Shown piece by piece: positions 1 to 64,000 of a stretch of 64,000 bases of DNA. A program made the position numbers and the translations under genes. Position 1 is the first letter of the stretch. Every line of letters starts with the position of its first letter. The notes under the pieces were generated by a model. The model ran no database searches, was not told the origin of the DNA, and saw only the letters and a program-made list of their open reading frames with translations. The stretch is from an uncultured Eubacteriales bacterium (GTDB lineage: Bacteria; Bacillota; Clostridia; Saccharofermentanales; UBA5734), in contig CAILLO010000016.1 of assembly GCA_903835065.1 (NCBI GenBank), forward strand, positions 24,965 to 88,964, read 5' to 3'.

Positions 1-1
1 C

Positions 2-1477
2 GAAGCCGTCTCCTGCCTGCCCGACGCGAACTGCCGCGTCGCCCGCGTGCCGCTCGGCTTCGGCCTGCGGTCGCGGACGACCCTGACCGTCGGCCTGCAC
101 CTGCTGGCGCTGCTGGATGATCCGGAGCTCGAGGCGGTGCTGCACCACGAACTCGCGCATGTCGTCTCCCGCGACGTCGACACCGGACGGGGCCTGGTCC
201 GGGCCGTCTCCCGCTGGTCCCGCATCGCCGACGCGTGCCGACCGCGCGGGCTCATGGTCCAGTCGCTGCTCGCCGGGTTCGCCGCCGCCTACGTCGAAGC
301 GCTCGAAGCGCGCGCCGCCGCCGTCTCCCGCGAGCGCGAGCTCCTCGCCGACGCCGCGACCGTGCGCTCCGTGCCCGTCGGCGTGTTCGCGTCGGCCCTC
401 GTCAAGACCGCCCTGCTCGGCCACTTCGCGGCCCGGTTCGCCGGCGTCGGCCCCAACGACATCCGCGCGCTGCCCCAGCCCCCGAAGGACTACTTCACGT
501 TCTTCCACCGCGACTTCCGCGCCGCCGCCGCCCTGCACGCGTCCGCCTGGCAGGCCGCGCTCGCCCGGCGCGTCTCCCTCCGCACGGACACGCACCCGAG
601 CCTCGCCGAGCGCCTCGCGCGCCTCGGCGCCGACCCGCTCGCGCCGGTCGAATTCCCGCTGGGCGGGCGGTCCACCGCCGCCGAGTCGGGCCGCATCGTC
701 GCCACATTCGACGCGCACCTCCACGACAAGCTCGAGCCGAACTGGCAGGAGATCCGCGATTCCTACCTGCGCAGCCTCGACGCAACGAAGGCGCCACCCC
801 GTCCCGACGCCCCCGACCCCGGCCCCGCACTGGCGTATGGGCTCGCCCTCGAGGAGATCGGCCGCCACGACGAGGCGCTGGCCTTCTTCGAGAATCTCCT
901 CGTCCGCTTCCCCGAACACCCGGCCGTCCTCTTCCGCGTCGGCGTCCTGCGCCTGCATCGGGACGACCCGGCCGGAATCGAACCGCTCCAGGCGGCCCTC
1001 GAGCGCAGCCCCCTCGCCGCCGAGGACGGGCTGGCGACGCTCGACGGCTTCCTGCTCGCGAACGGCCTGCTGGACCGCCGCGAGGCGCTGCGGCCCTGGA
1101 CCGGGGCGCTCCGGGCGAAGGCCGCCCTGCAGCGCGCCGACCTCGAGGAAATCCACCCCGCCGATGCCTTCCTGCCGCACGGGCTCGACCCGCAGGCGCT
1201 CGAACGGCTGCGCGAGGGGCTCGAGCGCAACGCATCGGTCAAGCAGGCCTTCCTCGTGCGCAAGCCGCTCCGGAACCTGCCGGGCACGATGCTCGTCCTC
1301 GGCGTCCTCCCGGCGACCCGCGCTCCGGTCGACGGCCGCCCGGTCCAGGCCCTGATCGACCCGCTCGCAGATCATACCTTCCTGTTCGACATCCGCTCGG
1401 ACGGCTTCCGTTTCACCCGTCCGATCTCCAACGTGCCCGGCTCCGAGATCTTCCGGAGGGTCAAGGCGAAGAAATAG
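2..1477 (+). CDS. M48-family metallopeptidase with TPR-like C-terminal region, 5'-truncated by window edge
   Basis: Frame is open from base 2; HELAHVVSRDVD contains HExxH; later region (YGLALEEIGRHDEALAFFENLLVRFPEHPAVLFRVGVLRL) reads as TPR-like. Confidence 0.75.
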   Translation, partial: EAVSCLPDANCRVARVPLGFGLRSRTTLTVGLHLLALLDDPELEAVLHHELAHVVSRDVDTGRGLVRAVSRWSRIADACRPRGLMVQSLLAGFAAAYVEALEARAAAVSRERELLADAATVRSVPVGVFASALVKTALLGHFAARFAGVGPNDIRALPQPPKDYFTFFHRDFRAAAALHASAWQAALARRVSLRTDTHPSLAERLARLGADPLAPVEFPLGGRSTAAESGRIVATFDAHLHDKLEPNWQEIRDSYLRSLDATKAPPRPDAPDPGPALAYGLALEEIGRHDEALAFFENLLVRFPEHPAVLFRVGVLRLHRDDPAGIEPLQAALERSPLAAEDGLATLDGFLLANGLLDRREALRPWTGALRAKAALQRADLEEIHPADAFLPHGLDPQALERLREGLERNASVKQAFLVRKPLRNLPGTMLVLGVLPATRAPVDGRPVQALIDPLADHTFLFDIRSDGFRFTRPISNVPGSEIFRRVKAKK

Positions 1478-1692
1478 AGGAGGGCGGCGGGCGCGCCGAA
1501 TCATGGTTCGCACAAGCCCTCGTCCGGTCTGCGAAAGGAGAGCCAGGAACGACATTCTTGCACGCTTGCCGCGCGACACAGCCCCCAATGCATCCTGCGA
1601 GCCTGCAGCGCGCGACGACCCGGCGCACACGGGAAGGTGGCGGAACGGTTCCTGCCCTTCAAGTGAAAGGGGTGGCATGATATGATTCCTCC

Positions 1693-2265
1693 ATGGATGA
1701 TCAAGCGCCGGTCTTCCTTGGCAATCCAGCGCTCGAGACGGAGCGTCTCCTCCTTCGACGGCTCTCGCTCGAGGATGCGGAAGCGGTCTACGCCTACGCA
1801 TCCGACCCCGAGGTCACCCGGTTCTTACTCTGGCCGACCCACGGGAGTCTGGACGACTCGCGCGCCTTCCTCCAGGCCACGCTCGACCGCTATGCGAGGG
1901 ACGAGTGCGGCGAGTGGGGCATCGCGCTGAAGGAGACCGGCCGGCTGATCGGCACGATCGGCATCGTGCAGGCGCACCCCGCGCGCGGCTGGTGCGAGAT
2001 CGGCTACGTGGTCGGCCGTCCGCACTGGCGCCTCGGCTATGCGCCCGAGGCCGTCCGCCGCGTGATCCGCTTCGCGTTCGAGGACATGCACCTCAACCGC
2101 GTCGAGGCGTGCCACAACGTGGAGAACGGCGCGTCCGGGCGGGTCATGGAGAAGGCCGGGATGGCCTGCGAGGGACTCCAGCGACAGAAGCTCTTCTGCA
2201 AGGGCGCCTTCTGGGATATCAGGCTGTACGCGATCCTGCGCGAGGACTTCGAGGGGACGCTGTAG
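1693..2265 (+). CDS. GNAT acetyltransferase, RimJ/RimL-like
   Basis: LETERLLLRRLSLEDAEAVYAYASDPEVTRFLLWP ... GYAPEAVRRVIRFAFEDMHLNRVEACHNVENGASGRVMEKAGM pattern. Confidence 0.88.
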   Translation: MDDQAPVFLGNPALETERLLLRRLSLEDAEAVYAYASDPEVTRFLLWPTHGSLDDSRAFLQATLDRYARDECGEWGIALKETGRLIGTIGIVQAHPARGWCEIGYVVGRPHWRLGYAPEAVRRVIRFAFEDMHLNRVEACHNVENGASGRVMEKAGMACEGLQRQKLFCKGAFWDIRLYAILREDFEGTL

Positions 2266-2298
2266 GCGAGGGCGGGCGGTGCACCGCGCCGCGCAGCC

Positions 2299-3240
2299 CT
2301 ACGGCCTCCAGACGATCCGGTCGAACTCGCGCAGCAGGCGCATGTTCCGGATGGCCAGGTCGGCCTTCCACCACTTCTCGCTGATCGCGAATTCGTTCGG
2401 GAACGCGCCCCAGGTCCACGGAATGTCCCACACGCCTTCCTTGTTGCGCGTCGATAGCAGGTAGTCGAGTTCCTGCTCCAGGACCGCCTCGTTGCCTGCA
2501 AGGAACGTACTGTCCGACGACCGCACGAACCACGACGGCCGGCACGTGTAGCCGGTCCACTTCGCCGGGTCGCGCTCGACCAGTTCGTCCGCCCGCCGGT
2601 GCGCCAGCGCCGCCGCCGCCTCCCACGCCACATCGTCCTTCCGCTCCGCCTCGTCGACCGCGTCGAGCAGGCGGATCATGCACTCCAGCGGGTGGAAGTC
2701 CAGGGGAGCCCCGTGCACGAACTCGTCGACCAGTCTGCGCGCGAAGTCCACGGTCTTCTGGTACTCGTCCGTCGTGCAGTCGTCGAAGCGCAGCAGGAAG
2801 CCGACCAGCAGGGCCGACGGGTTGAAGGCCGACCGCTCGGGGCTGTCCGATGTCGTGTTCCACCACGGCGCGCAGGGGTGCAGGTCGTTCGACGGCACGG
2901 TCAGGCGCCACCGCCCGTCCGTCCCTCGGTCGCAGCCGCTGTGCAGGTAGCGCAGCATGCCCTGCACGACCGGGTGCTCCGCGTCCTCGAACCCGAGCTC
3001 GTCCAGGATCGACACGGCCTGGCTCGTCTGCAGCGGCGAGGAGTCCGGGTTCCACGAATCCGGCTCCAGCGCGTGCCCGAACCCGCCGTCCGGGTTCTGG
3101 TAGGCGGCGAGTGCCTTGACCACGTCGTCCTTTCGGCGCTCCTCGAAGTGGAAGCGCCATCTCGCGAAGTCCAGCGGCCGCGCGCTGCGGTGGAGCCATC
3201 CCTGGATGCGGTCGAACTCGTCGGTCGGAAGTTCTCTCAT
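2299..3240 (-). CDS. Prenyltransferase/squalene-cyclase-repeat-like alpha/alpha-toroid protein, function unknown
   Basis: AYQNPDGGFGHALEPDSWNPDSSPLQTSQAVSILDELG resembles QW-type repeats; probable start MRELPTDEF at 3240. Confidence 0.6.
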   Translation of the reverse strand: MRELPTDEFDRIQGWLHRSARPLDFARWRFHFEERRKDDVVKALAAYQNPDGGFGHALEPDSWNPDSSPLQTSQAVSILDELGFEDAEHPVVQGMLRYLHSGCDRGTDGRWRLTVPSNDLHPCAPWWNTTSDSPERSAFNPSALLVGFLLRFDDCTTDEYQKTVDFARRLVDEFVHGAPLDFHPLECMIRLLDAVDEAERKDDVAWEAAAALAHRRADELVERDPAKWTGYTCRPSWFVRSSDSTFLAGNEAVLEQELDYLLSTRNKEGVWDIPWTWGAFPNEFAISEKWWKADLAIRNMRLLREFDRIVWRP

Positions 3241-3365
3241 GGCCTTGTCCTCCAGATCCCGGGAGCACCGAAGAAAGGAATCCTGCCTCCATTGTAGCAC
3301 CGGCCCCGCAACCGCCGTAGAATGGCAGGGTACGGGAAACTCGAATTCCCCCTCCAGGAGGTCCC

Positions 3366-4478
3366 ATGACCACGAATGCCGCCCCCGCGCCCGCCACCGC
3401 CCCCGCGATCCTCCCCGACGGCCTCCGCATCCTCTCTCTCCGCGATACCCCCGAACGCCTCGATGAAGCCGCCGAGTACTTCTCCACCAAGTGGGGCATC
3501 GCCCGCGTCACCTACGAGGACAGTCTCGCGCACAGCCTCGCCGACGCGACCGACAGCCCGCTGCCTCGCTGGTACCTGCTGCTGAAGGGCGACCGCGTCA
3601 TCGGCTGCTTCGGCCTGATCGCCAACGACTTCACCAGCCGCTCGGACCTCTGGCCCTGGCTCTGCGCCCTCTTCATCGACCCCGACGAGCGCGGCCGCGC
3701 CTACGGCGCCCTCCTGATCGCCCACGCCCGCTCTGAAGCCGCCCGCCTCGGCTTCCCGAACATCTACCTCTCCACGGACCTCGTCGACTACTACGAAAAA
3801 TACGGCTGGCGCTTCCTCGGCACCTGCTACGGGCCATCCGGCGACCCCTCCCGCCTCTACGGCACGACGAGCGGAGGACCGGGCGTCCGCGCCTCGTCCG
3901 CCGCGCCCGGACCCACGGTCTCCGTTCCGCCCGTGGCGCTCGAGACCGACCGCCTGCGCCTCCGCCCCTTCCGCTCCGACGACTTCGAGGCGGTCCACCG
4001 CTACGCCGGAAGCCTCGACAATCTCCGCATGACCTCCTGGGGCCCCAACACCGAGGAGCAGACGCACGAATTCCTGCGCACCGCGCAGGCACGGCCCCTG
4101 CAGTCCCCCCGCCTCGACTTCGACTTCGCGGTCGAGCGCAAGGACACCGGCGAGCTGATCGGCGGCGTCGGCCTCACCCTCGACGATTCGGGCACCCAGG
4201 CCGAGATCGGCTGGACGCTGCGCCTCGACCAGCACCACCGGGGCTACGCCACCGAAGCCGCCCGCGCGCTGCTCCGCTTCGGCTTCGAGACGCACGCCCT
4301 GCACCGGATCCGGGCCACCACCCGCGCGGACAACGCCGGCTCATTCCGCGTCATGGAGCGCCTCGGCATGCGCCGCGAGGCCCTCCTGCTCCAGTCGCGA
4401 CCCGGCCGCCCCTGCGACCCGCTGCCCTGGTACGACGGCCTCCTGTACGCCATCCTCGACTCGGAGTGGCACCCGTGA
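3366..4478 (+). CDS. Tandem (two-domain) GNAT acetyltransferase
   Basis: N-terminal GNAT (LFIDPDERGRAYGALLIAHARSEAARLGFPNIYL) followed by RimJ/L-type domain (LETDRLRLRPFRSDDFEAVHRYAGS ... GYATEAARALLRFGFE); SD aggaggt before ATG. Confidence 0.85.
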   Translation: MTTNAAPAPATAPAILPDGLRILSLRDTPERLDEAAEYFSTKWGIARVTYEDSLAHSLADATDSPLPRWYLLLKGDRVIGCFGLIANDFTSRSDLWPWLCALFIDPDERGRAYGALLIAHARSEAARLGFPNIYLSTDLVDYYEKYGWRFLGTCYGPSGDPSRLYGTTSGGPGVRASSAAPGPTVSVPPVALETDRLRLRPFRSDDFEAVHRYAGSLDNLRMTSWGPNTEEQTHEFLRTAQARPLQSPRLDFDFAVERKDTGELIGGVGLTLDDSGTQAEIGWTLRLDQHHRGYATEAARALLRFGFETHALHRIRATTRADNAGSFRVMERLGMRREALLLQSRPGRPCDPLPWYDGLLYAILDSEWHP

Positions 4479-4518
4479 TCCGCTTCGAGTCAGGTGGAGC
4501 GGGAACAGGGGTGATGAA

Positions 4519-5763
4519 TCATTGCGGCGGCTTGCAGACGCTGCAGGGCGCCAGCCCCATGGTCTTCGCATCGGAGAGCGAAAGGGCGATCCTGGACTTC
4601 GACAGGTACTGGCAGCCATCGAGGTGGTACTTCATGCCGGTGGCCGTCCGATAGACCGTCGTCGTGGCGTCGACCGGCGCGGAAGTCACTGCCGGTTTCG
4701 TCGTGGGGTTCGCGACGGTCGTCCCGCCGCTTCCGTCGATGCTCGTGTCCTTGAAGGAGAACTGCAGGCTCGATCCGTCGCTCTTCACGACGATCGTGCC
4801 GTCCAGGTCCGTGCGGTGGACCTCCGCTCCGACTGCGGCGAGATTCGCCAGCGTGCCCGCCGTCGGGTGGCCGTAGGTGTTTCCGGCTCCGACGGAGATG
4901 ACCGCGTATTCCGGGGAGACGGCCTGGAGGAAGGCCGGGGTCGAGGAGGTGTCGGAGCCATGGTGGCCCACCTTCAGCACATCCGCCGTCAGGGTCGCCC
5001 CGGATGCCAGCATCTCCTGCTCGTCCAGGGCCTGCGCATCCCCGCAGAACAGGAAGGCGAAGCGACCGTAGGTCATCCGGATCACGATCGAGTATTCGTT
5101 GAGGTCCGGATAGGAAGCGCTCGCGGGGCTCAGCACGACGAAATGCGCGCTTCCCAGGTCGTAGGCCGCTCCGACCTTCGGTACCGTGATCTTCGCGCCC
5201 TTGGCCGCGATCGCGTCGAGCACGTCCTCGTACGTCGCCGTGTTGTTGGTGGCGTTCGGCAGGAGGATCCGGCCGATCCCGAAGGCGCTGATCACGGCGT
5301 CCAGTCCGCCGATATGGTCTTCGTGCGGGTGCGTGCCCACGACATAGTCGAGAGTCTTGACGCCCTGGCTCTTCAGATAGCCCACGACGCCGACCGAATC
5401 GTTGTTGTTGCCGGCGTCGATGAGCATGGCGTGGGAGCCGACCTGGATCAGGATGCTGTCCGCCTGCCCGACGTCCAGGAACTGCACGGTGAGAGAGTCC
5501 ACAGGCAGGACCGGCTCGGGCGACGGGGTCGGCTGCTGGGTCGGCGGCATCGTGGCCGTGGGTTCGAGCGTGGGGCCTTCGACGGTCGGCGCGGCGGTCG
5601 AGGTGGCGATTGCGGAGATCGTCGGTGAAGGCGTCCCGGTGCCGACCGGCAGGCAGCCCGTCAGGCCCGAAGCCAGGAGCGCGACGATCAGGAGAGGGAG
5701 AAGAAGACGGGGTCTCCCGAAGTCCACGGACCTCATGCCCGAACCTGGAGTCGTTTTCCGCAT
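4519..5763 (-). CDS. Secreted/lipoprotein metallo-beta-lactamase-fold protein (ComEC C-terminal-like) with C-terminal Cys motif
   Basis: LTVQFLDVGQADSILI..., THPHEDHIGG, GHHGSDTSS motifs; signal peptide ending in LTGC; C-terminal DGCQYLS...CSVC. Confidence 0.85.
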   Translation of the reverse strand: MRKTTPGSGMRSVDFGRPRLLLPLLIVALLASGLTGCLPVGTGTPSPTISAIATSTAAPTVEGPTLEPTATMPPTQQPTPSPEPVLPVDSLTVQFLDVGQADSILIQVGSHAMLIDAGNNNDSVGVVGYLKSQGVKTLDYVVGTHPHEDHIGGLDAVISAFGIGRILLPNATNNTATYEDVLDAIAAKGAKITVPKVGAAYDLGSAHFVVLSPASASYPDLNEYSIVIRMTYGRFAFLFCGDAQALDEQEMLASGATLTADVLKVGHHGSDTSSTPAFLQAVSPEYAVISVGAGNTYGHPTAGTLANLAAVGAEVHRTDLDGTIVVKSDGSSLQFSFKDTSIDGSGGTTVANPTTKPAVTSAPVDATTTVYRTATGMKYHLDGCQYLSKSRIALSLSDAKTMGLAPCSVCKPPQ

Positions 5764-6083
5764 GGTCTGCAGCTCCTTCCAACCGAATCGAAACCAATAC
5801 TTTCATCATAGGGCTTGCGCGATTCCATTGATACGGCGGAAACGTGCCGTTCGCGCGGCCGAGGCGAGGAGGTCATGTCGCGCGGGCCATCGTACCGATC
5901 TTCCCCGAAAGCGCATGAAGGAGGGGCGGGTCCGCGAAATCCGACGAATCCGGGCCTGCGATAGGCACGCGCTCCATATATCCCGCCCCGCAAAGCATGT
6001 ATTATGGTGGAAAACCGTCATGCACGCCGCAGGACCGTTCGTTCCAGGTCGTCGCGCGCGCTGAGGCCGTTCCGGAAGAACGG

Positions 6084-6189
6084 CGCGATCCGCAAGGACG
6101 GCACGCACGAGACGCTGATCGAGAAGAACGGGAACTACGCCCGTCTTGACGACCTGCAGTTCGAGAACGGAAAGGAGACCCGGAGATGA
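6084..6189 (+). pseudogene. Remnant of an ABC exporter ATPase C-terminus
   Basis: ORF 6004-6189 contains KDGTHETLIEKNGNYARLDDLQFENG, matching the usual MsbA/LmrA-type C-terminal pattern (DGTHEELL.K.G.YARL..LQF); no Walker A, signature or Walker B sequence upstream. Confidence 0.6.
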
Positions 6190-6791
6190 AAGTGCTTTTG
6201 ATCAACGGCAGCCCGCATGCGAAGGGCTGCACATACACGGTGCTGCGCGAGGTCGCGGGGGAGCTCGAGAAGGAGAACATCGAGACCGAGTTCTTCCACG
6301 TCGGGATCCAGCCTATCCGCGGGTGCACGGGCTGCTACAGTTGCCGCAAGCCCGCGACGGCCGGCCGGTGCATCTATTCGGACGACCCGGTGAACTTCCT
6401 GGCCGAGAAGGCCGCCGCCGCGGACGGCATCGTCATCGGGTCGCCCGTCCACTACGCCGGGGCGTCCGGCGCCGTGACGTCGCTGCTCGACCGCATGTTC
6501 TTCTCCCACGCCGGCGCCTTCCGGTTCAAGCCGGGCGCGGTCGTGGCCAGCTGCCGCAGGGCCGGCTCGACCACCGCGCTCGACCAGCTGCAGAAGTACC
6601 TGACGATCTCCGAGATGCCGGTCGTGTCCTCGACATACTGGAACATGGTCCACGGGATGACCCCCGAAGACCTCGCCAAGGACGGCGAAGGCATGCGGAC
6701 GATGCGCAACCTGGGTCGGAACATGGCCTGGATGCTGAAGTGCATCGAAGCCGGGAAGGCGGCGGGGCTGGGCCTCCCCGAGCGGGAGTAG
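6186..6791 (+). CDS. Flavodoxin-fold NADPH-dependent FMN reductase / iron-sulfur-flavoprotein-like
   Basis: MKVLLINGSPHAKGCTYTVLREVAGELEKENIETEFFHVG and GCTGCYSC motifs. Confidence 0.88.
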   Translation: MKVLLINGSPHAKGCTYTVLREVAGELEKENIETEFFHVGIQPIRGCTGCYSCRKPATAGRCIYSDDPVNFLAEKAAAADGIVIGSPVHYAGASGAVTSLLDRMFFSHAGAFRFKPGAVVASCRRAGSTTALDQLQKYLTISEMPVVSSTYWNMVHGMTPEDLAKDGEGMRTMRNLGRNMAWMLKCIEAGKAAGLGLPERE

Positions 6792-6793
6792 CG

Positions 6794-7894
6794 CTAGGCC
6801 TCCGGTTCCCGGAGAATTTCCCTGACCTGCTCCGTTCGTTCGAAGAGCAGGCACCCGCCCGCGTGGTCGCCGCGGAGGACGCCGTCCCGCTCCAGTCGGC
6901 GGAACAGGGGCGAGTCGAGCGCGTCCAGCAGGCTCGCGCTCTTCAAGCTGGTGTCCGAGTACGGAGAGAACGGACAGGGCTCGGCGCCGCCTTCCGGGTT
7001 GATGTGGAAGAAGCCGCGCCCGGCCGCGAGACAGCCGTCCAGGTACCGCTCGTCGCCCGGGAAGGAGAGAAAGGGAACGCCCCGATGCTCCGACCGCAGC
7101 GCTTCGAGGCGCCCCTCGAGAAGACCGCGCTCGGCGTCGCCGGGGGCGAGCGGCACGGAGTCCGGCGCGACGGGGACGTACTCGATGAACAGGACCACCC
7201 CGCACCCGCGGGACAGCAGGTCCCGGATGAACCGATCGCTTGAAACGACCGCGAGATTCCGGGTCGTCACCGTGATGGAAGCGCCGAAGAGGATGCCTTT
7301 CCGCCGGAAGGCCTCCATGGAGGCCACGAGGAGTCCGTCGGTCCCGCTGCCGCGGCGCGCGTCGGTTTCCTCGCGGTCGCCTTCGAGGCTGAGAATCGGG
7401 ACGAGGTTCCGGTGGTGGTCGAAGAGGCGGATGGAATGCGGGTCCAGCAGGGTCCCGTTGGTGAAGACGGGGAAGACGACATCCGTCTCCAGGGCGGCCC
7501 TCTCGAGGACGTCCGGCCGCAGAAGGGGCTCTCCGCCGGCCAAAAGGACGAAGCCGATGCCGAGGGACCGGGCTTCCCGGAAGAGTTCGCCCCACCGGTC
7601 CGTGGACAGCGCGGCATCCTGCCGGGACTCGTGGCACGCGCGGTTGGCGCGGGCGTAGCACCCGGTGCAATAGAGGTTGCAGCGGTCCGTGATGCTCGCG
7701 ATCAGGAAGGACGGCACGTGGCGGCCCTGTGCGGCGAAGGTCGCCCGGATCCGGGTGGCGCGGCGCTGGATGCGGGAGGTCCGGAGCAGGAAGAGGAATT
7801 CTCTCGGATGCCGGACCGCGGCGCGCATCGCCGTTCGGACCAGCGCCCGGTTGGAGTCGGCGAGGTAGCGGGACAGGTCGAGTGATGCATCCAT
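6794..7894 (-). CDS. Radical SAM protein with C-terminal Cys region
   Basis: CNLYCTGCYARANRAC (CxxxCxxC), LAGGEPLLRPD; start MDASLDLSRYL at 7894. Confidence 0.88.
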   Translation of the reverse strand: MDASLDLSRYLADSNRALVRTAMRAAVRHPREFLFLLRTSRIQRRATRIRATFAAQGRHVPSFLIASITDRCNLYCTGCYARANRACHESRQDAALSTDRWGELFREARSLGIGFVLLAGGEPLLRPDVLERAALETDVVFPVFTNGTLLDPHSIRLFDHHRNLVPILSLEGDREETDARRGSGTDGLLVASMEAFRRKGILFGASITVTTRNLAVVSSDRFIRDLLSRGCGVVLFIEYVPVAPDSVPLAPGDAERGLLEGRLEALRSEHRGVPFLSFPGDERYLDGCLAAGRGFFHINPEGGAEPCPFSPYSDTSLKSASLLDALDSPLFRRLERDGVLRGDHAGGCLLFERTEQVREILREPEA

Positions 7895-7896
7895 CG

Positions 7897-8241
7897 CTAT
7901 GCGACCCCCAACCAGCCCAGCACCAGGGCGACGACCAGGACGACGCACGCGGCGACGAATCCGTACCGGGACAGGGCTCCGAGCATGCTTCTCATCCGGG
8001 GGCGCCGCTCGAGCAGGGCGCGCGAGACTTCGGCGGGCGTCCGTCCGTTGCGCGCCGGCGCCAGGTGGAAGTACATCACGGCGAAGATTCCGAGGACGAT
8101 GCCGAGGAGGAGCGTCGGGAGGTCCGACGGATAGCCCTTGGCTTCCGCGAGGTCGCGGACGAGCAGTGCGCACGTGCCGATATACAGCATGACGACGTAG
8201 AGGGTCGCGACGACGAACAGGACGGTCGGCAAGGTGTTCAC
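7897..8241 (-). CDS. Small membrane protein immediately upstream of radical SAM gene
   Basis: 114 aa with several hydrophobic stretches; stop abuts radical SAM start. Confidence 0.65.
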   Translation of the reverse strand: MNTLPTVLFVVATLYVVMLYIGTCALLVRDLAEAKGYPSDLPTLLLGIVLGIFAVMYFHLAPARNGRTPAEVSRALLERRPRMRSMLGALSRYGFVAACVVLVVALVLGWLGVA

Positions 8242-8377
8242 CTCCTCGGTGAAGTGGATTCCGTTCCATCAGCATAGAAGGTTCGCACCGGCATTTCAAT
8301 GGACGGCGAGGAGCGGATCGATGGTGAGGAGAGCGTGAACATACCGTTTTCGGGCATTCTCTTGAATCTTCGTTGCT

Positions 8378-8611
8378 TTGGAGTGGAAAATGGTGATATC
8401 CGTGTTCTTTCGGAATATCACCTTGAACGTGAAGAACGCGTTCGGCCTCGTCCTGAAGAGTCCCGTCTGGGGCGCGCAGTCCGACATCGCGGTCAACATC
8501 CTCGAGGACGCGACGAACTTCCATTCCGTGGACTGCTGCGCGGTCAAGACGAGCTACGACGCCGCGAAGGCCACGCTCGACGCGATCCGGGACAGCTTCA
8601 AGGTCAAGTAG
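8378..8611 (+). CDS. Small hypothetical protein (start uncertain)
   Basis: 77-aa ORF ...NILEDATNFHSVDCCAVKTSYDAAKATLDAIRDSFKVK; competing minus ORF 8296-8547 looks less protein-like. Confidence 0.4.
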   Translation: MEWKMVISVFFRNITLNVKNAFGLVLKSPVWGAQSDIAVNILEDATNFHSVDCCAVKTSYDAAKATLDAIRDSFKVK

Positions 8612-8696
8612 GCGAAGGCCGCAGGACCCGCCCTTGCATTCCCCGAATGGTAGAATCGAGGGAGCAAGGTCCCCGAGCGCCCTTCAGGAGGTCCCC

Positions 8697-9920
8697 ATGA
8701 AGATCCTGCACACATCGGACTGGCACCTCGGCAGTTCCCTCTACGACCGCAAGCGCACCGACGAGCACGCGGCGTTCCTCGGCTGGCTGGTCGACCGGAT
8801 CGGCGAGCTGGACGTGGACGCGCTGCTGGTGGCCGGAGACGTCTTCGACAACACCTCGCCGAGCAACCGGGCACAGGAACAATACTATGGATTCCTGCAC
8901 GACGTCTCGCGGACGGGCTGCCGGCACGTGGTCGTCGTGGGCGGGAACCACGACTCGCCGTCGTTCCTGGATGCCCCGAAGTCGCTGCTGCGGGCGTTGA
9001 GCGTGCACGTGGTGGGGGAGAAGCGCGAGGACCCCGCGGAGGAGATCGTGGCCCTGAAGGACCGCCAGGGGCGCCTCGAGGCGGTCGCGTGCGCCGTGCC
9101 CTACCTGCGGGACCGGGACCTCCGGACCGTCGAGGCGGGCGAGACGCAGGAGGACCGTTCGCGCAAGCTCGTCGAAGGTTTGCGGGCGCACTACGCCGCC
9201 GTGTGCGAGACCGCCGAGCGGATCCGATCGGGCGCGGACGTGCCGCTGATCGCGATGGGGCACCTGTTCGCGACCGGCGGGCGGACCGTTGACGGGGACG
9301 GGGTCAGGGAACTCTACGTGGGGTCGCTTGCGCGGATCGGCGCCGACTCGTTCCCGGCGGGGATCGACTACCTGGCGCTGGGGCATCTGCACGTGCCCCA
9401 GGTCGTGGGCGGCTCGGAGAGGCTGCGCTATTCCGGCTCGCCGATCCCGATGGGATACAGCGAATCGACCCAGGTGAAGAAGGTCGTGCTCGTGGAGTTC
9501 GTCGGGCGGACGGCCCGGCCGACGGAGATCGACGTCCCGTGCTTCCAGCCGCTCGTGCGCGTGTCCGGCGGGCTGGACCGGATCCTGGAGCGGATCGCGG
9601 AACTGAAGAAGGCGGACAGCGACGCCTGGCTCGAGGTCGAATATACCGGCGAAGAATTCGTCGGAAATCTGCAGGAACGGGTGACCGAGGCGCTGGAGGG
9701 TGGCCGGATGGAATGCCGTCGGGTCCGGAACCGGCGGATTTCAGAGCAGGCGTTGCGGGCGGTCGACGAGAGCGAGACACTGGACGACCTGGACCTGGAC
9801 GACGTGTTCGCGAGGTGCCTCGACAAGCACGCGGTGCCGCCCGACTTGCGGCCGGGGCTGGTGCTGTCCTACCGGGAGATCGTCCAGGGCATGCTCGAAG
9901 CGGACGCGAAGGCGGAGTGA
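8697..9920 (+). CDS. sbcD: Exonuclease SbcCD, D subunit (metallophosphoesterase)
   Basis: MKILHTSDWHLGSSLYDRKR; VAGDVFDN; GNHDSPSFL; directly followed by sbcC. Confidence 0.95.
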   Translation: MKILHTSDWHLGSSLYDRKRTDEHAAFLGWLVDRIGELDVDALLVAGDVFDNTSPSNRAQEQYYGFLHDVSRTGCRHVVVVGGNHDSPSFLDAPKSLLRALSVHVVGEKREDPAEEIVALKDRQGRLEAVACAVPYLRDRDLRTVEAGETQEDRSRKLVEGLRAHYAAVCETAERIRSGADVPLIAMGHLFATGGRTVDGDGVRELYVGSLARIGADSFPAGIDYLALGHLHVPQVVGGSERLRYSGSPIPMGYSESTQVKKVVLVEFVGRTARPTEIDVPCFQPLVRVSGGLDRILERIAELKKADSDAWLEVEYTGEEFVGNLQERVTEALEGGRMECRRVRNRRISEQALRAVDESETLDDLDLDDVFARCLDKHAVPPDLRPGLVLSYREIVQGMLEADAKAE

Positions 9921-9931
9921 GGGGGCGCGGC

Positions 9932-12900
9932 ATGAAGATTCTCGAGCTCCGGTTCCAGAACCTCAATTCCCTCTACGGCGAGTGGAGGATCGACTTCACG
10001 GCGCCCGAATTCGAGAGCGACGGCATCTTCGCGATCACGGGGCCGACCGGATCCGGCAAGTCGACGATCATGGACGCGATCTGCCTCGCGCTGTATGGGA
10101 GGACGCCGCGTCTCGGCCTGATCTCCGCGAGCGAGAACGGGATCATGTCCCGGAAGACCGGCGAATGCTTCGCGGAGGTGGTCTTCGCGTCGCAGGCGGG
10201 GCGGTTCCGCTGCCGCTGGAGCCAGCACCGCGCGCGCAACCGGCCCGACGGCAAGCTGGCCCAGGCGGAGCACGAGATCTCGGATGCCGTGTCGGGCGGA
10301 ATTCTCGAGTCGAAGCTGAAGGATACGCGGGACGCGATCGAGGAGAGAACGGGCATGGACTTCGACCGCTTCACGCGCTCGATCCTGCTCGCCCAGGGCG
10401 GATTCTCGGCCTTCCTTGCTGCGAAGCCCGACGAGCGCGCGCCCGTGCTCGAGCAACTGACCGGCACGGAGGTGTACAGCGAGATCTCGAGGCTCGTGCA
10501 CGAGCGGCACAGGACCGAGACGGAAGCGCTGGAACGGCTCGAGAGGGAGGTCGCCGGGATCGAGGTGCTGACCCCCGAAGCGGTCGCGGCGCTGCAGGAG
10601 GACCTGTCACGGCTCGAGGCGGCGGAGAAGGTGGAGACGGAGTGCGCGGCCCGTCTGCGGGATGCGGTCCTCTGGCTGGAGGGCCTGGCTTCGCTGCGCT
10701 CGGGTCTCGAACGGGTGGCCGCGGAGGCGTCGACGCTGGAACGGGAGGTCGTGGCGTTCCAACCCGAACGCGAACGGCTCGATCGGGGAAGGAAGGCGGC
10801 GGAGCTCGAAGGCGCGCACGCCGCGCTGACGGCCCTGCGGCTGCAGCGGAAGGCGGACCGGGAGGCGCTGCCGGGGCTCGAGGCGGAGCGGAAGGCGGCG
10901 GAGGTCGCGCAGGAGACCTGCCGGTCGGAGCAGGAACTGGCGCAAGCCGCGCTCCAGCGGGCGAAGGACGAGACCGCTCGGGTGGCGCCGCTGCTGGTGC
11001 GCGTGCGCGCCCTCGACCTGCAGGTCGAGGCGCAGGCGAAGGCGGTAGCGGGGCTGCACGAATCGCTCGAGAATGAGCGGCGGCTGGCTCGGGAGAACCA
11101 GAACCTGCTGGACGGGGCGACGAAGGACGTGCAGGCGTCGCAGGACGTCCTGGCCGGAATCGACGCGTTCCTTGCGAAGCACGCCGGCGACGAGGTTCTG
11201 GCGGGGCGCTTCGAGACCCTCGGGGATCGGCTGGAGGCGTTGAAGGCCGATTCCGCGTCGGCGGCGGCCAGGACGGCGGAACGGGACAAGGCGCTCGCGC
11301 GCCTCGCGACGTGCGATGCTGACGACAGGCGGCTGCAGGGAGTCCTCGAGATTTTGACGACGAGTCACGCGGCGCAGGTCGCGGCGGTCGAGGCGAAGCG
11401 CGCCGAACGGGTGACGCTGCTCGACGGGCGGGCGCTTCGCGAATTCCGGGCGGAGCGGGATGCCGCCCTTCGGGAACTTGCGCTCGTGAACCGGATCGAG
11501 AGCCTGGAGGCGCAGCGGAAGACACTCGAAGACGGGAAGCCGTGCCCGCTGTGCGGGGCGACCGAGCACCCCTATGCGGCGGGGAACCGGCCCGAGTCGA
11601 GCGGAGTCGAGGCGCGGATCGCGGCGCTTGCGTCGCGGATCCACGCCGCGGAGAACCTGGAGATCGAAATCGGGACGCTCGAGGAAGGTGCGAAGCAGGC
11701 GGAATCCGAAGCGCGCAAGGCCGAGGACGACCGGAAGCGTGCCTCCTTCGAACGGACGGCCGCCGCGTCCGAAGCGGAGCGGCTGGCGCGGGAGATCGCG
11801 GGGCTCGAAGGACAGGTGGCGGAACGTCGGTCGGACTTGCTGTCGGTACTGCGGCCGCTCGGCTACGAGGAGTCGGACCTCGGGTCGCCGGACGCGCTGC
11901 GCGAACGGCTGACGGAGCGCGTCGGCCGGTGGACGGTGCAGTCGGGCCTCAGGGCTAGGGAAGCGCAACGTCTCCAGGAGCGGCAGAGCAAGGCCGCGGA
12001 GATGTCGGCCGTGCAGCGGACGCTGGAGGCTCCTCTAGCGACGAGGAACGCGGATGCGGCGGCAGCGGAACAGGTGGAGAAGGGCCTGCGCTCCGAGCGG
12101 CGCGACGCGTTCGGAGAGCGGAGGGTCGACGACGAGGAACAGGCGCTCTCCAAGGCCGTCGTCGGGTGCGAGACGGCGGAGGCCTTTGCGCGGAAGCGGC
12201 TGGGGGAAGCGGAAGCGGCGGTCCGGATCCTGGCGACGAAGATCGGGACGCTGCAGGAAGGCCTCGCGCAGCGAGAACCTTCATGGACAGCGGCCGAACG
12301 GGAGTTCACCGAGCGGGCGGCCGCGTCGGGATTCGCCGGCGAACCGGCGTTCCTCGCGGCGAGCCTGCCGGTCGAGGAGCGACGATCGCTGGAGGTCCGG
12401 TCGACGGACCTCGGCGAGCGCGCGTCGGGCATTTCGTCCCGCCGGAAGGACCTCGAGGAGCGGCTTCTGTGCGAAGAGGCCCGCGCGGTCACGGACGAGG
12501 ACGTCGACGTCCTGCGGGCGGAATTCTCCGAACGGGAGACGATGGTGAGGCGGATGGCCCAGGACATGGGCGGCGTGCGGCAGAAGCTGGCCGAGAACGA
12601 GAAGGCCGGCGAGCGGGTGCGTACCAGGATGGAACGAATCGGAGCCGCGAGGCTCGAAGTGGGGCGTTGGGCGAACCTGCGCGAACTGATCGGGTCGGCG
12701 GACGGAAAAAAGTACCGGAACTTCGCCCAGGGCATCACGTTCGAGATGATGGTGGGGCACGCCAACCGGCAACTGCAGAAGCTGACCGACCGCTACCTGC
12801 TGGCCTGCGCGGATGACCTGCCGCTGGAACTCGAGGTGATCGACAACTACCAGGGTGGCGAGCGGCGCTCGACCAAGAACCTGTCGGGCGGCGAGAGCTT

Positions 12901-13183
12901 CCTCGTGAGCCTGGCGCTCGCGCTGGGGCTGTCGAAGATGGCCAGCCGCAAGGTGCGCGTCGATTCGCTGTTCCTGGACGAAGGGTTCGGCACGTTGGAC
13001 GAGCAGGCGCTGGAGACGGCGCTCGAGACGCTGGCGGGCCTGCACCAGGACGGCAAGCTGATCGGCGTGATCTCGCACGTCTCGGCGCTGAAGGAGCGGA
13101 TCGCGACGAGGATCGCGATCGTGCCGAAGTCGGGCGGGAGGAGCACCGTGCAGGGGCCTGGCGTGGAAGCGGTCGGGACCTGA
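9932..13183 (+). CDS. sbcC: Exonuclease SbcCD, C subunit (SMC-like ATPase)
   Basis: MKILELRFQNLNSLYGEWRIDF; GPTGSGKST Walker A; CPLCGATEHP zinc-hook; LSGGESFLVSLALALGLS; LFLDEGFGTLD. Confidence 0.95.
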   Translation: MKILELRFQNLNSLYGEWRIDFTAPEFESDGIFAITGPTGSGKSTIMDAICLALYGRTPRLGLISASENGIMSRKTGECFAEVVFASQAGRFRCRWSQHRARNRPDGKLAQAEHEISDAVSGGILESKLKDTRDAIEERTGMDFDRFTRSILLAQGGFSAFLAAKPDERAPVLEQLTGTEVYSEISRLVHERHRTETEALERLEREVAGIEVLTPEAVAALQEDLSRLEAAEKVETECAARLRDAVLWLEGLASLRSGLERVAAEASTLEREVVAFQPERERLDRGRKAAELEGAHAALTALRLQRKADREALPGLEAERKAAEVAQETCRSEQELAQAALQRAKDETARVAPLLVRVRALDLQVEAQAKAVAGLHESLENERRLARENQNLLDGATKDVQASQDVLAGIDAFLAKHAGDEVLAGRFETLGDRLEALKADSASAAARTAERDKALARLATCDADDRRLQGVLEILTTSHAAQVAAVEAKRAERVTLLDGRALREFRAERDAALRELALVNRIESLEAQRKTLEDGKPCPLCGATEHPYAAGNRPESSGVEARIAALASRIHAAENLEIEIGTLEEGAKQAESEARKAEDDRKRASFERTAAASEAERLAREIAGLEGQVAERRSDLLSVLRPLGYEESDLGSPDALRERLTERVGRWTVQSGLRAREAQRLQERQSKAAEMSAVQRTLEAPLATRNADAAAAEQVEKGLRSERRDAFGERRVDDEEQALSKAVVGCETAEAFARKRLGEAEAAVRILATKIGTLQEGLAQREPSWTAAEREFTERAAASGFAGEPAFLAASLPVEERRSLEVRSTDLGERASGISSRRKDLEERLLCEEARAVTDEDVDVLRAEFSERETMVRRMAQDMGGVRQKLAENEKAGERVRTRMERIGAARLEVGRWANLRELIGSADGKKYRNFAQGITFEMMVGHANRQLQKLTDRYLLACADDLPLELEVIDNYQGGERRSTKNLSGGESFLVSLALALGLSKMASRKVRVDSLFLDEGFGTLDEQALETALETLAGLHQDGKLIGVISHVSALKERIATRIAIVPKSGGRSTVQGPGVEAVGT

Positions 13184-13187
13184 ACGG

Positions 13188-13225
13188 CGAGAGACCCCCG
13201 GACGGCGTCCGGGGGCCTCTCTTCA
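13188..13225 (+). terminator. Rho-independent-like hairpin after sbcC
   Basis: gagacccccggac-ggc-gtccgggggcctctctt inverted repeat. Confidence 0.6.
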
Positions 13226-13327
13226 ATGGAGCGGAACCCCGTCGCACCCCCTTGGCAGAAGCGCACTTTTCGATTACTCCGGGGGAGATATCTTGATTAT
13301 CAAACGAATCCCCTCGGAGGTGCGCGC

Positions 13328-14965
13328 ATGAAGTTCCACGGGAATCTCGCGATCACGGCCTGCATCCTGGTCGTCTCCCTCGTCCTGAGCCTCTTCGTCC
13401 TCTATACGCCGGTCGTGCCGTACGATCCGACCGCCTCCGGATTCAGCGCCGTCCGGGCCGCGACGACGATCGGCATCCTCGCGCAGGCACCGCATTCCGT
13501 GGTAGACCGCACCGCGCACGAGGCCGTCCGTCAGTATATCGAGGGACGGCTGACCTCGACGGTCGGCGCCGCGAACGTCACGGAGCAGGACTACACGGTC
13601 GAGGACCCGGACTTCGGGACCCTTCCGATCCGCAACCTCCTCGCGAAGATTCCCGGCGATTCGGACACGGCGATCCTGCTCGTGGCCCACTACGATTCGC
13701 GCGGCTACATCGGGCGCTCCGCGGAGCTCGGCCAGTCCTACGGGGCGGCCGACGACGGGTACGGCGTCGCGACGCTTCTGGAAATCGCCCGCCTCTACCA
13801 CGGCCAATCGATGAAGAACTCGATCTACCTGCTCTTCACGGACGGCGAGGAGCCCGGACTCTACGGGGCCGAGAAGGCCGCGGGGGAAAGCTGGCTCGCG
13901 AAGGTCGGCCTCGTCGTCAACGTCGAAGCGCGCGGAAATTCGGGCGCGGCCTACATGTTCGAGACCGGGAAGAAGAACGAGCGGGCCATCGACTTCTACG
14001 CCCACGCCGGCCTCCCCGTCTCCTACAACCTCGCGACGGCCGTCTACTCGGTCATGCCCAACAGCACCGACTTCACCGAGTTCGTGCAGGCGCGCAAGCA
14101 GGGCCTCAACTTCGCGGTCCTGGGCGGCCTGAAGGACTACCACTCCCCGGCCGACAGCTTCGCGAACATCAGCCAGACCAGCCTCCAGCACTACGGCGCC
14201 CAGATCGTCCCCCTGGTCGAGGAGTTCGTGTCGAACGCGAAATATTCCGACCCCGCCTACTTCACCGGTGTCCAGGACCAGGTCTTCTTCACGCTGTTCG
14301 CGGGTGTCTTCGTGCACTACCCGGCCTCGACGGCCGTCGCGATGAACCTCGCCGCGCTGGCGCTGCTGATCGGTCTGATCGTCCTGCTCGCCCTGCGGAA
14401 GAGCCTTCGCCTCGGGAGCTACGGCCGCCAGTTGCAGCGCGCGTTCGTGTCGCTGATCGCCGCCGCGGTCGTGGGATATGTCGTCAGCGTGGCGACCGCC
14501 TTCCTCGGCAAGGTGCCGTGGAAGGTCACGTACGTGCGCATGCCGGGCACGGAGATTCCGACGCTGCTGGCCATGCTGGCCGTGGTCGCCGCACTGGGCT
14601 TCTGGATGAGCCGCAAGCTCCCGAAGGCCGAGGACCGGCGCGCGTTCCTGCTCGCGGGCGTCACGATCGACCTGCTGCTCTCCACGCTGACGGGCTTCGT
14701 GCTCAGTGGCGCGTCGTTCGTGTTCTTCGTACCGGCGGCGGTCGGGCTCGCGACCGTCTTCCTGGCCGAATTCCTCAAGGGCCCGGTCTGGCGGCACGTC
14801 CTGCTCGGGCAGAATCTGCTGTGGAATCTGCTCCTGCTCGTGCCGAGCCTGTATTCGCTCTTCATCGCGCTGACCGTGGGCGGCCTGCTCGCGCTGCTGC
14901 TCATCCTGATGCTGTACGCGATCGTGATGGTGCCGTCCTTCCTGCTGGAGGCGCAACGGGAATAG
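13328..14965 (+). CDS. M28-family aminopeptidase with multi-TM C-terminal domain
   Basis: LLVAHYDSRG, YGAADDGYGVATLLEIAR, FTDGEEPGLYGA motifs, then repeated hydrophobic segments; SD ggaggtg upstream of ATG. Confidence 0.88.
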   Translation: MKFHGNLAITACILVVSLVLSLFVLYTPVVPYDPTASGFSAVRAATTIGILAQAPHSVVDRTAHEAVRQYIEGRLTSTVGAANVTEQDYTVEDPDFGTLPIRNLLAKIPGDSDTAILLVAHYDSRGYIGRSAELGQSYGAADDGYGVATLLEIARLYHGQSMKNSIYLLFTDGEEPGLYGAEKAAGESWLAKVGLVVNVEARGNSGAAYMFETGKKNERAIDFYAHAGLPVSYNLATAVYSVMPNSTDFTEFVQARKQGLNFAVLGGLKDYHSPADSFANISQTSLQHYGAQIVPLVEEFVSNAKYSDPAYFTGVQDQVFFTLFAGVFVHYPASTAVAMNLAALALLIGLIVLLALRKSLRLGSYGRQLQRAFVSLIAAAVVGYVVSVATAFLGKVPWKVTYVRMPGTEIPTLLAMLAVVAALGFWMSRKLPKAEDRRAFLLAGVTIDLLLSTLTGFVLSGASFVFFVPAAVGLATVFLAEFLKGPVWRHVLLGQNLLWNLLLLVPSLYSLFIALTVGGLLALLLILMLYAIVMVPSFLLEAQRE

Positions 14966-15056
14966 AACTACCGCCGCGGCCCGCGAAGGCATATAATCGC
15001 GGGACCGAGGTACACATCCGAGAACCACGTCCGCGACACACAGAGGAGGCGCAGCC

Positions 15057-15740
15057 ATGTGCTTTTCCGCGTTGTCCAGCTTCATCGGGGGAGGCGTCCT
15101 GACCGCGATCGGAACCGGGACGATTCTCCAGAACAAGGAGCCCGACCGGCGGCTCTTCGCCGCGATTCCGTTCGTCTTCGGCGTCCAGCAGCTCTCGGAG
15201 GGCGTCGTCTGGCTGACGCTGCCGGCGTCGGGGCACGAAGCCGTGCTGCACGTCGCGCGGACGGTCTTCCTGATCGCCGCCGGGATCGTCTGGCCGACGG
15301 TGGTCCCGCTGTCGATGCTGCTCATGGAGAAGGTGCGCATACGGCGGACCGCCCTGTGGGCGATGCTCGCCGTGGGCGTCGCGACGTCCCTCGCGCATTT
15401 CGTCGGCATGCTGACCTTCACGGTGCATTCGGAGATCCTCGGCTTCCACATCCGCTATTCGCTCGATTCCCCCGTGCCCTGGGCCCTGGCTTCCATGATC
15501 GGGTACCTCGTCGCGACGCTCGTGCCGCTCTACGTGTCGAGCCACCGGCGGATGATCTGGTTCGCGGTCATCGTGACCGTCGCCTACGCCGTGACGCAGA
15601 TTTTCTACCAGGAGTTCCTCGTGTCGGTCTGGTGCTTCTTCGCGGCCCTCGCGAGCGCCTCGATCTGGTGGATCCAGCGCGTGCCGGGCCCGATTGCGGA
15701 AGTTGCCGCGCCCGTCGGATTGCTGGAACCGGAGGTCTGA
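15057..15740 (+). CDS. Multi-TM membrane protein beginning MCFSA (DUF6629-like)
   Basis: MCFSALSSFIGGGVLTAIGT... with repeated hydrophobic segments; family name from memory, not searched. Confidence 0.6.
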   Translation: MCFSALSSFIGGGVLTAIGTGTILQNKEPDRRLFAAIPFVFGVQQLSEGVVWLTLPASGHEAVLHVARTVFLIAAGIVWPTVVPLSMLLMEKVRIRRTALWAMLAVGVATSLAHFVGMLTFTVHSEILGFHIRYSLDSPVPWALASMIGYLVATLVPLYVSSHRRMIWFAVIVTVAYAVTQIFYQEFLVSVWCFFAALASASIWWIQRVPGPIAEVAAPVGLLEPEV

Positions 15741-15768
15741 CCGCAAGCTGGCCACTCGCGTCTCCAGG

Positions 15769-16638
15769 TTGAACCGAAGCCTCTCGCTGGTCTTCATCGG
15801 TTTCGTCTACCTGCTGGCCGCCGCGCTGGGCGGCGCCGTCTACGCGCACTGGGGCGGCTCGCCCTGGCTGCGCCTGCTGGTGGCGGACGTCGCGGCGACG
15901 CTCTTCATCTGGCTGTGCAGCCTGCTGGTCGACAACGCGTCCGTGTACGACCCCTACTGGAGCGTGCAACCCATCGCGATCCTCGACCTCTGGGTCCTCG
16001 GCACCGGGCGCTTCGACACCTCGTCGCTGCTGCTCTGCCTCGTCGTGAACCTCTGGGGCCTTCGCCTGACGTACAACTGGGCGACGACCTTCCGGGGCAT
16101 CCTCGTCCAGGATTGGCGCTACGACGCGATCCGCGAGCGGACCGGCGCGTTCTACCCCCTCGCGAACCTTTTCGGCATCCAGCTCATGCCGACGCTCGTC
16201 GTCTACGCCTGCGTCCTGCCCGCCGTGATGTTCCTGTCGCAGGGCGGCCGGATCGGCCCGGTGGGCGCGCTGGGGCTCGCGGTCAGCATGGCCGGCTGGA
16301 CGCTCGAAGCGGTGGCCGACGCGCGGAGCCACGCGTTCCGCAGGGCGGCCGCCGACCGGTCGCGGCTGATCCGCAGCGGTCTGTGGCGGCGCTCGCGACA
16401 CCCGAACTACCTCGGAGAGATCCTGATGTGGTGGGGCGTCGACATCGTCTTCCTGTCGGCCTTCCCGAGCCAGTGGAAGCTGGGCTTCGGCGCGCTCGTG
16501 AACACGGCGCTGTTCCTGTTCATCAGCATCCCGATGGCCGAGAAGCGGCTTTCGACCTACAAGGCCGGCTACGAGGACTACTGCGCCGAGACGCCGAAAC
16601 TGCTGCCATTCCAGGTGGGGAAGAAGGACCGGGGCTGA
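15769..16638 (+). CDS. DUF1295 / steroid 5-alpha-reductase-like membrane protein (start uncertain)
   Basis: SRHPNYLGEILMWWGVD and KRLSTYKAGYEDYCAET motifs; ORF is open from 15694. Confidence 0.75.
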   Translation: MNRSLSLVFIGFVYLLAAALGGAVYAHWGGSPWLRLLVADVAATLFIWLCSLLVDNASVYDPYWSVQPIAILDLWVLGTGRFDTSSLLLCLVVNLWGLRLTYNWATTFRGILVQDWRYDAIRERTGAFYPLANLFGIQLMPTLVVYACVLPAVMFLSQGGRIGPVGALGLAVSMAGWTLEAVADARSHAFRRAAADRSRLIRSGLWRRSRHPNYLGEILMWWGVDIVFLSAFPSQWKLGFGALVNTALFLFISIPMAEKRLSTYKAGYEDYCAETPKLLPFQVGKKDRG

Positions 16639-16777
16639 TGCGGCCGGTCCGTGTTCGGTAACCTGCAGCGTGGACGGCGACGGCAGACGCCGTGCACAAT
16701 TGGATTGAGTCGACCGCTCCGGCGTCTCGGGTTCGAGCCGTCGGACGTAGGTTCCGGTCGACCGGAAGGAGTCCCGC

Positions 16778-17161
16778 ATGCGATCCTGTTCGAAGACGCC
16801 CTTGCTTCGCGCCGTGGCGCTGTTCCTGGTGGCGGTTTCCGTCCTGTCCTTCGCTTCCTTCGCGCTCGTGTCGGCCGCAGAGAACGAAAAGGACGACAAG
16901 GCGGACGTCACGGGCTCCGCGACGCAGGCGACCGCGACGCCGTCGCCGTCGCTGACGCCCGAACCGACGTCGACGCCCTACCCGACGCCGGAGAACTCCC
17001 TGACGCCATATCCCACGCAGGGCCCGACGTCGACGCCCGCCCCGACGGCTGCGCCGGTCGCGACCGCGTCGGGCTGGCCCGCTGCGAACTGGGTGGTCGT
17101 CGGGATCTATGGGCTGATCCTCGTCGGCTCGGTACCGTTGCTATTCCGGAAGAAAGCCTAG
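16778..17161 (+). CDS. Small secreted/anchored protein with Thr-Pro-rich linker and C-terminal TM
   Basis: Signal peptide-like N-terminus, TPSPSLTPEPTSTPYPTPENSLTPYPTQGPTSTPAPT, then hydrophobic segment and RKKA. Confidence 0.6.
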   Translation: MRSCSKTPLLRAVALFLVAVSVLSFASFALVSAAENEKDDKADVTGSATQATATPSPSLTPEPTSTPYPTPENSLTPYPTQGPTSTPAPTAAPVATASGWPAANWVVVGIYGLILVGSVPLLFRKKA

Positions 17162-17237
17162 AAGACCGGTTTCCGCCTTTGCACGATTCGTCGCGAACTC
17201 CGGGTGTACGCTGATCGTATCCACGGAGGTGATTCCC

Positions 17238-17400
17238 ATGTGCTTCGGAAGGCTCTTCTCCCTTCGACCCAGGTCCGCACGACGGCGAGGAGACGTACCA
17301 GGGATTCTCGGAACGGAACACGTCCTATTCCACGGTCGACGGAATGATGGGGGACGACGGCGAGGAAGACGGTTCCGGCACCGACGGGCCGGACAAGTGA
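17238..17400 (+). other. Candidate small acidic ORF with start one nucleotide out of frame
   Basis: SD ggaggtga followed by ATG 17238; the next frame (17239-17400) reads CASEGSSPFDPGPHDGEETYQGFSERNTSYSTVDGMMGDDGEEDGSGTDGPDK*. Confidence 0.35.
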
Positions 17401-17536
17401 GCCGGTACGGGAGGAGGGTGTCGACCTGAAGCGTTGCAGGAGACGTCACCGTTGCCTGTCGTTCCGTGTCCGCTAGGAATTCCCATGGGGAATGTCTATA
17501 ATCAGTGGGAGCATTTCGTTCCGTTGGGGGTTTCGC

Positions 17537-18955
17537 ATGGCGGACCAGGGTCTTGCACCTTCAACCCTCGAAAACCTGCATGACGCGTTCGTGTTGATAG
17601 ACCGGACGTGGCACTTCACCTGTGTGAACCAGGGCGCCTCCCGGATCTTCTCCCGCGAATCCTCCGAATACGTCGGCAAGCTCCTATGGGACGCGTTCCC
17701 GGTCCTGTCCGGGTCTCCGGAAGGGGAGGTCCTGCGTCGCACCATGGATCGCGGAGAATTCGCCCGACTGGAGATCCAGGGGACGGAGACGGGGCGCTGG
17801 TTCAACGTCTTCGTGGCGCCTTCCGCGGACGGGATCGCCGCCTATTGGCACGACGTCACGGAGTGGAAGGATAGCGGGATCCGCCTTCAGGAAGCGAAGC
17901 TCAGCGCCGAGCGCGAGGAACGGATCGCCTACCTCAGCTTCCATGACGTGCTGACCGGGCTCTACAACCGCCGCTACATGGAGGAGGAGATCCGGCGTCT
18001 CGACACGCCGCGCAACCTACCGATCTCGGTGATCGAGGGCGACGTCAACCGGCTGAAGCTGGTGAACGACGCGTTCGGGCACGAACGGGGCGACGAACTG
18101 CTGCGGATCGCCGCGGACACGCTGCGCGCGAGCTGCCGGCCGGAGGACCTGGTCGCCCGATGGGGCGGGGACGAGTTCATGGTGTTCCTGCCGCGGACCA
18201 GCCGGGAGGACGCCGAGAAGATCGTGGCACGGATCCGCGCGAACGCCGCTGTCCGGGAGGTCCAGTCGATTCCCGTCAGCATTTCGCTGGGTGTCGGCAC
18301 GAAGACGTCGTCGGACCAGACGATCCTGTCGGTCGTGATCGCCGCGGACGATGCGATGTACCAGGTCAAGTCGAAAGAGAGCGAGCGCAGCCGGCGCCAG
18401 ATGGTCGACACGATCGTCGGGATGTTCTACAGCAAGTACCCTTACGAGGAAAGCCACGCGAAACGGGTCGGTCAATTGTGCGAACGGACGGCGGAGGCGC
18501 TGGGATATGGGCCGGAGCGCGTGAAGAAGGTCGCCCTGGCCGGTCTGATGCACGATATCGGCAAGGTCGGCGTCGGCATCGAGATCATCGGCAAGCCCGG
18601 AGACCTGAACGAGGAGGAGTGGGTCAAGGTGCGGCGCCATTCCGAAATGGGGTATCGGATCGTCGGCTCGGCCGAGGAGATGATCGAGGTCGGCAACGCG
18701 ATCCTCGCGCACCATGAGCGGGTCGACGGCACGGGGTACCCGAGTGGGACCCGGCGGGAGGAGATCCCCGAGGCGGCGCGCATCATCGCGGTCGTCGACG
18801 GGTTCGCCACGATGACCGGGCCGAGCCCGTACCGCAGGCCGATGAAGAAGGAAGCGGCCGTGGCGGAGATCCGCCGCAACGAAGGAACGCAGTTCGACCG
18901 GGAGATCGCCGAAGTCTTCATCGAGAAAGTGCTGTGCAAGGAGGTCTCCGGATGA
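17537..18955 (+). CDS. PAS-GGDEF-HD-GYP cyclic-di-GMP signalling protein
   Basis: HDVLTGLYNRRYMEEE; RPEDLVARWGGDEF (I-site-like RxxD five residues before GGDEF); LMHDIGKVGV; HHERVDGTGYPSG. Confidence 0.92.
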   Translation: MADQGLAPSTLENLHDAFVLIDRTWHFTCVNQGASRIFSRESSEYVGKLLWDAFPVLSGSPEGEVLRRTMDRGEFARLEIQGTETGRWFNVFVAPSADGIAAYWHDVTEWKDSGIRLQEAKLSAEREERIAYLSFHDVLTGLYNRRYMEEEIRRLDTPRNLPISVIEGDVNRLKLVNDAFGHERGDELLRIAADTLRASCRPEDLVARWGGDEFMVFLPRTSREDAEKIVARIRANAAVREVQSIPVSISLGVGTKTSSDQTILSVVIAADDAMYQVKSKESERSRRQMVDTIVGMFYSKYPYEESHAKRVGQLCERTAEALGYGPERVKKVALAGLMHDIGKVGVGIEIIGKPGDLNEEEWVKVRRHSEMGYRIVGSAEEMIEVGNAILAHHERVDGTGYPSGTRREEIPEAARIIAVVDGFATMTGPSPYRRPMKKEAAVAEIRRNEGTQFDREIAEVFIEKVLCKEVSG

Positions 18956-19926
18956 TCCAGAACCAGTGGTATGCGGTGCTGCCGTCGAAGAAGGTGCCGA
19001 AAGGCCGGCTCGTGGCCGTGCGCCGCCTGAACCTCGATCTCGTCCTGTTCCGCGACGAGAAGGGGGAGCTCGGTTGCGTCGTCGACCAGTGCCCGCACCG
19101 CGGCGTCGCGCTGAGCCACGGCAAGCTCAAGGGGAACTGCGTTCAGTGCCCGTTCCACGGGCTGGAGTTCGACGGGAAGGGCCAGTGCCGCCTCGTCCCG
19201 GCAATCGGACGGGCGACGAAGACCGACCTCGGCCGGTACAACGTGAAGAGCTGCGCCGTGCGCGAGGCGAACGGCATCGTCTACCTCTGGAACGGAGAGG
19301 CGTCGACGGCGACGGATGGCCCGCTGCCGTGGTTCGCGGACTTCGTGGACGACTCGTATTCGATGAGCGAGATCGAGGATCCGTGGAACACGCACTATTC
19401 CCGGGCGATCGAGAACCAGCTCGACGTCGTGCACCTGCCGTTCGTGCACCACAACACGATCGGTCGGGGGAACCGGACGCTGGTCCACGGCCCGAAAGTG
19501 GTCTTCGAGGACGGGCGGATCGTGACCAGCGCGAACAACGAGGTCGACGTCGGGCAGGAGATCCGGCCGGAGGCCGAGTGCACGATCAACTCCACGTATC
19601 TGATGTTCCGCTTCCCGAACGTCTGGATGAACCACATCTCGGACAAGATCAAGGTGGCCGTGTATTTCGCGCCGGTCGACGACGAGAACACGATCCTATA
19701 CCTCCGGTTCTACGGAAAGGCGACGGGGCTGCGGCCGCTGAACGCGTTCATGGCCTGGACGGGCAAGTACGCGAACCGCGTGATCGAGCGCCAGGACAAG
19801 CGGGTGGTGGTCACGCAGAAGCCGAAGGCGTCGGAGTACCGTTCGGGCGAGAAGCTCGTGCCGGGCGACCGGCCGATTGTGGTATACCGGAAGCTGCGGG
19901 ACGAGAAGAAGGGCGCGAAGGCGTAG
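18952..19926 (+). CDS. Rieske 2Fe-2S aromatic-ring-hydroxylating oxygenase alpha-like
   Basis: CPHRG ... CPFHG Rieske motif; DVVHLPFVHH mononuclear iron motif; ATGA overlap with upstream gene. Confidence 0.9.
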   Translation: MIQNQWYAVLPSKKVPKGRLVAVRRLNLDLVLFRDEKGELGCVVDQCPHRGVALSHGKLKGNCVQCPFHGLEFDGKGQCRLVPAIGRATKTDLGRYNVKSCAVREANGIVYLWNGEASTATDGPLPWFADFVDDSYSMSEIEDPWNTHYSRAIENQLDVVHLPFVHHNTIGRGNRTLVHGPKVVFEDGRIVTSANNEVDVGQEIRPEAECTINSTYLMFRFPNVWMNHISDKIKVAVYFAPVDDENTILYLRFYGKATGLRPLNAFMAWTGKYANRVIERQDKRVVVTQKPKASEYRSGEKLVPGDRPIVVYRKLRDEKKGAKA

Positions 19927-19981
19927 TCGTTCCGTTCTTGACAGGTCGGCGACCGCAATCCCCTACCACTCGGCGCCTCCG

Positions 19982-20007
19982 GCCGGCGGCCCGGAAGGGC
20001 CGCCGGC
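19982..20007 (+). terminator. Strong hairpin between Rieske gene and ABC transporter genes
   Basis: gccggcggccc-ggaa-gggccgccggc; no U-tract follows. Confidence 0.4.
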
Positions 20008-20023
20008 ATGCTATCATGGCGGT

Positions 20024-20743
20024 ATGGACAGAGAACCGCGCCCCGACTTCATCGTCCTCCAGGACGTCCACAAGACCTACCGGGTCGGCGAACAGGAGAT
20101 CCGCGCCGTCGACGGCGTCGACTTCACGGTCGGCCGCGGTGAATTCGCGATTGTAGCCGGCGCCAGCGGCGCAGGCAAGACGACCGTCCTCAACCTGATC
20201 GGCGGGATGGACCACGTGACGAGCGGCTGCCTCTCCGTCGACGACCGCGTCGTCAGCGGTCTCGATGCGCGCCGCCTGACCGAGTACCGCCGCAACGACA
20301 TCGGCTTCGTCTTCCAATACTACAACCTCGTGCCCAACCTGACCGCGCTCGAGAACGTCGAGCTCGCGACCGAGATCCGCCGCGAGCACCTCGACCCGAA
20401 GACGACGCTCGAGCAGGTCGGCCTGGGCGACCGCCTGCAGAACTTCCCGGCGCAGCTGTCGGGCGGCGAGCAGCAGCGCGTCGCGATCGCCCGCGCCCTG
20501 GCCAAGAACCCGAAACTCCTCCTGTGCGACGAGCCGACCGGAGCGCTCGACTACCAGACCGGCAAGCAGATCCTGACGCTGCTGCAGGATACGTGCCGGA
20601 GGACCGGCACGACGGTCGTCGTGATCACGCACAACCTCGCGATCGCCCCCATGGCCGACCGCGTGATCCGCATGAAGAGCGGCCGCGCGGAGAGCGTGAC
20701 CGAGAATCCCGCCGCGAAGTCCGTGCAGGAGATCGAGTGGTGA
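20024..20743 (+). CDS. ABC transporter ATP-binding protein (MacB/LolD-like)
   Basis: [35 protein letters not shown]. Confidence 0.93.
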
Positions 20744-23700
20744 GAGCCCGCGCATTCCGACGCGACGCCTTCCGGGAGATCCGCCGCACGCTGCCCCGCT
20801 TCATCGCGATCGTGGCCATCGTCGCGCTCGGGACGGCCTTCTTCGTCGGCATCAAGACGACCAATCCCGACATGAAGGCGACGGCGGCCAACTACTTCGC
20901 CGAGACCGGCTTCTACGATTTCCGGCTGCTGTCGAACGTCGGCTTCACCGAAGCCGACGTCGAGGCGTTGCGCGGCGTCGAGGGCGTGACGGGCGTGCAG
21001 CCCGCCGACTCGCTCGACGCGGTCGTGCGGGTGGGGTCGAGCGAGAAGGTGTTCCGGGTCGAGTCGCTGCCCGACGCGGACGGCCCGATGCCCGGAACGG
21101 CGGCGTCGATCGACCGCCCGCACGTCGTCGCCGGGCGGCTTCCGACCGCGAGCGGGGAGTGCGTCGTCGAACGCAACACGCTGGCCGACATCGACTACGC
21201 CGTGGGCGACCGGATCCACCTGACGTCGGGCGACGGCAGCGACCTCGCCGCGAAGATCGCCACGGCCGACTACACGGTCGTGGGCATCGTCGAGACACCC
21301 GAGTACGTTTCGAAGGACCGCGGCACGACGACGATCGGCAATGGCGTCGTGTCCTCCTTCGTGCTCGTGCCGCTGTCGGACTTCCGGCAGACCGTCTACA
21401 GCGGCGTATACGTCGCCATGGCGAATCCGACCGGCGCCAGGGCCTACTCGGCGGCGTACGACGACCTGTCGGCCGTCGTGAAGGTGCGGCTCGATGCGCT
21501 GTCGGCCGAACAGGCGCCCCGCCGGACACTGCAGATCCTCTCCGATGCCTGGGACGCCTGGAGGGCGGCCTCCGCGGAGTACGACCGTTCGGCTTACGAC
21601 GCCCGGCAGCAGATGTCCGACGCGTGGGCGAAGATCGCCGACGGCCAGGCGAAGGTCGACGATGGTCGGGCGCAGCTCGCCGCTGCAGAAAAGTCGGCCG
21701 CCGCGCGGTTCGCGTCCGCCGGCAAGGACCTCGCCGCCGGCCGGGCGGCCTGGCAGTCCAGTGAGACGTCGTACGAGGCGAACCGCGCCGCCTTCGACGC
21801 GGCGGTCGCCCAGGCGAAGCAGCTGGGCGACTACGACGCGCAGAAGCCCGCGTTCGACGCCCGACAGGCGCAGCTCGACGCCGCGCAGGCACAGCTGGCG
21901 GCCGGAAAGGCCGCGCTCGACGCACAGGTCGCGACGCTCGCGAAATCGAAGCGGGACGCCGCGGCCGCATTCGCCGCGACGAAGGCGACGCTGGACGCCT
22001 CGCAGTCCGACCTCGACCAGGGGAAGAAGGATTACGCGACCCAGAAGGCCGACGCGGACCAGAAGCTCGCCGACGGCTACGCGACGCTCATGGACGGGCG
22101 CGCGAAGCTGGACGACCTCCCGACCGCGACGTGGTACGTGCTCGACCGCAGCACCAACGTCGGCTACGTCGACTACGGCGCCGCGGCGGACCGGCTCGAC
22201 GCGATCGCCCGGGTGTTCCCCGTGCTGTTCGTCCTCGTCGCGATGCTGATCTGCTTCGCGAGCATGAGCCGGATGGTCGAGGAACAGCGGACCTACATGG
22301 GCACGCTCAAGTCGCTCGGGTACTCCCGGCTGCGCATCGCCTCCAAGTTCCTGCTCTACGCCTTCTCCGCAAGCGTGCTGGGCGCGGCGGCCGGCCTGTA
22401 CTTCGGATTCGAATTCTTCCCGCCGACGATCTACCACGCGTATTCGGCGCTATACACCATACCGAACCTCGTGCTGCTGTTCGACGGCCCCTTCGCCGCC
22501 GCCGCGCTGGCCGCCGGCGTGGCCGTCACGTGCGGCGCCGCGCTGCTCGTCGCGTTCGAGGAGCTCGCTTCCACGGCGGCGACCCTGATGCGCCCGCGCG
22601 CGCCGAAGCCCGGCCGCGTGATCCTGCTGGAACGCATCCGGCCGCTGTGGAGGCGCATGAGCTTCACGTGGAAGGTCACGGCGCGCAACATCCTCCGCTA
22701 CCGGGCGCGGTTCCTCATGACCGTCGTCGGGGTCGGTGGCTGCACGGCGCTGCTGCTCGTGGGCTTCGGCCTGCGCGACGCGGTGAAGACCATCGTGGAC
22801 GAGCAATACGGCAGCCTGTTCCTCTACCAGGCGACGGTGACGCTGCAGGACGGCGCGACCGACGCGCAGCGCGCGGCCGTGAAGACCGCGGTGGAAGCGG
22901 AGACGCACTACGCCGCATCGCTCGACCGGCGCATCGAGTCGGTGACGGTGTCGGCCGGTGACGGCGGCGTTTCCATGGACGCGAGCCTGCTGGTCCCGGC
23001 GGACCCGGCCGGGATGGCCCCCTTCATCGTTCTGCGCGACCGGGTGACGCAGGCCTCGATCGTGCTCGGGGACGAAGGCGTCGTGCTGACCGAGAAACTG
23101 GCCGGCAGGGTCGGCCTCAAGGCGGGGGACGCGGTGACGCTGACCGACGCGGACGGGAAGTCGGTGCGCACGAAGGTGACCGCCGTCACGGAGAACTACC
23201 TGCGGCACTTCGTCTACATGACGCCGTCGCTGTATGCGCGGCTTTACGGTTCGGCGCCGGTCGACAATTCGATCCTGGTCGACCTGACCGTCCGGAGCGC
23301 GGAAGCCCAGCAGACCTTCTCGAAGACCGTCGTGACGACCGGGGGGATCTCGTCGGTCGTGCTGACGAGCGACAACGTATCCAAGTTCGACGATTCCATG
23401 AAGAGCATCTATTCGATCGTCCTCGTGCTGATCTTCTCGGCGGGGCTGCTCTCGTTCATCGTGCTGTACACGCTGACCGACATCAACATCACCGAGCGGA
23501 CGCGCGAGATCGCGACGATCAAGGTGCTGGGCTTCTTCGACCGCGAGGTGGCCTCCTACATCTTCCGGGAGAACCTCGTCCTCACGCTGGCGGGCGTCGC
23601 CGCGGGGCTGCTCGCCGGGTCGCCGCTGTCGCACTACGTGATCGGATCCGCGGAGGTCGACTTGGTCATGTTCGGTCGGCGCATCCTGCCGGCGAGCTTC

Positions 23701-23808
23701 GCCGAGGCCGCTGCGCTGACGCTCGCCTTCTCGCTCGCGGTGACCTTCGCCATGGTCTACCGGCTGCGCCGCATCGACATGATCGAGGCGCTGAAGACCT
23801 CGGAATAG
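20740..23808 (+). CDS. FtsX-like ABC permease with extended extracytoplasmic coiled coil
   Basis: GTG start overlapping upstream TGA; hydrophobic segments at N-, mid- and C-regions; long Ala/Lys/Asp/Gln coiled coil (QAKVDDGRAQLAAAEK...). Confidence 0.9.
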   Translation: MRARAFRRDAFREIRRTLPRFIAIVAIVALGTAFFVGIKTTNPDMKATAANYFAETGFYDFRLLSNVGFTEADVEALRGVEGVTGVQPADSLDAVVRVGSSEKVFRVESLPDADGPMPGTAASIDRPHVVAGRLPTASGECVVERNTLADIDYAVGDRIHLTSGDGSDLAAKIATADYTVVGIVETPEYVSKDRGTTTIGNGVVSSFVLVPLSDFRQTVYSGVYVAMANPTGARAYSAAYDDLSAVVKVRLDALSAEQAPRRTLQILSDAWDAWRAASAEYDRSAYDARQQMSDAWAKIADGQAKVDDGRAQLAAAEKSAAARFASAGKDLAAGRAAWQSSETSYEANRAAFDAAVAQAKQLGDYDAQKPAFDARQAQLDAAQAQLAAGKAALDAQVATLAKSKRDAAAAFAATKATLDASQSDLDQGKKDYATQKADADQKLADGYATLMDGRAKLDDLPTATWYVLDRSTNVGYVDYGAAADRLDAIARVFPVLFVLVAMLICFASMSRMVEEQRTYMGTLKSLGYSRLRIASKFLLYAFSASVLGAAAGLYFGFEFFPPTIYHAYSALYTIPNLVLLFDGPFAAAALAAGVAVTCGAALLVAFEELASTAATLMRPRAPKPGRVILLERIRPLWRRMSFTWKVTARNILRYRARFLMTVVGVGGCTALLLVGFGLRDAVKTIVDEQYGSLFLYQATVTLQDGATDAQRAAVKTAVEAETHYAASLDRRIESVTVSAGDGGVSMDASLLVPADPAGMAPFIVLRDRVTQASIVLGDEGVVLTEKLAGRVGLKAGDAVTLTDADGKSVRTKVTAVTENYLRHFVYMTPSLYARLYGSAPVDNSILVDLTVRSAEAQQTFSKTVVTTGGISSVVLTSDNVSKFDDSMKSIYSIVLVLIFSAGLLSFIVLYTLTDINITERTREIATIKVLGFFDREVASYIFRENLVLTLAGVAAGLLAGSPLSHYVIGSAEVDLVMFGRRILPASFAEAAALTLAFSLAVTFAMVYRLRRIDMIEALKTSE

Positions 23809-23967
23809 GCGCATCGAGATATGCGCGATAACCGTAACGGATGCGACGAAAATCGTGCGCGGCACTCGGTGTTCCGAACCCGATAGACCCACCGATTGAC
23901 AAGAGAATCGATTGCGATGATATTGAGTGGGATGGTCCGGAATCGACACGAAGAGGAGGAACCCGTC

Positions 23968-24504
23968 ATGGACTTCGAAAAGGAACTGCTGGCCCTGAAA
24001 CAACAGGTCGCGGACAAGCCGGGTCCGGAGAACAAGCTGACGATGATCGTCTTCTCGGGCGAGCTCGACAAGCACCTCGCCGCGCTCATCATCGCCACTG
24101 GCGCCGCCGCGATGGGCATGAAGGTCGTCCTCTTCTACACGTTCTGGGGCACCGCGGCCCTCCGCTCGCCCAAGAAGAAGGCCAATGGCAAGAACCTGAT
24201 TGAGAAGATGTTCGGCATCATGCTGCCCCGCGGCAACAACAAGCTGATCCTTTCCAAGATGCACACGCTGGGCGCCGGCACCGCCATGATCAAGGGCCTC
24301 ATGAAGAAGAAGCACATCGCGAGCCTCGACGAGATGTACGAGATGGCCGGCGCGCTCGGCGTCCAGATCTACGTCTGCGAGATGTCGATGGACCTGATGG
24401 GCATGAAGATGGAAGAGATGATCGACTATCCGAACATGCGGAGCGCCGGCGTCGCCACCATGCTCGCCGATGCCAAGGAATCGTCCGTCCAGTTCTTCAT
24501 CTGA
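23968..24504 (+). CDS. DsrE/DsrF-like sulfur-relay family protein
   Basis: KLTMIVFSGELDKHLAALIIATGAAAMGMKVVLFYTFWG ... GVQIYVCEMSMDLMGMKMEEM. Confidence 0.8.
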   Translation: MDFEKELLALKQQVADKPGPENKLTMIVFSGELDKHLAALIIATGAAAMGMKVVLFYTFWGTAALRSPKKKANGKNLIEKMFGIMLPRGNNKLILSKMHTLGAGTAMIKGLMKKKHIASLDEMYEMAGALGVQIYVCEMSMDLMGMKMEEMIDYPNMRSAGVATMLADAKESSVQFFI

Positions 24505-24518
24505 GAAGGAGAGAGACA

Positions 24519-24758
24519 ATGGCCGACTACGAGATCAAGAAGACCCTCGACTACAAGGGGCTCGCCTGCCCGATGCCGATCGTCAAGACCAGCATGGAGA
24601 TGCCGAAGATCGCCGTAGGCGACGTCGTCGAGATTCTGTCCACCGACCCCGGCTCGATCGCCGACTTCCCGGCCTGGGCCCGCACGACCGGACAGGCCGT
24701 GCTCGAGGTCAAGCAGGAGCCCGGACTGATCCGCATCTACGTCAAGCGCCAGAAATAG
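24519..24758 (+). CDS. TusA/SirA-family sulfurtransferase
   Basis: LDYKGLACPMPIVKTSMEM (CPxP motif); about 79 aa. Confidence 0.9.
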   Translation: MADYEIKKTLDYKGLACPMPIVKTSMEMPKIAVGDVVEILSTDPGSIADFPAWARTTGQAVLEVKQEPGLIRIYVKRQK

Positions 24759-24813
24759 TCGGCCGCCCCCGCAGGCCGACTCGCACGACGACTACCCTGA
24801 AGGAGGTCCGAAG

Positions 24814-25773
24814 ATGGCATTCGGGTTGTTCTCCCTGTCTGCGCCCGTCTTGATCGACGCGCTCGCCAAGGCCACCGCGAAGGCGACGGCGACGCCGATT
24901 CCGACGCTGGCCCCGACGCTGGCCCCGACCGCGACGCTCGCGGCCGGCGTGTCGCCGACCCTGACCCCGCTCGCCACGCTGACGCCCTTCGCGACCGTGA
25001 CGCCCGACGTGATCGGCAGCGGCTCGATCGTCGTCGCGCAGCACACCGGGCTTCTCTGGGTGTTCGACCAGCTCGAATATCTGATCATGGTCCCGCTGGT
25101 CTATCTTTCGATCCTGTTCTGCATCGGGATGCTGGTCTATCGGATCGTCCAGATCTGGCGCGCCCCCCGGTCGCCCTTCACCCTGCAGGTCTTCCCGTCG
25201 ATGAAGAAGCCCAGGATCGCCGCGCTCGGCGACACCTTCGCGATGCCGCAGGTCCGCCGCCACCAGCCGCTCTTCTGGGTCTTCCTGATGATCTTCCACG
25301 TCTCGCTCGTATTGCTGGTCCTGGGGCACCTCGACCTGCTGCCCCAGATCAGCCTGGTGCCGGAAAGCTCGCGCGACATGCTGGGCGGCGGACTCGTCGG
25401 CGTCGGCGTGACCGTTCCGCTGTTCTACTTCCTGTTCCGGCGCTTCAAGACGCCCAACCGGGAGATCAGCGTGCTCGCGGACTACCTCCTGCTGATTCTC
25501 GTGATCTTCCTCGCCCTGTTCGGCGACCTGATGAGCTGGGGCAACTCCTGGACCACGACCGGCTTCATCCTCACCAAGCAGCACTTCGCGGGCTACCTGG
25601 ACAGCCTCGTCCGGTTCACGTTCCTCGACCCTCGCTACTGGCTCAGCGGCACGCACTACCACTTCGCCGTGCTGCACGTCCTGCTGGCCGAGCTGTTCTT
25701 CGTGGTGGTCCCGTTCTCCAAGATCGTGCACGCCTTCCTGGCGCTGCCGGTCAACCTCCTGAGGAGGAAATAG
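24814..25773 (+). CDS. DsrM/NarI-like membrane cytochrome b-type subunit
   Basis: Multiple TM segments with His residues in the NarI-like part; adjacent to DsrK/HdrD-like gene; N-terminal Thr/Pro/Ala-rich segment. Confidence 0.75.
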   Translation: MAFGLFSLSAPVLIDALAKATAKATATPIPTLAPTLAPTATLAAGVSPTLTPLATLTPFATVTPDVIGSGSIVVAQHTGLLWVFDQLEYLIMVPLVYLSILFCIGMLVYRIVQIWRAPRSPFTLQVFPSMKKPRIAALGDTFAMPQVRRHQPLFWVFLMIFHVSLVLLVLGHLDLLPQISLVPESSRDMLGGGLVGVGVTVPLFYFLFRRFKTPNREISVLADYLLLILVIFLALFGDLMSWGNSWTTTGFILTKQHFAGYLDSLVRFTFLDPRYWLSGTHYHFAVLHVLLAELFFVVVPFSKIVHAFLALPVNLLRRK

Positions 25774-25774
25774 C

Positions 25775-27034
25775 ATGGATGCCGTGATGCAGGCCGAACT
25801 CAAGCGTCTCTTCGAGACGAAGCTCAACCGGGCCATGCGCCTCTACCTCGAGACCTGCACGCACTGCGGCGTCTGCGTCGAGGCATGCCACGTCTGGCAG
25901 TCGATGCCGGAGTCGAAGTACACGGCCGTCGGCCGCGCGGAGATCGTCCGCAAGGTCTTCCTGAAGTACTTCTCGCTGGAAGGGCGGATCGCCCCCTGGG
26001 CCGGCGAGACGATCGAGCTCGACGACGTCGCGGTGGAGCGGTTCTACGACGCCGCCTACTCGTGCACGGGCTGCCGCCGGTGCATGGTCTACTGCCCGTT
26101 CGGCATCGACACGCAGCAGATCATGAGCATCGCCAAGCTTCTCCTCGTGGGCGCCGACAAGGAGCCCAAGCTGCTGTCCATGCTCGCCGACATGAGCATC
26201 GCCAAGGGCGAGGACGTCGAGAGCTCCTCCGCGGGCTTCGCCGAGGCGATCGCGAACCTCGAGCCCCAGGTCGAGGCACTGTACCCGACCCCGGCCGGCC
26301 GGAAGACGATTCCGCTCGGCGTCCAGAAGGCGGACGTCATGTTCGTCGGCCTGTCCGGCGCGCACTCGATCGTGCCCGCCGCCGCGATCCTCAATGCCGC
26401 CGGCATCAACTGGACCCTCAGTTCCTTCGAGGCCGTGAACTTCGGCGCGTTCATGGGCGACCCGAAGCGCACGAAGGCGATCGCCCAGCGCATCGTCGCC
26501 GAGGCCGAGCGCCTGCAGGCCAAGCGCGTCGCAATCGTCGAATGCGGCACCGCGTACCGCGTCATGAAGTACCAGACCGGGGAGCACTCCTTCGAGACCG
26601 TGGCCTTCGTGGAGCTGATCGCCAAGTACCTGAAGGGCGGCATGATCCGTCTGCGCCGCAACGTCGACAAGCGCCTGACCTACCACGACCCCTGCCAGGT
26701 CGCCCGCAACGGCGGCATCTACGAAGCCCCGCGCTTCGTGATCTCGAAGCTCGCGCAGGACTTCGTGGAACTGACCCCGAATCGCGAGTACAACTGGTGC
26801 TGCGGCGGGGGCGGCGGCCTGATCGCCATGGGCGAACTGGAGTTCCGCATGAAGTCCTCGCGCGTCAAGATGGAGCAGGTCAAGGCGACCGGCGCGGGCG
26901 CGATCTGCACGATCTGCGAAAACTGCCACACGCAGTTGACCGACCTGAACGCCCATTACGACATGGGGCTCGACGTGCATTCCCTGACCATGCTCGCGGC
27001 GCACGCGCTGGTGAAGCCGGGCGAGAAGGCCTAG
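25775..27034 (+). CDS. DsrK/HdrD-like iron-sulfur protein, two 4Fe-4S plus CCG domains
   Basis: CTHCGVCVEAC, CTGCRRCMVYCP, DPCQVARNGG, WCCGGGGG, CTICENCHTQL. Confidence 0.88.
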   Translation: MDAVMQAELKRLFETKLNRAMRLYLETCTHCGVCVEACHVWQSMPESKYTAVGRAEIVRKVFLKYFSLEGRIAPWAGETIELDDVAVERFYDAAYSCTGCRRCMVYCPFGIDTQQIMSIAKLLLVGADKEPKLLSMLADMSIAKGEDVESSSAGFAEAIANLEPQVEALYPTPAGRKTIPLGVQKADVMFVGLSGAHSIVPAAAILNAAGINWTLSSFEAVNFGAFMGDPKRTKAIAQRIVAEAERLQAKRVAIVECGTAYRVMKYQTGEHSFETVAFVELIAKYLKGGMIRLRRNVDKRLTYHDPCQVARNGGIYEAPRFVISKLAQDFVELTPNREYNWCCGGGGGLIAMGELEFRMKSSRVKMEQVKATGAGAICTICENCHTQLTDLNAHYDMGLDVHSLTMLAAHALVKPGEKA

Positions 27035-27088
27035 ACGGGCGGGGATCCGTCACGGCTTCGCGACCTGCATCCACAGGTCGCGGCGATC

Positions 27089-27118
27089 GGCCCGGTCCGC
27101 ACGACCGGGCCTTTTTTC
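27089..27118 (+). terminator. Rho-independent terminator
   Basis: ggcccggtc-cgcac-gaccgggcc-tttttt. Confidence 0.85.
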
Positions 27119-27200
27119 GCCATGGCCGTTCCCGGTTCCCATTCTACGGGGCGGTGCGCTATAATCGACACGTCCATTCTTCAAGGAGGTGCCAACGACC

Positions 27201-28073
27201 GTGGGATACCCGCTGCTCGAGGAGAACGTCGGCCGCTACGTCTGCGTCAACGGCACGCTCGTCGATTCGGAGGGTCTCGCGGGGCTCGCCCTGCGCACGC
27301 CCGTCGACGACGACGCGGTGTACGAGGTGATCCGCGTCGTGGACGGCGTCCCGCTGTTCTGGGAAGACCACCTCGCCCGCCTTTCCGCTTCGCTCCACTC
27401 CGCCGGCCTGCCCCAGGTCGACCCGTCCGCGCTGGCGCACGACGCCGCGCTCCTGGTCCGCGAACTGCCGCTCGCCGTCGGCAACCTCCGCGTCGTCGCG
27501 ACCGAGTCGATGCGCGTGATGCACCAGCGCAAGCATGCCTACCCGGCCGAGGAGACCTACTGGAACGGCGTGGCCGTCGGCACGATGGCCTGGGACCGCG
27601 TCAAGCCCGGCGAGAAGGCCGTGCGCCCGGACTACAAGAAGGCCGTGGCCGCCAAGCTCGCCCAAAGCGGCCCGTTCGGCCGATACTACGAGACCCTGCT
27701 CGTCTCCTCCGACGGCCGCGTGACCGAGGGCAGCCGCTCGAACGCCTTCTTCCTCGACCGCGCCACCGGAATCCTGCGCACGACACCCGATGCCGACGTG
27801 CTGCTGGGTGTCACGCGCCGCCACGTGCTGGAGGCCGTGCGCCGCGCCGGAGTCCCGCTCCGCCAGGATGCCGCGACCGCATCCGACGTCCTGGCCGGCC
27901 GATACGCCGCCGTCTTCCTGACGGGCACGTCGATCGGCGTCCTGCCGGTCTCTTCCATCGAGGGCAGGGCGCTCGCCTCCGCGCGCGACGAGACGATCGC
28001 CCGCATCCGCACCGAATACGACCGGATCGTCAGCGAATACATCCGAGATCACAGAGGAGGTCCGACCCCATGA
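27201..28073 (+). CDS. Class IV aminotransferase (branched-chain/D-amino acid/PabC-like)
   Basis: DDDAVYEVIRVVDGVPLFWEDHLARLSAS; SSDGRVTEGSRSNAFFL; start GTG after aaggaggt. Confidence 0.85.
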   Translation: MGYPLLEENVGRYVCVNGTLVDSEGLAGLALRTPVDDDAVYEVIRVVDGVPLFWEDHLARLSASLHSAGLPQVDPSALAHDAALLVRELPLAVGNLRVVATESMRVMHQRKHAYPAEETYWNGVAVGTMAWDRVKPGEKAVRPDYKKAVAAKLAQSGPFGRYYETLLVSSDGRVTEGSRSNAFFLDRATGILRTTPDADVLLGVTRRHVLEAVRRAGVPLRQDAATASDVLAGRYAAVFLTGTSIGVLPVSSIEGRALASARDETIARIRTEYDRIVSEYIRDHRGGPTP

Positions 28074-29992
28074 AACAGGAAAAGGGCACCGTTTCCGTCC
28101 GCACCGAGAACATCTTCCCGATCATCCGCAAGTGGCTCTACTCCGACCACGACATCTTCCTGCGCGAGCTCGTGTCGAACGCGGCGGACGCCCTGAGCAA
28201 GATGAAGAGGCTCGCGACACTGGGCGAGGCGGCGGTGCCGGAGGGGACCGTCTACTGCATCGACGTCGTCGAGGACATGGAGAAGGGCACGTTGTCCTTC
28301 ACCGACAACGGCATCGGGATGACCCCGGACGAGGTCCGCAAGTACATCAACGAAATCGCCTTCTCGGGCGCCGTGGACTTCGTCGAGAAGTACAAGGACG
28401 CGTCGGCGGAGAGCTCCGGCATCATCGGCCACTTCGGCCTCGGCTTCTACTCGGCGTTCATGGTGTCCGACCGCGTGCGCATCGACACGCTGTCCTTCCA
28501 GGACGGCGCCGAAGCGGCGCGCTGGGAGAGCGAGAACGGCACCGAGTACGAGATGGGTTCGTCCGACCGCACCGAGCGTGGCACGACCGTGACGCTGTTC
28601 CTGTCCGAGGAGGGGAAGGCGCTGCTCGAGCCGGGCAAGGCGCGCAGCGTGCTCGAGAAGTACTGCTCCTTCATGCCATACCCGATCCACCTCGACGGCG
28701 CCGAGGAGCCGATCAACGACACGTCGCCGCTCTGGCTCAAGAACCCCAAGGAGTGCACGGACGAGGAATACCGCGCGTTCTACCGCAAGGCGTTCTCGGA
28801 CTACCGGGAGCCCCTGTTCTGGATCCACCTGAACCTGGACTATCCCTTCAGCCTCAAGGGCATCCTGTACTTCCCGCCGCTCGAGAACGTCTACGAGACG
28901 CTCGAGGGCCGCATCAAGCTCTACTACAACCAGGTTTTCGTGGCGGACAACATCAAGGAAGTGATTCCCGAGTTCCTGTTCCTGCTGAAGGGCTGCATCG
29001 ACTGCCCGGACCTGCCCCTGAACGTATCGCGCAGCTTCCTGCAGAACGACGGGTACGTCCAGAAGCTGTCGACGCATATCGTGCGCAAGGTGTCGGACAA
29101 ACTGACGGCGCTGTTCGAGACGTCGCGCGCCGAGTACGAGGGATTCTGGCCCGACATCGGGCCGTTCGTGAAATACGGCTGCCTGCGAGAGGACAAGTTC
29201 TACGACCGCATGAAGGACGCCCTTCTCTACAAGACGACCGACGGGACCTTCACGACGCTCGACGCGTATCTCGAGGCCAACAAGGAGAAAGCGCCGGTGA
29301 AGGTCTGGTACACCGTGGACGCCACGAAGCAGGGGAGCTACCTGAAGATGGCGGCCTCGCGCGGCATCGGCGTCGTCGTGATGGACCACGAGCTCGACAA
29401 CCCGTTCATGAGCATGATCGAATACAAGCACGGGAAGGTGCATTTCCAGCGCATCGACTCGGAACTGTCGGGCGAGGCCGCGGACAAGGAGTCCGTCGAC
29501 CGCTTGGCGCGCCTGTTCCGCGAGGCGGCCCGCGACGAGAAGCTCGACGTGCAGGTCCGTTCGCTGGGCGCGGACGGGCTGCCCGCGATGCTGACGGAGT
29601 CCGAGCAGTCGCGGCGCATGCAGGAGATGAGGAAGCAGTTCGAGGAGCAGCGCCGGAGGACGGCCGCGAAGGCGAAGAAGTCCGGCGAGGGCGCCGCGGC
29701 CGGGGCCGAGAGTGAAGACGACGCGGACCCGTTCGCGGACGGGAAGATCGACGAGCTGTTCCCGCTGGAGCGCCAGCTGGTGCTGAACCACGACAGCGCA
29801 CTCGTGAGGCGGCTGGAGCTGCTGGCGGAGCTGCCGGGCAAGCGGGAGGACGCGCACGAGGTGGCGATGCACCTTTACGACCTGGCCCGCCTCGGGCACG
29901 GGTCGCTGGCGGCGGCGGAGATGCACGCGTTCCTGGAACGCAGCGTGAAGTTGCTGGAGAAGGCCGCGGACGGCCTTCGGCAGGAAGGCTGA
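28070..29992 (+). CDS. htpG: Hsp90-family chaperone HtpG
   Basis: FPIIRKWLYSDHDIFLRELVSNAADALSKMKRL; FTDNGIGMTPDEVRKYINEIAFSG; GHFGLGFYSAFMV. Confidence 0.95.
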   Translation: MKQEKGTVSVRTENIFPIIRKWLYSDHDIFLRELVSNAADALSKMKRLATLGEAAVPEGTVYCIDVVEDMEKGTLSFTDNGIGMTPDEVRKYINEIAFSGAVDFVEKYKDASAESSGIIGHFGLGFYSAFMVSDRVRIDTLSFQDGAEAARWESENGTEYEMGSSDRTERGTTVTLFLSEEGKALLEPGKARSVLEKYCSFMPYPIHLDGAEEPINDTSPLWLKNPKECTDEEYRAFYRKAFSDYREPLFWIHLNLDYPFSLKGILYFPPLENVYETLEGRIKLYYNQVFVADNIKEVIPEFLFLLKGCIDCPDLPLNVSRSFLQNDGYVQKLSTHIVRKVSDKLTALFETSRAEYEGFWPDIGPFVKYGCLREDKFYDRMKDALLYKTTDGTFTTLDAYLEANKEKAPVKVWYTVDATKQGSYLKMAASRGIGVVVMDHELDNPFMSMIEYKHGKVHFQRIDSELSGEAADKESVDRLARLFREAARDEKLDVQVRSLGADGLPAMLTESEQSRRMQEMRKQFEEQRRRTAAKAKKSGEGAAAGAESEDDADPFADGKIDELFPLERQLVLNHDSALVRRLELLAELPGKREDAHEVAMHLYDLARLGHGSLAAAEMHAFLERSVKLLEKAADGLRQEG

Positions 29993-30005
29993 AAAGACGG
30001 ACGAG

Positions 30006-30045
30006 CGAGGGCGCGCGGGGGAGGACCTCCGCGCGCCTCGGTTTT
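30006..30045 (+). terminator. Terminator-like hairpin between htpG and purL
   Basis: cgagggcgcgcgg...ccgcgcgcctcg-gtttt imperfect inverted repeat. Confidence 0.55.
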
Positions 30046-30058
30046 CGGGGAGGTCGGG

Positions 30059-33000
30059 ATGGGCAAGACCGGGAATGTGCGCCGGCTGTATGTGGAAAAG
30101 CGCGCGGGATTCGAGGTCGAGGCGGAGGGCCTCCTGCACGACCTCACGGTCGGGCTGGGCGCGAAGAGCCTCGCGAAGGTGCGCGTGCTCAACCGATACG
30201 ACGTGTCCGGCCTGTCGGACGAAGAGTTCGCGAAGGCGCGCGGCCTCGTGTTCTCGGAACCCATGGTCGACGCAGTGCATGACGAGGCGGTCGACCTGTC
30301 CGACGCGGCGGCGGTCGTCGCCGTGGAGCCGCTGCCGGGGCAGTACGACCAGCGCGCGGATTCGGCGGCGCAGTGCGTGCAGATCCTGACCTGCGGAGAG
30401 CGTCCGCTGGTGCGCACGGCGCGCGTGGTGGCCCTGTACGGGGAGGTCGACGACGCGTGGCGGCGGAGGATCGAAGGCTACCTGATCAACCCGGTCGAGA
30501 GCCGCCGGGCCGCGGAGGAGAAACCCGCGACGCTGGAGCAGGCGCTGCCGCCGCCGGAGGACGTGCCCGTGGCGGGCGGATTCCGCGGGCTGCCGGACTA
30601 CGGTCTCGAAACGATGCGCAAGGCGTGGGGCTTCGCGATGAGCCTCGACGACCTCGCGTTCTGCCAGAAGCATTTCCGCGCCGAGGGGCGCGACCCGACC
30701 GAGACCGAGCTGCGCGTGCTCGACACGTACTGGTCCGACCACTGCCGGCACACGACCTTCCTGACGCGCATCGAGGACGTCGCGTTCGAACCGTCGATCG
30801 GAGGCGCGGGGGAGGATCCGGGCCATCCCGGCGGATTCGCCGCGTTCCTGCGCGACGTGCACGAGGACTACCGGGCGACGCGCCGCGTGCTGTACGCGGG
30901 ACGCCTCGAGCAGAGGCCCGAGTGCCTGATGGACCTCGCCACGATCGCCATGAAGAAGCTGCGCCAAGACGGCCTGCTGGCCGACCTCGACGAGTCCGAG
31001 GAGATCAACGCCTGCAGCCTGCGCGCCACGGTCGAAGTGGACGGGAAGCCGCAGGACTGGCTCGTCATGTTCAAGAACGAGACGCACAACCACCCGACGG
31101 AGATCGAGCCGTTCGGCGGCGCGGCGACCTGTCTCGGCGGCGCGATCCGCGACCCGCTGTCCGGGCGCTCGTACGTCTACCAGGCGATGCGCGTGACCGG
31201 TGCCGCCGACCCGCGGACGCCGTTCGACAGGACGCTGCCGGGCAAGTTGCCCCAGCGGCGCATCACCGTTGGCGCGGCGGCGGGCTACAGTTCCTACGGG
31301 AACCAGATCGGCCTCGCGACGGGTCTGGTCGACGAGGTCTACCACCCCGGGTACGTGGCCAAGCACATGGAGATCGGCGCGGTGATCGCGGCGGCTCCGG
31401 CGGCCAACGTGGTGCGCGAGCGGCCGCGGCCGGGCGACCGCATCGTGCTGCTGGGCGGCCGGACGGGGCGCGACGGCATCGGCGGCGCGACGGGCTCCTC
31501 GAAGGAGCACGACGAGTCGTCGGTCGAGACCGCCGCGAGCGAAGTGCAGAAGGGGAATCCCCCGACCGAGCGCAAGATCCAGCGCCTGTTCCGCGACCCG
31601 GACGTGTCGCGCCGCATCCGCCGCTGCAACGACTTCGGCGCGGGCGGCGTGTGCGTGGCGGTGGGCGAGCTCGCCGAGGGCCTGCGCATCGACCTCGACC
31701 GCGTGACGCGCAAGTACGAGGGCCTCTCGGGCACCGAGATCGCGATCTCCGAGTCGCAGGAGCGGATGGCGGTGGTGCTGGCACCCGAGGACGTGGCGCC
31801 GTTCCTGGCCGCCGCGCGCCGCGAGAACCTCGAGGCGAACGAAGTCGCGGAGGTGGTGGCGGAGCCGCGCATGACCATGGTGTGGCGCGGGCGGACGCTG
31901 GTCGACCTGCCACGCGATTTCGTCGACTCGAACGGCGCCCCGTCGCGCACGGCCGTGAAGGTGGCCGCGCCGGACGATGCGGGCGGGTATTTCACGGCGG
32001 TGCACCCGGACGCGGCAGCGGCCGGGGACGGGGCGGGGTTCGCGGCGCGCCTGGCGGGCGTGCTGGGCGGCCTCGCGGGCGGCTCGCGGCGCGGGCTGGC
32101 CGAGCGGTTCGACGCGACGATCGGCGCGGGCTCCGTGCTCATGCCCTTCGGCGGCAAGCGCCAGCTGACGCCCGAGGAGGGCATGGCGGCCCGGATTCCC
32201 GTGCTCGACGGCGAGACCGACGACTGCACCCTGATGACATACGGCTTCGACCCGTTCCTTTCCTCGCGCAGTCCCTTCCATGGCGCCGTCTACGCCGTCG
32301 TCGAATCGCTCGCGCGCATCGCCGCGCTGGGCGGCGACCCCGCGAAGGCGCGCCTGACGCTGCAGGAGTACTTCCCGAAGACCGGCCCCGACCCGGCGCG
32401 CTGGGGTGCCCCGTTCGCCGCGCTGCTCGGCGCGTACCACGCGCAGACGAAGCTCGGCGTGCCCGCCATCGGCGGCAAGGACAGCATGTCCGGCACGTTT
32501 CGAGACCTCGACGTGCCGCCGACGCTGGTTTCGTTCGCCGTCGCCCTGTCGAAGGCGTCGTGCACGACCGGCGCGGCCTTCACGGCGCCGCACCGGACCG
32601 TCTGGCATGTGCCCGTCCCGCAGGGCCCCTTCGGACTTCCGGACCTCGACCGGTATCGCGAAGTGCTGTCCGCGGTGGCGCGCCTCCAGGCGACCGGCGC
32701 TGTGACCGCCGCCGCGACGGTGCGTTCGACCGGCGTGGCCGCGACCGTGGCCCGCATGGCCTTCGGCAACGGAGTCGGCTTCCGGTTCCTTTCCCCTGCG
32801 GAGGGCGGTCGGATCTCCGGCGACGCGCTGTTCACGCCGGGCAACGGCGGTCTCGTGCTCGAGATGCGCGGCCTCAATCGGACCCTGCCCTGCAGCGACG
32901 CCTTTGACGCGCTCGAGGAGATCGGGGCGTACCGGCTCGGGGCGACGACCGAAGAGCCGCGCATCGCCACGAGCGATGGCGGGTCGATCGGACTCGCCGA

Positions 33001-33961
33001 GGCTCTCGCGGCCTTCGAATCGCCGTTGTCGGATGTGTTCCCGACGCAGGCCGCGCATGGCGTAGCCGTCTCCACGGACTTCCCCGACGCGCCGGCGCCC
33101 GCTCGCGCCGACGACCCCCGCCGGTCGCCGGCGGTGCATCTCCGCGCCCCCCGACCTCGCGTCTTCATCCCCGTGTTCCCCGGCACGAACTGCGAGTACG
33201 ACTCGGCGCGCGCCTTCGTCCGCGCCGGCGCCGAACCCGACGTCTTCGTGCTGCGCAACCTCGACCGCGCCGACATCGAGGCGTCGATGAAGGAGATGGC
33301 CGAGCGCATCGGCAGGGCGCAGATGGTCATGCTGCCGGGCGGCTTCAGCGGCGGCGACGAGCCCGACGGATCGGGCAAGTTCATCGCGACGGCCTTCCGA
33401 AATCCCTTCGTCGCGGACGCGACGATGGCCCTCCTGCACAATCGGGACGGGCTGGTCCTCGGCATCTGCAACGGCTTCCAGGCGCTCGTGAAGCTCGGCC
33501 TGGTGCCGTACGGCGAGATCCGCGACCTGACCGCCTCCGACCCGACGCTGACGTTCAATTCGATCGGCCGGCATGTCTCGCGCTACGTGCGCACCCGCGT
33601 CCAGAGCGCGACGTCGCCCTGGCTGGCGCGTTGCGCGCCCGGAGACCTGCACTGGATCCCCGTCTCGCACGGAGAGGGCCGGTTCTTCGCGGGTGACGCC
33701 CAGACCCGTGCGCTGTTCGCCGCGGGACAGGTCGCGACGCGCTATGTGGACGAGGCGGGGCGGCCGACCGGCGACCCGCGCTTCAACCCGAACGGGTCCG
33801 TGGAGGCAGTGGAAGGCATCACGAGCCCCGACGGCCGCGTGTTGGGCAAGATGGGCCACTCCGAGAGGCGCGGGACGAACCTCGTGCGCAACCTCGGCGG
33901 CGTCCCGGAGGATTTCGACCAACACCTGTTCGAGGCCGGCACCGCGTACTTCGCCGGCTGA
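30059..33961 (+). CDS. purL: Single-chain phosphoribosylformylglycinamidine synthase with C-terminal glutaminase
   Basis: TYWSDHCRHTTF; FKNETHNHPTEIEPFGGAATCLGGAIRDPLSGR; FPGTNCEYDSARAF; LGICNGFQALVKLGL. Confidence 0.95.
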   Translation: MGKTGNVRRLYVEKRAGFEVEAEGLLHDLTVGLGAKSLAKVRVLNRYDVSGLSDEEFAKARGLVFSEPMVDAVHDEAVDLSDAAAVVAVEPLPGQYDQRADSAAQCVQILTCGERPLVRTARVVALYGEVDDAWRRRIEGYLINPVESRRAAEEKPATLEQALPPPEDVPVAGGFRGLPDYGLETMRKAWGFAMSLDDLAFCQKHFRAEGRDPTETELRVLDTYWSDHCRHTTFLTRIEDVAFEPSIGGAGEDPGHPGGFAAFLRDVHEDYRATRRVLYAGRLEQRPECLMDLATIAMKKLRQDGLLADLDESEEINACSLRATVEVDGKPQDWLVMFKNETHNHPTEIEPFGGAATCLGGAIRDPLSGRSYVYQAMRVTGAADPRTPFDRTLPGKLPQRRITVGAAAGYSSYGNQIGLATGLVDEVYHPGYVAKHMEIGAVIAAAPAANVVRERPRPGDRIVLLGGRTGRDGIGGATGSSKEHDESSVETAASEVQKGNPPTERKIQRLFRDPDVSRRIRRCNDFGAGGVCVAVGELAEGLRIDLDRVTRKYEGLSGTEIAISESQERMAVVLAPEDVAPFLAAARRENLEANEVAEVVAEPRMTMVWRGRTLVDLPRDFVDSNGAPSRTAVKVAAPDDAGGYFTAVHPDAAAAGDGAGFAARLAGVLGGLAGGSRRGLAERFDATIGAGSVLMPFGGKRQLTPEEGMAARIPVLDGETDDCTLMTYGFDPFLSSRSPFHGAVYAVVESLARIAALGGDPAKARLTLQEYFPKTGPDPARWGAPFAALLGAYHAQTKLGVPAIGGKDSMSGTFRDLDVPPTLVSFAVALSKASCTTGAAFTAPHRTVWHVPVPQGPFGLPDLDRYREVLSAVARLQATGAVTAAATVRSTGVAATVARMAFGNGVGFRFLSPAEGGRISGDALFTPGNGGLVLEMRGLNRTLPCSDAFDALEEIGAYRLGATTEEPRIATSDGGSIGLAEALAAFESPLSDVFPTQAAHGVAVSTDFPDAPAPARADDPRRSPAVHLRAPRPRVFIPVFPGTNCEYDSARAFVRAGAEPDVFVLRNLDRADIEASMKEMAERIGRAQMVMLPGGFSGGDEPDGSGKFIATAFRNPFVADATMALLHNRDGLVLGICNGFQALVKLGLVPYGEIRDLTASDPTLTFNSIGRHVSRYVRTRVQSATSPWLARCAPGDLHWIPVSHGEGRFFAGDAQTRALFAAGQVATRYVDEAGRPTGDPRFNPNGSVEAVEGITSPDGRVLGKMGHSERRGTNLVRNLGGVPEDFDQHLFEAGTAYFAG

Positions 33962-34060
33962 TTTCTCCGGCCGTTTGTCGCGACTTGTCCCGGTTCGGCC
34001 GCCGACCGTCGGTTTCCGGGCCATCCGTCGCTCTCGCCGCCCCATTACGATGGGGGTGAG

Positions 34061-35086
34061 GTGATGCCCATGCGCAGACAGAACGGTCCTTCCACCCTCC
34101 TCCGCCGCATGCCCCGGTTCCGCCGCGCGCTCCGCCACTTGCGCGCCTTCGCCGCGTCGAGCCGCCGTGCCGCCTCCCGCAGGGGCGCGCCCGCGCGCCT
34201 CGCGCTCGCCGTCCTGCTCGGCTCGGCGCTGTTCGCGACGCTCGCCACCGGCGGCCTGTCCGGCGCCTTCGCGGCCCCGTCCCCCGCGGCCGCGACCGCC
34301 TCGCCGGACCTATCGTCCGCCGCGTCGGGAGGCGCCCGTCCCTCGTCCGCCGCCGCGACGCCGGGCGCCCCGTCGGGTCCGCTCCCGTCCGTCCCCGCCG
34401 CATCCGTCTCCCCCGGCGCCCCCTCGGACCCCGCCGCCCCGCCCGGGCCGTCGAGCTCCGCGACCGGCGCCGCGGTGCCGCAGGGCCTTGGAGCCGGTTT
34501 CGGCACGTACTGCGGCACGAGCTCGCAGGGCGAGCGCGACCTCGCGCCGCTGCGCGCGCAGACGGCCCTGGAATCCACGGCGCTGCGCTTCGCGGACCAC
34601 CTCGACGCGCTCGTCGCGTCGCTGTCCGGCACGCCGTATGCATTCGCGGACCTGTCGCTCGACCCGTCGGCCGGAACGCGCGCGTTCGTTTTCGCTGACT
34701 CCGTCGCGGGAGCCGAGAACCTGAACGGCTACTTCTACTTCCTGTACGATCCGAACGCCTCCCGCTCCGGACTCGCCCCGCTGGTTCTGGTCGTCGACAA
34801 GCTGTTCGAGGAGGACGAGCGCGGGCGCGCGACGTCCGACCGGACCTTCGCGACGCCCGCGGTCGAGGACGCTCTGCGCGCCGCCTTCGACGCCCTGTTC
34901 GGGGCGGTCGAGGGGAAGCGGGCGGCCGACTTCGCGACGGGCATCTACCGGGCGGTCTTCTCCGCCCGCGTGGACGGTGCCCCGCCGGTCGAGACCCGCC
35001 GGTACCTCGCCCTGCCGTCGACCACCGTGGTCTTCCAGGACTCGTACATGACCTATGTGGAATTCCTCCCGGGAGGCGCGCCGTGA
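34061..35086 (+). CDS. Secreted protein of unknown function (Arg-rich N-terminus, Ala/Pro/Ser linker, unique C-terminal domain)
   Basis: Hydrophobic segment ARLALAVLLGSALFATLATGGLSGAFAAP; C-terminal domain YFYFLYDPNASRSGLAPLVLVVDKLFEED...; GTGA overlap with next gene. Confidence 0.6.
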   Translation: MMPMRRQNGPSTLLRRMPRFRRALRHLRAFAASSRRAASRRGAPARLALAVLLGSALFATLATGGLSGAFAAPSPAAATASPDLSSAASGGARPSSAAATPGAPSGPLPSVPAASVSPGAPSDPAAPPGPSSSATGAAVPQGLGAGFGTYCGTSSQGERDLAPLRAQTALESTALRFADHLDALVASLSGTPYAFADLSLDPSAGTRAFVFADSVAGAENLNGYFYFLYDPNASRSGLAPLVLVVDKLFEEDERGRATSDRTFATPAVEDALRAAFDALFGAVEGKRAADFATGIYRAVFSARVDGAPPVETRRYLALPSTTVVFQDSYMTYVEFLPGGAP

Positions 35087-36649
35087 TTCGCGCCGTACGC
35101 CCTTCCCGGGCCCGCCGCGGCGCGGCGTCTGTCCTGCGCGCCGTCGCCGTGCTGCTGTCGCTCGTCCTGCCGTGCCTCGTGCCGCTCCCGAAGCTGACCG
35201 GCGCGCTCGTGCCCGGCTTCGCAGCCGCCGCGGCCGCTCCGGCGGGGATTTCGGACCAGGTTTCGTTCGAGGCCTGGCTCGCGGCCGCCGGACGCCCCGT
35301 CGCGAGCCGCTACCACGCCTACCGGGCAAGTTTCGCGACCTACCGCGACTTCGGCCTGCTCGTCTACGGCTCGCCGTACCTCGTGTCGAACAACCGGTAC
35401 GATGCCGCTTCCGGCCAGTACCGCTATCTGGGATACTCCTACGACGAATTCACCTACACCAACACGTTCTTCCCCCCCCGACGCACCGGTCGGTGACCCC
35501 CAGAGCACGCCGTGGCAGTGGACGGGAAGCTGGCAGGAGATCGCCCTCGGCACCGACGCGGCCGTGAGCTGGCTGCGGCTGAGCGCGCGTGAGAAGGAGC
35601 ACGTGAAGGCGTCGGTCCTTTACTACAGTGGCAGCAGCTACGGCGGGATGAACTTCCCGGCCCTCGGCCTGTCGGAGCAGAACACGGTCGTGCTGTCGCC
35701 TCCGTCCTGGACGCTCGGGTTCGCGCTGTACACGAAGCACTACTGGGGTACGGGCAACCTGCGCTACGCGACTTTCACCGGCAGGGGAATCGGGAACGTG
35801 GCCGTGGCCTGCGCGCTGGAGGAGACCGTCCACCCGGCGGACGGCACCTACGTCATCCCGGCGGATGCGGCTTCCGTGAGGATTCCCGTCCGGGTCACGG
35901 GGCGGATCGCATCCTACGGGGGCCTCGCCCGGGCCGGCGACGTCGCGCGCGTCGGGGCGTCCGCCGGCACGGCGGCCGTCGAGGGGACGGGCGCCGCGGA
36001 CGAATCGGCCGAAGGCTGGTTCGAGGTGCGGAAGGACCAGCTGGCGGGCGCCGCGTCCGCGAGCCTGACCCTGACCGGTTCGGCCTGGGCCGTGTCTGTC
36101 TTCGGGGATCCGGTCTTCGCCTCGACCGACCTGACCGTGACCGTCGCGGACGGGGCGAAGTCCGGCAGCCCGTTCCTGGAGCTCCGCATCGTCGGAGACA
36201 TCGGGTACTTCCGCGGACAGACCGACCTGCTCGGGCGCTCCGTCGACCGGGACCCGCTCCGGTTCCTCGGGCTCGAGACGGTGACGGTCACCGCCGTCTT
36301 CTCGCGGACGCCGGACCGGGTCGTGTTCACTCCCGTCGGGCTGCTGTACGCCGCCGAGTTCCGCGATCCGTTCGGAAACCTGTACGCGCTGTCGCGGCTC
36401 GGCCGCCGCAGTCCGGCGTATCCGGCCGACTTCACGGTGATCCCCGCGCCGGGGCAGACGAAGGTCGCGTTCCGCTACATGCTGCCGCTCGCTCCGTCGA
36501 CCGTGTCGTGGGAGGGCAGGGCGCTCCGCGGCGGCTACCGCTTCGAGGTGAGGGCGGAATCCGCGGGCCAGTCCTGGACGCGGGCGCTGACCGGCATCGG
36601 GATCACCGGCGACGTCTTCGACGTGGTGCACCTCCAGCCCGCGGGATGA
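35083..36649 (+). CDS. Secreted protein of unknown function interrupted at a C8 tract (ORFs 35083-35496 and 35402-36649)
   Basis: With one C fewer in the tract the reading joins as ...YTNTFFPPDAPVGDPQSTPWQWTGSWQEIAL...; signal-peptide-like N-terminus. Confidence 0.6.
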
Positions 36650-36752
36650 ACCCGCGGGTCGGGCCCGTCGTCCCGCAGACGGTTGCGCCGCGTTTCTCCG
36701 ATTCTGCTATACTTGTTGCATCCATGCAGTTGCAGAAAAGGAGTCTCCGACG

Positions 36753-39700
36753 TTGAAACCGCATCTCGACGATGGCATCGTCTTCAGCCTCACCTCCCGT
36801 CCGACCACCTATGCCAGGGGCCGGGCCTATTTCGAGCAGGGGCGGGTCTTCTCGCTCCGGTACGACGAGCCGTCGCGCCTGCTGTCCGCCTCCGTGCGCG
36901 GCACCGAGACCTACGACGTGACGGTCCGGTTCTCGGGCGAAGGCGCCTATGAGACCTGCCGCTGCGAGTGCGAGGACTTCGCGGCCGCCGAGGGACCCTG
37001 CAAGCACGTCGTCGCCGCGATGATCGCGTCCGTCGAGCAGCAGGCGTACCGCACGGGTCGCCGCTTCGGACCGGGTTCCGAGCTGATCGAGGCGCTCGAG
37101 GGGATCGGCGAGGAGAAGACCCGGACCGAGGTGCACCTCGAGGTCGCCCTGGCGCTGGATACGGCGGACAGCCAGCCGGTCCGCCCGGCCCTGGAGTTCC
37201 GCATCGGCATCGACAAGCTCTACAGCATCCGCAACCTCGCCGAATTCTGCGAGGCGCTGCGCACGGGCGCCGCGACGGAGGTCGGCCGCGGATTCCTGTT
37301 CGACCCGCGGCACCACCGCTTCTCCGCGACGGACCAGCGGCTCGTCGACCTGCTCGAGGAGCTCTGGGACTCCGAAGCCTTCCGCTCGCGCACCGGCCTC
37401 GTGCCGGGCAGCATCTCGCGCTCGTCCGGCCACGGCCTGTTCAAGGGCCGCCGCGTCTACCTCCCCCCGCAGGTCTTCGTGCGCACGCTGGAGCTCCTCG
37501 AGGGTTTCCGCTTCCTGTTGCGCCTGCCCGACAAGGACGTCGGCCCGACCGTCGTCCTCCGGTCGGAGATGCCGATCGACCTCCAGATCGACCGCCGCGG
37601 CGACGGGCTGCGCCTGTCGATCCACGACGTCCCCGCCCCCGTGCCCCTGACCGAGAACGGACGCTACTGCCTGCGCGGCGAATTCGTCTTCCGGCTGGAC
37701 GGCGAGCAGAAGCGCACGCTGCCGCCGATCCTGCGCGCCCTGGCCCGTTCTCCGGGCGGCATCGCCTTCTCGCCCGACGAGGAGGCCAAGGTCGTCTCCC
37801 GCGTGCTGCCACGCCTGCGCCTCGCCGGCAAGGTGCACGTCGACGCCGACCTCGCGGACAGCCTCTACAGCGCCGGCCTCTCGCCGCGGATCTACTTCGA
37901 CCGCGCGGGCGACGGCATCGCCGCCACCGTCGAGTTCTGGTACGAGGACCTCTGCATCAATCCCTTCGCCGAACCGCCGACGCAGCCCACGCCTTCGACG
38001 TCGTCCAAGGACCGGATCCTGATCCGCGACTTCGACACCGAGCGCGCCCTGATCGCCTTCTTCGACCGCGGCGATTTCCGCTTCCGCAACGGCACGGCCG
38101 TCCTCGTCGACGAGGACCGGCTGTACGCCTTCCTGCGGGACGACCTGCCGCTGCTCGCCGAACAGGCCGAGCTCTTCCTCTCGGAGGAGTTCCGGCGCCT
38201 GCGGATCCGCGACGCGCGCGCCTTCCGCACCGGTCTCCGCTTCGAGGAGGGCCGCAACCTCCTGTCGTTCACGTTCCAGCACGCGGAGATCACCGACCAG
38301 GAGCTCGCCCTGATCCTGTCCGCCCTGCAGAAGAAGAAGCGCTATTTCCGCCTCCGGGACGGCACCTTCGTCGACCTCGAGGACGGCCTGCTGCAGACCG
38401 TGTCCCGCACCATGGAGGAGCTCGGCCTCGACGGAGACGCCCTGCGCAAGGGCTCGGTCGAAATGCCGACCTACCGGGCGCTCTACCTCGATTCCGAGCT
38501 CCAGCGCCTCGAGCAGGGGCGCGTCGAGCGCAACCAGGCCTTCAAGCACCTGGTGATGAGCCTTCGCGAACCGCAGGACACGGACTATCCCGTCCCCGAG
38601 GAAGTGGCCGGCGTGCTGCGCGACTACCAGCGGACCGGGTTCCGCTGGATGCGCACCCTATCCGACTTCGGCATGGGCGGCATCCTCGCGGACGACATGG
38701 GACTCGGCAAGACCCTGCAGACGTTCGCCTACCTGCTGTCCGTCCGAAAGCCCGATGACCCGCCCGCGCTGGTCGTCGCACCCTCGTCGCTGCTGTTCAA
38801 CTGGCAGCAGGAGGCGGCGCGCTTCGCGCCGTCGCTGCGCACGATCGTCGTGTCGGGGCCGCCGTGCCAGCGGCAGGAGCTCATGAAGGAGTTCTCGCAG
38901 ACCGACATCGTGATCACGTCGTACCCGCTGCTCCGCCGCGACATCGAGGTCTACGCGGAAATCCCCTTCTCCGCCTGCTTCCTCGACGAGGCGCAGCACA
39001 TCAAGAACGCGTCCTCGGTCAACGCCCGCGCGGTCAAGCAGATCCAGGCGCCGAAGCGCTTCGCACTGACCGGCACGCCGATCGAGAACTCGCTCGACGA
39101 GCTGTGGTCGATCTTCGACTTCATCATGCCCGGCTATCTGCACTCCTACTCGCGCTTCCAGTCGCTCTACGAGCGGCCGATCGCGGCCGAAGGCAACATG
39201 GAGGCCCTCGAGCGCCTGTCCGCGCAGATCGCCCCGTTCGTCCTCCGCCGACTCAAGAAGGACGTCCTCAAGGAGCTGCCGCCGAAGTTCGAATCGCGCA
39301 TGAGCGTGGAGATGACCGAGGAGCAGAAGAAGATCTACGTCGCCCAGCTCGCCCTCGCCCGGCGCGAAGTCGCCGAGGAGCTCGCCGCGAACGGCGCCGA
39401 GCGCGGCCGCATCCGGATCCTGTCGGTGCTCGTCCGCCTGCGCCAGATCTGCTGCCACCCCGCCTCCTTCCTGCCCGACTACACGGGCGACAGCGGCAAG
39501 ATGCAGCTCCTGTCCGAAATCGTCGAGGACGCGCTCGAGTCGGGCCACCGGCTCCTCGTCTTCTCGCAGTTCACCAGCATCCTCTCGATCATCCGCGCCT
39601 GGGCCGACGCGCAGGGGATTCCCTACGCCTACCTCGACGGCAGCACGCCGGTCGGGGAGCGCTCCGACCTGGTGCGCCGCTTCAACGCGGGCACCGGCTC

Positions 39701-40022
39701 GATCTTCCTGATCTCGCTGAAGGCGGGCGGCACGGGACTCAACCTCACGGGCGCCGACATGGTCGTCCACTTCGACCCGTGGTGGAACCCGGCCGTCGAG
39801 GACCAGGCGACCGACCGCGCCTATCGGATCGGCCAGAAGCAGTCGGTGCAGGTGATCAAGCTGATCTCCAAGGGCACGATCGAGGAGAAGGTCATCGAGA
39901 TGCAGCAGCGCAAGAAAGGCCTCGTGGACGCCATCCTCCGCCCGGGGGAGACGTTCCTCTCCCGCCTGTCCGAGGAGGAGATCCGCGACCTGTTCGACAT
40001 CCGCGAAACCCCTGCGTCGTAG
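36753..40022 (+). CDS. SNF2-family helicase with N-terminal SWIM zinc finger
   Basis: CRCECEDFAAAEGPCKHVVAA SWIM; ILADDMGLGKTLQ; CFLDEAQHIKN; ALTGTPIENSLDELWSIFDF; LVFSQFTSIL; FDPWWNPAVEDQATDRAYRIGQ. Confidence 0.94.
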   Translation: MKPHLDDGIVFSLTSRPTTYARGRAYFEQGRVFSLRYDEPSRLLSASVRGTETYDVTVRFSGEGAYETCRCECEDFAAAEGPCKHVVAAMIASVEQQAYRTGRRFGPGSELIEALEGIGEEKTRTEVHLEVALALDTADSQPVRPALEFRIGIDKLYSIRNLAEFCEALRTGAATEVGRGFLFDPRHHRFSATDQRLVDLLEELWDSEAFRSRTGLVPGSISRSSGHGLFKGRRVYLPPQVFVRTLELLEGFRFLLRLPDKDVGPTVVLRSEMPIDLQIDRRGDGLRLSIHDVPAPVPLTENGRYCLRGEFVFRLDGEQKRTLPPILRALARSPGGIAFSPDEEAKVVSRVLPRLRLAGKVHVDADLADSLYSAGLSPRIYFDRAGDGIAATVEFWYEDLCINPFAEPPTQPTPSTSSKDRILIRDFDTERALIAFFDRGDFRFRNGTAVLVDEDRLYAFLRDDLPLLAEQAELFLSEEFRRLRIRDARAFRTGLRFEEGRNLLSFTFQHAEITDQELALILSALQKKKRYFRLRDGTFVDLEDGLLQTVSRTMEELGLDGDALRKGSVEMPTYRALYLDSELQRLEQGRVERNQAFKHLVMSLREPQDTDYPVPEEVAGVLRDYQRTGFRWMRTLSDFGMGGILADDMGLGKTLQTFAYLLSVRKPDDPPALVVAPSSLLFNWQQEAARFAPSLRTIVVSGPPCQRQELMKEFSQTDIVITSYPLLRRDIEVYAEIPFSACFLDEAQHIKNASSVNARAVKQIQAPKRFALTGTPIENSLDELWSIFDFIMPGYLHSYSRFQSLYERPIAAEGNMEALERLSAQIAPFVLRRLKKDVLKELPPKFESRMSVEMTEEQKKIYVAQLALARREVAEELAANGAERGRIRILSVLVRLRQICCHPASFLPDYTGDSGKMQLLSEIVEDALESGHRLLVFSQFTSILSIIRAWADAQGIPYAYLDGSTPVGERSDLVRRFNAGTGSIFLISLKAGGTGLNLTGADMVVHFDPWWNPAVEDQATDRAYRIGQKQSVQVIKLISKGTIEEKVIEMQQRKKGLVDAILRPGETFLSRLSEEEIRDLFDIRETPAS

Positions 40023-40098
40023 CCCGGCGGGCTCTTCCGGGATAGCCCCGTTATGGTAGAATCGGTACGTGTCCGCGACCGATGAAGGAGGAGCCGAG

Positions 40099-41814
40099 AT
40101 GAAGCAGTATCCGCTCTATGATGTCAGGAAGATCCGCGATCTGAGGGACATGCTCGACCAGAGCGCGAAGCTCTACGCCGACAAGGCCGCCTTCCTCGTG
40201 AAGCCAATCAAGGGCGGGGACTACGCGCCCGTGACCTACACGCAGTTCCAGGCGGATGTGCGCGCGCTCGGCACGGCCTTCCTCTCGCTCGGGCTCAAGG
40301 GCGGCCGGATCGCCGTGATCGGCGAGAACCGCTACGAATGGTGCGTCGCCTACCTCGCCGCCGTGAACGGCATCGCGGTCGTCGTGCCGCTCGACAAGGA
40401 ACTGCCCGCCGCCGAGATCCAGAATCTGCTGCTCCGCTCGAAGGCCGACGCCGTCGTCTTCGCCGGTAGCCGCAAGGAGGACGTCCTGGCCGTCCGCGCC
40501 GCGCTGCCCGACCTGCGCCTGCTGGTCGGCATGGACGAGCCCGAGGACCGGGACGGCGTCCTGTCGTACCCGAAGCTGATCGCCCAGGGCGGGAAGGACT
40601 TCGCCGCCGGGAACCGCGCCGTGCTGGACCTCCCGATCGATGTCGAGACGATGAGCGCCCTCCTGTTCACGTCCGGCACGACGTCCGACGCCAAGGCCGT
40701 CATGCTGTCGCAGAAGAACCTGTGCATCAACCTGCAGGCGATGTGCAGCATGCTCTACATCAACGATGACGTCTTCCTGTCGGTCCTGCCGATGCACCAT
40801 ACCTACGAGTGCACCTGCGGCTTCCTGTGCCAGATCTACCGCGGCAACACCGTGGCGTTCTGCGAGGGCCTCCGCCACATCGCGAAGAACCTCAAGGAGT
40901 CCCAGGCGACCAAGATGCTGGTCGTGCCGCTGATGCTCGAGTCGATGCTCAAGAAGATCTGGCAGGGCGCTTCGGCCGACCCGGAGAAGCTGAAGAAGCT
41001 GAAGACCGGCCTACGGATCTCGAATTTCCTCCGCATCTTCGGCATCGACCTGCGCCGCAAGCTGTTCAAGCCCGTGCTCGACACCTTCGGCGGCAAGCTC
41101 GCGCTCTTCATCAGCGGCGGCGCCCCGATCGACCCGAAGGTCATGAAGGGCCTGCGCGACTTCGGCTTCCAGTGCCTCCAGGGGTACGGGCTGACCGAAT
41201 GCGCACCGATCCTCGCGCTCAACCGCGACGTCGCCTTCAAGGACGAGTCGGCCGGCCTGCCGCTGCCGGGCGTGGAGATCCGCATCGACGAACCCGACGG
41301 GAAGGGCATCGGCGAGATCTGCGGCCGCGGCCCGAACGTCTTCCTCGGCTACTACGAGAACGAGGAGGCGACGAAGGAGGCCCTGGTGGACGGCTGGTTC
41401 CACACGGGCGACCTCGGGTACCTGGACAAGGACGGCTTCGTGATCATCACGGGCCGCAAGAAGAACGTGATCGTGACCAAGAACGGCAAGAAGATCTTCC
41501 CGGAGGAGGTCGAGAGCCTGCTCGGCCGCAGCCCCTATATCCTGGAGAGCCTCGTCTACGGCCTCGAGGACGCGGACGGCGAGACGACGGTCGCCGCCGA
41601 GATCTTCCCGGACTTCGACAAGCTGAAGGAGGACAACGGCGGACAGGCTCCCGACGAAGCGGCGGTGCGCGCCACCCTCGCCGAGGAGGTCAAGAAGGTC
41701 AACCACATGCTGGTCAAATACAAGGCGATCCGCCGGTTCGAGGTCCGTTCCGAGGAGTTCGTCAAGACCACGACCAAGAAGATCAAGCGTTATCTGGTCA
41801 AGAAGACGGCGTGA
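40099..41814 (+). CDS. AMP-forming long-chain acyl-CoA synthetase/ligase
   Basis: LLFTSGTTSDAKAVMLSQKN; GYGLTECAPI; GWFHTGDLGYLDKDGFVIITGRKKNVIVTKNGKKIFPEEVE. Confidence 0.92.
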   Translation: MKQYPLYDVRKIRDLRDMLDQSAKLYADKAAFLVKPIKGGDYAPVTYTQFQADVRALGTAFLSLGLKGGRIAVIGENRYEWCVAYLAAVNGIAVVVPLDKELPAAEIQNLLLRSKADAVVFAGSRKEDVLAVRAALPDLRLLVGMDEPEDRDGVLSYPKLIAQGGKDFAAGNRAVLDLPIDVETMSALLFTSGTTSDAKAVMLSQKNLCINLQAMCSMLYINDDVFLSVLPMHHTYECTCGFLCQIYRGNTVAFCEGLRHIAKNLKESQATKMLVVPLMLESMLKKIWQGASADPEKLKKLKTGLRISNFLRIFGIDLRRKLFKPVLDTFGGKLALFISGGAPIDPKVMKGLRDFGFQCLQGYGLTECAPILALNRDVAFKDESAGLPLPGVEIRIDEPDGKGIGEICGRGPNVFLGYYENEEATKEALVDGWFHTGDLGYLDKDGFVIITGRKKNVIVTKNGKKIFPEEVESLLGRSPYILESLVYGLEDADGETTVAAEIFPDFDKLKEDNGGQAPDEAAVRATLAEEVKKVNHMLVKYKAIRRFEVRSEEFVKTTTKKIKRYLVKKTA

Positions 41815-43474
41815 TCGGGAAGACGCGCGTCGCCGCCCGGTAGAATCGATAGCCGCCGGCCAGATTGTATACCTCGGGGAAGCCCGACTGCGAGAGGATC
41901 CGATACGCGACGTGCCCGCGGAGGCCGATGCGGCAGAACTCGTAGACGGGCTTCTTCGCGTCCAGCTCGCCCAGGCGAGCGCGCAGGTCGTCGACCGGGA
42001 TGTTCACGGCGCCCGGGATCGACCCGGCCGCGAACTCCTCCGCGGTGCGCACGTCGAGCAGCGTGACCTTCGCGGGGTCGAGCCCCGCGACGTCCTCGGC
42101 GTAGAACTGCTTCTCCAGACCGTCGAGCACATTCTGCGCGACGTAGCCGGCCATGTTGACCGGGTCCTTCGCGGAACCGAACGGTGGCGCGTAGGCGAGC
42201 TCGAGGTCGGTCAGGTCGTGCACGGTCATGCCGGCGCGGATCGCCGTGGCGAGCACGTCGCAGCGCTTGTCGACGCCGTCGCGGCCGGTCAGCTGGGCGC
42301 CGAGGAGCTTTCCGTCGGGCACGCGGAACAGGAGCTTGACGTTCATCTGGGTCGCGCCGGGGTAGTATCCGGCGTGGCTGCCGCTGTGGGTGTACGTCTT
42401 CGCGTAGGGGATGCCGGCCGCCTTCAGGGCGCGTTCGTTGGCGCCGGTGACGGCGACGGTCATCTCGAAGGCCTTGAGGATCGCGGTGCCCTGGGTGCCC
42501 TTGTAAGCGCTCGGGATCCCGCAGAGGTTGTCGGCCGCGATGCGGCCCTGACGGTTGGCGGGGGAGGCGAGGGGGACGAAGGTGCGCGCGCCGGTGACGA
42601 AGTCCGCCACTTCGATGGCGTCGCCGACCGCATAGATCGAGGGGTCCGAGGTCCGCATGTGCTCGTCGACGCGGATCGTGCCACGCACGCCCATTTCGAG
42701 GCCGGCTTCCCTGGCGAATGTGCCTTCCGGACGGACTCCGACGGCGAGGACGACGAGGTCGGCGCAGATCGCGCCGCCGGTGCTGGTCTGGACGGACAGG
42801 CCCGAGGCGGTGCGCCGGATCGCGGTGACGCCGCAGTTCAGGTAGAGGCCGACGCCGTTCTTCGCGACATGCGCGTGCAGGTCGCCGGCCATGTCGGGGT
42901 CGAGGGGCTGCACGAGGTGGTCCGTCAGTTCGACGATCGAGACGGACAGCGTCAGCGCGCGCAGGTTCTCGGCCATCTCGACGCCGATGTAGCCGCCGCC
43001 GACGACGACGGCGCGCCGGATGCCCGGCTGCTGCACGAACGTCTTGATGCGGTCGGTGTCGGCGAGGTTGCGGAGGGTGAAGACGCCTTCTTCGTCCGCG
43101 CCCTCGAGCGGGGGACGGATCGGGTCCGCGCCGGGGGAGAGGACCAGGGCATCGTAGGGCTCCTCGACCAGGGCGCCGTCGGAAAGGCGGCGCACATGGA
43201 GGCGCTTCGCGACGCGGTCGATGAGGACGGCCTCGTGGCCGACGCGCACGTCGACGCGGTAGCGGTCGTGGAAGGACTCCGGGGTCTGGAGCAGGAGCTC
43301 GTCGCGGTCCACGATCGTGTCGCCGATATAGTAGGGCAGTCCGCAGTTCGCGAAGGAGATGTGCTCCCCGCGCTCGAACATCACGATCTCCGCCGATTCG
43401 TCCAGCCGGCGCAGCCGAGCGGCCGCCGTCGCGCCCCCCGCGACACCGCCGACGATCAGGATCCTTCTGGCCAT
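41798..43474 (-). CDS. CoA-disulfide reductase-like FAD/NAD(P) oxidoreductase with C-terminal rhodanese domain
   Basis: RRILIVGGVAGGATAAARLRRLDE; SFANCGLPYYIGD active Cys; C-terminal VTLLDVRTAEEFAAGSIPGAVNIP ... VYEFCRIGLRGHVAYRIL. Confidence 0.92.
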   Translation of the reverse strand: MARRILIVGGVAGGATAAARLRRLDESAEIVMFERGEHISFANCGLPYYIGDTIVDRDELLLQTPESFHDRYRVDVRVGHEAVLIDRVAKRLHVRRLSDGALVEEPYDALVLSPGADPIRPPLEGADEEGVFTLRNLADTDRIKTFVQQPGIRRAVVVGGGYIGVEMAENLRALTLSVSIVELTDHLVQPLDPDMAGDLHAHVAKNGVGLYLNCGVTAIRRTASGLSVQTSTGGAICADLVVLAVGVRPEGTFAREAGLEMGVRGTIRVDEHMRTSDPSIYAVGDAIEVADFVTGARTFVPLASPANRQGRIAADNLCGIPSAYKGTQGTAILKAFEMTVAVTGANERALKAAGIPYAKTYTHSGSHAGYYPGATQMNVKLLFRVPDGKLLGAQLTGRDGVDKRCDVLATAIRAGMTVHDLTDLELAYAPPFGSAKDPVNMAGYVAQNVLDGLEKQFYAEDVAGLDPAKVTLLDVRTAEEFAAGSIPGAVNIPVDDLRARLGELDAKKPVYEFCRIGLRGHVAYRILSQSGFPEVYNLAGGYRFYRAATRVFPITPSS

Positions 43475-43633
43475 ATTCTTGTCCTCCTCGGGGGCCGCGC
43501 CAATTCCATTCGATATGCACGGACTTACGCCTGCATCTTACGGAAAAAGACGTAGGAGGTGGCGTACCTCGGGTTACGGGAAGCCTGCTATGGTAGAATG
43601 GGTTCGATTTCGGACGCACGAACGGAGGTTTCC

Positions 43634-44818
43634 ATGGACAGCGACAACGCCGGAGCAGTACGCAGAATCAGGGTCTCGGAAATCGGGAACGAGTCGCTGG
43701 ATGCCTTTATCGCACTGCCGTTCCGGCTGTACCGCAAGGAGCGGTTCTGGGTCCCGGACCTCCGGGGCGACCAGAAGAAGCTGCTCGTCGGCACGGACAA
43801 CGAGATGTACCGCAACGGGCCCCACACGTTCTTCCTGGCCTACGAGGGCCGTCGGGTCGTCGCCCGGATCCTGTGCGGCATCGACCGCAAGATGAAGGAC
43901 GACATGGAGGCGTACGACGCCGACCCGTCGCGCGAAATCGACAAGGAAATGTGGGGCTACTTCTCCCTCTTCGAAGCCGAGTCGCCCGAGGCGGCCGCCG
44001 AGGTCCTGTGGGCCGCCGAGGACTGGTGCCGGAGGAACGGCGCGACGCACCTGCTCGGGCCCTGGTCCCCGGACGACGGCGAGAGCCACCGAGGCATCCT
44101 GGTCGACGGGTTCGACGGACCGCCCGCGGTGCTCAACACCTACAGCCTGCCCTGGTACGGAGCGGCCGTCGAGGCGTGCGGATTCAAGCAGTGGGAGGAC
44201 CTGCTCGCGCTGGTCGCCACGCCCGAGTCGGTCCAGATGGAGCGCCTCGAGAAGGTCGCGGCCTATGCGGAGAAGCGCGTCGGATTCCGCGTCGACCAGG
44301 CCGACCTGACGCACCGGGAGCGGGAAGTCGACGACGTCTACAAGATCCTCGTCGAGTCCTACCCCAAGGACTGGCCGAGCCCGCTGCCGTCACGCCAGTA
44401 CGTGGACGACTTCGTCAAGCAGAACCTCGCGATCCTCGACCCGGCCCTGATCCACATCGCCCGCCGGCTTTCGGACAACGAGCCGATCGCCTTCGTGCTG
44501 GGCGTGCCCGACATGAACGACGTCCTGATCCACATGCAAAGTGGACGGCTGTCGCCGATCAACATCCTGCGCTTCCTGTACTACCGGAAGAAGATCAGGG
44601 GCGCTCGCGGCATGATGCAGTTCGCGATTCCGGAATACCGCCAGAAGGGCGTCATGGCCGCCTGCTACGCGCGCAGCCTGATGGCCGCGATCCGCAGGGG
44701 CTACACGCGGTTCGACGCCTCGACGATCGGCCTGAAGAACACGATCTCCTGGAAGAGCATGGTGAGCGTCGGAGCCAAGGTGTACCGCGTGTACCGGTAC
44801 TACATGAAGGTCCTGTAG
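43634..44818 (+). CDS. GNAT-fold acetyltransferase-like protein
   Basis: LPFRLYRKERFWVPDLRGDQKKLL ... FFLAYEGRRVVARILCGID; GMMQFAIPEYRQKGVMAACYARSLMAA. Confidence 0.7.
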   Translation: MDSDNAGAVRRIRVSEIGNESLDAFIALPFRLYRKERFWVPDLRGDQKKLLVGTDNEMYRNGPHTFFLAYEGRRVVARILCGIDRKMKDDMEAYDADPSREIDKEMWGYFSLFEAESPEAAAEVLWAAEDWCRRNGATHLLGPWSPDDGESHRGILVDGFDGPPAVLNTYSLPWYGAAVEACGFKQWEDLLALVATPESVQMERLEKVAAYAEKRVGFRVDQADLTHREREVDDVYKILVESYPKDWPSPLPSRQYVDDFVKQNLAILDPALIHIARRLSDNEPIAFVLGVPDMNDVLIHMQSGRLSPINILRFLYYRKKIRGARGMMQFAIPEYRQKGVMAACYARSLMAAIRRGYTRFDASTIGLKNTISWKSMVSVGAKVYRVYRYYMKVL

Positions 44819-44819
44819 C

Positions 44820-45659
44820 ATGGGGTGTTCCGACCGGTCCTTCGAAGGCGTCCTGCTCGCCTGCGACCTCGACGGCACGCTGCTTTCGCCCGACGGCACG
44901 CTACATCCGGACAATGTCGCCTCGCTCCGTGAGTTCCTCGCCGCGGGCGGGCGATTCGTCGTCGCGACGGGGCGCACCCAGGCATCCGTGACGCGAAACG
45001 TCCCGACATTGCCGGCCGACCTGCCGGGCATCTTCTGCAACGGGGCCCATGTCTACGACCGTGTGGCGCGGCGGACGGTGATCGCCCACGAACTGCCCGC
45101 CTCCGCCCAAGGGATGATCCGCGACATCCTCGACCGCTTCCCCTCGGTCGGACTCGAGATCTTCACGGACAAGGGCGCGCATCTCGTGCGCTCGTGCGAC
45201 GTGCTGCGCCTGCAGCTGGCCTCCGAGGATCTCCAGTACATCGAGGCGGATCCGGAAGGCATTCCCGGCCCCTGGCTGAAGATCCTGCTGGGCGGGGAGC
45301 CGGACGAGCTCGCGCCGATTCGAGCGCATCTGGAGCGCTTCTGTTCCGAAGACTGGGAATTCGTCGCGTCCGACGCGTATCTGCTGGACCTCATGGCCGC
45401 TGGCGTCTCCAAGGGAGCCGCCCTGCGTGAACTGCAGGCGCTGCTCGAGCGGGACGGCGCGCGGTTCCGCACCGTGGCCGTCGGCGACAACGACAACGAC
45501 GTCGACATGCTGCGGGTCGCGGACTTCGGCATCGCGCCGGAAAACGCCACCCAGGGCGCGCGCGCAGCCGCGGGTTTCGTGGTGCCCCACCACGCGGAAC
45601 CGGTGCTTCCGGGCGTTTTCCGTATCCTGCGTGATGAATTGTGGAAAAATACGAAATAA
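44820..45659 (+). CDS. HAD-superfamily Cof-like phosphatase (IIB)
   Basis: LLACDLDGTLLSPDGTLHPDN; SKGAALRELQALLERDGARFRTVAVGDNDNDVDMLRVADFGIAPENA. Confidence 0.92.
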   Translation: MGCSDRSFEGVLLACDLDGTLLSPDGTLHPDNVASLREFLAAGGRFVVATGRTQASVTRNVPTLPADLPGIFCNGAHVYDRVARRTVIAHELPASAQGMIRDILDRFPSVGLEIFTDKGAHLVRSCDVLRLQLASEDLQYIEADPEGIPGPWLKILLGGEPDELAPIRAHLERFCSEDWEFVASDAYLLDLMAAGVSKGAALRELQALLERDGARFRTVAVGDNDNDVDMLRVADFGIAPENATQGARAAAGFVVPHHAEPVLPGVFRILRDELWKNTK

Positions 45660-45737
45660 ATTCACGCAATCGATTGTGTTTTGCGGATTTCTATGTTTGT
45701 ATGGAATTAATCGTACACCATACCAAGAAAGAAGGTA

Positions 45738-46463
45738 ATGAATATGGCGAACAAGAAAGTCACCTTGAAGGTCCCGGTGCACCCCGACAATCTTCCGAGC
45801 CTCGACGATATGGCCGCCAAGCTGGGTCTCGACACCGCGAAATTCGTCGGCATCCTCGTGAATTCCTTCGCGATTGCATCCGCCTCCCTGTCCAACGCCC
45901 CGACGCCTGCCGTCGAGAAGGCCGCGAAAGCGCCCAAGGCCGTCAAGGCACCGAAGGCTCCGCGGGCGAAGAAGATCGAAGAGCCCAAGCCGGAAGGCTG
46001 GGTCCCGCCGCTTCCGAAGAAGCGCGGTCGCCCGAAGAAGGTCGTGGACGAAAACGCCGTCGTATCGGTCGAACCCAAGAAGCGCGGCCGCCCGAAGAAG
46101 GTCGTCCTCGAAGGCGCGTCCCCCGTCGAGAAGAAGGTCCGCGCGCCGCGCAAGCCCAAGGCTGCGGCCGCTCCCGCCGAAATCGCCGCCGAGGCCGCGG
46201 TGAAGGCGCCGAAGGCAGCCAGGGCCCCCAAGACGCCGAAGGCCGAGAAGAAGCCCGCCGCGAAGGCGATGAAGGCTCCCAAGGCTCCCAAGGCGGAAGC
46301 GAAGCCGAAGGCCGCCAAGGCTCCCAAGGCCGAAGCCAAGCCGAAGACCGCGAAGGCCGCCAAGGCACCCAAGACCGAAAAGAAACCGGCCGCGAAGCGC
46401 GCGCCGCGCAAGCCGGCCGCCGCCGCCGTCGCCGTCGAGCCCGAGCCCGTCGCCGCCGAGTAG
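45738..46463 (+). CDS. Histone H1-like Lys/Ala/Pro-rich protein with two AT-hook motifs
   Basis: PKKRGRPKKV repeated at 46014 and 46074 (60-nt spacing); KAPKAAKAPKAEAKPKAAKA tail; about 50-aa non-repetitive N-terminus. Confidence 0.8.
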   Translation: MNMANKKVTLKVPVHPDNLPSLDDMAAKLGLDTAKFVGILVNSFAIASASLSNAPTPAVEKAAKAPKAVKAPKAPRAKKIEEPKPEGWVPPLPKKRGRPKKVVDENAVVSVEPKKRGRPKKVVLEGASPVEKKVRAPRKPKAAAAPAEIAAEAAVKAPKAARAPKTPKAEKKPAAKAMKAPKAPKAEAKPKAAKAPKAEAKPKTAKAAKAPKTEKKPAAKRAPRKPAAAAVAVEPEPVAAE

Positions 46464-46483
46464 AATCGGACCGCATCCCGATG

Positions 46484-46523
46484 GAAAGGCCCTTCCGGAC
46501 GACGCCGGAAGGGCCTTTCTTTT
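46484..46523 (+). terminator. Rho-independent terminator
   Basis: Perfect 15-bp stem gaaaggcccttccgg-acgacg-ccggaagggcctttc then tttt. Confidence 0.9.
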
Positions 46524-46541
46524 CGTCATGAGCGGTGCGTG

Positions 46542-47708
46542 CTAGCGGAACTCCTCGTGCAACAGCGACGTCATCACCATGTCCTGCCACTCTCCGGCGA
46601 CGAACAGCATCTTCCGGGAAACGCCTTCCCGCTGGAATCCGAGCAGGTCCAGAATCCGGCCGCTGCGCTCGTTTGCGACCATGTAGGATGCGGTCACGCG
46701 GTTCAGACCGAACACGTCGAACATGAAGCGCAACCCCGTGTGGAGGGCGTCGAACATGTAGCCGCGCCCTTCGACCAGCGCGTCGACGGAATAGCCGGCT
46801 TCGCAGCAGGAAAGCGGCAGGGGCGTGATGTCCCGGAACGTCAGGCTGCCGACGACCTTTTCCGGCCGGTCGGGCAGGCAGACCAGGAAGTCCGCCTCGC
46901 GCCCCGTCTCGAAACGGTAGGCCGCCTGAAGGATGCGCTTGCGGAACATGGCGGCGCGGTCGTCGCCTTCGGGCATCGTCGGATTCCAGCGGTCGAGCCG
47001 GTCCTTGTTGCGATCGCGGTACGCGACGACTTCGGGGATATCGGCCTCCGTCGGCAATCGCAGCAGGGTCTTCTCGCCGACAAGAACGAGGTCGCGGCCG
47101 CGGATGCCCGGCTTGGGCGACTCTGCGGGAACGGACGGGCGGTGGCGGTCGCGCACGAGGGCGAAGTGGACGTGGTCCTCCCAGACGCCGTGGATCTTGA
47201 GGTAACGGGCGCCGTAGCCCTCGGGCTCGAAGCCGAGCCGCTCGAGGAGGCGGATGGACCGTCGGTTGCGCGGCAGGACGTGGGCCTCGACCCGGTGGAG
47301 GTTCATCTCGTGGAAGGCGACCGAGACGGCCTTGCCGACGGCCTCGGTGGCGTATCCCTGCCCCTGCAGGCCCTGGTCCAGCTTGTAGCCGAGATAGGCG
47401 TTGTGGAAGACGCCGCGGACGATCTGGGAGAGGATCACCTTGCCGACGACGCGGTGCGGGTCGGACTTGAGGAAGATCCACAGGGGCAGCGCGGTGCCGG
47501 CAAGGAAGGCCTCCCGTTCGGCCAGCAGGCCGGTCGTCTGGGCTTCGAGCGTGTAGAACGACGGGGAGCGGATCGGGTCGGTCGGCGCGAGGAATTCCCG
47601 GTTGTGCAAGTAGAAATCGAGGACGGCGAGTGCCTCCTCGGGTTCCGCCACGCGGAGCAGCAGCCGTTTCGTCGAATAGGAATCGCGGAGCGCGGGTTCG
47701 GTGTTCAT
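46542..47708 (-). CDS. Tandem (two-domain) GNAT acetyltransferase, RimJ/RimL-type
   Basis: STKRLLLRVAEPEEALAVLDFYLHNREF ... GYATEAVGKAVSVAFHEMNLHRVEAHV and second domain LVGEKTLLRLPTEADIPEVVAYRDRN ... GYMFDALHTGLRFMFDVFGLNRVTASYM. Confidence 0.87.
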   Translation of the reverse strand: MNTEPALRDSYSTKRLLLRVAEPEEALAVLDFYLHNREFLAPTDPIRSPSFYTLEAQTTGLLAEREAFLAGTALPLWIFLKSDPHRVVGKVILSQIVRGVFHNAYLGYKLDQGLQGQGYATEAVGKAVSVAFHEMNLHRVEAHVLPRNRRSIRLLERLGFEPEGYGARYLKIHGVWEDHVHFALVRDRHRPSVPAESPKPGIRGRDLVLVGEKTLLRLPTEADIPEVVAYRDRNKDRLDRWNPTMPEGDDRAAMFRKRILQAAYRFETGREADFLVCLPDRPEKVVGSLTFRDITPLPLSCCEAGYSVDALVEGRGYMFDALHTGLRFMFDVFGLNRVTASYMVANERSGRILDLLGFQREGVSRKMLFVAGEWQDMVMTSLLHEEFR

Positions 47709-47840
47709 GCCTGTCTCTTCCTTTCCGACCGCGGGGGCCCTTCCGACCCATATCTTACCATCTCGACGGCGACGCGGAGAGCTTTTCGTGTACAATGAAC
47801 GGGACGTGTTCCGCATAACCCCGAGGCAAGGAATGCACCT

Positions 47841-48797
47841 ATGACGATGGATCCCGTTGCTGTTTCCGTCAAAGGCGAGTCCGTCGTCCGGGTCGAACGA
47901 CTCGTGAAGCGTTTCGGCTCCCGGGTCGTTCTCCATGATGTCGGCTTCGAGATCCGCGCCGGCGAGGTGCTCGGCTTCATCGGACCGAACGGGTCCGGCA
48001 AGACGACCACGATCCGCTGCATCGCGGGTCTCATGCGCATGGATGCAGGAAACGTCCGGATCCTGGGCCACGATGTGCACGCGGATTTCGAGAGGGCCAT
48101 CGCCCAAGTCGGGTGTCTCGTCGAAAACCCTGAATTCTACAAATACATGACGGGTCTCACGAACTTGAAGCTGTTCGCCCGCATGTACCCGGACGTGGAT
48201 GCATCGCGCGTGGACCAAGTCGTCGTTCGAGTCGGCCTCGAGAATCGCATCCGGAGTCGTGTGAAGACCTATTCCCTCGGCATGCGGCAGCGCCTCGGCA
48301 TCGCGCAGGCGATCCTGCACAGGCCGGCCGTGCTGCTTCTCGACGAGCCCGCGAACGGACTCGACCCGGAAGGAATCCGCGATCTGCGGCTCCTGCTCCG
48401 CAGCCTGGCGGACGAGGAAGGTATGGCGATCCTCGTGTCGAGCCACCTTCTTTCCGAACTCGAGCAGCTCTGCGACCGGGTGGTCGTCCTCCGTTCGGGT
48501 CGTGTGATCGGCGAGGGCGATATGGCGTCGATGCTGGCCGCGTCGGGTCCCGTCGCATGCGAGGTCGCATTCACGGTCGGCTCTCCCGCCCATGCACTCG
48601 AGATCCTCGGAGGGGAGCGACCGGGCCTCTCTCGACTCGAAGGAGAGACCGTCGTCGTGACGTGCCTTCGCGAGGAGGTTCCCGAGAAGGTCGCCGCGCT
48701 GGTCGGAGTGGGAATCGCCGTCCTGTCCGTGGTCCCGACGACCGCCTCGCTCGAGGACAGATACCTGCAGATGGCGGGAGGTGGCGGAGTTGAATAG
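47841..48797 (+). CDS. ABC-2-type transporter ATP-binding protein
   Basis: GPNGSGKTT; YSLGMRQRLGIAQAIL; LLLDEPANGLDPEGI. Confidence 0.93.
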   Translation: MTMDPVAVSVKGESVVRVERLVKRFGSRVVLHDVGFEIRAGEVLGFIGPNGSGKTTTIRCIAGLMRMDAGNVRILGHDVHADFERAIAQVGCLVENPEFYKYMTGLTNLKLFARMYPDVDASRVDQVVVRVGLENRIRSRVKTYSLGMRQRLGIAQAILHRPAVLLLDEPANGLDPEGIRDLRLLLRSLADEEGMAILVSSHLLSELEQLCDRVVVLRSGRVIGEGDMASMLAASGPVACEVAFTVGSPAHALEILGGERPGLSRLEGETVVVTCLREEVPEKVAALVGVGIAVLSVVPTTASLEDRYLQMAGGGGVE

Positions 48798-49905
48798 GGC
48801 TCGCTTCCGGTTCCTGCCCCTGGTGGGGAACGAATTCATCAAGCCCATGCAGCGCATCTCGACCTTCGTGATGTTCGGCATCGTGGTGCTCGTCGGGTTT
48901 CTCGGCATTCTCGTGAGCTCCCTCACGCAGACGACCGGAGCGACCGATTCGAACGGGTCGCCCTTGACCGACCGGCAGATTCTGACCGATCGGATCCAGC
49001 AGGAGCAGCAGGCCATCCAGCGGCAGCAGTCGAATCTCGCATCCTTGTTGGACAAGGGAGTCTATGAAAGCATCGTCGGGAACGATCGGCTTCAACCGAC
49101 GCTGGCGCCGGACGAACTGAAGACGGCGATCGCGGAGACCCGTTTCGTCATCTCATCCTCCGGGCAGTACCTCTCGATCGACCAGTACCGTCTCGATCGC
49201 GGCCTCCCGCAGAGCGAGGATTCGACGGCGCTCGGCTACGCGGCTTCGCAGGGATGGATCGTGCAGCTGCTGACGGTCTTCGCCGTCGTGCTGGCTGCGG
49301 TCGGCGTCGCGAGCGAATTCACGGGCGGCACGATCCGCCTGCTCCTGACCCGCCCGTTCCGCCGCTGGAAGATCCTGCTTTCGAAATACATCGGCGTGTA
49401 TCTGATCGCCCTGTGCCTGCTCTTCCTGAGCGTGGGGATCGCGCTGCTCGGCGGAGTCATGCTGCGGGGCTTCACGTCGTCTCCCTACCTGACCTTCGTG
49501 AACGGTGCCGTGCATGCGACGCCGATGATCTGGATCGTCCTGCTCCGGTTCGCGCTGGCGAGCGTCGAACTTCTCCTGATCTCCACCATGGCCTTCATGA
49601 TCGCGTCGGTCTTCCGGACGAGCGGATTGTCGATCGGCCTGTCCCTGTTCTTGATGTTCATCGGAGGCACTGTGACGTCGGCCATGGCCAACCTGGGCAA
49701 GTCCTACGATATTCCGATCCTTCAGACGCTCGCGAAGTTCTCGATGTTCGCCTATACGGATCTATCGCCTTATATCCTTCGGAGGGATATGGCCTCGACG
49801 GTTCCCGAAGGCTCGCTTCTTTTCGCAGTGACCGTGCTCGTGTTCTATTATTTCGCCTTCGTGTCCATTGCCTTCCTCGGCTTCTCGAAACGAGACGTCG
49901 CATGA
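48781..49905 (+). CDS. ABC-2-type transporter permease
   Basis: Multi-TM; GVASEFTGGTIRLLLTRPFRRWKILLSKYIGVYLIALC; overlaps upstream ATPase gene. Confidence 0.85.
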   Translation: MAELNRARFRFLPLVGNEFIKPMQRISTFVMFGIVVLVGFLGILVSSLTQTTGATDSNGSPLTDRQILTDRIQQEQQAIQRQQSNLASLLDKGVYESIVGNDRLQPTLAPDELKTAIAETRFVISSSGQYLSIDQYRLDRGLPQSEDSTALGYAASQGWIVQLLTVFAVVLAAVGVASEFTGGTIRLLLTRPFRRWKILLSKYIGVYLIALCLLFLSVGIALLGGVMLRGFTSSPYLTFVNGAVHATPMIWIVLLRFALASVELLLISTMAFMIASVFRTSGLSIGLSLFLMFIGGTVTSAMANLGKSYDIPILQTLAKFSMFAYTDLSPYILRRDMASTVPEGSLLFAVTVLVFYYFAFVSIAFLGFSKRDVA

Positions 49906-49972
49906 TCGGAAGCCGCCTCGAACTTGAACGGGAAGAAGCCACCGAATGCACCATGTACCAGGATGTCTCGCC

Positions 49973-51514
49973 ATGAAGGAAATTCTCGGTCTGAAGTCCT
50001 CTCGCCGCATCCTGTCCGTCGTCATGCTCGCCGCCCTCGTCGTCTCCCTCGCGGTCGCCCTGCCGGTCGGAAGCCCGCAGGTGGAGGCCGTCGTGCCGAC
50101 GCCGCAGGTCACTTATCTGGTCAACGGCACCGACGCCGCGTCCGCGAAAGCCGACCTCGTCGCGCATTCCCAGAACGCGATCGACAATCAGTACACCTGC
50201 TTCGCGTTCAAGAGCAACGTGCCCGCGGCGCAGGCCTGACTCACTACATATACATCGAATCCGGCTCCACTCCAGAACCTCTACCTCTGGCAGTTCAATC
50301 TTCCCAAGTACGATTATGAAGCGGGCATCCGTGAAACGTACTGGATGGGGCTCGCAACGGAACAATACACCAACGTCGTGACCGGCACGATCACGATGGA
50401 ATGGCGGGAGACCAAGACTCAGCGGCAGGCGGTCCTCGACCACGTCACGGCGTTCCTTAACAGCGAATCCTATCCCAAGTCCGGTTCCGTCGACCAGAAG
50501 CTGACCGCGATCAACAACTACATCGCCCTGACCTTCGACTACGACAGTACCTTGCTGAACGCCTCCGCATACCAGATGATCAATCCCGCCTCGTTCTCCT
50601 ATAAGAAGGGCATCTGCACTGCCTACCCGCTCTATGCGTACACGATGCTCACGGCCGCGGGGTTCACCGTCCGGACGGTCGCTCCTCGCCTCGATTTCAA
50701 TGCCGTCATGGCCACGCCGTACGCTTACGCCGGAGCCTATGCGGGAGCACAGAAGGGATCGCCCGCCTGGATCATGATCCAGACCGGCGGCTATTGGTAC
50801 CATATCGACTTCACCTGGGACGATCCGGTCGGGAAGACGGTCGCCAGGAAGACCTACTTCATGAAGACCGACGCGCTGATGCTCTATACGGGTGCCGCCG
50901 CGACCTCGACGGCTCCTAAGGACCATACGTGGGCCATGACCTATCCGGAGGCGACGCCCTACTATCCGGTCGCGGAGGTCACATGGGCCATGCCGACCTC
51001 CACGCCCGCCCCCGCCGCGACCAAGGGTCCCACACCGACACCGAAGCCGACCGCGACGCCGACTCCGAAGACGACGCCCGCAGCGAGCGGCACGCCGGCT
51101 CCGACCAGCGCGACGACGCCGGAGGAGACCCCTTCTCCTTCGCCCGAAGTGACGACCGACCCGAACACGACGCCGACGACGGCGCCGCCGGAACCCGCGA
51201 ATCCGACCGCCACTCCGACGGCGGCACCCACAACCGCCCCGACCGTTACGGCAGCCCCCACCCAGCCGGCCCCGACGCCCAACGGTTCTTCCATCGCCCA
51301 GAAGACGGTCGACCTGGTCCAGTCCACCTGGAATTCCGCCTTCCATGACGGCCAGCCCCTCTCGATCGCAATCCTGGCGGTCGTCGGCGTGGTCCTTCTG
51401 TTCGTGCTGTTCCTGATCCTGCGTGCCATCTCCACGAGAGGGAAGAGGCGCTCGCAATCCGCTCTGGGAGCGCGGTTTCAGCTGCAATCGTTCTGTTACC
51501 GAAACTTGATTTGA
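49973..51514 (+). pseudogene. Secreted transglutaminase-like protein with Pro/Thr linker and C-terminal TM, interrupted by in-frame TGA (50237-50239)
   Basis: 49973-50239 and 50345-51514 share a frame; DQKLTAINNYIALTFDYDSTLLN ... KKGICTAYPLYAYTMLTAAGF ... WYHIDFTWDDPVG. Confidence 0.7.
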
Positions 51515-51561
51515 CTTGGGTGGGACGCCCTGTTACCTTCTTGCGGTAGGAGGAGCTCGCA

Positions 51562-53011
51562 TTGAAGGTGGCTCTCGCCCATTCGATTCCCCGTCGCGCA
51601 CTTTCCGTCGCCGTCCTGGCGGCGTTGTTCCTGACCCTGCTCCTGTCCTTGCCCCTCGGCACGACCGAAGTGTCCGCGCTGACCTATTCGGACCCGCCGG
51701 AACATGTCTACACGCTGACGGGAGCGACCCAGGCCGCGGTGATCGCCGACCTCATGGCCTTGCTCCACGATGCGATCCTCCACCACTACAGCCGCTTCGA
51801 CGTCGTCAGCGGCTCGACCGCCGCGAACACCTACTTCGACCTCGCCCTCACCCAGGCGTCCGTGCGGACGGACCTGCTGAACGACTACCGCTCCGCACTG
51901 AACTTCGGATCCGACGACCCTTCCACCCGCGGGTTCGACTACGAGGTGGGCAATCTCGAGACGACGGGCGTCAAGGCGTCCGGCACACTCGGATCGGCCT
52001 ACGCGAAGACCGTCAACTACCTGGTCGGCTGGCGCGAGACGCAGTCCCAGCGCCAGAAGGTCCTGGACCACGTGCACGCCTTCCTAGGCAGCGCGGCATA
52101 TCCCGCGGGCGGGACCGACGACCAGAAGCTCACAGCGATCAACGACTACATCTGCAATACATTCTCTTACGACACGACGTTCCACAACATCTCCGCCTTC
52201 GCGATGATCGACCCGTCGTCCCCGTACTACGGGATGGCATGTGCCAGGCCTACGCGCTCTATGGATATCTGATGCTGACCGAGGCGGGCTATCCCGTCCG
52301 GGCCATCCTGATCCGATACGATGCGAACGGAACGGAATGCAAGCCCGACGCCACTCCCTACGGGAGCGGCCACGCCTGGCTTTTGGTCAAGGTCGGAGCG
52401 AACTGGTACCACATGGACTTCACCTGGAACGACCCGATGGGTCCTGGGTCGACGAAGGACTACTTCCTGAAGACCGATGCCCAGATGCGGAGCGACCACC
52501 GGTGGACCGGCCCCGCCGGCTACTACCCGGCCGCGACGACGGCGTGGGCGGGCGTTCCGGTTTCGCCGACGCCTTCTCCGGTCGCCATCGCGTCACCGAC
52601 GCCTCGCCCGACCTCCTCCGCGACGCCCACGAAGGCCCCCACGCGTGCGCCTCGCCCGACATCCACCGCGGTTGCCGCACCGCGACGCCCCCCGCGGACG
52701 ACCCGACCGCGACATCCGCCCCGACGACGCCGCCAACGGCGGACGACCCGACCGCGACGCCCGCTCCGACGGCCGCGCCCACCACGGCTCCCCCTCCGAC
52801 GGACGCGCCGCTTCTCGTCGCCGGTTCCTCGGACCGCGGCGGGCCGACCCCCTCGTTCGGGCGGCAGGCGTTCGACGCGATCCAGTCGACCTGGGCCTCG
52901 ACCTTCCCCGGCGCCACGCCGGAGGGGACCGTGCTTTTCGCGACCGGCGCCGCCGCGCTGCTGATGGTCCTCGCGTTCTTGACGGCCCGCCGGACGCGAC
53001 GAAGAAGATAA
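51562..53011 (+). pseudogene. Paralog of the preceding transglutaminase-like protein, interrupted by two frameshifts
   Basis: Frame 1 to about 52235 (DQKLTAINDYICNTFSYDTTFHN), frame 0 to about 52690 (GMCQAYALYGYLMLTEAGY ... WYHMDFTWNDPMG), frame 2 to 53011 (PTAAPTTAPPPTDAP ... FDAIQSTWASTFPG ... TM). Confidence 0.7.
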
Positions 53012-53024
53012 GGAGATTCCCCCC

Positions 53025-53543
53025 ATGAGCCAGCCGCGCAGCGCCCAGGAATACGCACGGACCGCCCTCGCCCTCGGGGCCGTCCACGCCGTGCCCTTCG
53101 CCATCGACGACATCGCCTTCGATTCCCGGACGCTGCTGAAGTGCATGTTCGGCTGCGACGAATGGGGCAAGGGCCCCACGTGCCCCTCGCGCCCCGGGTC
53201 CCTGAAGCCGTGGGAGTACGAGCAGGTCTTCCGCCGCTACCGGACCGGGGTCATCATCCACGCGCACGACAAGAAGACCTCGCAGGACGTGTCCTTCGAG
53301 ATCGAGCGACAGGCCTTCCTGGATGGACTGCCGTTCGCGTTCTCGCTCAGCGACTGCGCCGGTTGCACGGAATGCGTCGGCCTGAAGGGGCACCCCTGCG
53401 CCGACCCGAAGAAGGCGCGCCCCGCGTTCCACAGCGTCGGCATCGACGTCTTCGCGACCGTCGCGAAATTCGGCCTGCCGCTCTACCCGCTCCACTCCCG
53501 CGACGAGGAGCAGAACTGGTACTCGGCCGTCTTCCTGGAATGA
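53025..53543 (+). CDS. DUF2284-like predicted metal-binding protein
   Basis: CMFGCDEWGKGPTCPSRPG and CAGCTECVGLKGHPCADPKKARP Cys clusters. Confidence 0.75.
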   Translation: MSQPRSAQEYARTALALGAVHAVPFAIDDIAFDSRTLLKCMFGCDEWGKGPTCPSRPGSLKPWEYEQVFRRYRTGVIIHAHDKKTSQDVSFEIERQAFLDGLPFAFSLSDCAGCTECVGLKGHPCADPKKARPAFHSVGIDVFATVAKFGLPLYPLHSRDEEQNWYSAVFLE

Positions 53544-53547
53544 TCGG

Positions 53548-54974
53548 CTAGACCTTCGCCAGCACCTCGAAGGCTTCGAGGTAGATCTCCGCGCAGGCGA
53601 CGAGTTCGTCGACGGGGAGATATTCGTCCGCCTGGTGCGCGACCTGCGGGCGGCCGGGGAACAGCGGCCCGAAGGCCACGACGTTGGGCATGCTGCGCGC
53701 GTAGGTGCCGCCGCCGATGCTGATCGGCTTCGCCTTCGCGCCCGTGGACTTCTCGTAGACCGCGAGCAGCGACGCGACCAGCGGGTCGGACTCCGGCACG
53801 AACAGCGGGCCATGCCCCGGATTCCCGTGCAGTGTGGCGCTGAGTTCCACCGCGGCGGAGTTGGCGGCGTCCTCCACGATCGACATCGGCACGGTGACGG
53901 GGCAGCGGACGTCGACGGTGAGGTCGGCCTTCCGCTCGTCGAGGGCGAGGATGCCGACGTTGAGGGTCAGGGGACCCGACACGGCGTCGGCGGCGGCGCA
54001 TCCGAAGGACGCGCCGTCGGTCTCGAACCCGAGCCGCGACTGGTAGAAGCGCACGAACGCGTCCTCGCAACCGGCGGCGCGCAGCAGCGATTCCGCGACC
54101 GAAAGGCCTGCGGAGACGGCGTTGCGGCCATCCGTCGGCATGCTGGCGTGGGCCATCTTTCCGGTCACGACGACCTGGAAGCGTCCGGGCTCGGGCAGCG
54201 CCTCGACGGCGACGGGGAAGGGGCGGCCGGCGCCCTCCCCGGAGATCGGCACGATATAGGGGAGATTGCGCGCGTGGGCGACCCAGTCGTCGCGCCGGGC
54301 CGGGTCGCACGCGAAGACCAGCGTGCAGAGACCGGGGACCATGTTCGGCCGGCTGCCTCCCTCGGCGGAGACGAGGCGCAGCGCGGCGCCGGGCTTGGCG
54401 GCGGCGCGGGGGACCGACAGGCGGAACATCCGGATTCCCTTCTCCGCGTTGATCACCGGGAAGTCCGCGTCGGGCGTGAAGCCCAGCATCGGAAGCTCCT
54501 CGGTCTCGCAGTAGCGGACCATGCACTGGGAGCCGCTCTCCTCGTCGAGCCCGAGGATCAGGCGGAAACGCGTGCCGGGCGGCAGTCCGCGCGCGACAAG
54601 AAGGTCGCGACGGCGGGACCCTTGTCGTCGATCGCGCCGCGGCCGACGATGCGACCGTTCTCGACGCGCGCGGAGAACGGGTCGCCGGTCCAGCCGGAGC
54701 CGGCCGGCACGACGTCGAGGTGGCACAGCGCCGCGACTAGCCGCGGGCCTTCGCCACACTCGAGCCAGCCGCACATGCCATCGAGGATCTTCGTGCGGAA
54801 CCCCGCCTGCTCGCCCCAGGACAGCGCGAGCTCGAGCGCCTGCCGCGTCGCGGCGCCGAACGGGGCGCCGGCGACGGCCTCGCCCTTCACGCTGGGCACT
54901 GCGATCAGCGCGGACAGCGCCGCCACCATGTCGTTCCGATAGGCTTCCATCGTGCGGTCGGCATTCGTCGTCAT
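53548..54974 (-). pseudogene. PepV-like M20 dipeptidase, frameshifted
   Basis: N-terminal part in ORF 54558-55082 (MTTNADRT...ALCHLDVVPAGSGW...GRGAIDDKGPAVATFL) continues in ORF 53548-54774 (VARGLPPGTRFRLILGLDEESGSQCM...). Confidence 0.75.
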
Positions 54975-55084
54975 CTTGTCGCCCTCCTTGTGTTCCTCTC
55001 CGGAATCATACCGCTTCCGGGCGGCGTCGGGTAGGGCGCGGCGGCGAACTGCGGTAGAATCGGAAGAACAGGGGGTGCCCATCC

Positions 55085-55765
55085 ATGGAGAGCGTCCGGT
55101 CCGTCCCGAAGGGACAGCTCGAGGAGGTCCTGCGCGCGGACCCCGCCCGCAACTTCAGTCCGCTCCGGATCCTGTCGGAATGGCGGGATCTGCGCGACTT
55201 CCACGCCTGCGGGCGGTCCGGCTTCTTCCGCATGAAGGACGAGCGAACGGGAAGAGGGTTCGTCGTCCTGTCCGCCGCGACGGCCTCGGAGGGCGCCGAC
55301 CTCGCCGCGCTCGTCGACGACGGCGATTCGTCCTTCTTCACGGTGGACGCGGTCGCGGGATGGCCCGACGCCGTCCTGCCCGAGCCCGACCCGGAGATCG
55401 TTCCGCTGACGCCCGACCTCGCGCCGTACATCCACGAGCACTACGAGATGCGGCTCGCTCTCGACGCCGCGTATATCGAGGAGCGGATCCGCTGCGGGCC
55501 CTCGGTCGGCGTCTTCCGGAACGGGCGTCTGGCGGGCTTCTCGCTGACCCACGACGAAGGGACCCTCGGCGTGCTCGAAGTGCTGCCCGAGTACCGGCGG
55601 CAGGGCCTCGCGGAGAAGATGTCGGTCGCGCTGTGCCGGAAGGTGCGCGAGGCGGGCGGCATCCCGACGGTGCACATCAAGTGCGGCAACCGCGCCTCGA
55701 TGGCGCTCGCGGCCAAGTTGGGATACGTCTCCACGGGCGACGTGATTTGGGCGGGTTGGCGTTGA
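55085..55765 (+). CDS. GNAT acetyltransferase (FR47-like)
   Basis: LGVLEVLPEYRRQGLAEKMSVALCRKVREAGGIPTVHIKCGNRASMALAAKLGY. Confidence 0.85.
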   Translation: MESVRSVPKGQLEEVLRADPARNFSPLRILSEWRDLRDFHACGRSGFFRMKDERTGRGFVVLSAATASEGADLAALVDDGDSSFFTVDAVAGWPDAVLPEPDPEIVPLTPDLAPYIHEHYEMRLALDAAYIEERIRCGPSVGVFRNGRLAGFSLTHDEGTLGVLEVLPEYRRQGLAEKMSVALCRKVREAGGIPTVHIKCGNRASMALAAKLGYVSTGDVIWAGWR

Positions 55766-55835
55766 CTCCCCCCGGCGCGGGTGATATGGTGGAATGCGGT
55801 CCGAGGCGGGAAACGCCGAAGACCGGCAAGGGGGG

Positions 55836-57896
55836 ATGACGGTTTCCATGGCGCTCGCACAGACCGGGCTCGGATTCTGGATCTCCTTCTCCCTCTACCT
55901 CTCGGCCGCGGTCCTCGCGCTGCTGCTGTCCCGCTGTCCCCGCGCCGCGAACGTCGCCTCGCACGCCGCCTCGATGGCCGGAGCGGTCGTCGGCGCCGCC
56001 GCCTCGCTCCTGCACCTGCTCGCCGGACCCGGCCGCCTCGTGCTCGCCGACCTCGTCGGGACGGTGCCCCAGCTCGAACTGAAGGTCGTCGTGGACGACC
56101 TGTCCGCCTACTTCCTGCTCGCTCTGTCCGTGCTCGTCTTCTGCGTGTCCCTGTACTCGGTCTCCTATCTCGCGCCCTACGCCGGAAAGCGGAACCTTCC
56201 GCTGTTCGACGCCCTCTACGCGCTGTTCGTGCTGTCGATGGGCCTCGTCTTCACCGCGGGGCACGCCGTTTTCTTCTTGATCGCCTGGGAGATCATGTCG
56301 GTGCTGTCGTACTTCCTCGTCGTCTTCGAGTCGGAGCGTGAGGAGAACGTCCGGGCCGGGACGATCTATCTGGTCATGACCGCGGTCGGCACCGCGTTCC
56401 TGCTGACCGGCATCCTGACGCTTTATGCGAACACCGGGACGTTCGACCTCGGCGCCGCCGCGGGACTGTCACCGGGCGCGCGGACCGTCGTCTTCCTCTC
56501 GTTCCTCGTCGGCTTCGGCATCAAGGCCGGCGTCGTGCCTCTGCACGTCTGGCTGCCCTACGCGCATCCCGCCGCGCCGGCGAACGTGTCCGCGCTGATG
56601 TCCGGCATCATGGTCAAGACCGCGCTGTACGGCATGCTGCGCTTCGTGCTGGTCGGACTCGGCGTGCCGGACGGCTGGTGGGGCGGCGCGCTGCTGATCC
56701 TCGGGCTGGTGACCGCCCTGACCGGCGTGTCGCACGCATACGTCGAAAGCGACATGAAGCGCCTGCTGGCCTATTCGACGATCGAGAACGTCGGCATCCT
56801 CGTGACCGGCCTCGGCGTCGCCTTCCTCGCGCTGTCCGCGGGCCGGCCCGCCCTCGCGTCGCTCGCGCTCGCCGCGACGCTGTTCCACGCCTTCAACCAC
56901 GCGATGTTCAAGGGCGCGCTGTTCCTCGGCGTCGGCTCAGTGCACCATGCGACGCATACGCGCAACCTCGAGGACCTTGGCGGGCTGGTCCGGCGCATGC
57001 CGGCCACCGCCGTTCTGCTCGTCGGCGCCGCGCTCGCAGCCTCGGCGATGCCGCCCTTCAACGGGTTCGCGAGCGAGTGGATGACCTTCCAGGCGCTGTT
57101 CCAGAGCCTCCTGCTCGAGAAGTCGGGCCTCGGCCTGCTCTACGTGCTCGCGGCCGCCGCCCTGGCCCTCGCCGGAGCCCTGGCCGCCGCCACGTTCCTC
57201 AAACTCCTCGGCGTCGGCCTGCTCGGCCGGCCCCGCACTCCCGCGGCCGCCGAAGCGCATGAAGCGCCGTTGCCCGAGCGGATCTCCGGCGGCCTCCTCG
57301 TCGCCTTCTGCCTCGTCCTCGGCCTCGTCCCCGGCGCCGCGCTGCGCGTGCTCGAGCGTCCCGTGCTCGGCCTGACCGGCTTCTCGCCCTCCGCCGTCTC
57401 GACCGGCTGGCTGGGCCTCGACCCGTCGGCGCTGTCGACCTCGCCCGTCGCGTCCGGCACCTACTCTCCATTGCTCGTCGCCGGCGGTGTGGCCGCCTTC
57501 CTGCTCGCGGCGCTGGCCGCGGTGCGGCTGATCGGCGGCCGATTCCTGGTCCGCAGGTACGGGACCTGGGATTGCGGCTTCGAGACGATCGACGCGCGCA
57601 TGCAGTACAGCGCGATGGGCTTCTCCAAGTCGTTCCAGATCATCTTCCGCTTCCTGTTCCGGCCGACGCGCGAGCGCCGGGCGGAGGGCGAGCACCTCTA
57701 CCATCCGGATTCGATCGCGTACACCGTGAAGAGCGTGTCGCCGTTCGAGAAGTTCCTCTACGAGCCGCTCGTCGCCTTCGTCAACGCCCTGTCGCAGAAG
57801 GCCAAGTCCACGATCCAGACCGGCAGCCTGCGGCGCTACCTCGCGTACATCCTGTTCGCCCTGCTGGGCGGACTCGTGTACTTCCTGGTCGCGTGA
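55836..57896 (+). CDS. HyfB/NuoL-like proton-translocating membrane subunit
   Basis: Multi-TM; PLHVWLPYAHPAAPANVSALMSGIMVKTALYGMLR; C-terminal WDCGFETIDARMQYSAMGFSKSFQIIFRFLF. Confidence 0.88.
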   Translation: MTVSMALAQTGLGFWISFSLYLSAAVLALLLSRCPRAANVASHAASMAGAVVGAAASLLHLLAGPGRLVLADLVGTVPQLELKVVVDDLSAYFLLALSVLVFCVSLYSVSYLAPYAGKRNLPLFDALYALFVLSMGLVFTAGHAVFFLIAWEIMSVLSYFLVVFESEREENVRAGTIYLVMTAVGTAFLLTGILTLYANTGTFDLGAAAGLSPGARTVVFLSFLVGFGIKAGVVPLHVWLPYAHPAAPANVSALMSGIMVKTALYGMLRFVLVGLGVPDGWWGGALLILGLVTALTGVSHAYVESDMKRLLAYSTIENVGILVTGLGVAFLALSAGRPALASLALAATLFHAFNHAMFKGALFLGVGSVHHATHTRNLEDLGGLVRRMPATAVLLVGAALAASAMPPFNGFASEWMTFQALFQSLLLEKSGLGLLYVLAAAALALAGALAAATFLKLLGVGLLGRPRTPAAAEAHEAPLPERISGGLLVAFCLVLGLVPGAALRVLERPVLGLTGFSPSAVSTGWLGLDPSALSTSPVASGTYSPLLVAGGVAAFLLAALAAVRLIGGRFLVRRYGTWDCGFETIDARMQYSAMGFSKSFQIIFRFLFRPTRERRAEGEHLYHPDSIAYTVKSVSPFEKFLYEPLVAFVNALSQKAKSTIQTGSLRRYLAYILFALLGGLVYFLVA

Positions 57897-57909
57897 GGGG
57901 AGGGGCGGC

Positions 57910-58857
57910 ATGAAGACGATCCTCTACTGGCTCCTCCAGGTCGCCGCCGCGCTGCTCCTCGCGCCGCTGCCGATCGGCGCGATCCGCAAGGTGAAGGCCC
58001 TGGTGCAGAAGCGGAAGGGCGCGCCCCTCCTGCAGCTGTACCGGGACCTCCTGAAGCTGCTCCGCAAGTCCGCCGTCGTGTCGGACGCGACGTCCTGGGT
58101 CCTGCGCGCCGCGCCGTTCGTCGTCTTCGCGACCTCGCTGTTCGCCGCCGCGATGATGCCGGCGACGGTCCGGGTGCTCCCGGACGCCTTCCCGGGCGAC
58201 CTGATCCTGTTCTTCTTCGTGCTCGCGCTCGGCCGCTTCTTCCTCGTGCTGTCCGGCATGGACGCCGGCAGTTCGTTCGGCGGGATGGGCAGCGCCCGCG
58301 AGGCCATGATCTCGGCTCTCGTCGAGCCGGCCATGCTCGTGGGCCTCTTCGCGGTCGGCCTCTTCGCGAAGACGACGTCGATCCCCGGCGTACTCTCGGC
58401 GATGACCGCCCTCGGCTTCCCGCTGCTCCAGCCTTCGCTGCTGCTCGTCTTCCTCGCCTTCGTGCTCGTGCTGCTCGCCGAGACGTCGCGCATCCCCGTC
58501 GACGACCCCGCGACGCACCTCGAGCTCACGATGGTCCACGAGGCGATGGTCCTCGAGGACTCCGGCCGCCACCTCGCCCTGCTCGAGTACGGCGCCGCCC
58601 TCAAGCAGTACGCGCTGCTCGCGCTGCTCGCCGACGTCTTCCTCCCGTACGACCCCTTCGCCGCGGTCCCCGGCGTCCCCGGGGTCCTCCTGGCGCTCGT
58701 CGCGTTCGCCGTCAAGCTCCTGTTCCTGTCGCTGCTCGTCGGCGCCGTCGAGGCGGCCACCGTGAAGCTGCGCTTCTTCAGCGTGCCGAACCTCGCCGCC
58801 ATCGCCTTCATCCTCTCGTTCCTCGGCGTGCTGCAGTTCCTGATTCCGGGGAGGTGA
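57910..58857 (+). CDS. HyfC/EchB/NuoH-like membrane subunit
   Basis: Multi-TM; GAPLLQLYRDLLKLLRKSAV; GMGSAREAMISALVEPAML; ETSRIPVDDPATHLELTMVHEAM. Confidence 0.88.
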   Translation: MKTILYWLLQVAAALLLAPLPIGAIRKVKALVQKRKGAPLLQLYRDLLKLLRKSAVVSDATSWVLRAAPFVVFATSLFAAAMMPATVRVLPDAFPGDLILFFFVLALGRFFLVLSGMDAGSSFGGMGSAREAMISALVEPAMLVGLFAVGLFAKTTSIPGVLSAMTALGFPLLQPSLLLVFLAFVLVLLAETSRIPVDDPATHLELTMVHEAMVLEDSGRHLALLEYGAALKQYALLALLADVFLPYDPFAAVPGVPGVLLALVAFAVKLLFLSLLVGAVEAATVKLRFFSVPNLAAIAFILSFLGVLQFLIPGR

Positions 58858-58859
58858 CC

Positions 58860-59516
58860 ATGGAGCCGTTCAGCGTCGTCCTGTCCGCGCTGCTTCTCCT
58901 GTCGGCCTTCGTGCTGATGGCCAGCAAGCGCATCCACTCGTATATCGGCGCCTTCCGCGTCCAGGCGGTGCTCGTCGCCCTCAACACCGGGTTGCTCGGC
59001 CTCACGACCGTCGCCGCGACCGGCCGGGTCGACCTGCTCGTCGTCTGCGCCGCGATCCTCGCCCTGAAGGTCTGGTACATCCCCCGGGTGCTCCACCGCA
59101 CCTACCGGGCCGTCGAGTACCGGGTCGAGAAGGACTTCCTGTTCAACATCCCGACGCTCGTGCTGCTGAGCCTCTCCCTCGTCGTCGTCGTGTTCGTCGC
59201 CGTCTCCCGGATCGGCGCCGTGCAGGACGGCACGACGCTCGTGCTGCTCGTCGATTCGCTGTCCACGGCCCTCGTCGGTCTGTTCTTCCTGATCAGCCGC
59301 AAGAAGGCGATCGGCCAGATCGTCGGCCTGCTCGCCATCGAGAACGGCCTGTTCGTCACCGCCCTCTACGCATCGAACGGCATGCCCTTCATCGTGGACA
59401 TCGGCGTCTTCATCGACCTCGTCTCCGCGGTGCTGATCCTCGGCGTCCTGGTCTTCCGCATCGAGAGCGCCTTCGAGACCACCGACACCGACGCGATGAG
59501 CGACCTGAAAGGATAG
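58860..59516 (+). CDS. HyfE-like (NuoK-related) membrane subunit
   Basis: Multi-TM; KKAIGQIVGLLAIENGLFVTAL; position between HyfC- and HyfF-like genes. Confidence 0.82.
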   Translation: MEPFSVVLSALLLLSAFVLMASKRIHSYIGAFRVQAVLVALNTGLLGLTTVAATGRVDLLVVCAAILALKVWYIPRVLHRTYRAVEYRVEKDFLFNIPTLVLLSLSLVVVVFVAVSRIGAVQDGTTLVLLVDSLSTALVGLFFLISRKKAIGQIVGLLAIENGLFVTALYASNGMPFIVDIGVFIDLVSAVLILGVLVFRIESAFETTDTDAMSDLKG

Positions 59517-59521
59517 GCGGG

Positions 59522-61042
59522 ATGGAACTGCTGCTCTGGCTCGTCCCAATCGTCGCGCTCGCGGTGCTGGCTCTGCCGCTGCCCCGCCGCGTCCGGCACG
59601 CCGTCTCGCTCGCGGAGACGCTGGCCACGGCCGCCGTGGCCACCTTCGCCACGTGGACCGTACTGACGCAGGGGACCGCCGCACCCGCCATGCCCGGGAA
59701 CCTCTTCTACCTCGACGCCGTCAGCGTCATCCTGCTCGACCTCGTCGCGCTGGTCGGCCTGTTGACCAGCCTCTACACGATCGGGTACGTCGAGGAGGAG
59801 ATCCGCCGCGGGTCGCTCGACCCGAAGAAGGTGCGGGCGCTCTACCTGCTGATCCACGGCTTCCTGTTCACGATGGTCCTGACGCTGACGCTGCGCAACC
59901 TCGGCGGCGTGTGGATCGCGATCGAGGCGACGACGCTCGCCTCCGTCTTCCTCGTCGGATTCCACAACGGGAAGGCGGCGCTCGAAGCGGCCTGGAAATA
60001 CATCATCCTGTGCTCCGTCGGCATCACGCTGGCCATGATCGGCATCGTGTTCCTGAACAGCGCCGCGCAGGGCGTCCTCGCGGAAGGGACCAGCCTCGAC
60101 TGGACCGCCCTCTTCGCCCGGGCCGACTCGCTCGACGGCTCCTATCTGAAGTTCGCCTTCATCTTCCTGCTCATCGGCTTCGGTACCAAGGCGGGCCTCG
60201 CCCCGATGCACAACTGGCTGCCCGACGCGCACAGCCAGGCGCCTTCCCCGGTCAGCGCGCTGCTGTCCGGCGTGCTGCTGAACGCCGCGATGTACGCGAT
60301 CCTCCGCACCGCCGCCATCGTCAACCGCAACCTCGGCAGCTCCCTCTACACCGGGCGCCTGCTCGTCGGGCTGGGCGTCCTCTCGGTCGCCACCGCCGCC
60401 GTCTTCCTGCTGACGCAGAAGGACTACAAGCGGTTGCTCGCGTACTCGAGCATCGAGCACATGGGCCTCGCCGCGATCGGCATCGGCCTGTTCACGCCGC
60501 TGTCGCTGTTCGCCGCCTTCTATCACATGATCAACCACTCGCTGACCAAGTCGCTGCTGTTCCTCTCATCGGGCACGGTGCTCCAGAAGACCGGCACGCG
60601 CGAAATCGGCAGGGTCGGCGGACTGCTGAAGCTGCTGCCCGTGACCGGCCCCGTGTTCCTGCTGGGTCTGGTCGCGATCGGCGGCACGCCCCCGTTCAGC
60701 CTCTTCGCGAGCGAACTGGCCCTGCTGACGTCGGTCTTCCAGCAGAAACTCTACGTGCTGGGTGCCGGGATCGCGCTGCTGCTCGCCCTGGTCTTCGCCG
60801 GCATCATCCAGGCGCTCTTCCGCGTGTTCTACCCGCGGCCGGCGGCCGTCGCCGCGGCCCGTGCCGGGACCGCGCCCGCGCCCGCCGCGCCGCTCGTCCC
60901 GGGAGAGCCCAACCGCTTCGGCGCCGTGGCCGTCGTCGTGCTGCTCGCCCTGATCCTCGTGACCGGCGTCTTCCTCCCGTCGTGGCTGACGAAACTGATC
61001 GACGCAGCTCAGACGATTCTGACCGGGCAGGGGGGAGGCTGA
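59522..61042 (+). CDS. HyfF/NuoN-like proton-translocating membrane subunit
   Basis: TKAGLAPMHNWLPDAHSQAPSPVSALLSGVLLNAAMYAILR; LAYSSIEHMGLAAIGIG. Confidence 0.88.
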   Translation: MELLLWLVPIVALAVLALPLPRRVRHAVSLAETLATAAVATFATWTVLTQGTAAPAMPGNLFYLDAVSVILLDLVALVGLLTSLYTIGYVEEEIRRGSLDPKKVRALYLLIHGFLFTMVLTLTLRNLGGVWIAIEATTLASVFLVGFHNGKAALEAAWKYIILCSVGITLAMIGIVFLNSAAQGVLAEGTSLDWTALFARADSLDGSYLKFAFIFLLIGFGTKAGLAPMHNWLPDAHSQAPSPVSALLSGVLLNAAMYAILRTAAIVNRNLGSSLYTGRLLVGLGVLSVATAAVFLLTQKDYKRLLAYSSIEHMGLAAIGIGLFTPLSLFAAFYHMINHSLTKSLLFLSSGTVLQKTGTREIGRVGGLLKLLPVTGPVFLLGLVAIGGTPPFSLFASELALLTSVFQQKLYVLGAGIALLLALVFAGIIQALFRVFYPRPAAVAAARAGTAPAPAAPLVPGEPNRFGAVAVVVLLALILVTGVFLPSWLTKLIDAAQTILTGQGGG

Positions 61043-61044
61043 CC

Positions 61045-62553
61045 ATGAAGGAGATCCGCCGCTCCGTCGCGCCCGACGACCTGCCCGACGTCGCCACCCG
61101 CCTCGTCCGCGAGCAGGGCCTGTCCCTCGCCGCCCTCTTCGCCATCGACGAGCGCTCCGCGAACGGCCGGTACCTGCTGCGCTACGTCTTCACCGACCGC
61201 GCCGCGGGGAGCCTGCTGACCCTCGAACTGCCCGTCGCGCACGACCCCGGGACCTTCCCGAGCATCGCCGCGACCGTGCACGCCGCCGCTCTCTACGAGC
61301 GCGAGATCCAGGACCTCTTCGGGCTTTCGCCCGTGGCCCATCCCGACGCGCGACGCCTCGTGCACCATGGAAACTGGCCGGACGGCGAGTTCCCCCTGCG
61401 CCGGGACTTCCCCCTCGGCCGCAAGCCGCCCCGCGCCGCGCTGGAACAGCCGTTCCGGCGCGTGGAGGGCGAGGGCGTCTTCGAGATCGCCGTCGGCCCC
61501 GTCCATGCCGGCATCATCGAGCCCGGGCACTTCCGCTTCAGCGTGGCCGGCGAACCCGTCGTGAACCTCGAGGCGCGCCTCTACTACGTGCACCGCGGCA
61601 TCGAGAAGTTGTGCGAAGGTGAGACCCCCGAACGCGTCCTGTTCTTCTCGGAGCGCATCTCCGGCGACGAGACCTTCGCGAACTCCCTCGCCTACTGCGA
61701 AGCGGCCGAGCGGATCGCCGGAATCGAGGTCCCCGCCCGCGCCCGGTACGGCCGTGTGCTGTTCGCGGAGCTCGAGCGCCTGACCTCGCACCTCGGCGAC
61801 CTCGCCGGCATCTGCCTCGACACGGCGTACGGCTTCGGCGCGTTCCAGTTCCGCATGATGCGCGGCTGGGCGTACCTGATGGCCGACGAGCTCTGCGGCA
61901 TGCGCTTCCTGCGCAGCGTCGACCGCATCGGCGGCCTGCGCAGGGACTTCGCGGCCGGGAAGGCCGATAGCCTTCATGGGCAGATCGCCCGCATCCGCGC
62001 GGAACTCGGGGACACGTCGGCCCTGATCCACGCGAACAACCTGTTCATCGACCGCGTCGAGACGACCGGAGTGCTGTCCGCCGAAGCCGCCGCCGACCTG
62101 AACGTCACCGGTCCGGGTGGCCGGGCCAGCGGCGTGCGCTACGACGTGCGGCGCGACTTCCCCTACGCGGCCTACGGCGAGCTCGGCGTGCGCGTCTCCG
62201 AGCACAACAACGGCGACGTGAACTGCCGGATGAACGTGAAGATCGACGAATGCCTCGCCTCGCTCGACCTGATGGACCAGGCCCTGGACGCGATGCCGGA
62301 CGGCCCGGTCCTCGCCGCCGTCGGCCCGCTGCCCCCGCACCGCGGAGCCTTCGGTCTCGTCGAATCCCCCCGCGGCGAGAACCTGCACTGGCTCGAGACC
62401 GACGCGGACGGCAACGTCGCGCGCTACAAGGTCCGCACGCCCTCGTTCTGCGCCTGGCCGGCCCTGTGCCTCGCGGTCCAGGGCAACGTCGTGCCGGACT
62501 TCCCGCTGATCAACAAGAGCTTCAACCTCTCGTACGCGGGCAACGACCTATGA
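61045..62553 (+). CDS. HyfG/NuoCD-like large subunit lacking NiFe-binding cysteines
   Basis: YEREIQDLFGLSPVAHPDARRLVHHGNWP (NuoC-like) then YYVHRGIEKLCEG...RVLFFSERISGDETFANSLAYCEAAERI (NuoD/HyfG-like, no CGIC) and C-terminus INKSFNLSYAGNDL (no DPCxxC). Confidence 0.88.
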   Translation: MKEIRRSVAPDDLPDVATRLVREQGLSLAALFAIDERSANGRYLLRYVFTDRAAGSLLTLELPVAHDPGTFPSIAATVHAAALYEREIQDLFGLSPVAHPDARRLVHHGNWPDGEFPLRRDFPLGRKPPRAALEQPFRRVEGEGVFEIAVGPVHAGIIEPGHFRFSVAGEPVVNLEARLYYVHRGIEKLCEGETPERVLFFSERISGDETFANSLAYCEAAERIAGIEVPARARYGRVLFAELERLTSHLGDLAGICLDTAYGFGAFQFRMMRGWAYLMADELCGMRFLRSVDRIGGLRRDFAAGKADSLHGQIARIRAELGDTSALIHANNLFIDRVETTGVLSAEAAADLNVTGPGGRASGVRYDVRRDFPYAAYGELGVRVSEHNNGDVNCRMNVKIDECLASLDLMDQALDAMPDGPVLAAVGPLPPHRGAFGLVESPRGENLHWLETDADGNVARYKVRTPSFCAWPALCLAVQGNVVPDFPLINKSFNLSYAGNDL

Positions 62554-62566
62554 GGAGGGCGAAGCG

Positions 62567-63364
62567 GTGAGCATGGTCGGCAAGATCCTCCTCTACGGGC
62601 GACTGACGTTCCGGTACCCGAAGGAGCCGATGGACGCGACGAACTTCTCGGCGTCGCCGCGCATCGACCCCGCGGCCTGCAACGGATGCGGCGAGTGCGT
62701 CGTGCGCTGTCCTTCCCGGGCCATCTCCCTCCAGCCGGGGACGGGCATCGGCATCGACTACGACCAGTGCGTCTTCTGCGCCCTGTGCGCCGACGTCTGC
62801 CCGACCGGCGCGGCCCGGATGACCCCGCATTTCGAGCTCGCCCGCCGCGACCGCGCCGCGCTGCGCCACTCTCCCCTCGTCGTGCGCGAGGATCTCGTGC
62901 CCGCCGAGCCCGTCGAGACGACCGGCCGACTGCTCGAAAAGGAGATTCGTCGCCGTTTCGGGCGCAGCCTCGCGGTCCGCGAGGTGGACTCCGGGTCCTG
63001 CAACGGCTGCGACTACGAGATCAACGCGCTGAACAACCCCTTCAACGACCTCGAGCGCTTCGGCGTCCACTTCGTCGCCTCGCCCCGCCACGCGGACATG
63101 CTCCTCGTGACCGGCACCGCGACGCGCAACATGGAGCGGGCCCTGATCCGCACATACAATGCGGCGCCCGACCCGAAGCTCGTCGTCGCGGTCGGCGCCT
63201 GCGCGTGCAGCGGCGGAATCTTCCGCGGCTCCTACGCGACCCGCGACGGCATCGACCGTCTGGTGCCCGTCGACGTCTACGTCCCCGGCTGTCCGCCTCG
63301 CCCGCAGGCCGTGCTGCACGGCATCCTGCTCGCGATCGGGAGAATGGGGGAGGTCGACCCATGA
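62567..63364 (+). CDS. Fusion of two-[4Fe-4S] ferredoxin domain and NuoB/HyfI-like small subunit
   Basis: CNGCGECVVRCP and CVFCALCADVCPTGA, then GSCNGCDYEINALNNP, VGACACSGGIF, YVPGCPPRPQAVLHGI. Confidence 0.9.
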   Translation: MSMVGKILLYGRLTFRYPKEPMDATNFSASPRIDPAACNGCGECVVRCPSRAISLQPGTGIGIDYDQCVFCALCADVCPTGAARMTPHFELARRDRAALRHSPLVVREDLVPAEPVETTGRLLEKEIRRRFGRSLAVREVDSGSCNGCDYEINALNNPFNDLERFGVHFVASPRHADMLLVTGTATRNMERALIRTYNAAPDPKLVVAVGACACSGGIFRGSYATRDGIDRLVPVDVYVPGCPPRPQAVLHGILLAIGRMGEVDP

Positions 63365-63774
63365 GGGAGGACGAAGCCGTCCACGCCGCCCGGCAGGCCT
63401 TCGCCGTCGAGGTCGCACGGGAGAAGCTGCGGAAGCGCAAGGTCGGCTGGCTGTTCCCCGTCGTCCTGGTGCCGCTCGTCGCGGGCCCCGTCTACTGCAG
63501 TTCGCGCAACGGGTGGCCCTTCCCCTGGGCCATGGTCGGCTATACGGCTGGCATCTTCCTTCTCTTCGTCGGCTACAAGCTTTTCTTCGAGGTCCGGTTC
63601 CACCGCACGCTGCGCGACGAGATGTCCCGGATGCTCGATCGGGCAGCGACGGCCGCCGACGATGGCACGCCGGAACCCGTCGCCGAGGAGTATGCCCGCT
63701 ACGTGCGGGGGACAGCCTTCCACGGGATGAACGGCATGCTCCGGAAGCGCTTCCGCCTCGACCTGGCGCCATAG
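63361..63774 (+). CDS. Small membrane protein coupled to the Hyf-like operon, unknown function
   Basis: ATGA overlap with upstream gene; two hydrophobic segments (WLFPVVLVPLVAGPVY; WAMVGYTAGIFLLFVGYKLFF). Confidence 0.65.
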   Translation: MREDEAVHAARQAFAVEVAREKLRKRKVGWLFPVVLVPLVAGPVYCSSRNGWPFPWAMVGYTAGIFLLFVGYKLFFEVRFHRTLRDEMSRMLDRAATAADDGTPEPVAEEYARYVRGTAFHGMNGMLRKRFRLDLAP

Positions 63775-63813
63775 GAGCCGTAGGAGCGCATCGCGCCATT
63801 TTCAACGCTCCCC

Positions 63814-63836
63814 CGATGCCCGGCGACCGGGCATCG
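63814..63836 (+). terminator. Hairpin downstream of the Hyf-like operon
   Basis: cgatgcccgg-cga-ccgggcatcg with flanking caacgc/gcgttg; no U-tract. Confidence 0.45.
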
Positions 63837-64000
63837 GCCGCGTTGAGCGCGCCGCAGGAGCGGGTCGACTGCAATCCTTGACTCCTGAGTGAAGAAGTAA
63901 CCTCCCGAATCGGACGGAACAGGGGTTTCAGGGCCAAGCGATCTGCTTAGCAACGTGCTATTCTAGGGGTGCATGAAGGGGAAAAGGGCGACTTGAACAC

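Follow-up and report, generated by a model that had tools for sequence, protein, structure and literature searches.

An Ehr-type complex of an uncultured Eubacteriales bacterium with a metal-free polar pocket at the [NiFe] position: a candidate ferredoxin-linked ion pump

Introduction

What a membrane complex of the group 4 hydrogenase type might do when the ligands of its [NiFe] site are gone is the question raised by an operon in a 64,000-nucleotide stretch of DNA from an uncultured Eubacteriales bacterium (assembly GCA_903835065.1), the whole of which we refer to as the window. Complexes of this kind, designated Ehr, are known from Geobacter, Nitrospira, ammonia-oxidising archaea, Methylacidiphilum and CPR bacteria, with the same gene set and the NiFe cysteines missing. 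A first-pass annotation, made from the letters of the window, proposed the operon as a candidate of this type. We describe here the residues that have replaced the metal ligands, the distribution of iron-sulfur ligands among the relatives of the complex, and the bearing of both on the role that it might have.

The Ehr operon and its gene products

Six ORFs on one strand, spaced -4 to +13 bases apart, make up an EhrABCDLS operon (window positions 55836-63364) whose products match, in order, HyfB, NuoH/HyfC, HyfE, HyfF, HycE/HyfG (NuoC and NuoD fused) and HyfI/NuoB. The first-pass annotation had read HyfB-, C-, E-, F-, G- and I-like genes in one tight operon, with which the domain matches and the spacing agree.

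55836..57896, + strand: EhrA, HyfB-like antiporter-type subunit, 686 aa (Proton_antipo_M, 1.4e-56)
57910..58857, + strand: EhrB, HyfC/NuoH-like membrane anchor (NADHdh, 2.5e-37)
58854..59516, + strand: EhrC, HyfE-like membrane subunit (NF008556, hydrogenase 4 membrane subunit, 2.7e-20, under the curated cut-off)
59522..61042, + strand: EhrD, HyfF-like antiporter-type subunit (Proton_antipo_M, 3.7e-52)
61045..62553, + strand: EhrL, large subunit, a fusion of NuoC and NuoD/HycE lacking the NiFe cysteines (7z0s_E, 1.4e-85)
61660..61671, + strand: first half of the EhrL pocket, S206 G207 D208 E209, replacing CGIC
62530..62550, + strand: second half of the EhrL pocket, S496 Y497 A498 G499 N500 D501 L502, replacing C(x2)C(x)(D/E)R
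62567..63364, + strand: EhrS, small subunit, a ferredoxin domain plus a HyfI/NuoB domain (Oxidored_q6, 1.5e-33; Fer4)
62657..62821, + strand: 2x[4Fe-4S] ferredoxin-like domain of EhrS, residues 31-85, 8 Cys (Fer4)
63361..63774, + strand: ORF7, 137 aa with hydrophobic stretches, overlapping ehrS by 4 bases

The best NCBIfam model for EhrA is hydrogenase 4 subunit B (3.8e-183) and EhrD matches NF005044, hydrogenase 4 subunit F (1.2e-129), both under the cut-offs of these models. The Glu/Lys motifs of the EhrA pump and the pump residues of EhrD are kept in the window operon, and the E-channel motif of EhrB, THLELTMVHEAMVLE, is kept family-wide. The operon is intact in all of the related loci examined that had enough length. 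ORF7 has no Pfam or NCBIfam match and no homologue among 24 related loci, and it is probably outside the Ehr core complex; the contig ends ~0.2 kb downstream of it.

The nearest outgroup of the operon is represented by the E. coli FHL-1 and Hyf complexes (HycE, HyfG), compared to which the window operon lacks the NiFe cysteines, HycB, HyfD and a separate HyfH. The last of these absences is explained by a domain that the first-pass annotation did not include: the N-terminus of EhrS (residues ~31-85) is a fused 2x[4Fe-4S] domain, and a separate HyfH gene is therefore lacking. Based on its gene content, its residues and the tree described below, the operon is a further member of the already known Ehr family. 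The EhrL of Nitrospira moscoviensis shares 48% identity with the window protein, and the EhrS of that species is ~175 aa long and lacks the 2x[4Fe-4S] domain that is fused to the EhrS of the window.

A polar pocket in place of the [NiFe] site

In the alignment of EhrL with HycE of E. coli (7z0s_E, E 1.4e-85), the RVCGICGFAHS region of group 4 hydrogenases reads RISGDETFANS, as the first-pass annotation had noted, and the counterpart of the DPCxxC region, at the extreme C-terminus, is SFNLSYAGNDL, so that neither of the two CxxC motifs of group 4 [NiFe] hydrogenases is present. Both cysteine pairs are indeed missing: the four NiFe cysteine sites are occupied by S206, E209, S496 and G499, and the codons from position 61660 are TCC GGC GAC GAG. 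NiFe ligands at shifted positions can be ruled out, since the EhrL alignment is ungapped in these regions, shifted cysteines are absent from it and the same pattern occurs in 62 relatives. The AF2 model of EhrL (pLDDT 90, pTM 0.92, with only the loop 152-164 below pLDDT 50) finds its best PDB fold match in HycE of FHL (7z0s_E, TMq 0.93).

The replacement residues are nearly invariant among the 62 sequences that lack the NiFe ligands. On the N-terminal side S206 is found in 61, G207 in all and D208 in 58; on the C-terminal side S496, Y497 and D501 are each found in all 62 and G499 in 60. The residues E159 and H162 are each kept in 60 of the 62. Many of these sequences came from a collection scan with the peptide patterns HAG[IV]IEPG and NKSFNLSY, and the conservation of those two stretches is thus partly built in. 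The stretch S206-E209 lay outside both patterns; loci L104 and L107 lack NKSFNLSY yet have S496, Y497, G499 and D501; and the matches from a pattern-free protein search, which covered 398 genomes from the same phylum, agree on the pocket. The same pattern recurs, far beyond chance, in independent genomes at 58-63% identity. These alignments indicate that a fixed, metal-free polar pocket has taken the place of the ancestral [NiFe] site in Ehr.

The pocket of the window protein belongs to a subtype, SGDE with N213, that differs from the SGDT with H213 of other Ehr. E209 and N213 are perfectly paired (20 of 20 versus 0 of 38), a pattern that needs only two changes on the tree and so represents an ancient subtype and weak independent evidence. 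Mapped through the HycE alignment, E159 lies at the site of MbhL E21, and H162 and D501 lie at the sites of the MbhL pair K24 and D379; all three positions are shared by EhrL with the E. coli proteins.

Iron-sulfur sites of EhrS

The small subunit keeps the proximal-cluster cysteines that had been recognized previously (GSCNGCD, GACACSG, PGCPP). With the fused domain, EhrS has three [4Fe-4S] sites by sequence, and 12 Fe-S cysteines are kept. The two CxxCxxCxxxC motifs of the ferredoxin domain occur in every scored member of the Bacillota clade to which the window belongs. The CxxC loop is ungapped relative to HyfI and HycG and appears hydrogenase-like; MbsJ was compared by description only. 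Across the family the predicted Fe-S content varies with the lineage, from a full chain in Bacillota through the proximal cluster only in many lineages to none in Patescibacteria and some archaea.

Relatives and selection

In a tree of EhrL built with the pocket columns left out, all Ehr group with their NiFe-bearing ELCYxC relatives in a single clade (SH-aLRT 99) that adjoins E. coli HycE and HyfG; this family of 74 rows separates from HycE/HyfG at 99% SH-aLRT, with the Geobacter sequence outside the tree. The window protein falls within a Bacillota clade (96-99) of the no-NiFe Ehr family, which covers many phyla, and groups with organisms for which Ehr has been reported (Nitrospira, ammonia-oxidising archaea, CPR) and apart from complex I. 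This tree rejects the idea that the window protein is closely related either to canonical complex I or to an active hydrogenase, although NiFe-bearing relatives of the ELC type are sisters in it. Those relatives (of the type of Desru_3260-3265 in D. ruminis) share with the window protein the FPLINKSF context and, unlike it, retain CGxC and CYxC; they are possibly true hydrogenases (PMC3569383). Partial losses of NiFe ligands also exist, SGIC with ELSYAC in L070 and three of the four cysteines in L035. Repeated independent origins of the SGD type are not required, as the AU test does not reject a single clade of SGD sequences (p 0.588) on a tree that leaves the deepest branching order within the family open.

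The Ehr of Geobacter has been called nonfunctional and under relaxed selection (PMC13194489), which might suggest that Ehr is a decaying hydrogenase that has no function. We regard the probability of this as practically negligible. The replacement motif is near-invariant across phyla, dN/dS is about 0.07 and 0.09 in two unsaturated pairs of the window clade, and the operon is intact in the related loci long enough to judge; a near-invariant pocket together with such ratios implies a complex that is conserved rather than decaying. At least for the window clade, the estimated ratios contradict the statement that Ehr is nonfunctional and drifting.

The host genomes and the candidate acceptors

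The genome that contains the window is 2.5 Mb in size and 98.5% complete. Apart from Ehr and a true group 4 hydrogenase, which is encoded on contig C28 with HypD near it, this genome encodes no large subunit of the complex I kind; it does have an RnfC match. Among 15 Ehr-bearing genomes HypD is missing from eight (G001, G005, G239, G104, G130, G337, G213 and G110; 93-100% completeness), which implies that Ehr needs no NiFe cofactor. Together with the residues, the tree and the structure, this bears out the original assignment of the operon to an Ehr type and not to a hydrogenase, and H2 is not its acceptor. Outside of the operon, the commonest neighbours of Ehr are, as far as can be read from their sequences, response-regulator-like and ABC-transporter-like clusters. 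A conserved oxidoreductase, sulfur gene or formate dehydrogenase (FDH) was not found beside Ehr in the relatives, and the lack of any accessory redox partner that is conserved in its vicinity implies a self-contained unit.

Complex I has a homologous core fold (EhrL is 31% identical to Thermus Nqo4 in a Foldseek alignment), and the fold shared with NuoCD is one of the reasons to think of Ehr as a simplified complex I that oxidizes ferredoxin with menaquinone. The family is also present in respiring bacteria such as Nitrospira, and markers of menaquinone pathways are found in five Ehr-bearing genomes of Bacillota (MqnA and MqnC in G212 and G060; MenD in G238, G312 and G263), with a weak indication in G337. 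In addition, the window encodes a NarI-like membrane cytochrome (24814-25773) that, with an HdrD-like protein, makes up a pair at 24814-27034. The usual partner of such a pair is a membrane quinol, and its presence might point to an unrecognised or scavenged quinone carrier. The residues of the complex speak otherwise. The quinone headgroup is bound in complex I by H38 and Y87 of Nqo4, and the corresponding sites of EhrL are I158 and G207; EhrS has a hydrogenase-type CxxC (CNGC) and not the adjacent CC of NuoB, and NuoEFG genes are absent from the operon. Recognised menaquinone synthesis by either pathway is missing from nine of the 15 Ehr genomes, two of which (G239 and G213) are without a match to the UbiA family, and the genome of the window, one of the nine, has no MqnA, no MqnC and no MenD above the cut-off. 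We therefore consider the menaquinone role improbable, and in this organism menaquinone is an unlikely acceptor.

The first-pass annotation had suggested sulfane sulfur as one possible acceptor. A polysulfide or sulfane-sulfur reductase is represented among the archaea by MBS, which in Pyrococcus is, like Ehr, derived from group 4 and devoid of a functional NiFe site, and DsrE-family and rhodanese-fused genes do occur elsewhere in the window. These sulfur genes are 12-32 kb away, none is conserved beside Ehr, and the large-subunit hallmarks of MBS are lacking. MBS keeps two of its four NiFe cysteines and has lost the equivalent of MbhL E21 (PMC7684303), and its proximal [4Fe-4S] cluster has three cysteines in a loop that is three residues shorter (PMC7684303); EhrL has none of the four cysteines left and has kept the proton glutamate, E159. 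The suggestion found no support here: such a role appears very improbable, and polysulfide reduction by the MBS mechanism is probably not what Ehr carries out. With neither the MBS nor the complex I residue pattern, the Ehr pocket looks like the proton and coupling path of a hydrogenase minus the metal. An even slighter probability attaches to Ehr as the module of a formate-linked complex with FDH, for which the support is from the literature only: an FDH-linked complex was proposed for other Ehr (PMC6349859) and proteomics of Geobacter suggests a formate link (PMC7894505). Seven of the 15 Ehr-bearing genomes, that of the window among them, have no FDH-alpha match, and no FDH gene adjoins the operon.

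Relatives lacking the proximal cluster

The CPR versions of Ehr are known to have large subunits without metal cysteines (PMC7304191). We observed that the ligands of the proximal cluster are lost from EhrS as well in Patescibacteria (L069, L073, L075, L080, L085, L086), in L079 and L103, and in an archaeal/Chloroflexota clade (L089, L095, L097), all of which also lack the ferredoxin domain. The C-x-x-C becomes T/D/S-N-A/S-C/T/E, GAC or GDC becomes GDD or GDG, and PGCPP becomes PGDPP or PGNPP, with ordinary Asp, Asn, Thr and Ser codons at the replaced sites; the tree requires at least two such events. In a further 380 Patescibacteria genomes we found 12 small subunits of the Ehr type, some of which belong to loci already counted, and all 12 are changed (one is a fragment only); the two matches with intact cysteines adjoin a CGIC hydrogenase large subunit. 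Six of those genomes that were checked encode no second small subunit of this kind. In conservation the cluster-less EhrS equals or exceeds its EhrL; it passes Pfam Oxidored_q6 and has a predicted fold like that of MbhJ (TMt 0.89) and NuoB. In the same loci the EhrL pocket, SGDx...NLSYxG(x)D, is kept, as are the glutamates and lysines of the EhrA pump, the E-channel of EhrB and, mostly, the pump residues of EhrD. Genes that read as F-type ATP synthase-like lie directly upstream in several loci of the Patescibacteria type, an assignment by sequence reading only. The open-access papers that we found make no mention of the small subunit in these Ehr, which does not in itself prove novelty.

The persistence of the pocket and the pump residues in proteins that have lost their cluster cysteines suggests that electron flow may be dispensable to the pocket. 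Furthermore, L089, L095 and L097 share the E209/N213 subtype of the window and have no Fe-S ligand, so that conservation of the pocket alone is no evidence of an electron acceptor. The Ehr core might then be a non-redox or merely redox-gated ion transporter, working by ion exchange or conformational coupling with no net electron transfer, in which the Fe-S domain found in Bacillota would gate or sense the redox state. Precedents for membrane-arm relatives that work without redox chemistry are the Mrp antiporters. The cluster-less lineages may, on the other hand, have been repurposed, and the retention of 12 of 12 Fe-S cysteines in the window's clade indicates that electrons probably matter there; we hold this alternative to be rather unlikely for Ehr. 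Only a little less doubtful, and offered tentatively, is the broader proposal that the pocket does not serve any electron acceptor and that Ehr belongs to the complex I superfamily as an ion translocator for which electron input is optional.

A proposed ferredoxin-linked ion pump

For the Ehr of the window we favor, with cautious confidence, a ferredoxin-linked ion pump, for which no acceptor was found among those considered above. By analogy, the nearest mechanistic model is Mbh, in which the arrival of an electron lets E21 pass a proton, the K24-D379 ion pair breaks and the beta1-beta2 loop moves (PMC11228991). In Ehr, electrons from reduced ferredoxin would enter the two ferredoxin-domain clusters of EhrS and reach the proximal cluster, which borders on the pocket. 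The change in charge there, together with protonation of the pocket residues E159 and D208/E209, might move the beta1-beta2 loop of EhrL through H162 and D501, and EhrB would translocate H+ or Na+ together with the antiporter-like subunits EhrA and EhrD. The kept pump lysines and glutamates and the 12 Fe-S cysteines are consistent with ion pumping and with ferredoxin input. Three points weigh against the pump: an electron path that has no exit cannot turn over, the same pocket exists in sister lineages that have no electron-carrying centre, and 25 of the 52 scored no-NiFe Ehr small subunits have the proximal cluster and no recognisable ferredoxin domain.

Implications for the Ehr family

These data disfavour decay, H2 and a simple quinone role for Ehr in this organism, and they define the exact residues by which the widespread Ehr complexes can be tested. 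The cluster-less relatives pose the question of whether ion transport can be driven or gated, in the absence of electrons, by a peripheral arm of the complex I type. If the tentative proposal of optional electron input were true, Ehr would represent a redox-free complex that carries a complex I-type peripheral arm.

Two subtypes of the EhrL pocket

The pocket of the large subunit, EhrL, falls into two subtypes according to the pairing of residues at two positions, of which the second is the counterpart of the proton-path His75 in MbhL:

61669-61671, EhrL position 209
61681-61683, EhrL position 213

N213 accompanies E209 in 20 of 20 cases and is found with any other residue at 209 in 0 of 38; the evolutionary events behind this pairing are few.

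Within the NiFe-bearing ELC clade, the NiFe ligands have been lost in intermediate or differing ways in loci L070, L035, L091, L098 and L101, with the variant motifs SGIC/ELSYAC, CGVC/ELFYSC and SGxS/xLSYSG.

Other genes of the window and its genome

41798-43474, minus strand, CoA-disulfide-reductase-like flavoprotein with a fused rhodanese domain
63361-63774, ORF7, a lineage-specific 137-aa reading frame that contains hydrophobic segments and overlaps ehrS at that gene's end

Consecutive genes at 23896-27034 encode a DsrE-family protein, a NarI-like membrane cytochrome and an HdrD/DsrK-like Fe-S protein, in a genome where no menaquinone synthesis was recognised. Separately from Ehr, the same genome (G000, contig C28, 65961-72161; loci L001, L012 and L139) encodes a hydrogenase large subunit of group-4 type in which the CGIC/DPCISC motifs are intact, with HypD close by.

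Small subunits that lack cluster ligands

A Melainabacteria locus (L113, 9896-12054) retains one of the four proximal-cluster cysteines in its small subunit, despite a large subunit with all four NiFe cysteines (motifs CGMC and NLCYAC).

EhrS lacking three or all four proximal [4Fe-4S] cysteines (positions within each locus)
L069, 4301-4840
L073, 4253-4795
L075, 4248-4835
L080, 347-889
L086, 4069-4596
L079, 3980-4522
L095, 11511-12023
L097, 3771-4301
L085, L089 and L103, further loci

F-type ATP synthase-like subunit genes, as read from sequence only
L073, 812-4120
L075, 2917-3345 and 16250-20699
L079, 33-3722
L085, 494-2214

The putative ATP synthase genes adjoin the Ehr operon in these four Patescibacteria-type loci. 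EhrS lacks three or all four of the proximal [4Fe-4S] cysteines, and also the ferredoxin domain, in the 11 loci listed, in operons that are otherwise intact; their Ehr complexes are apparently free of redox centres.
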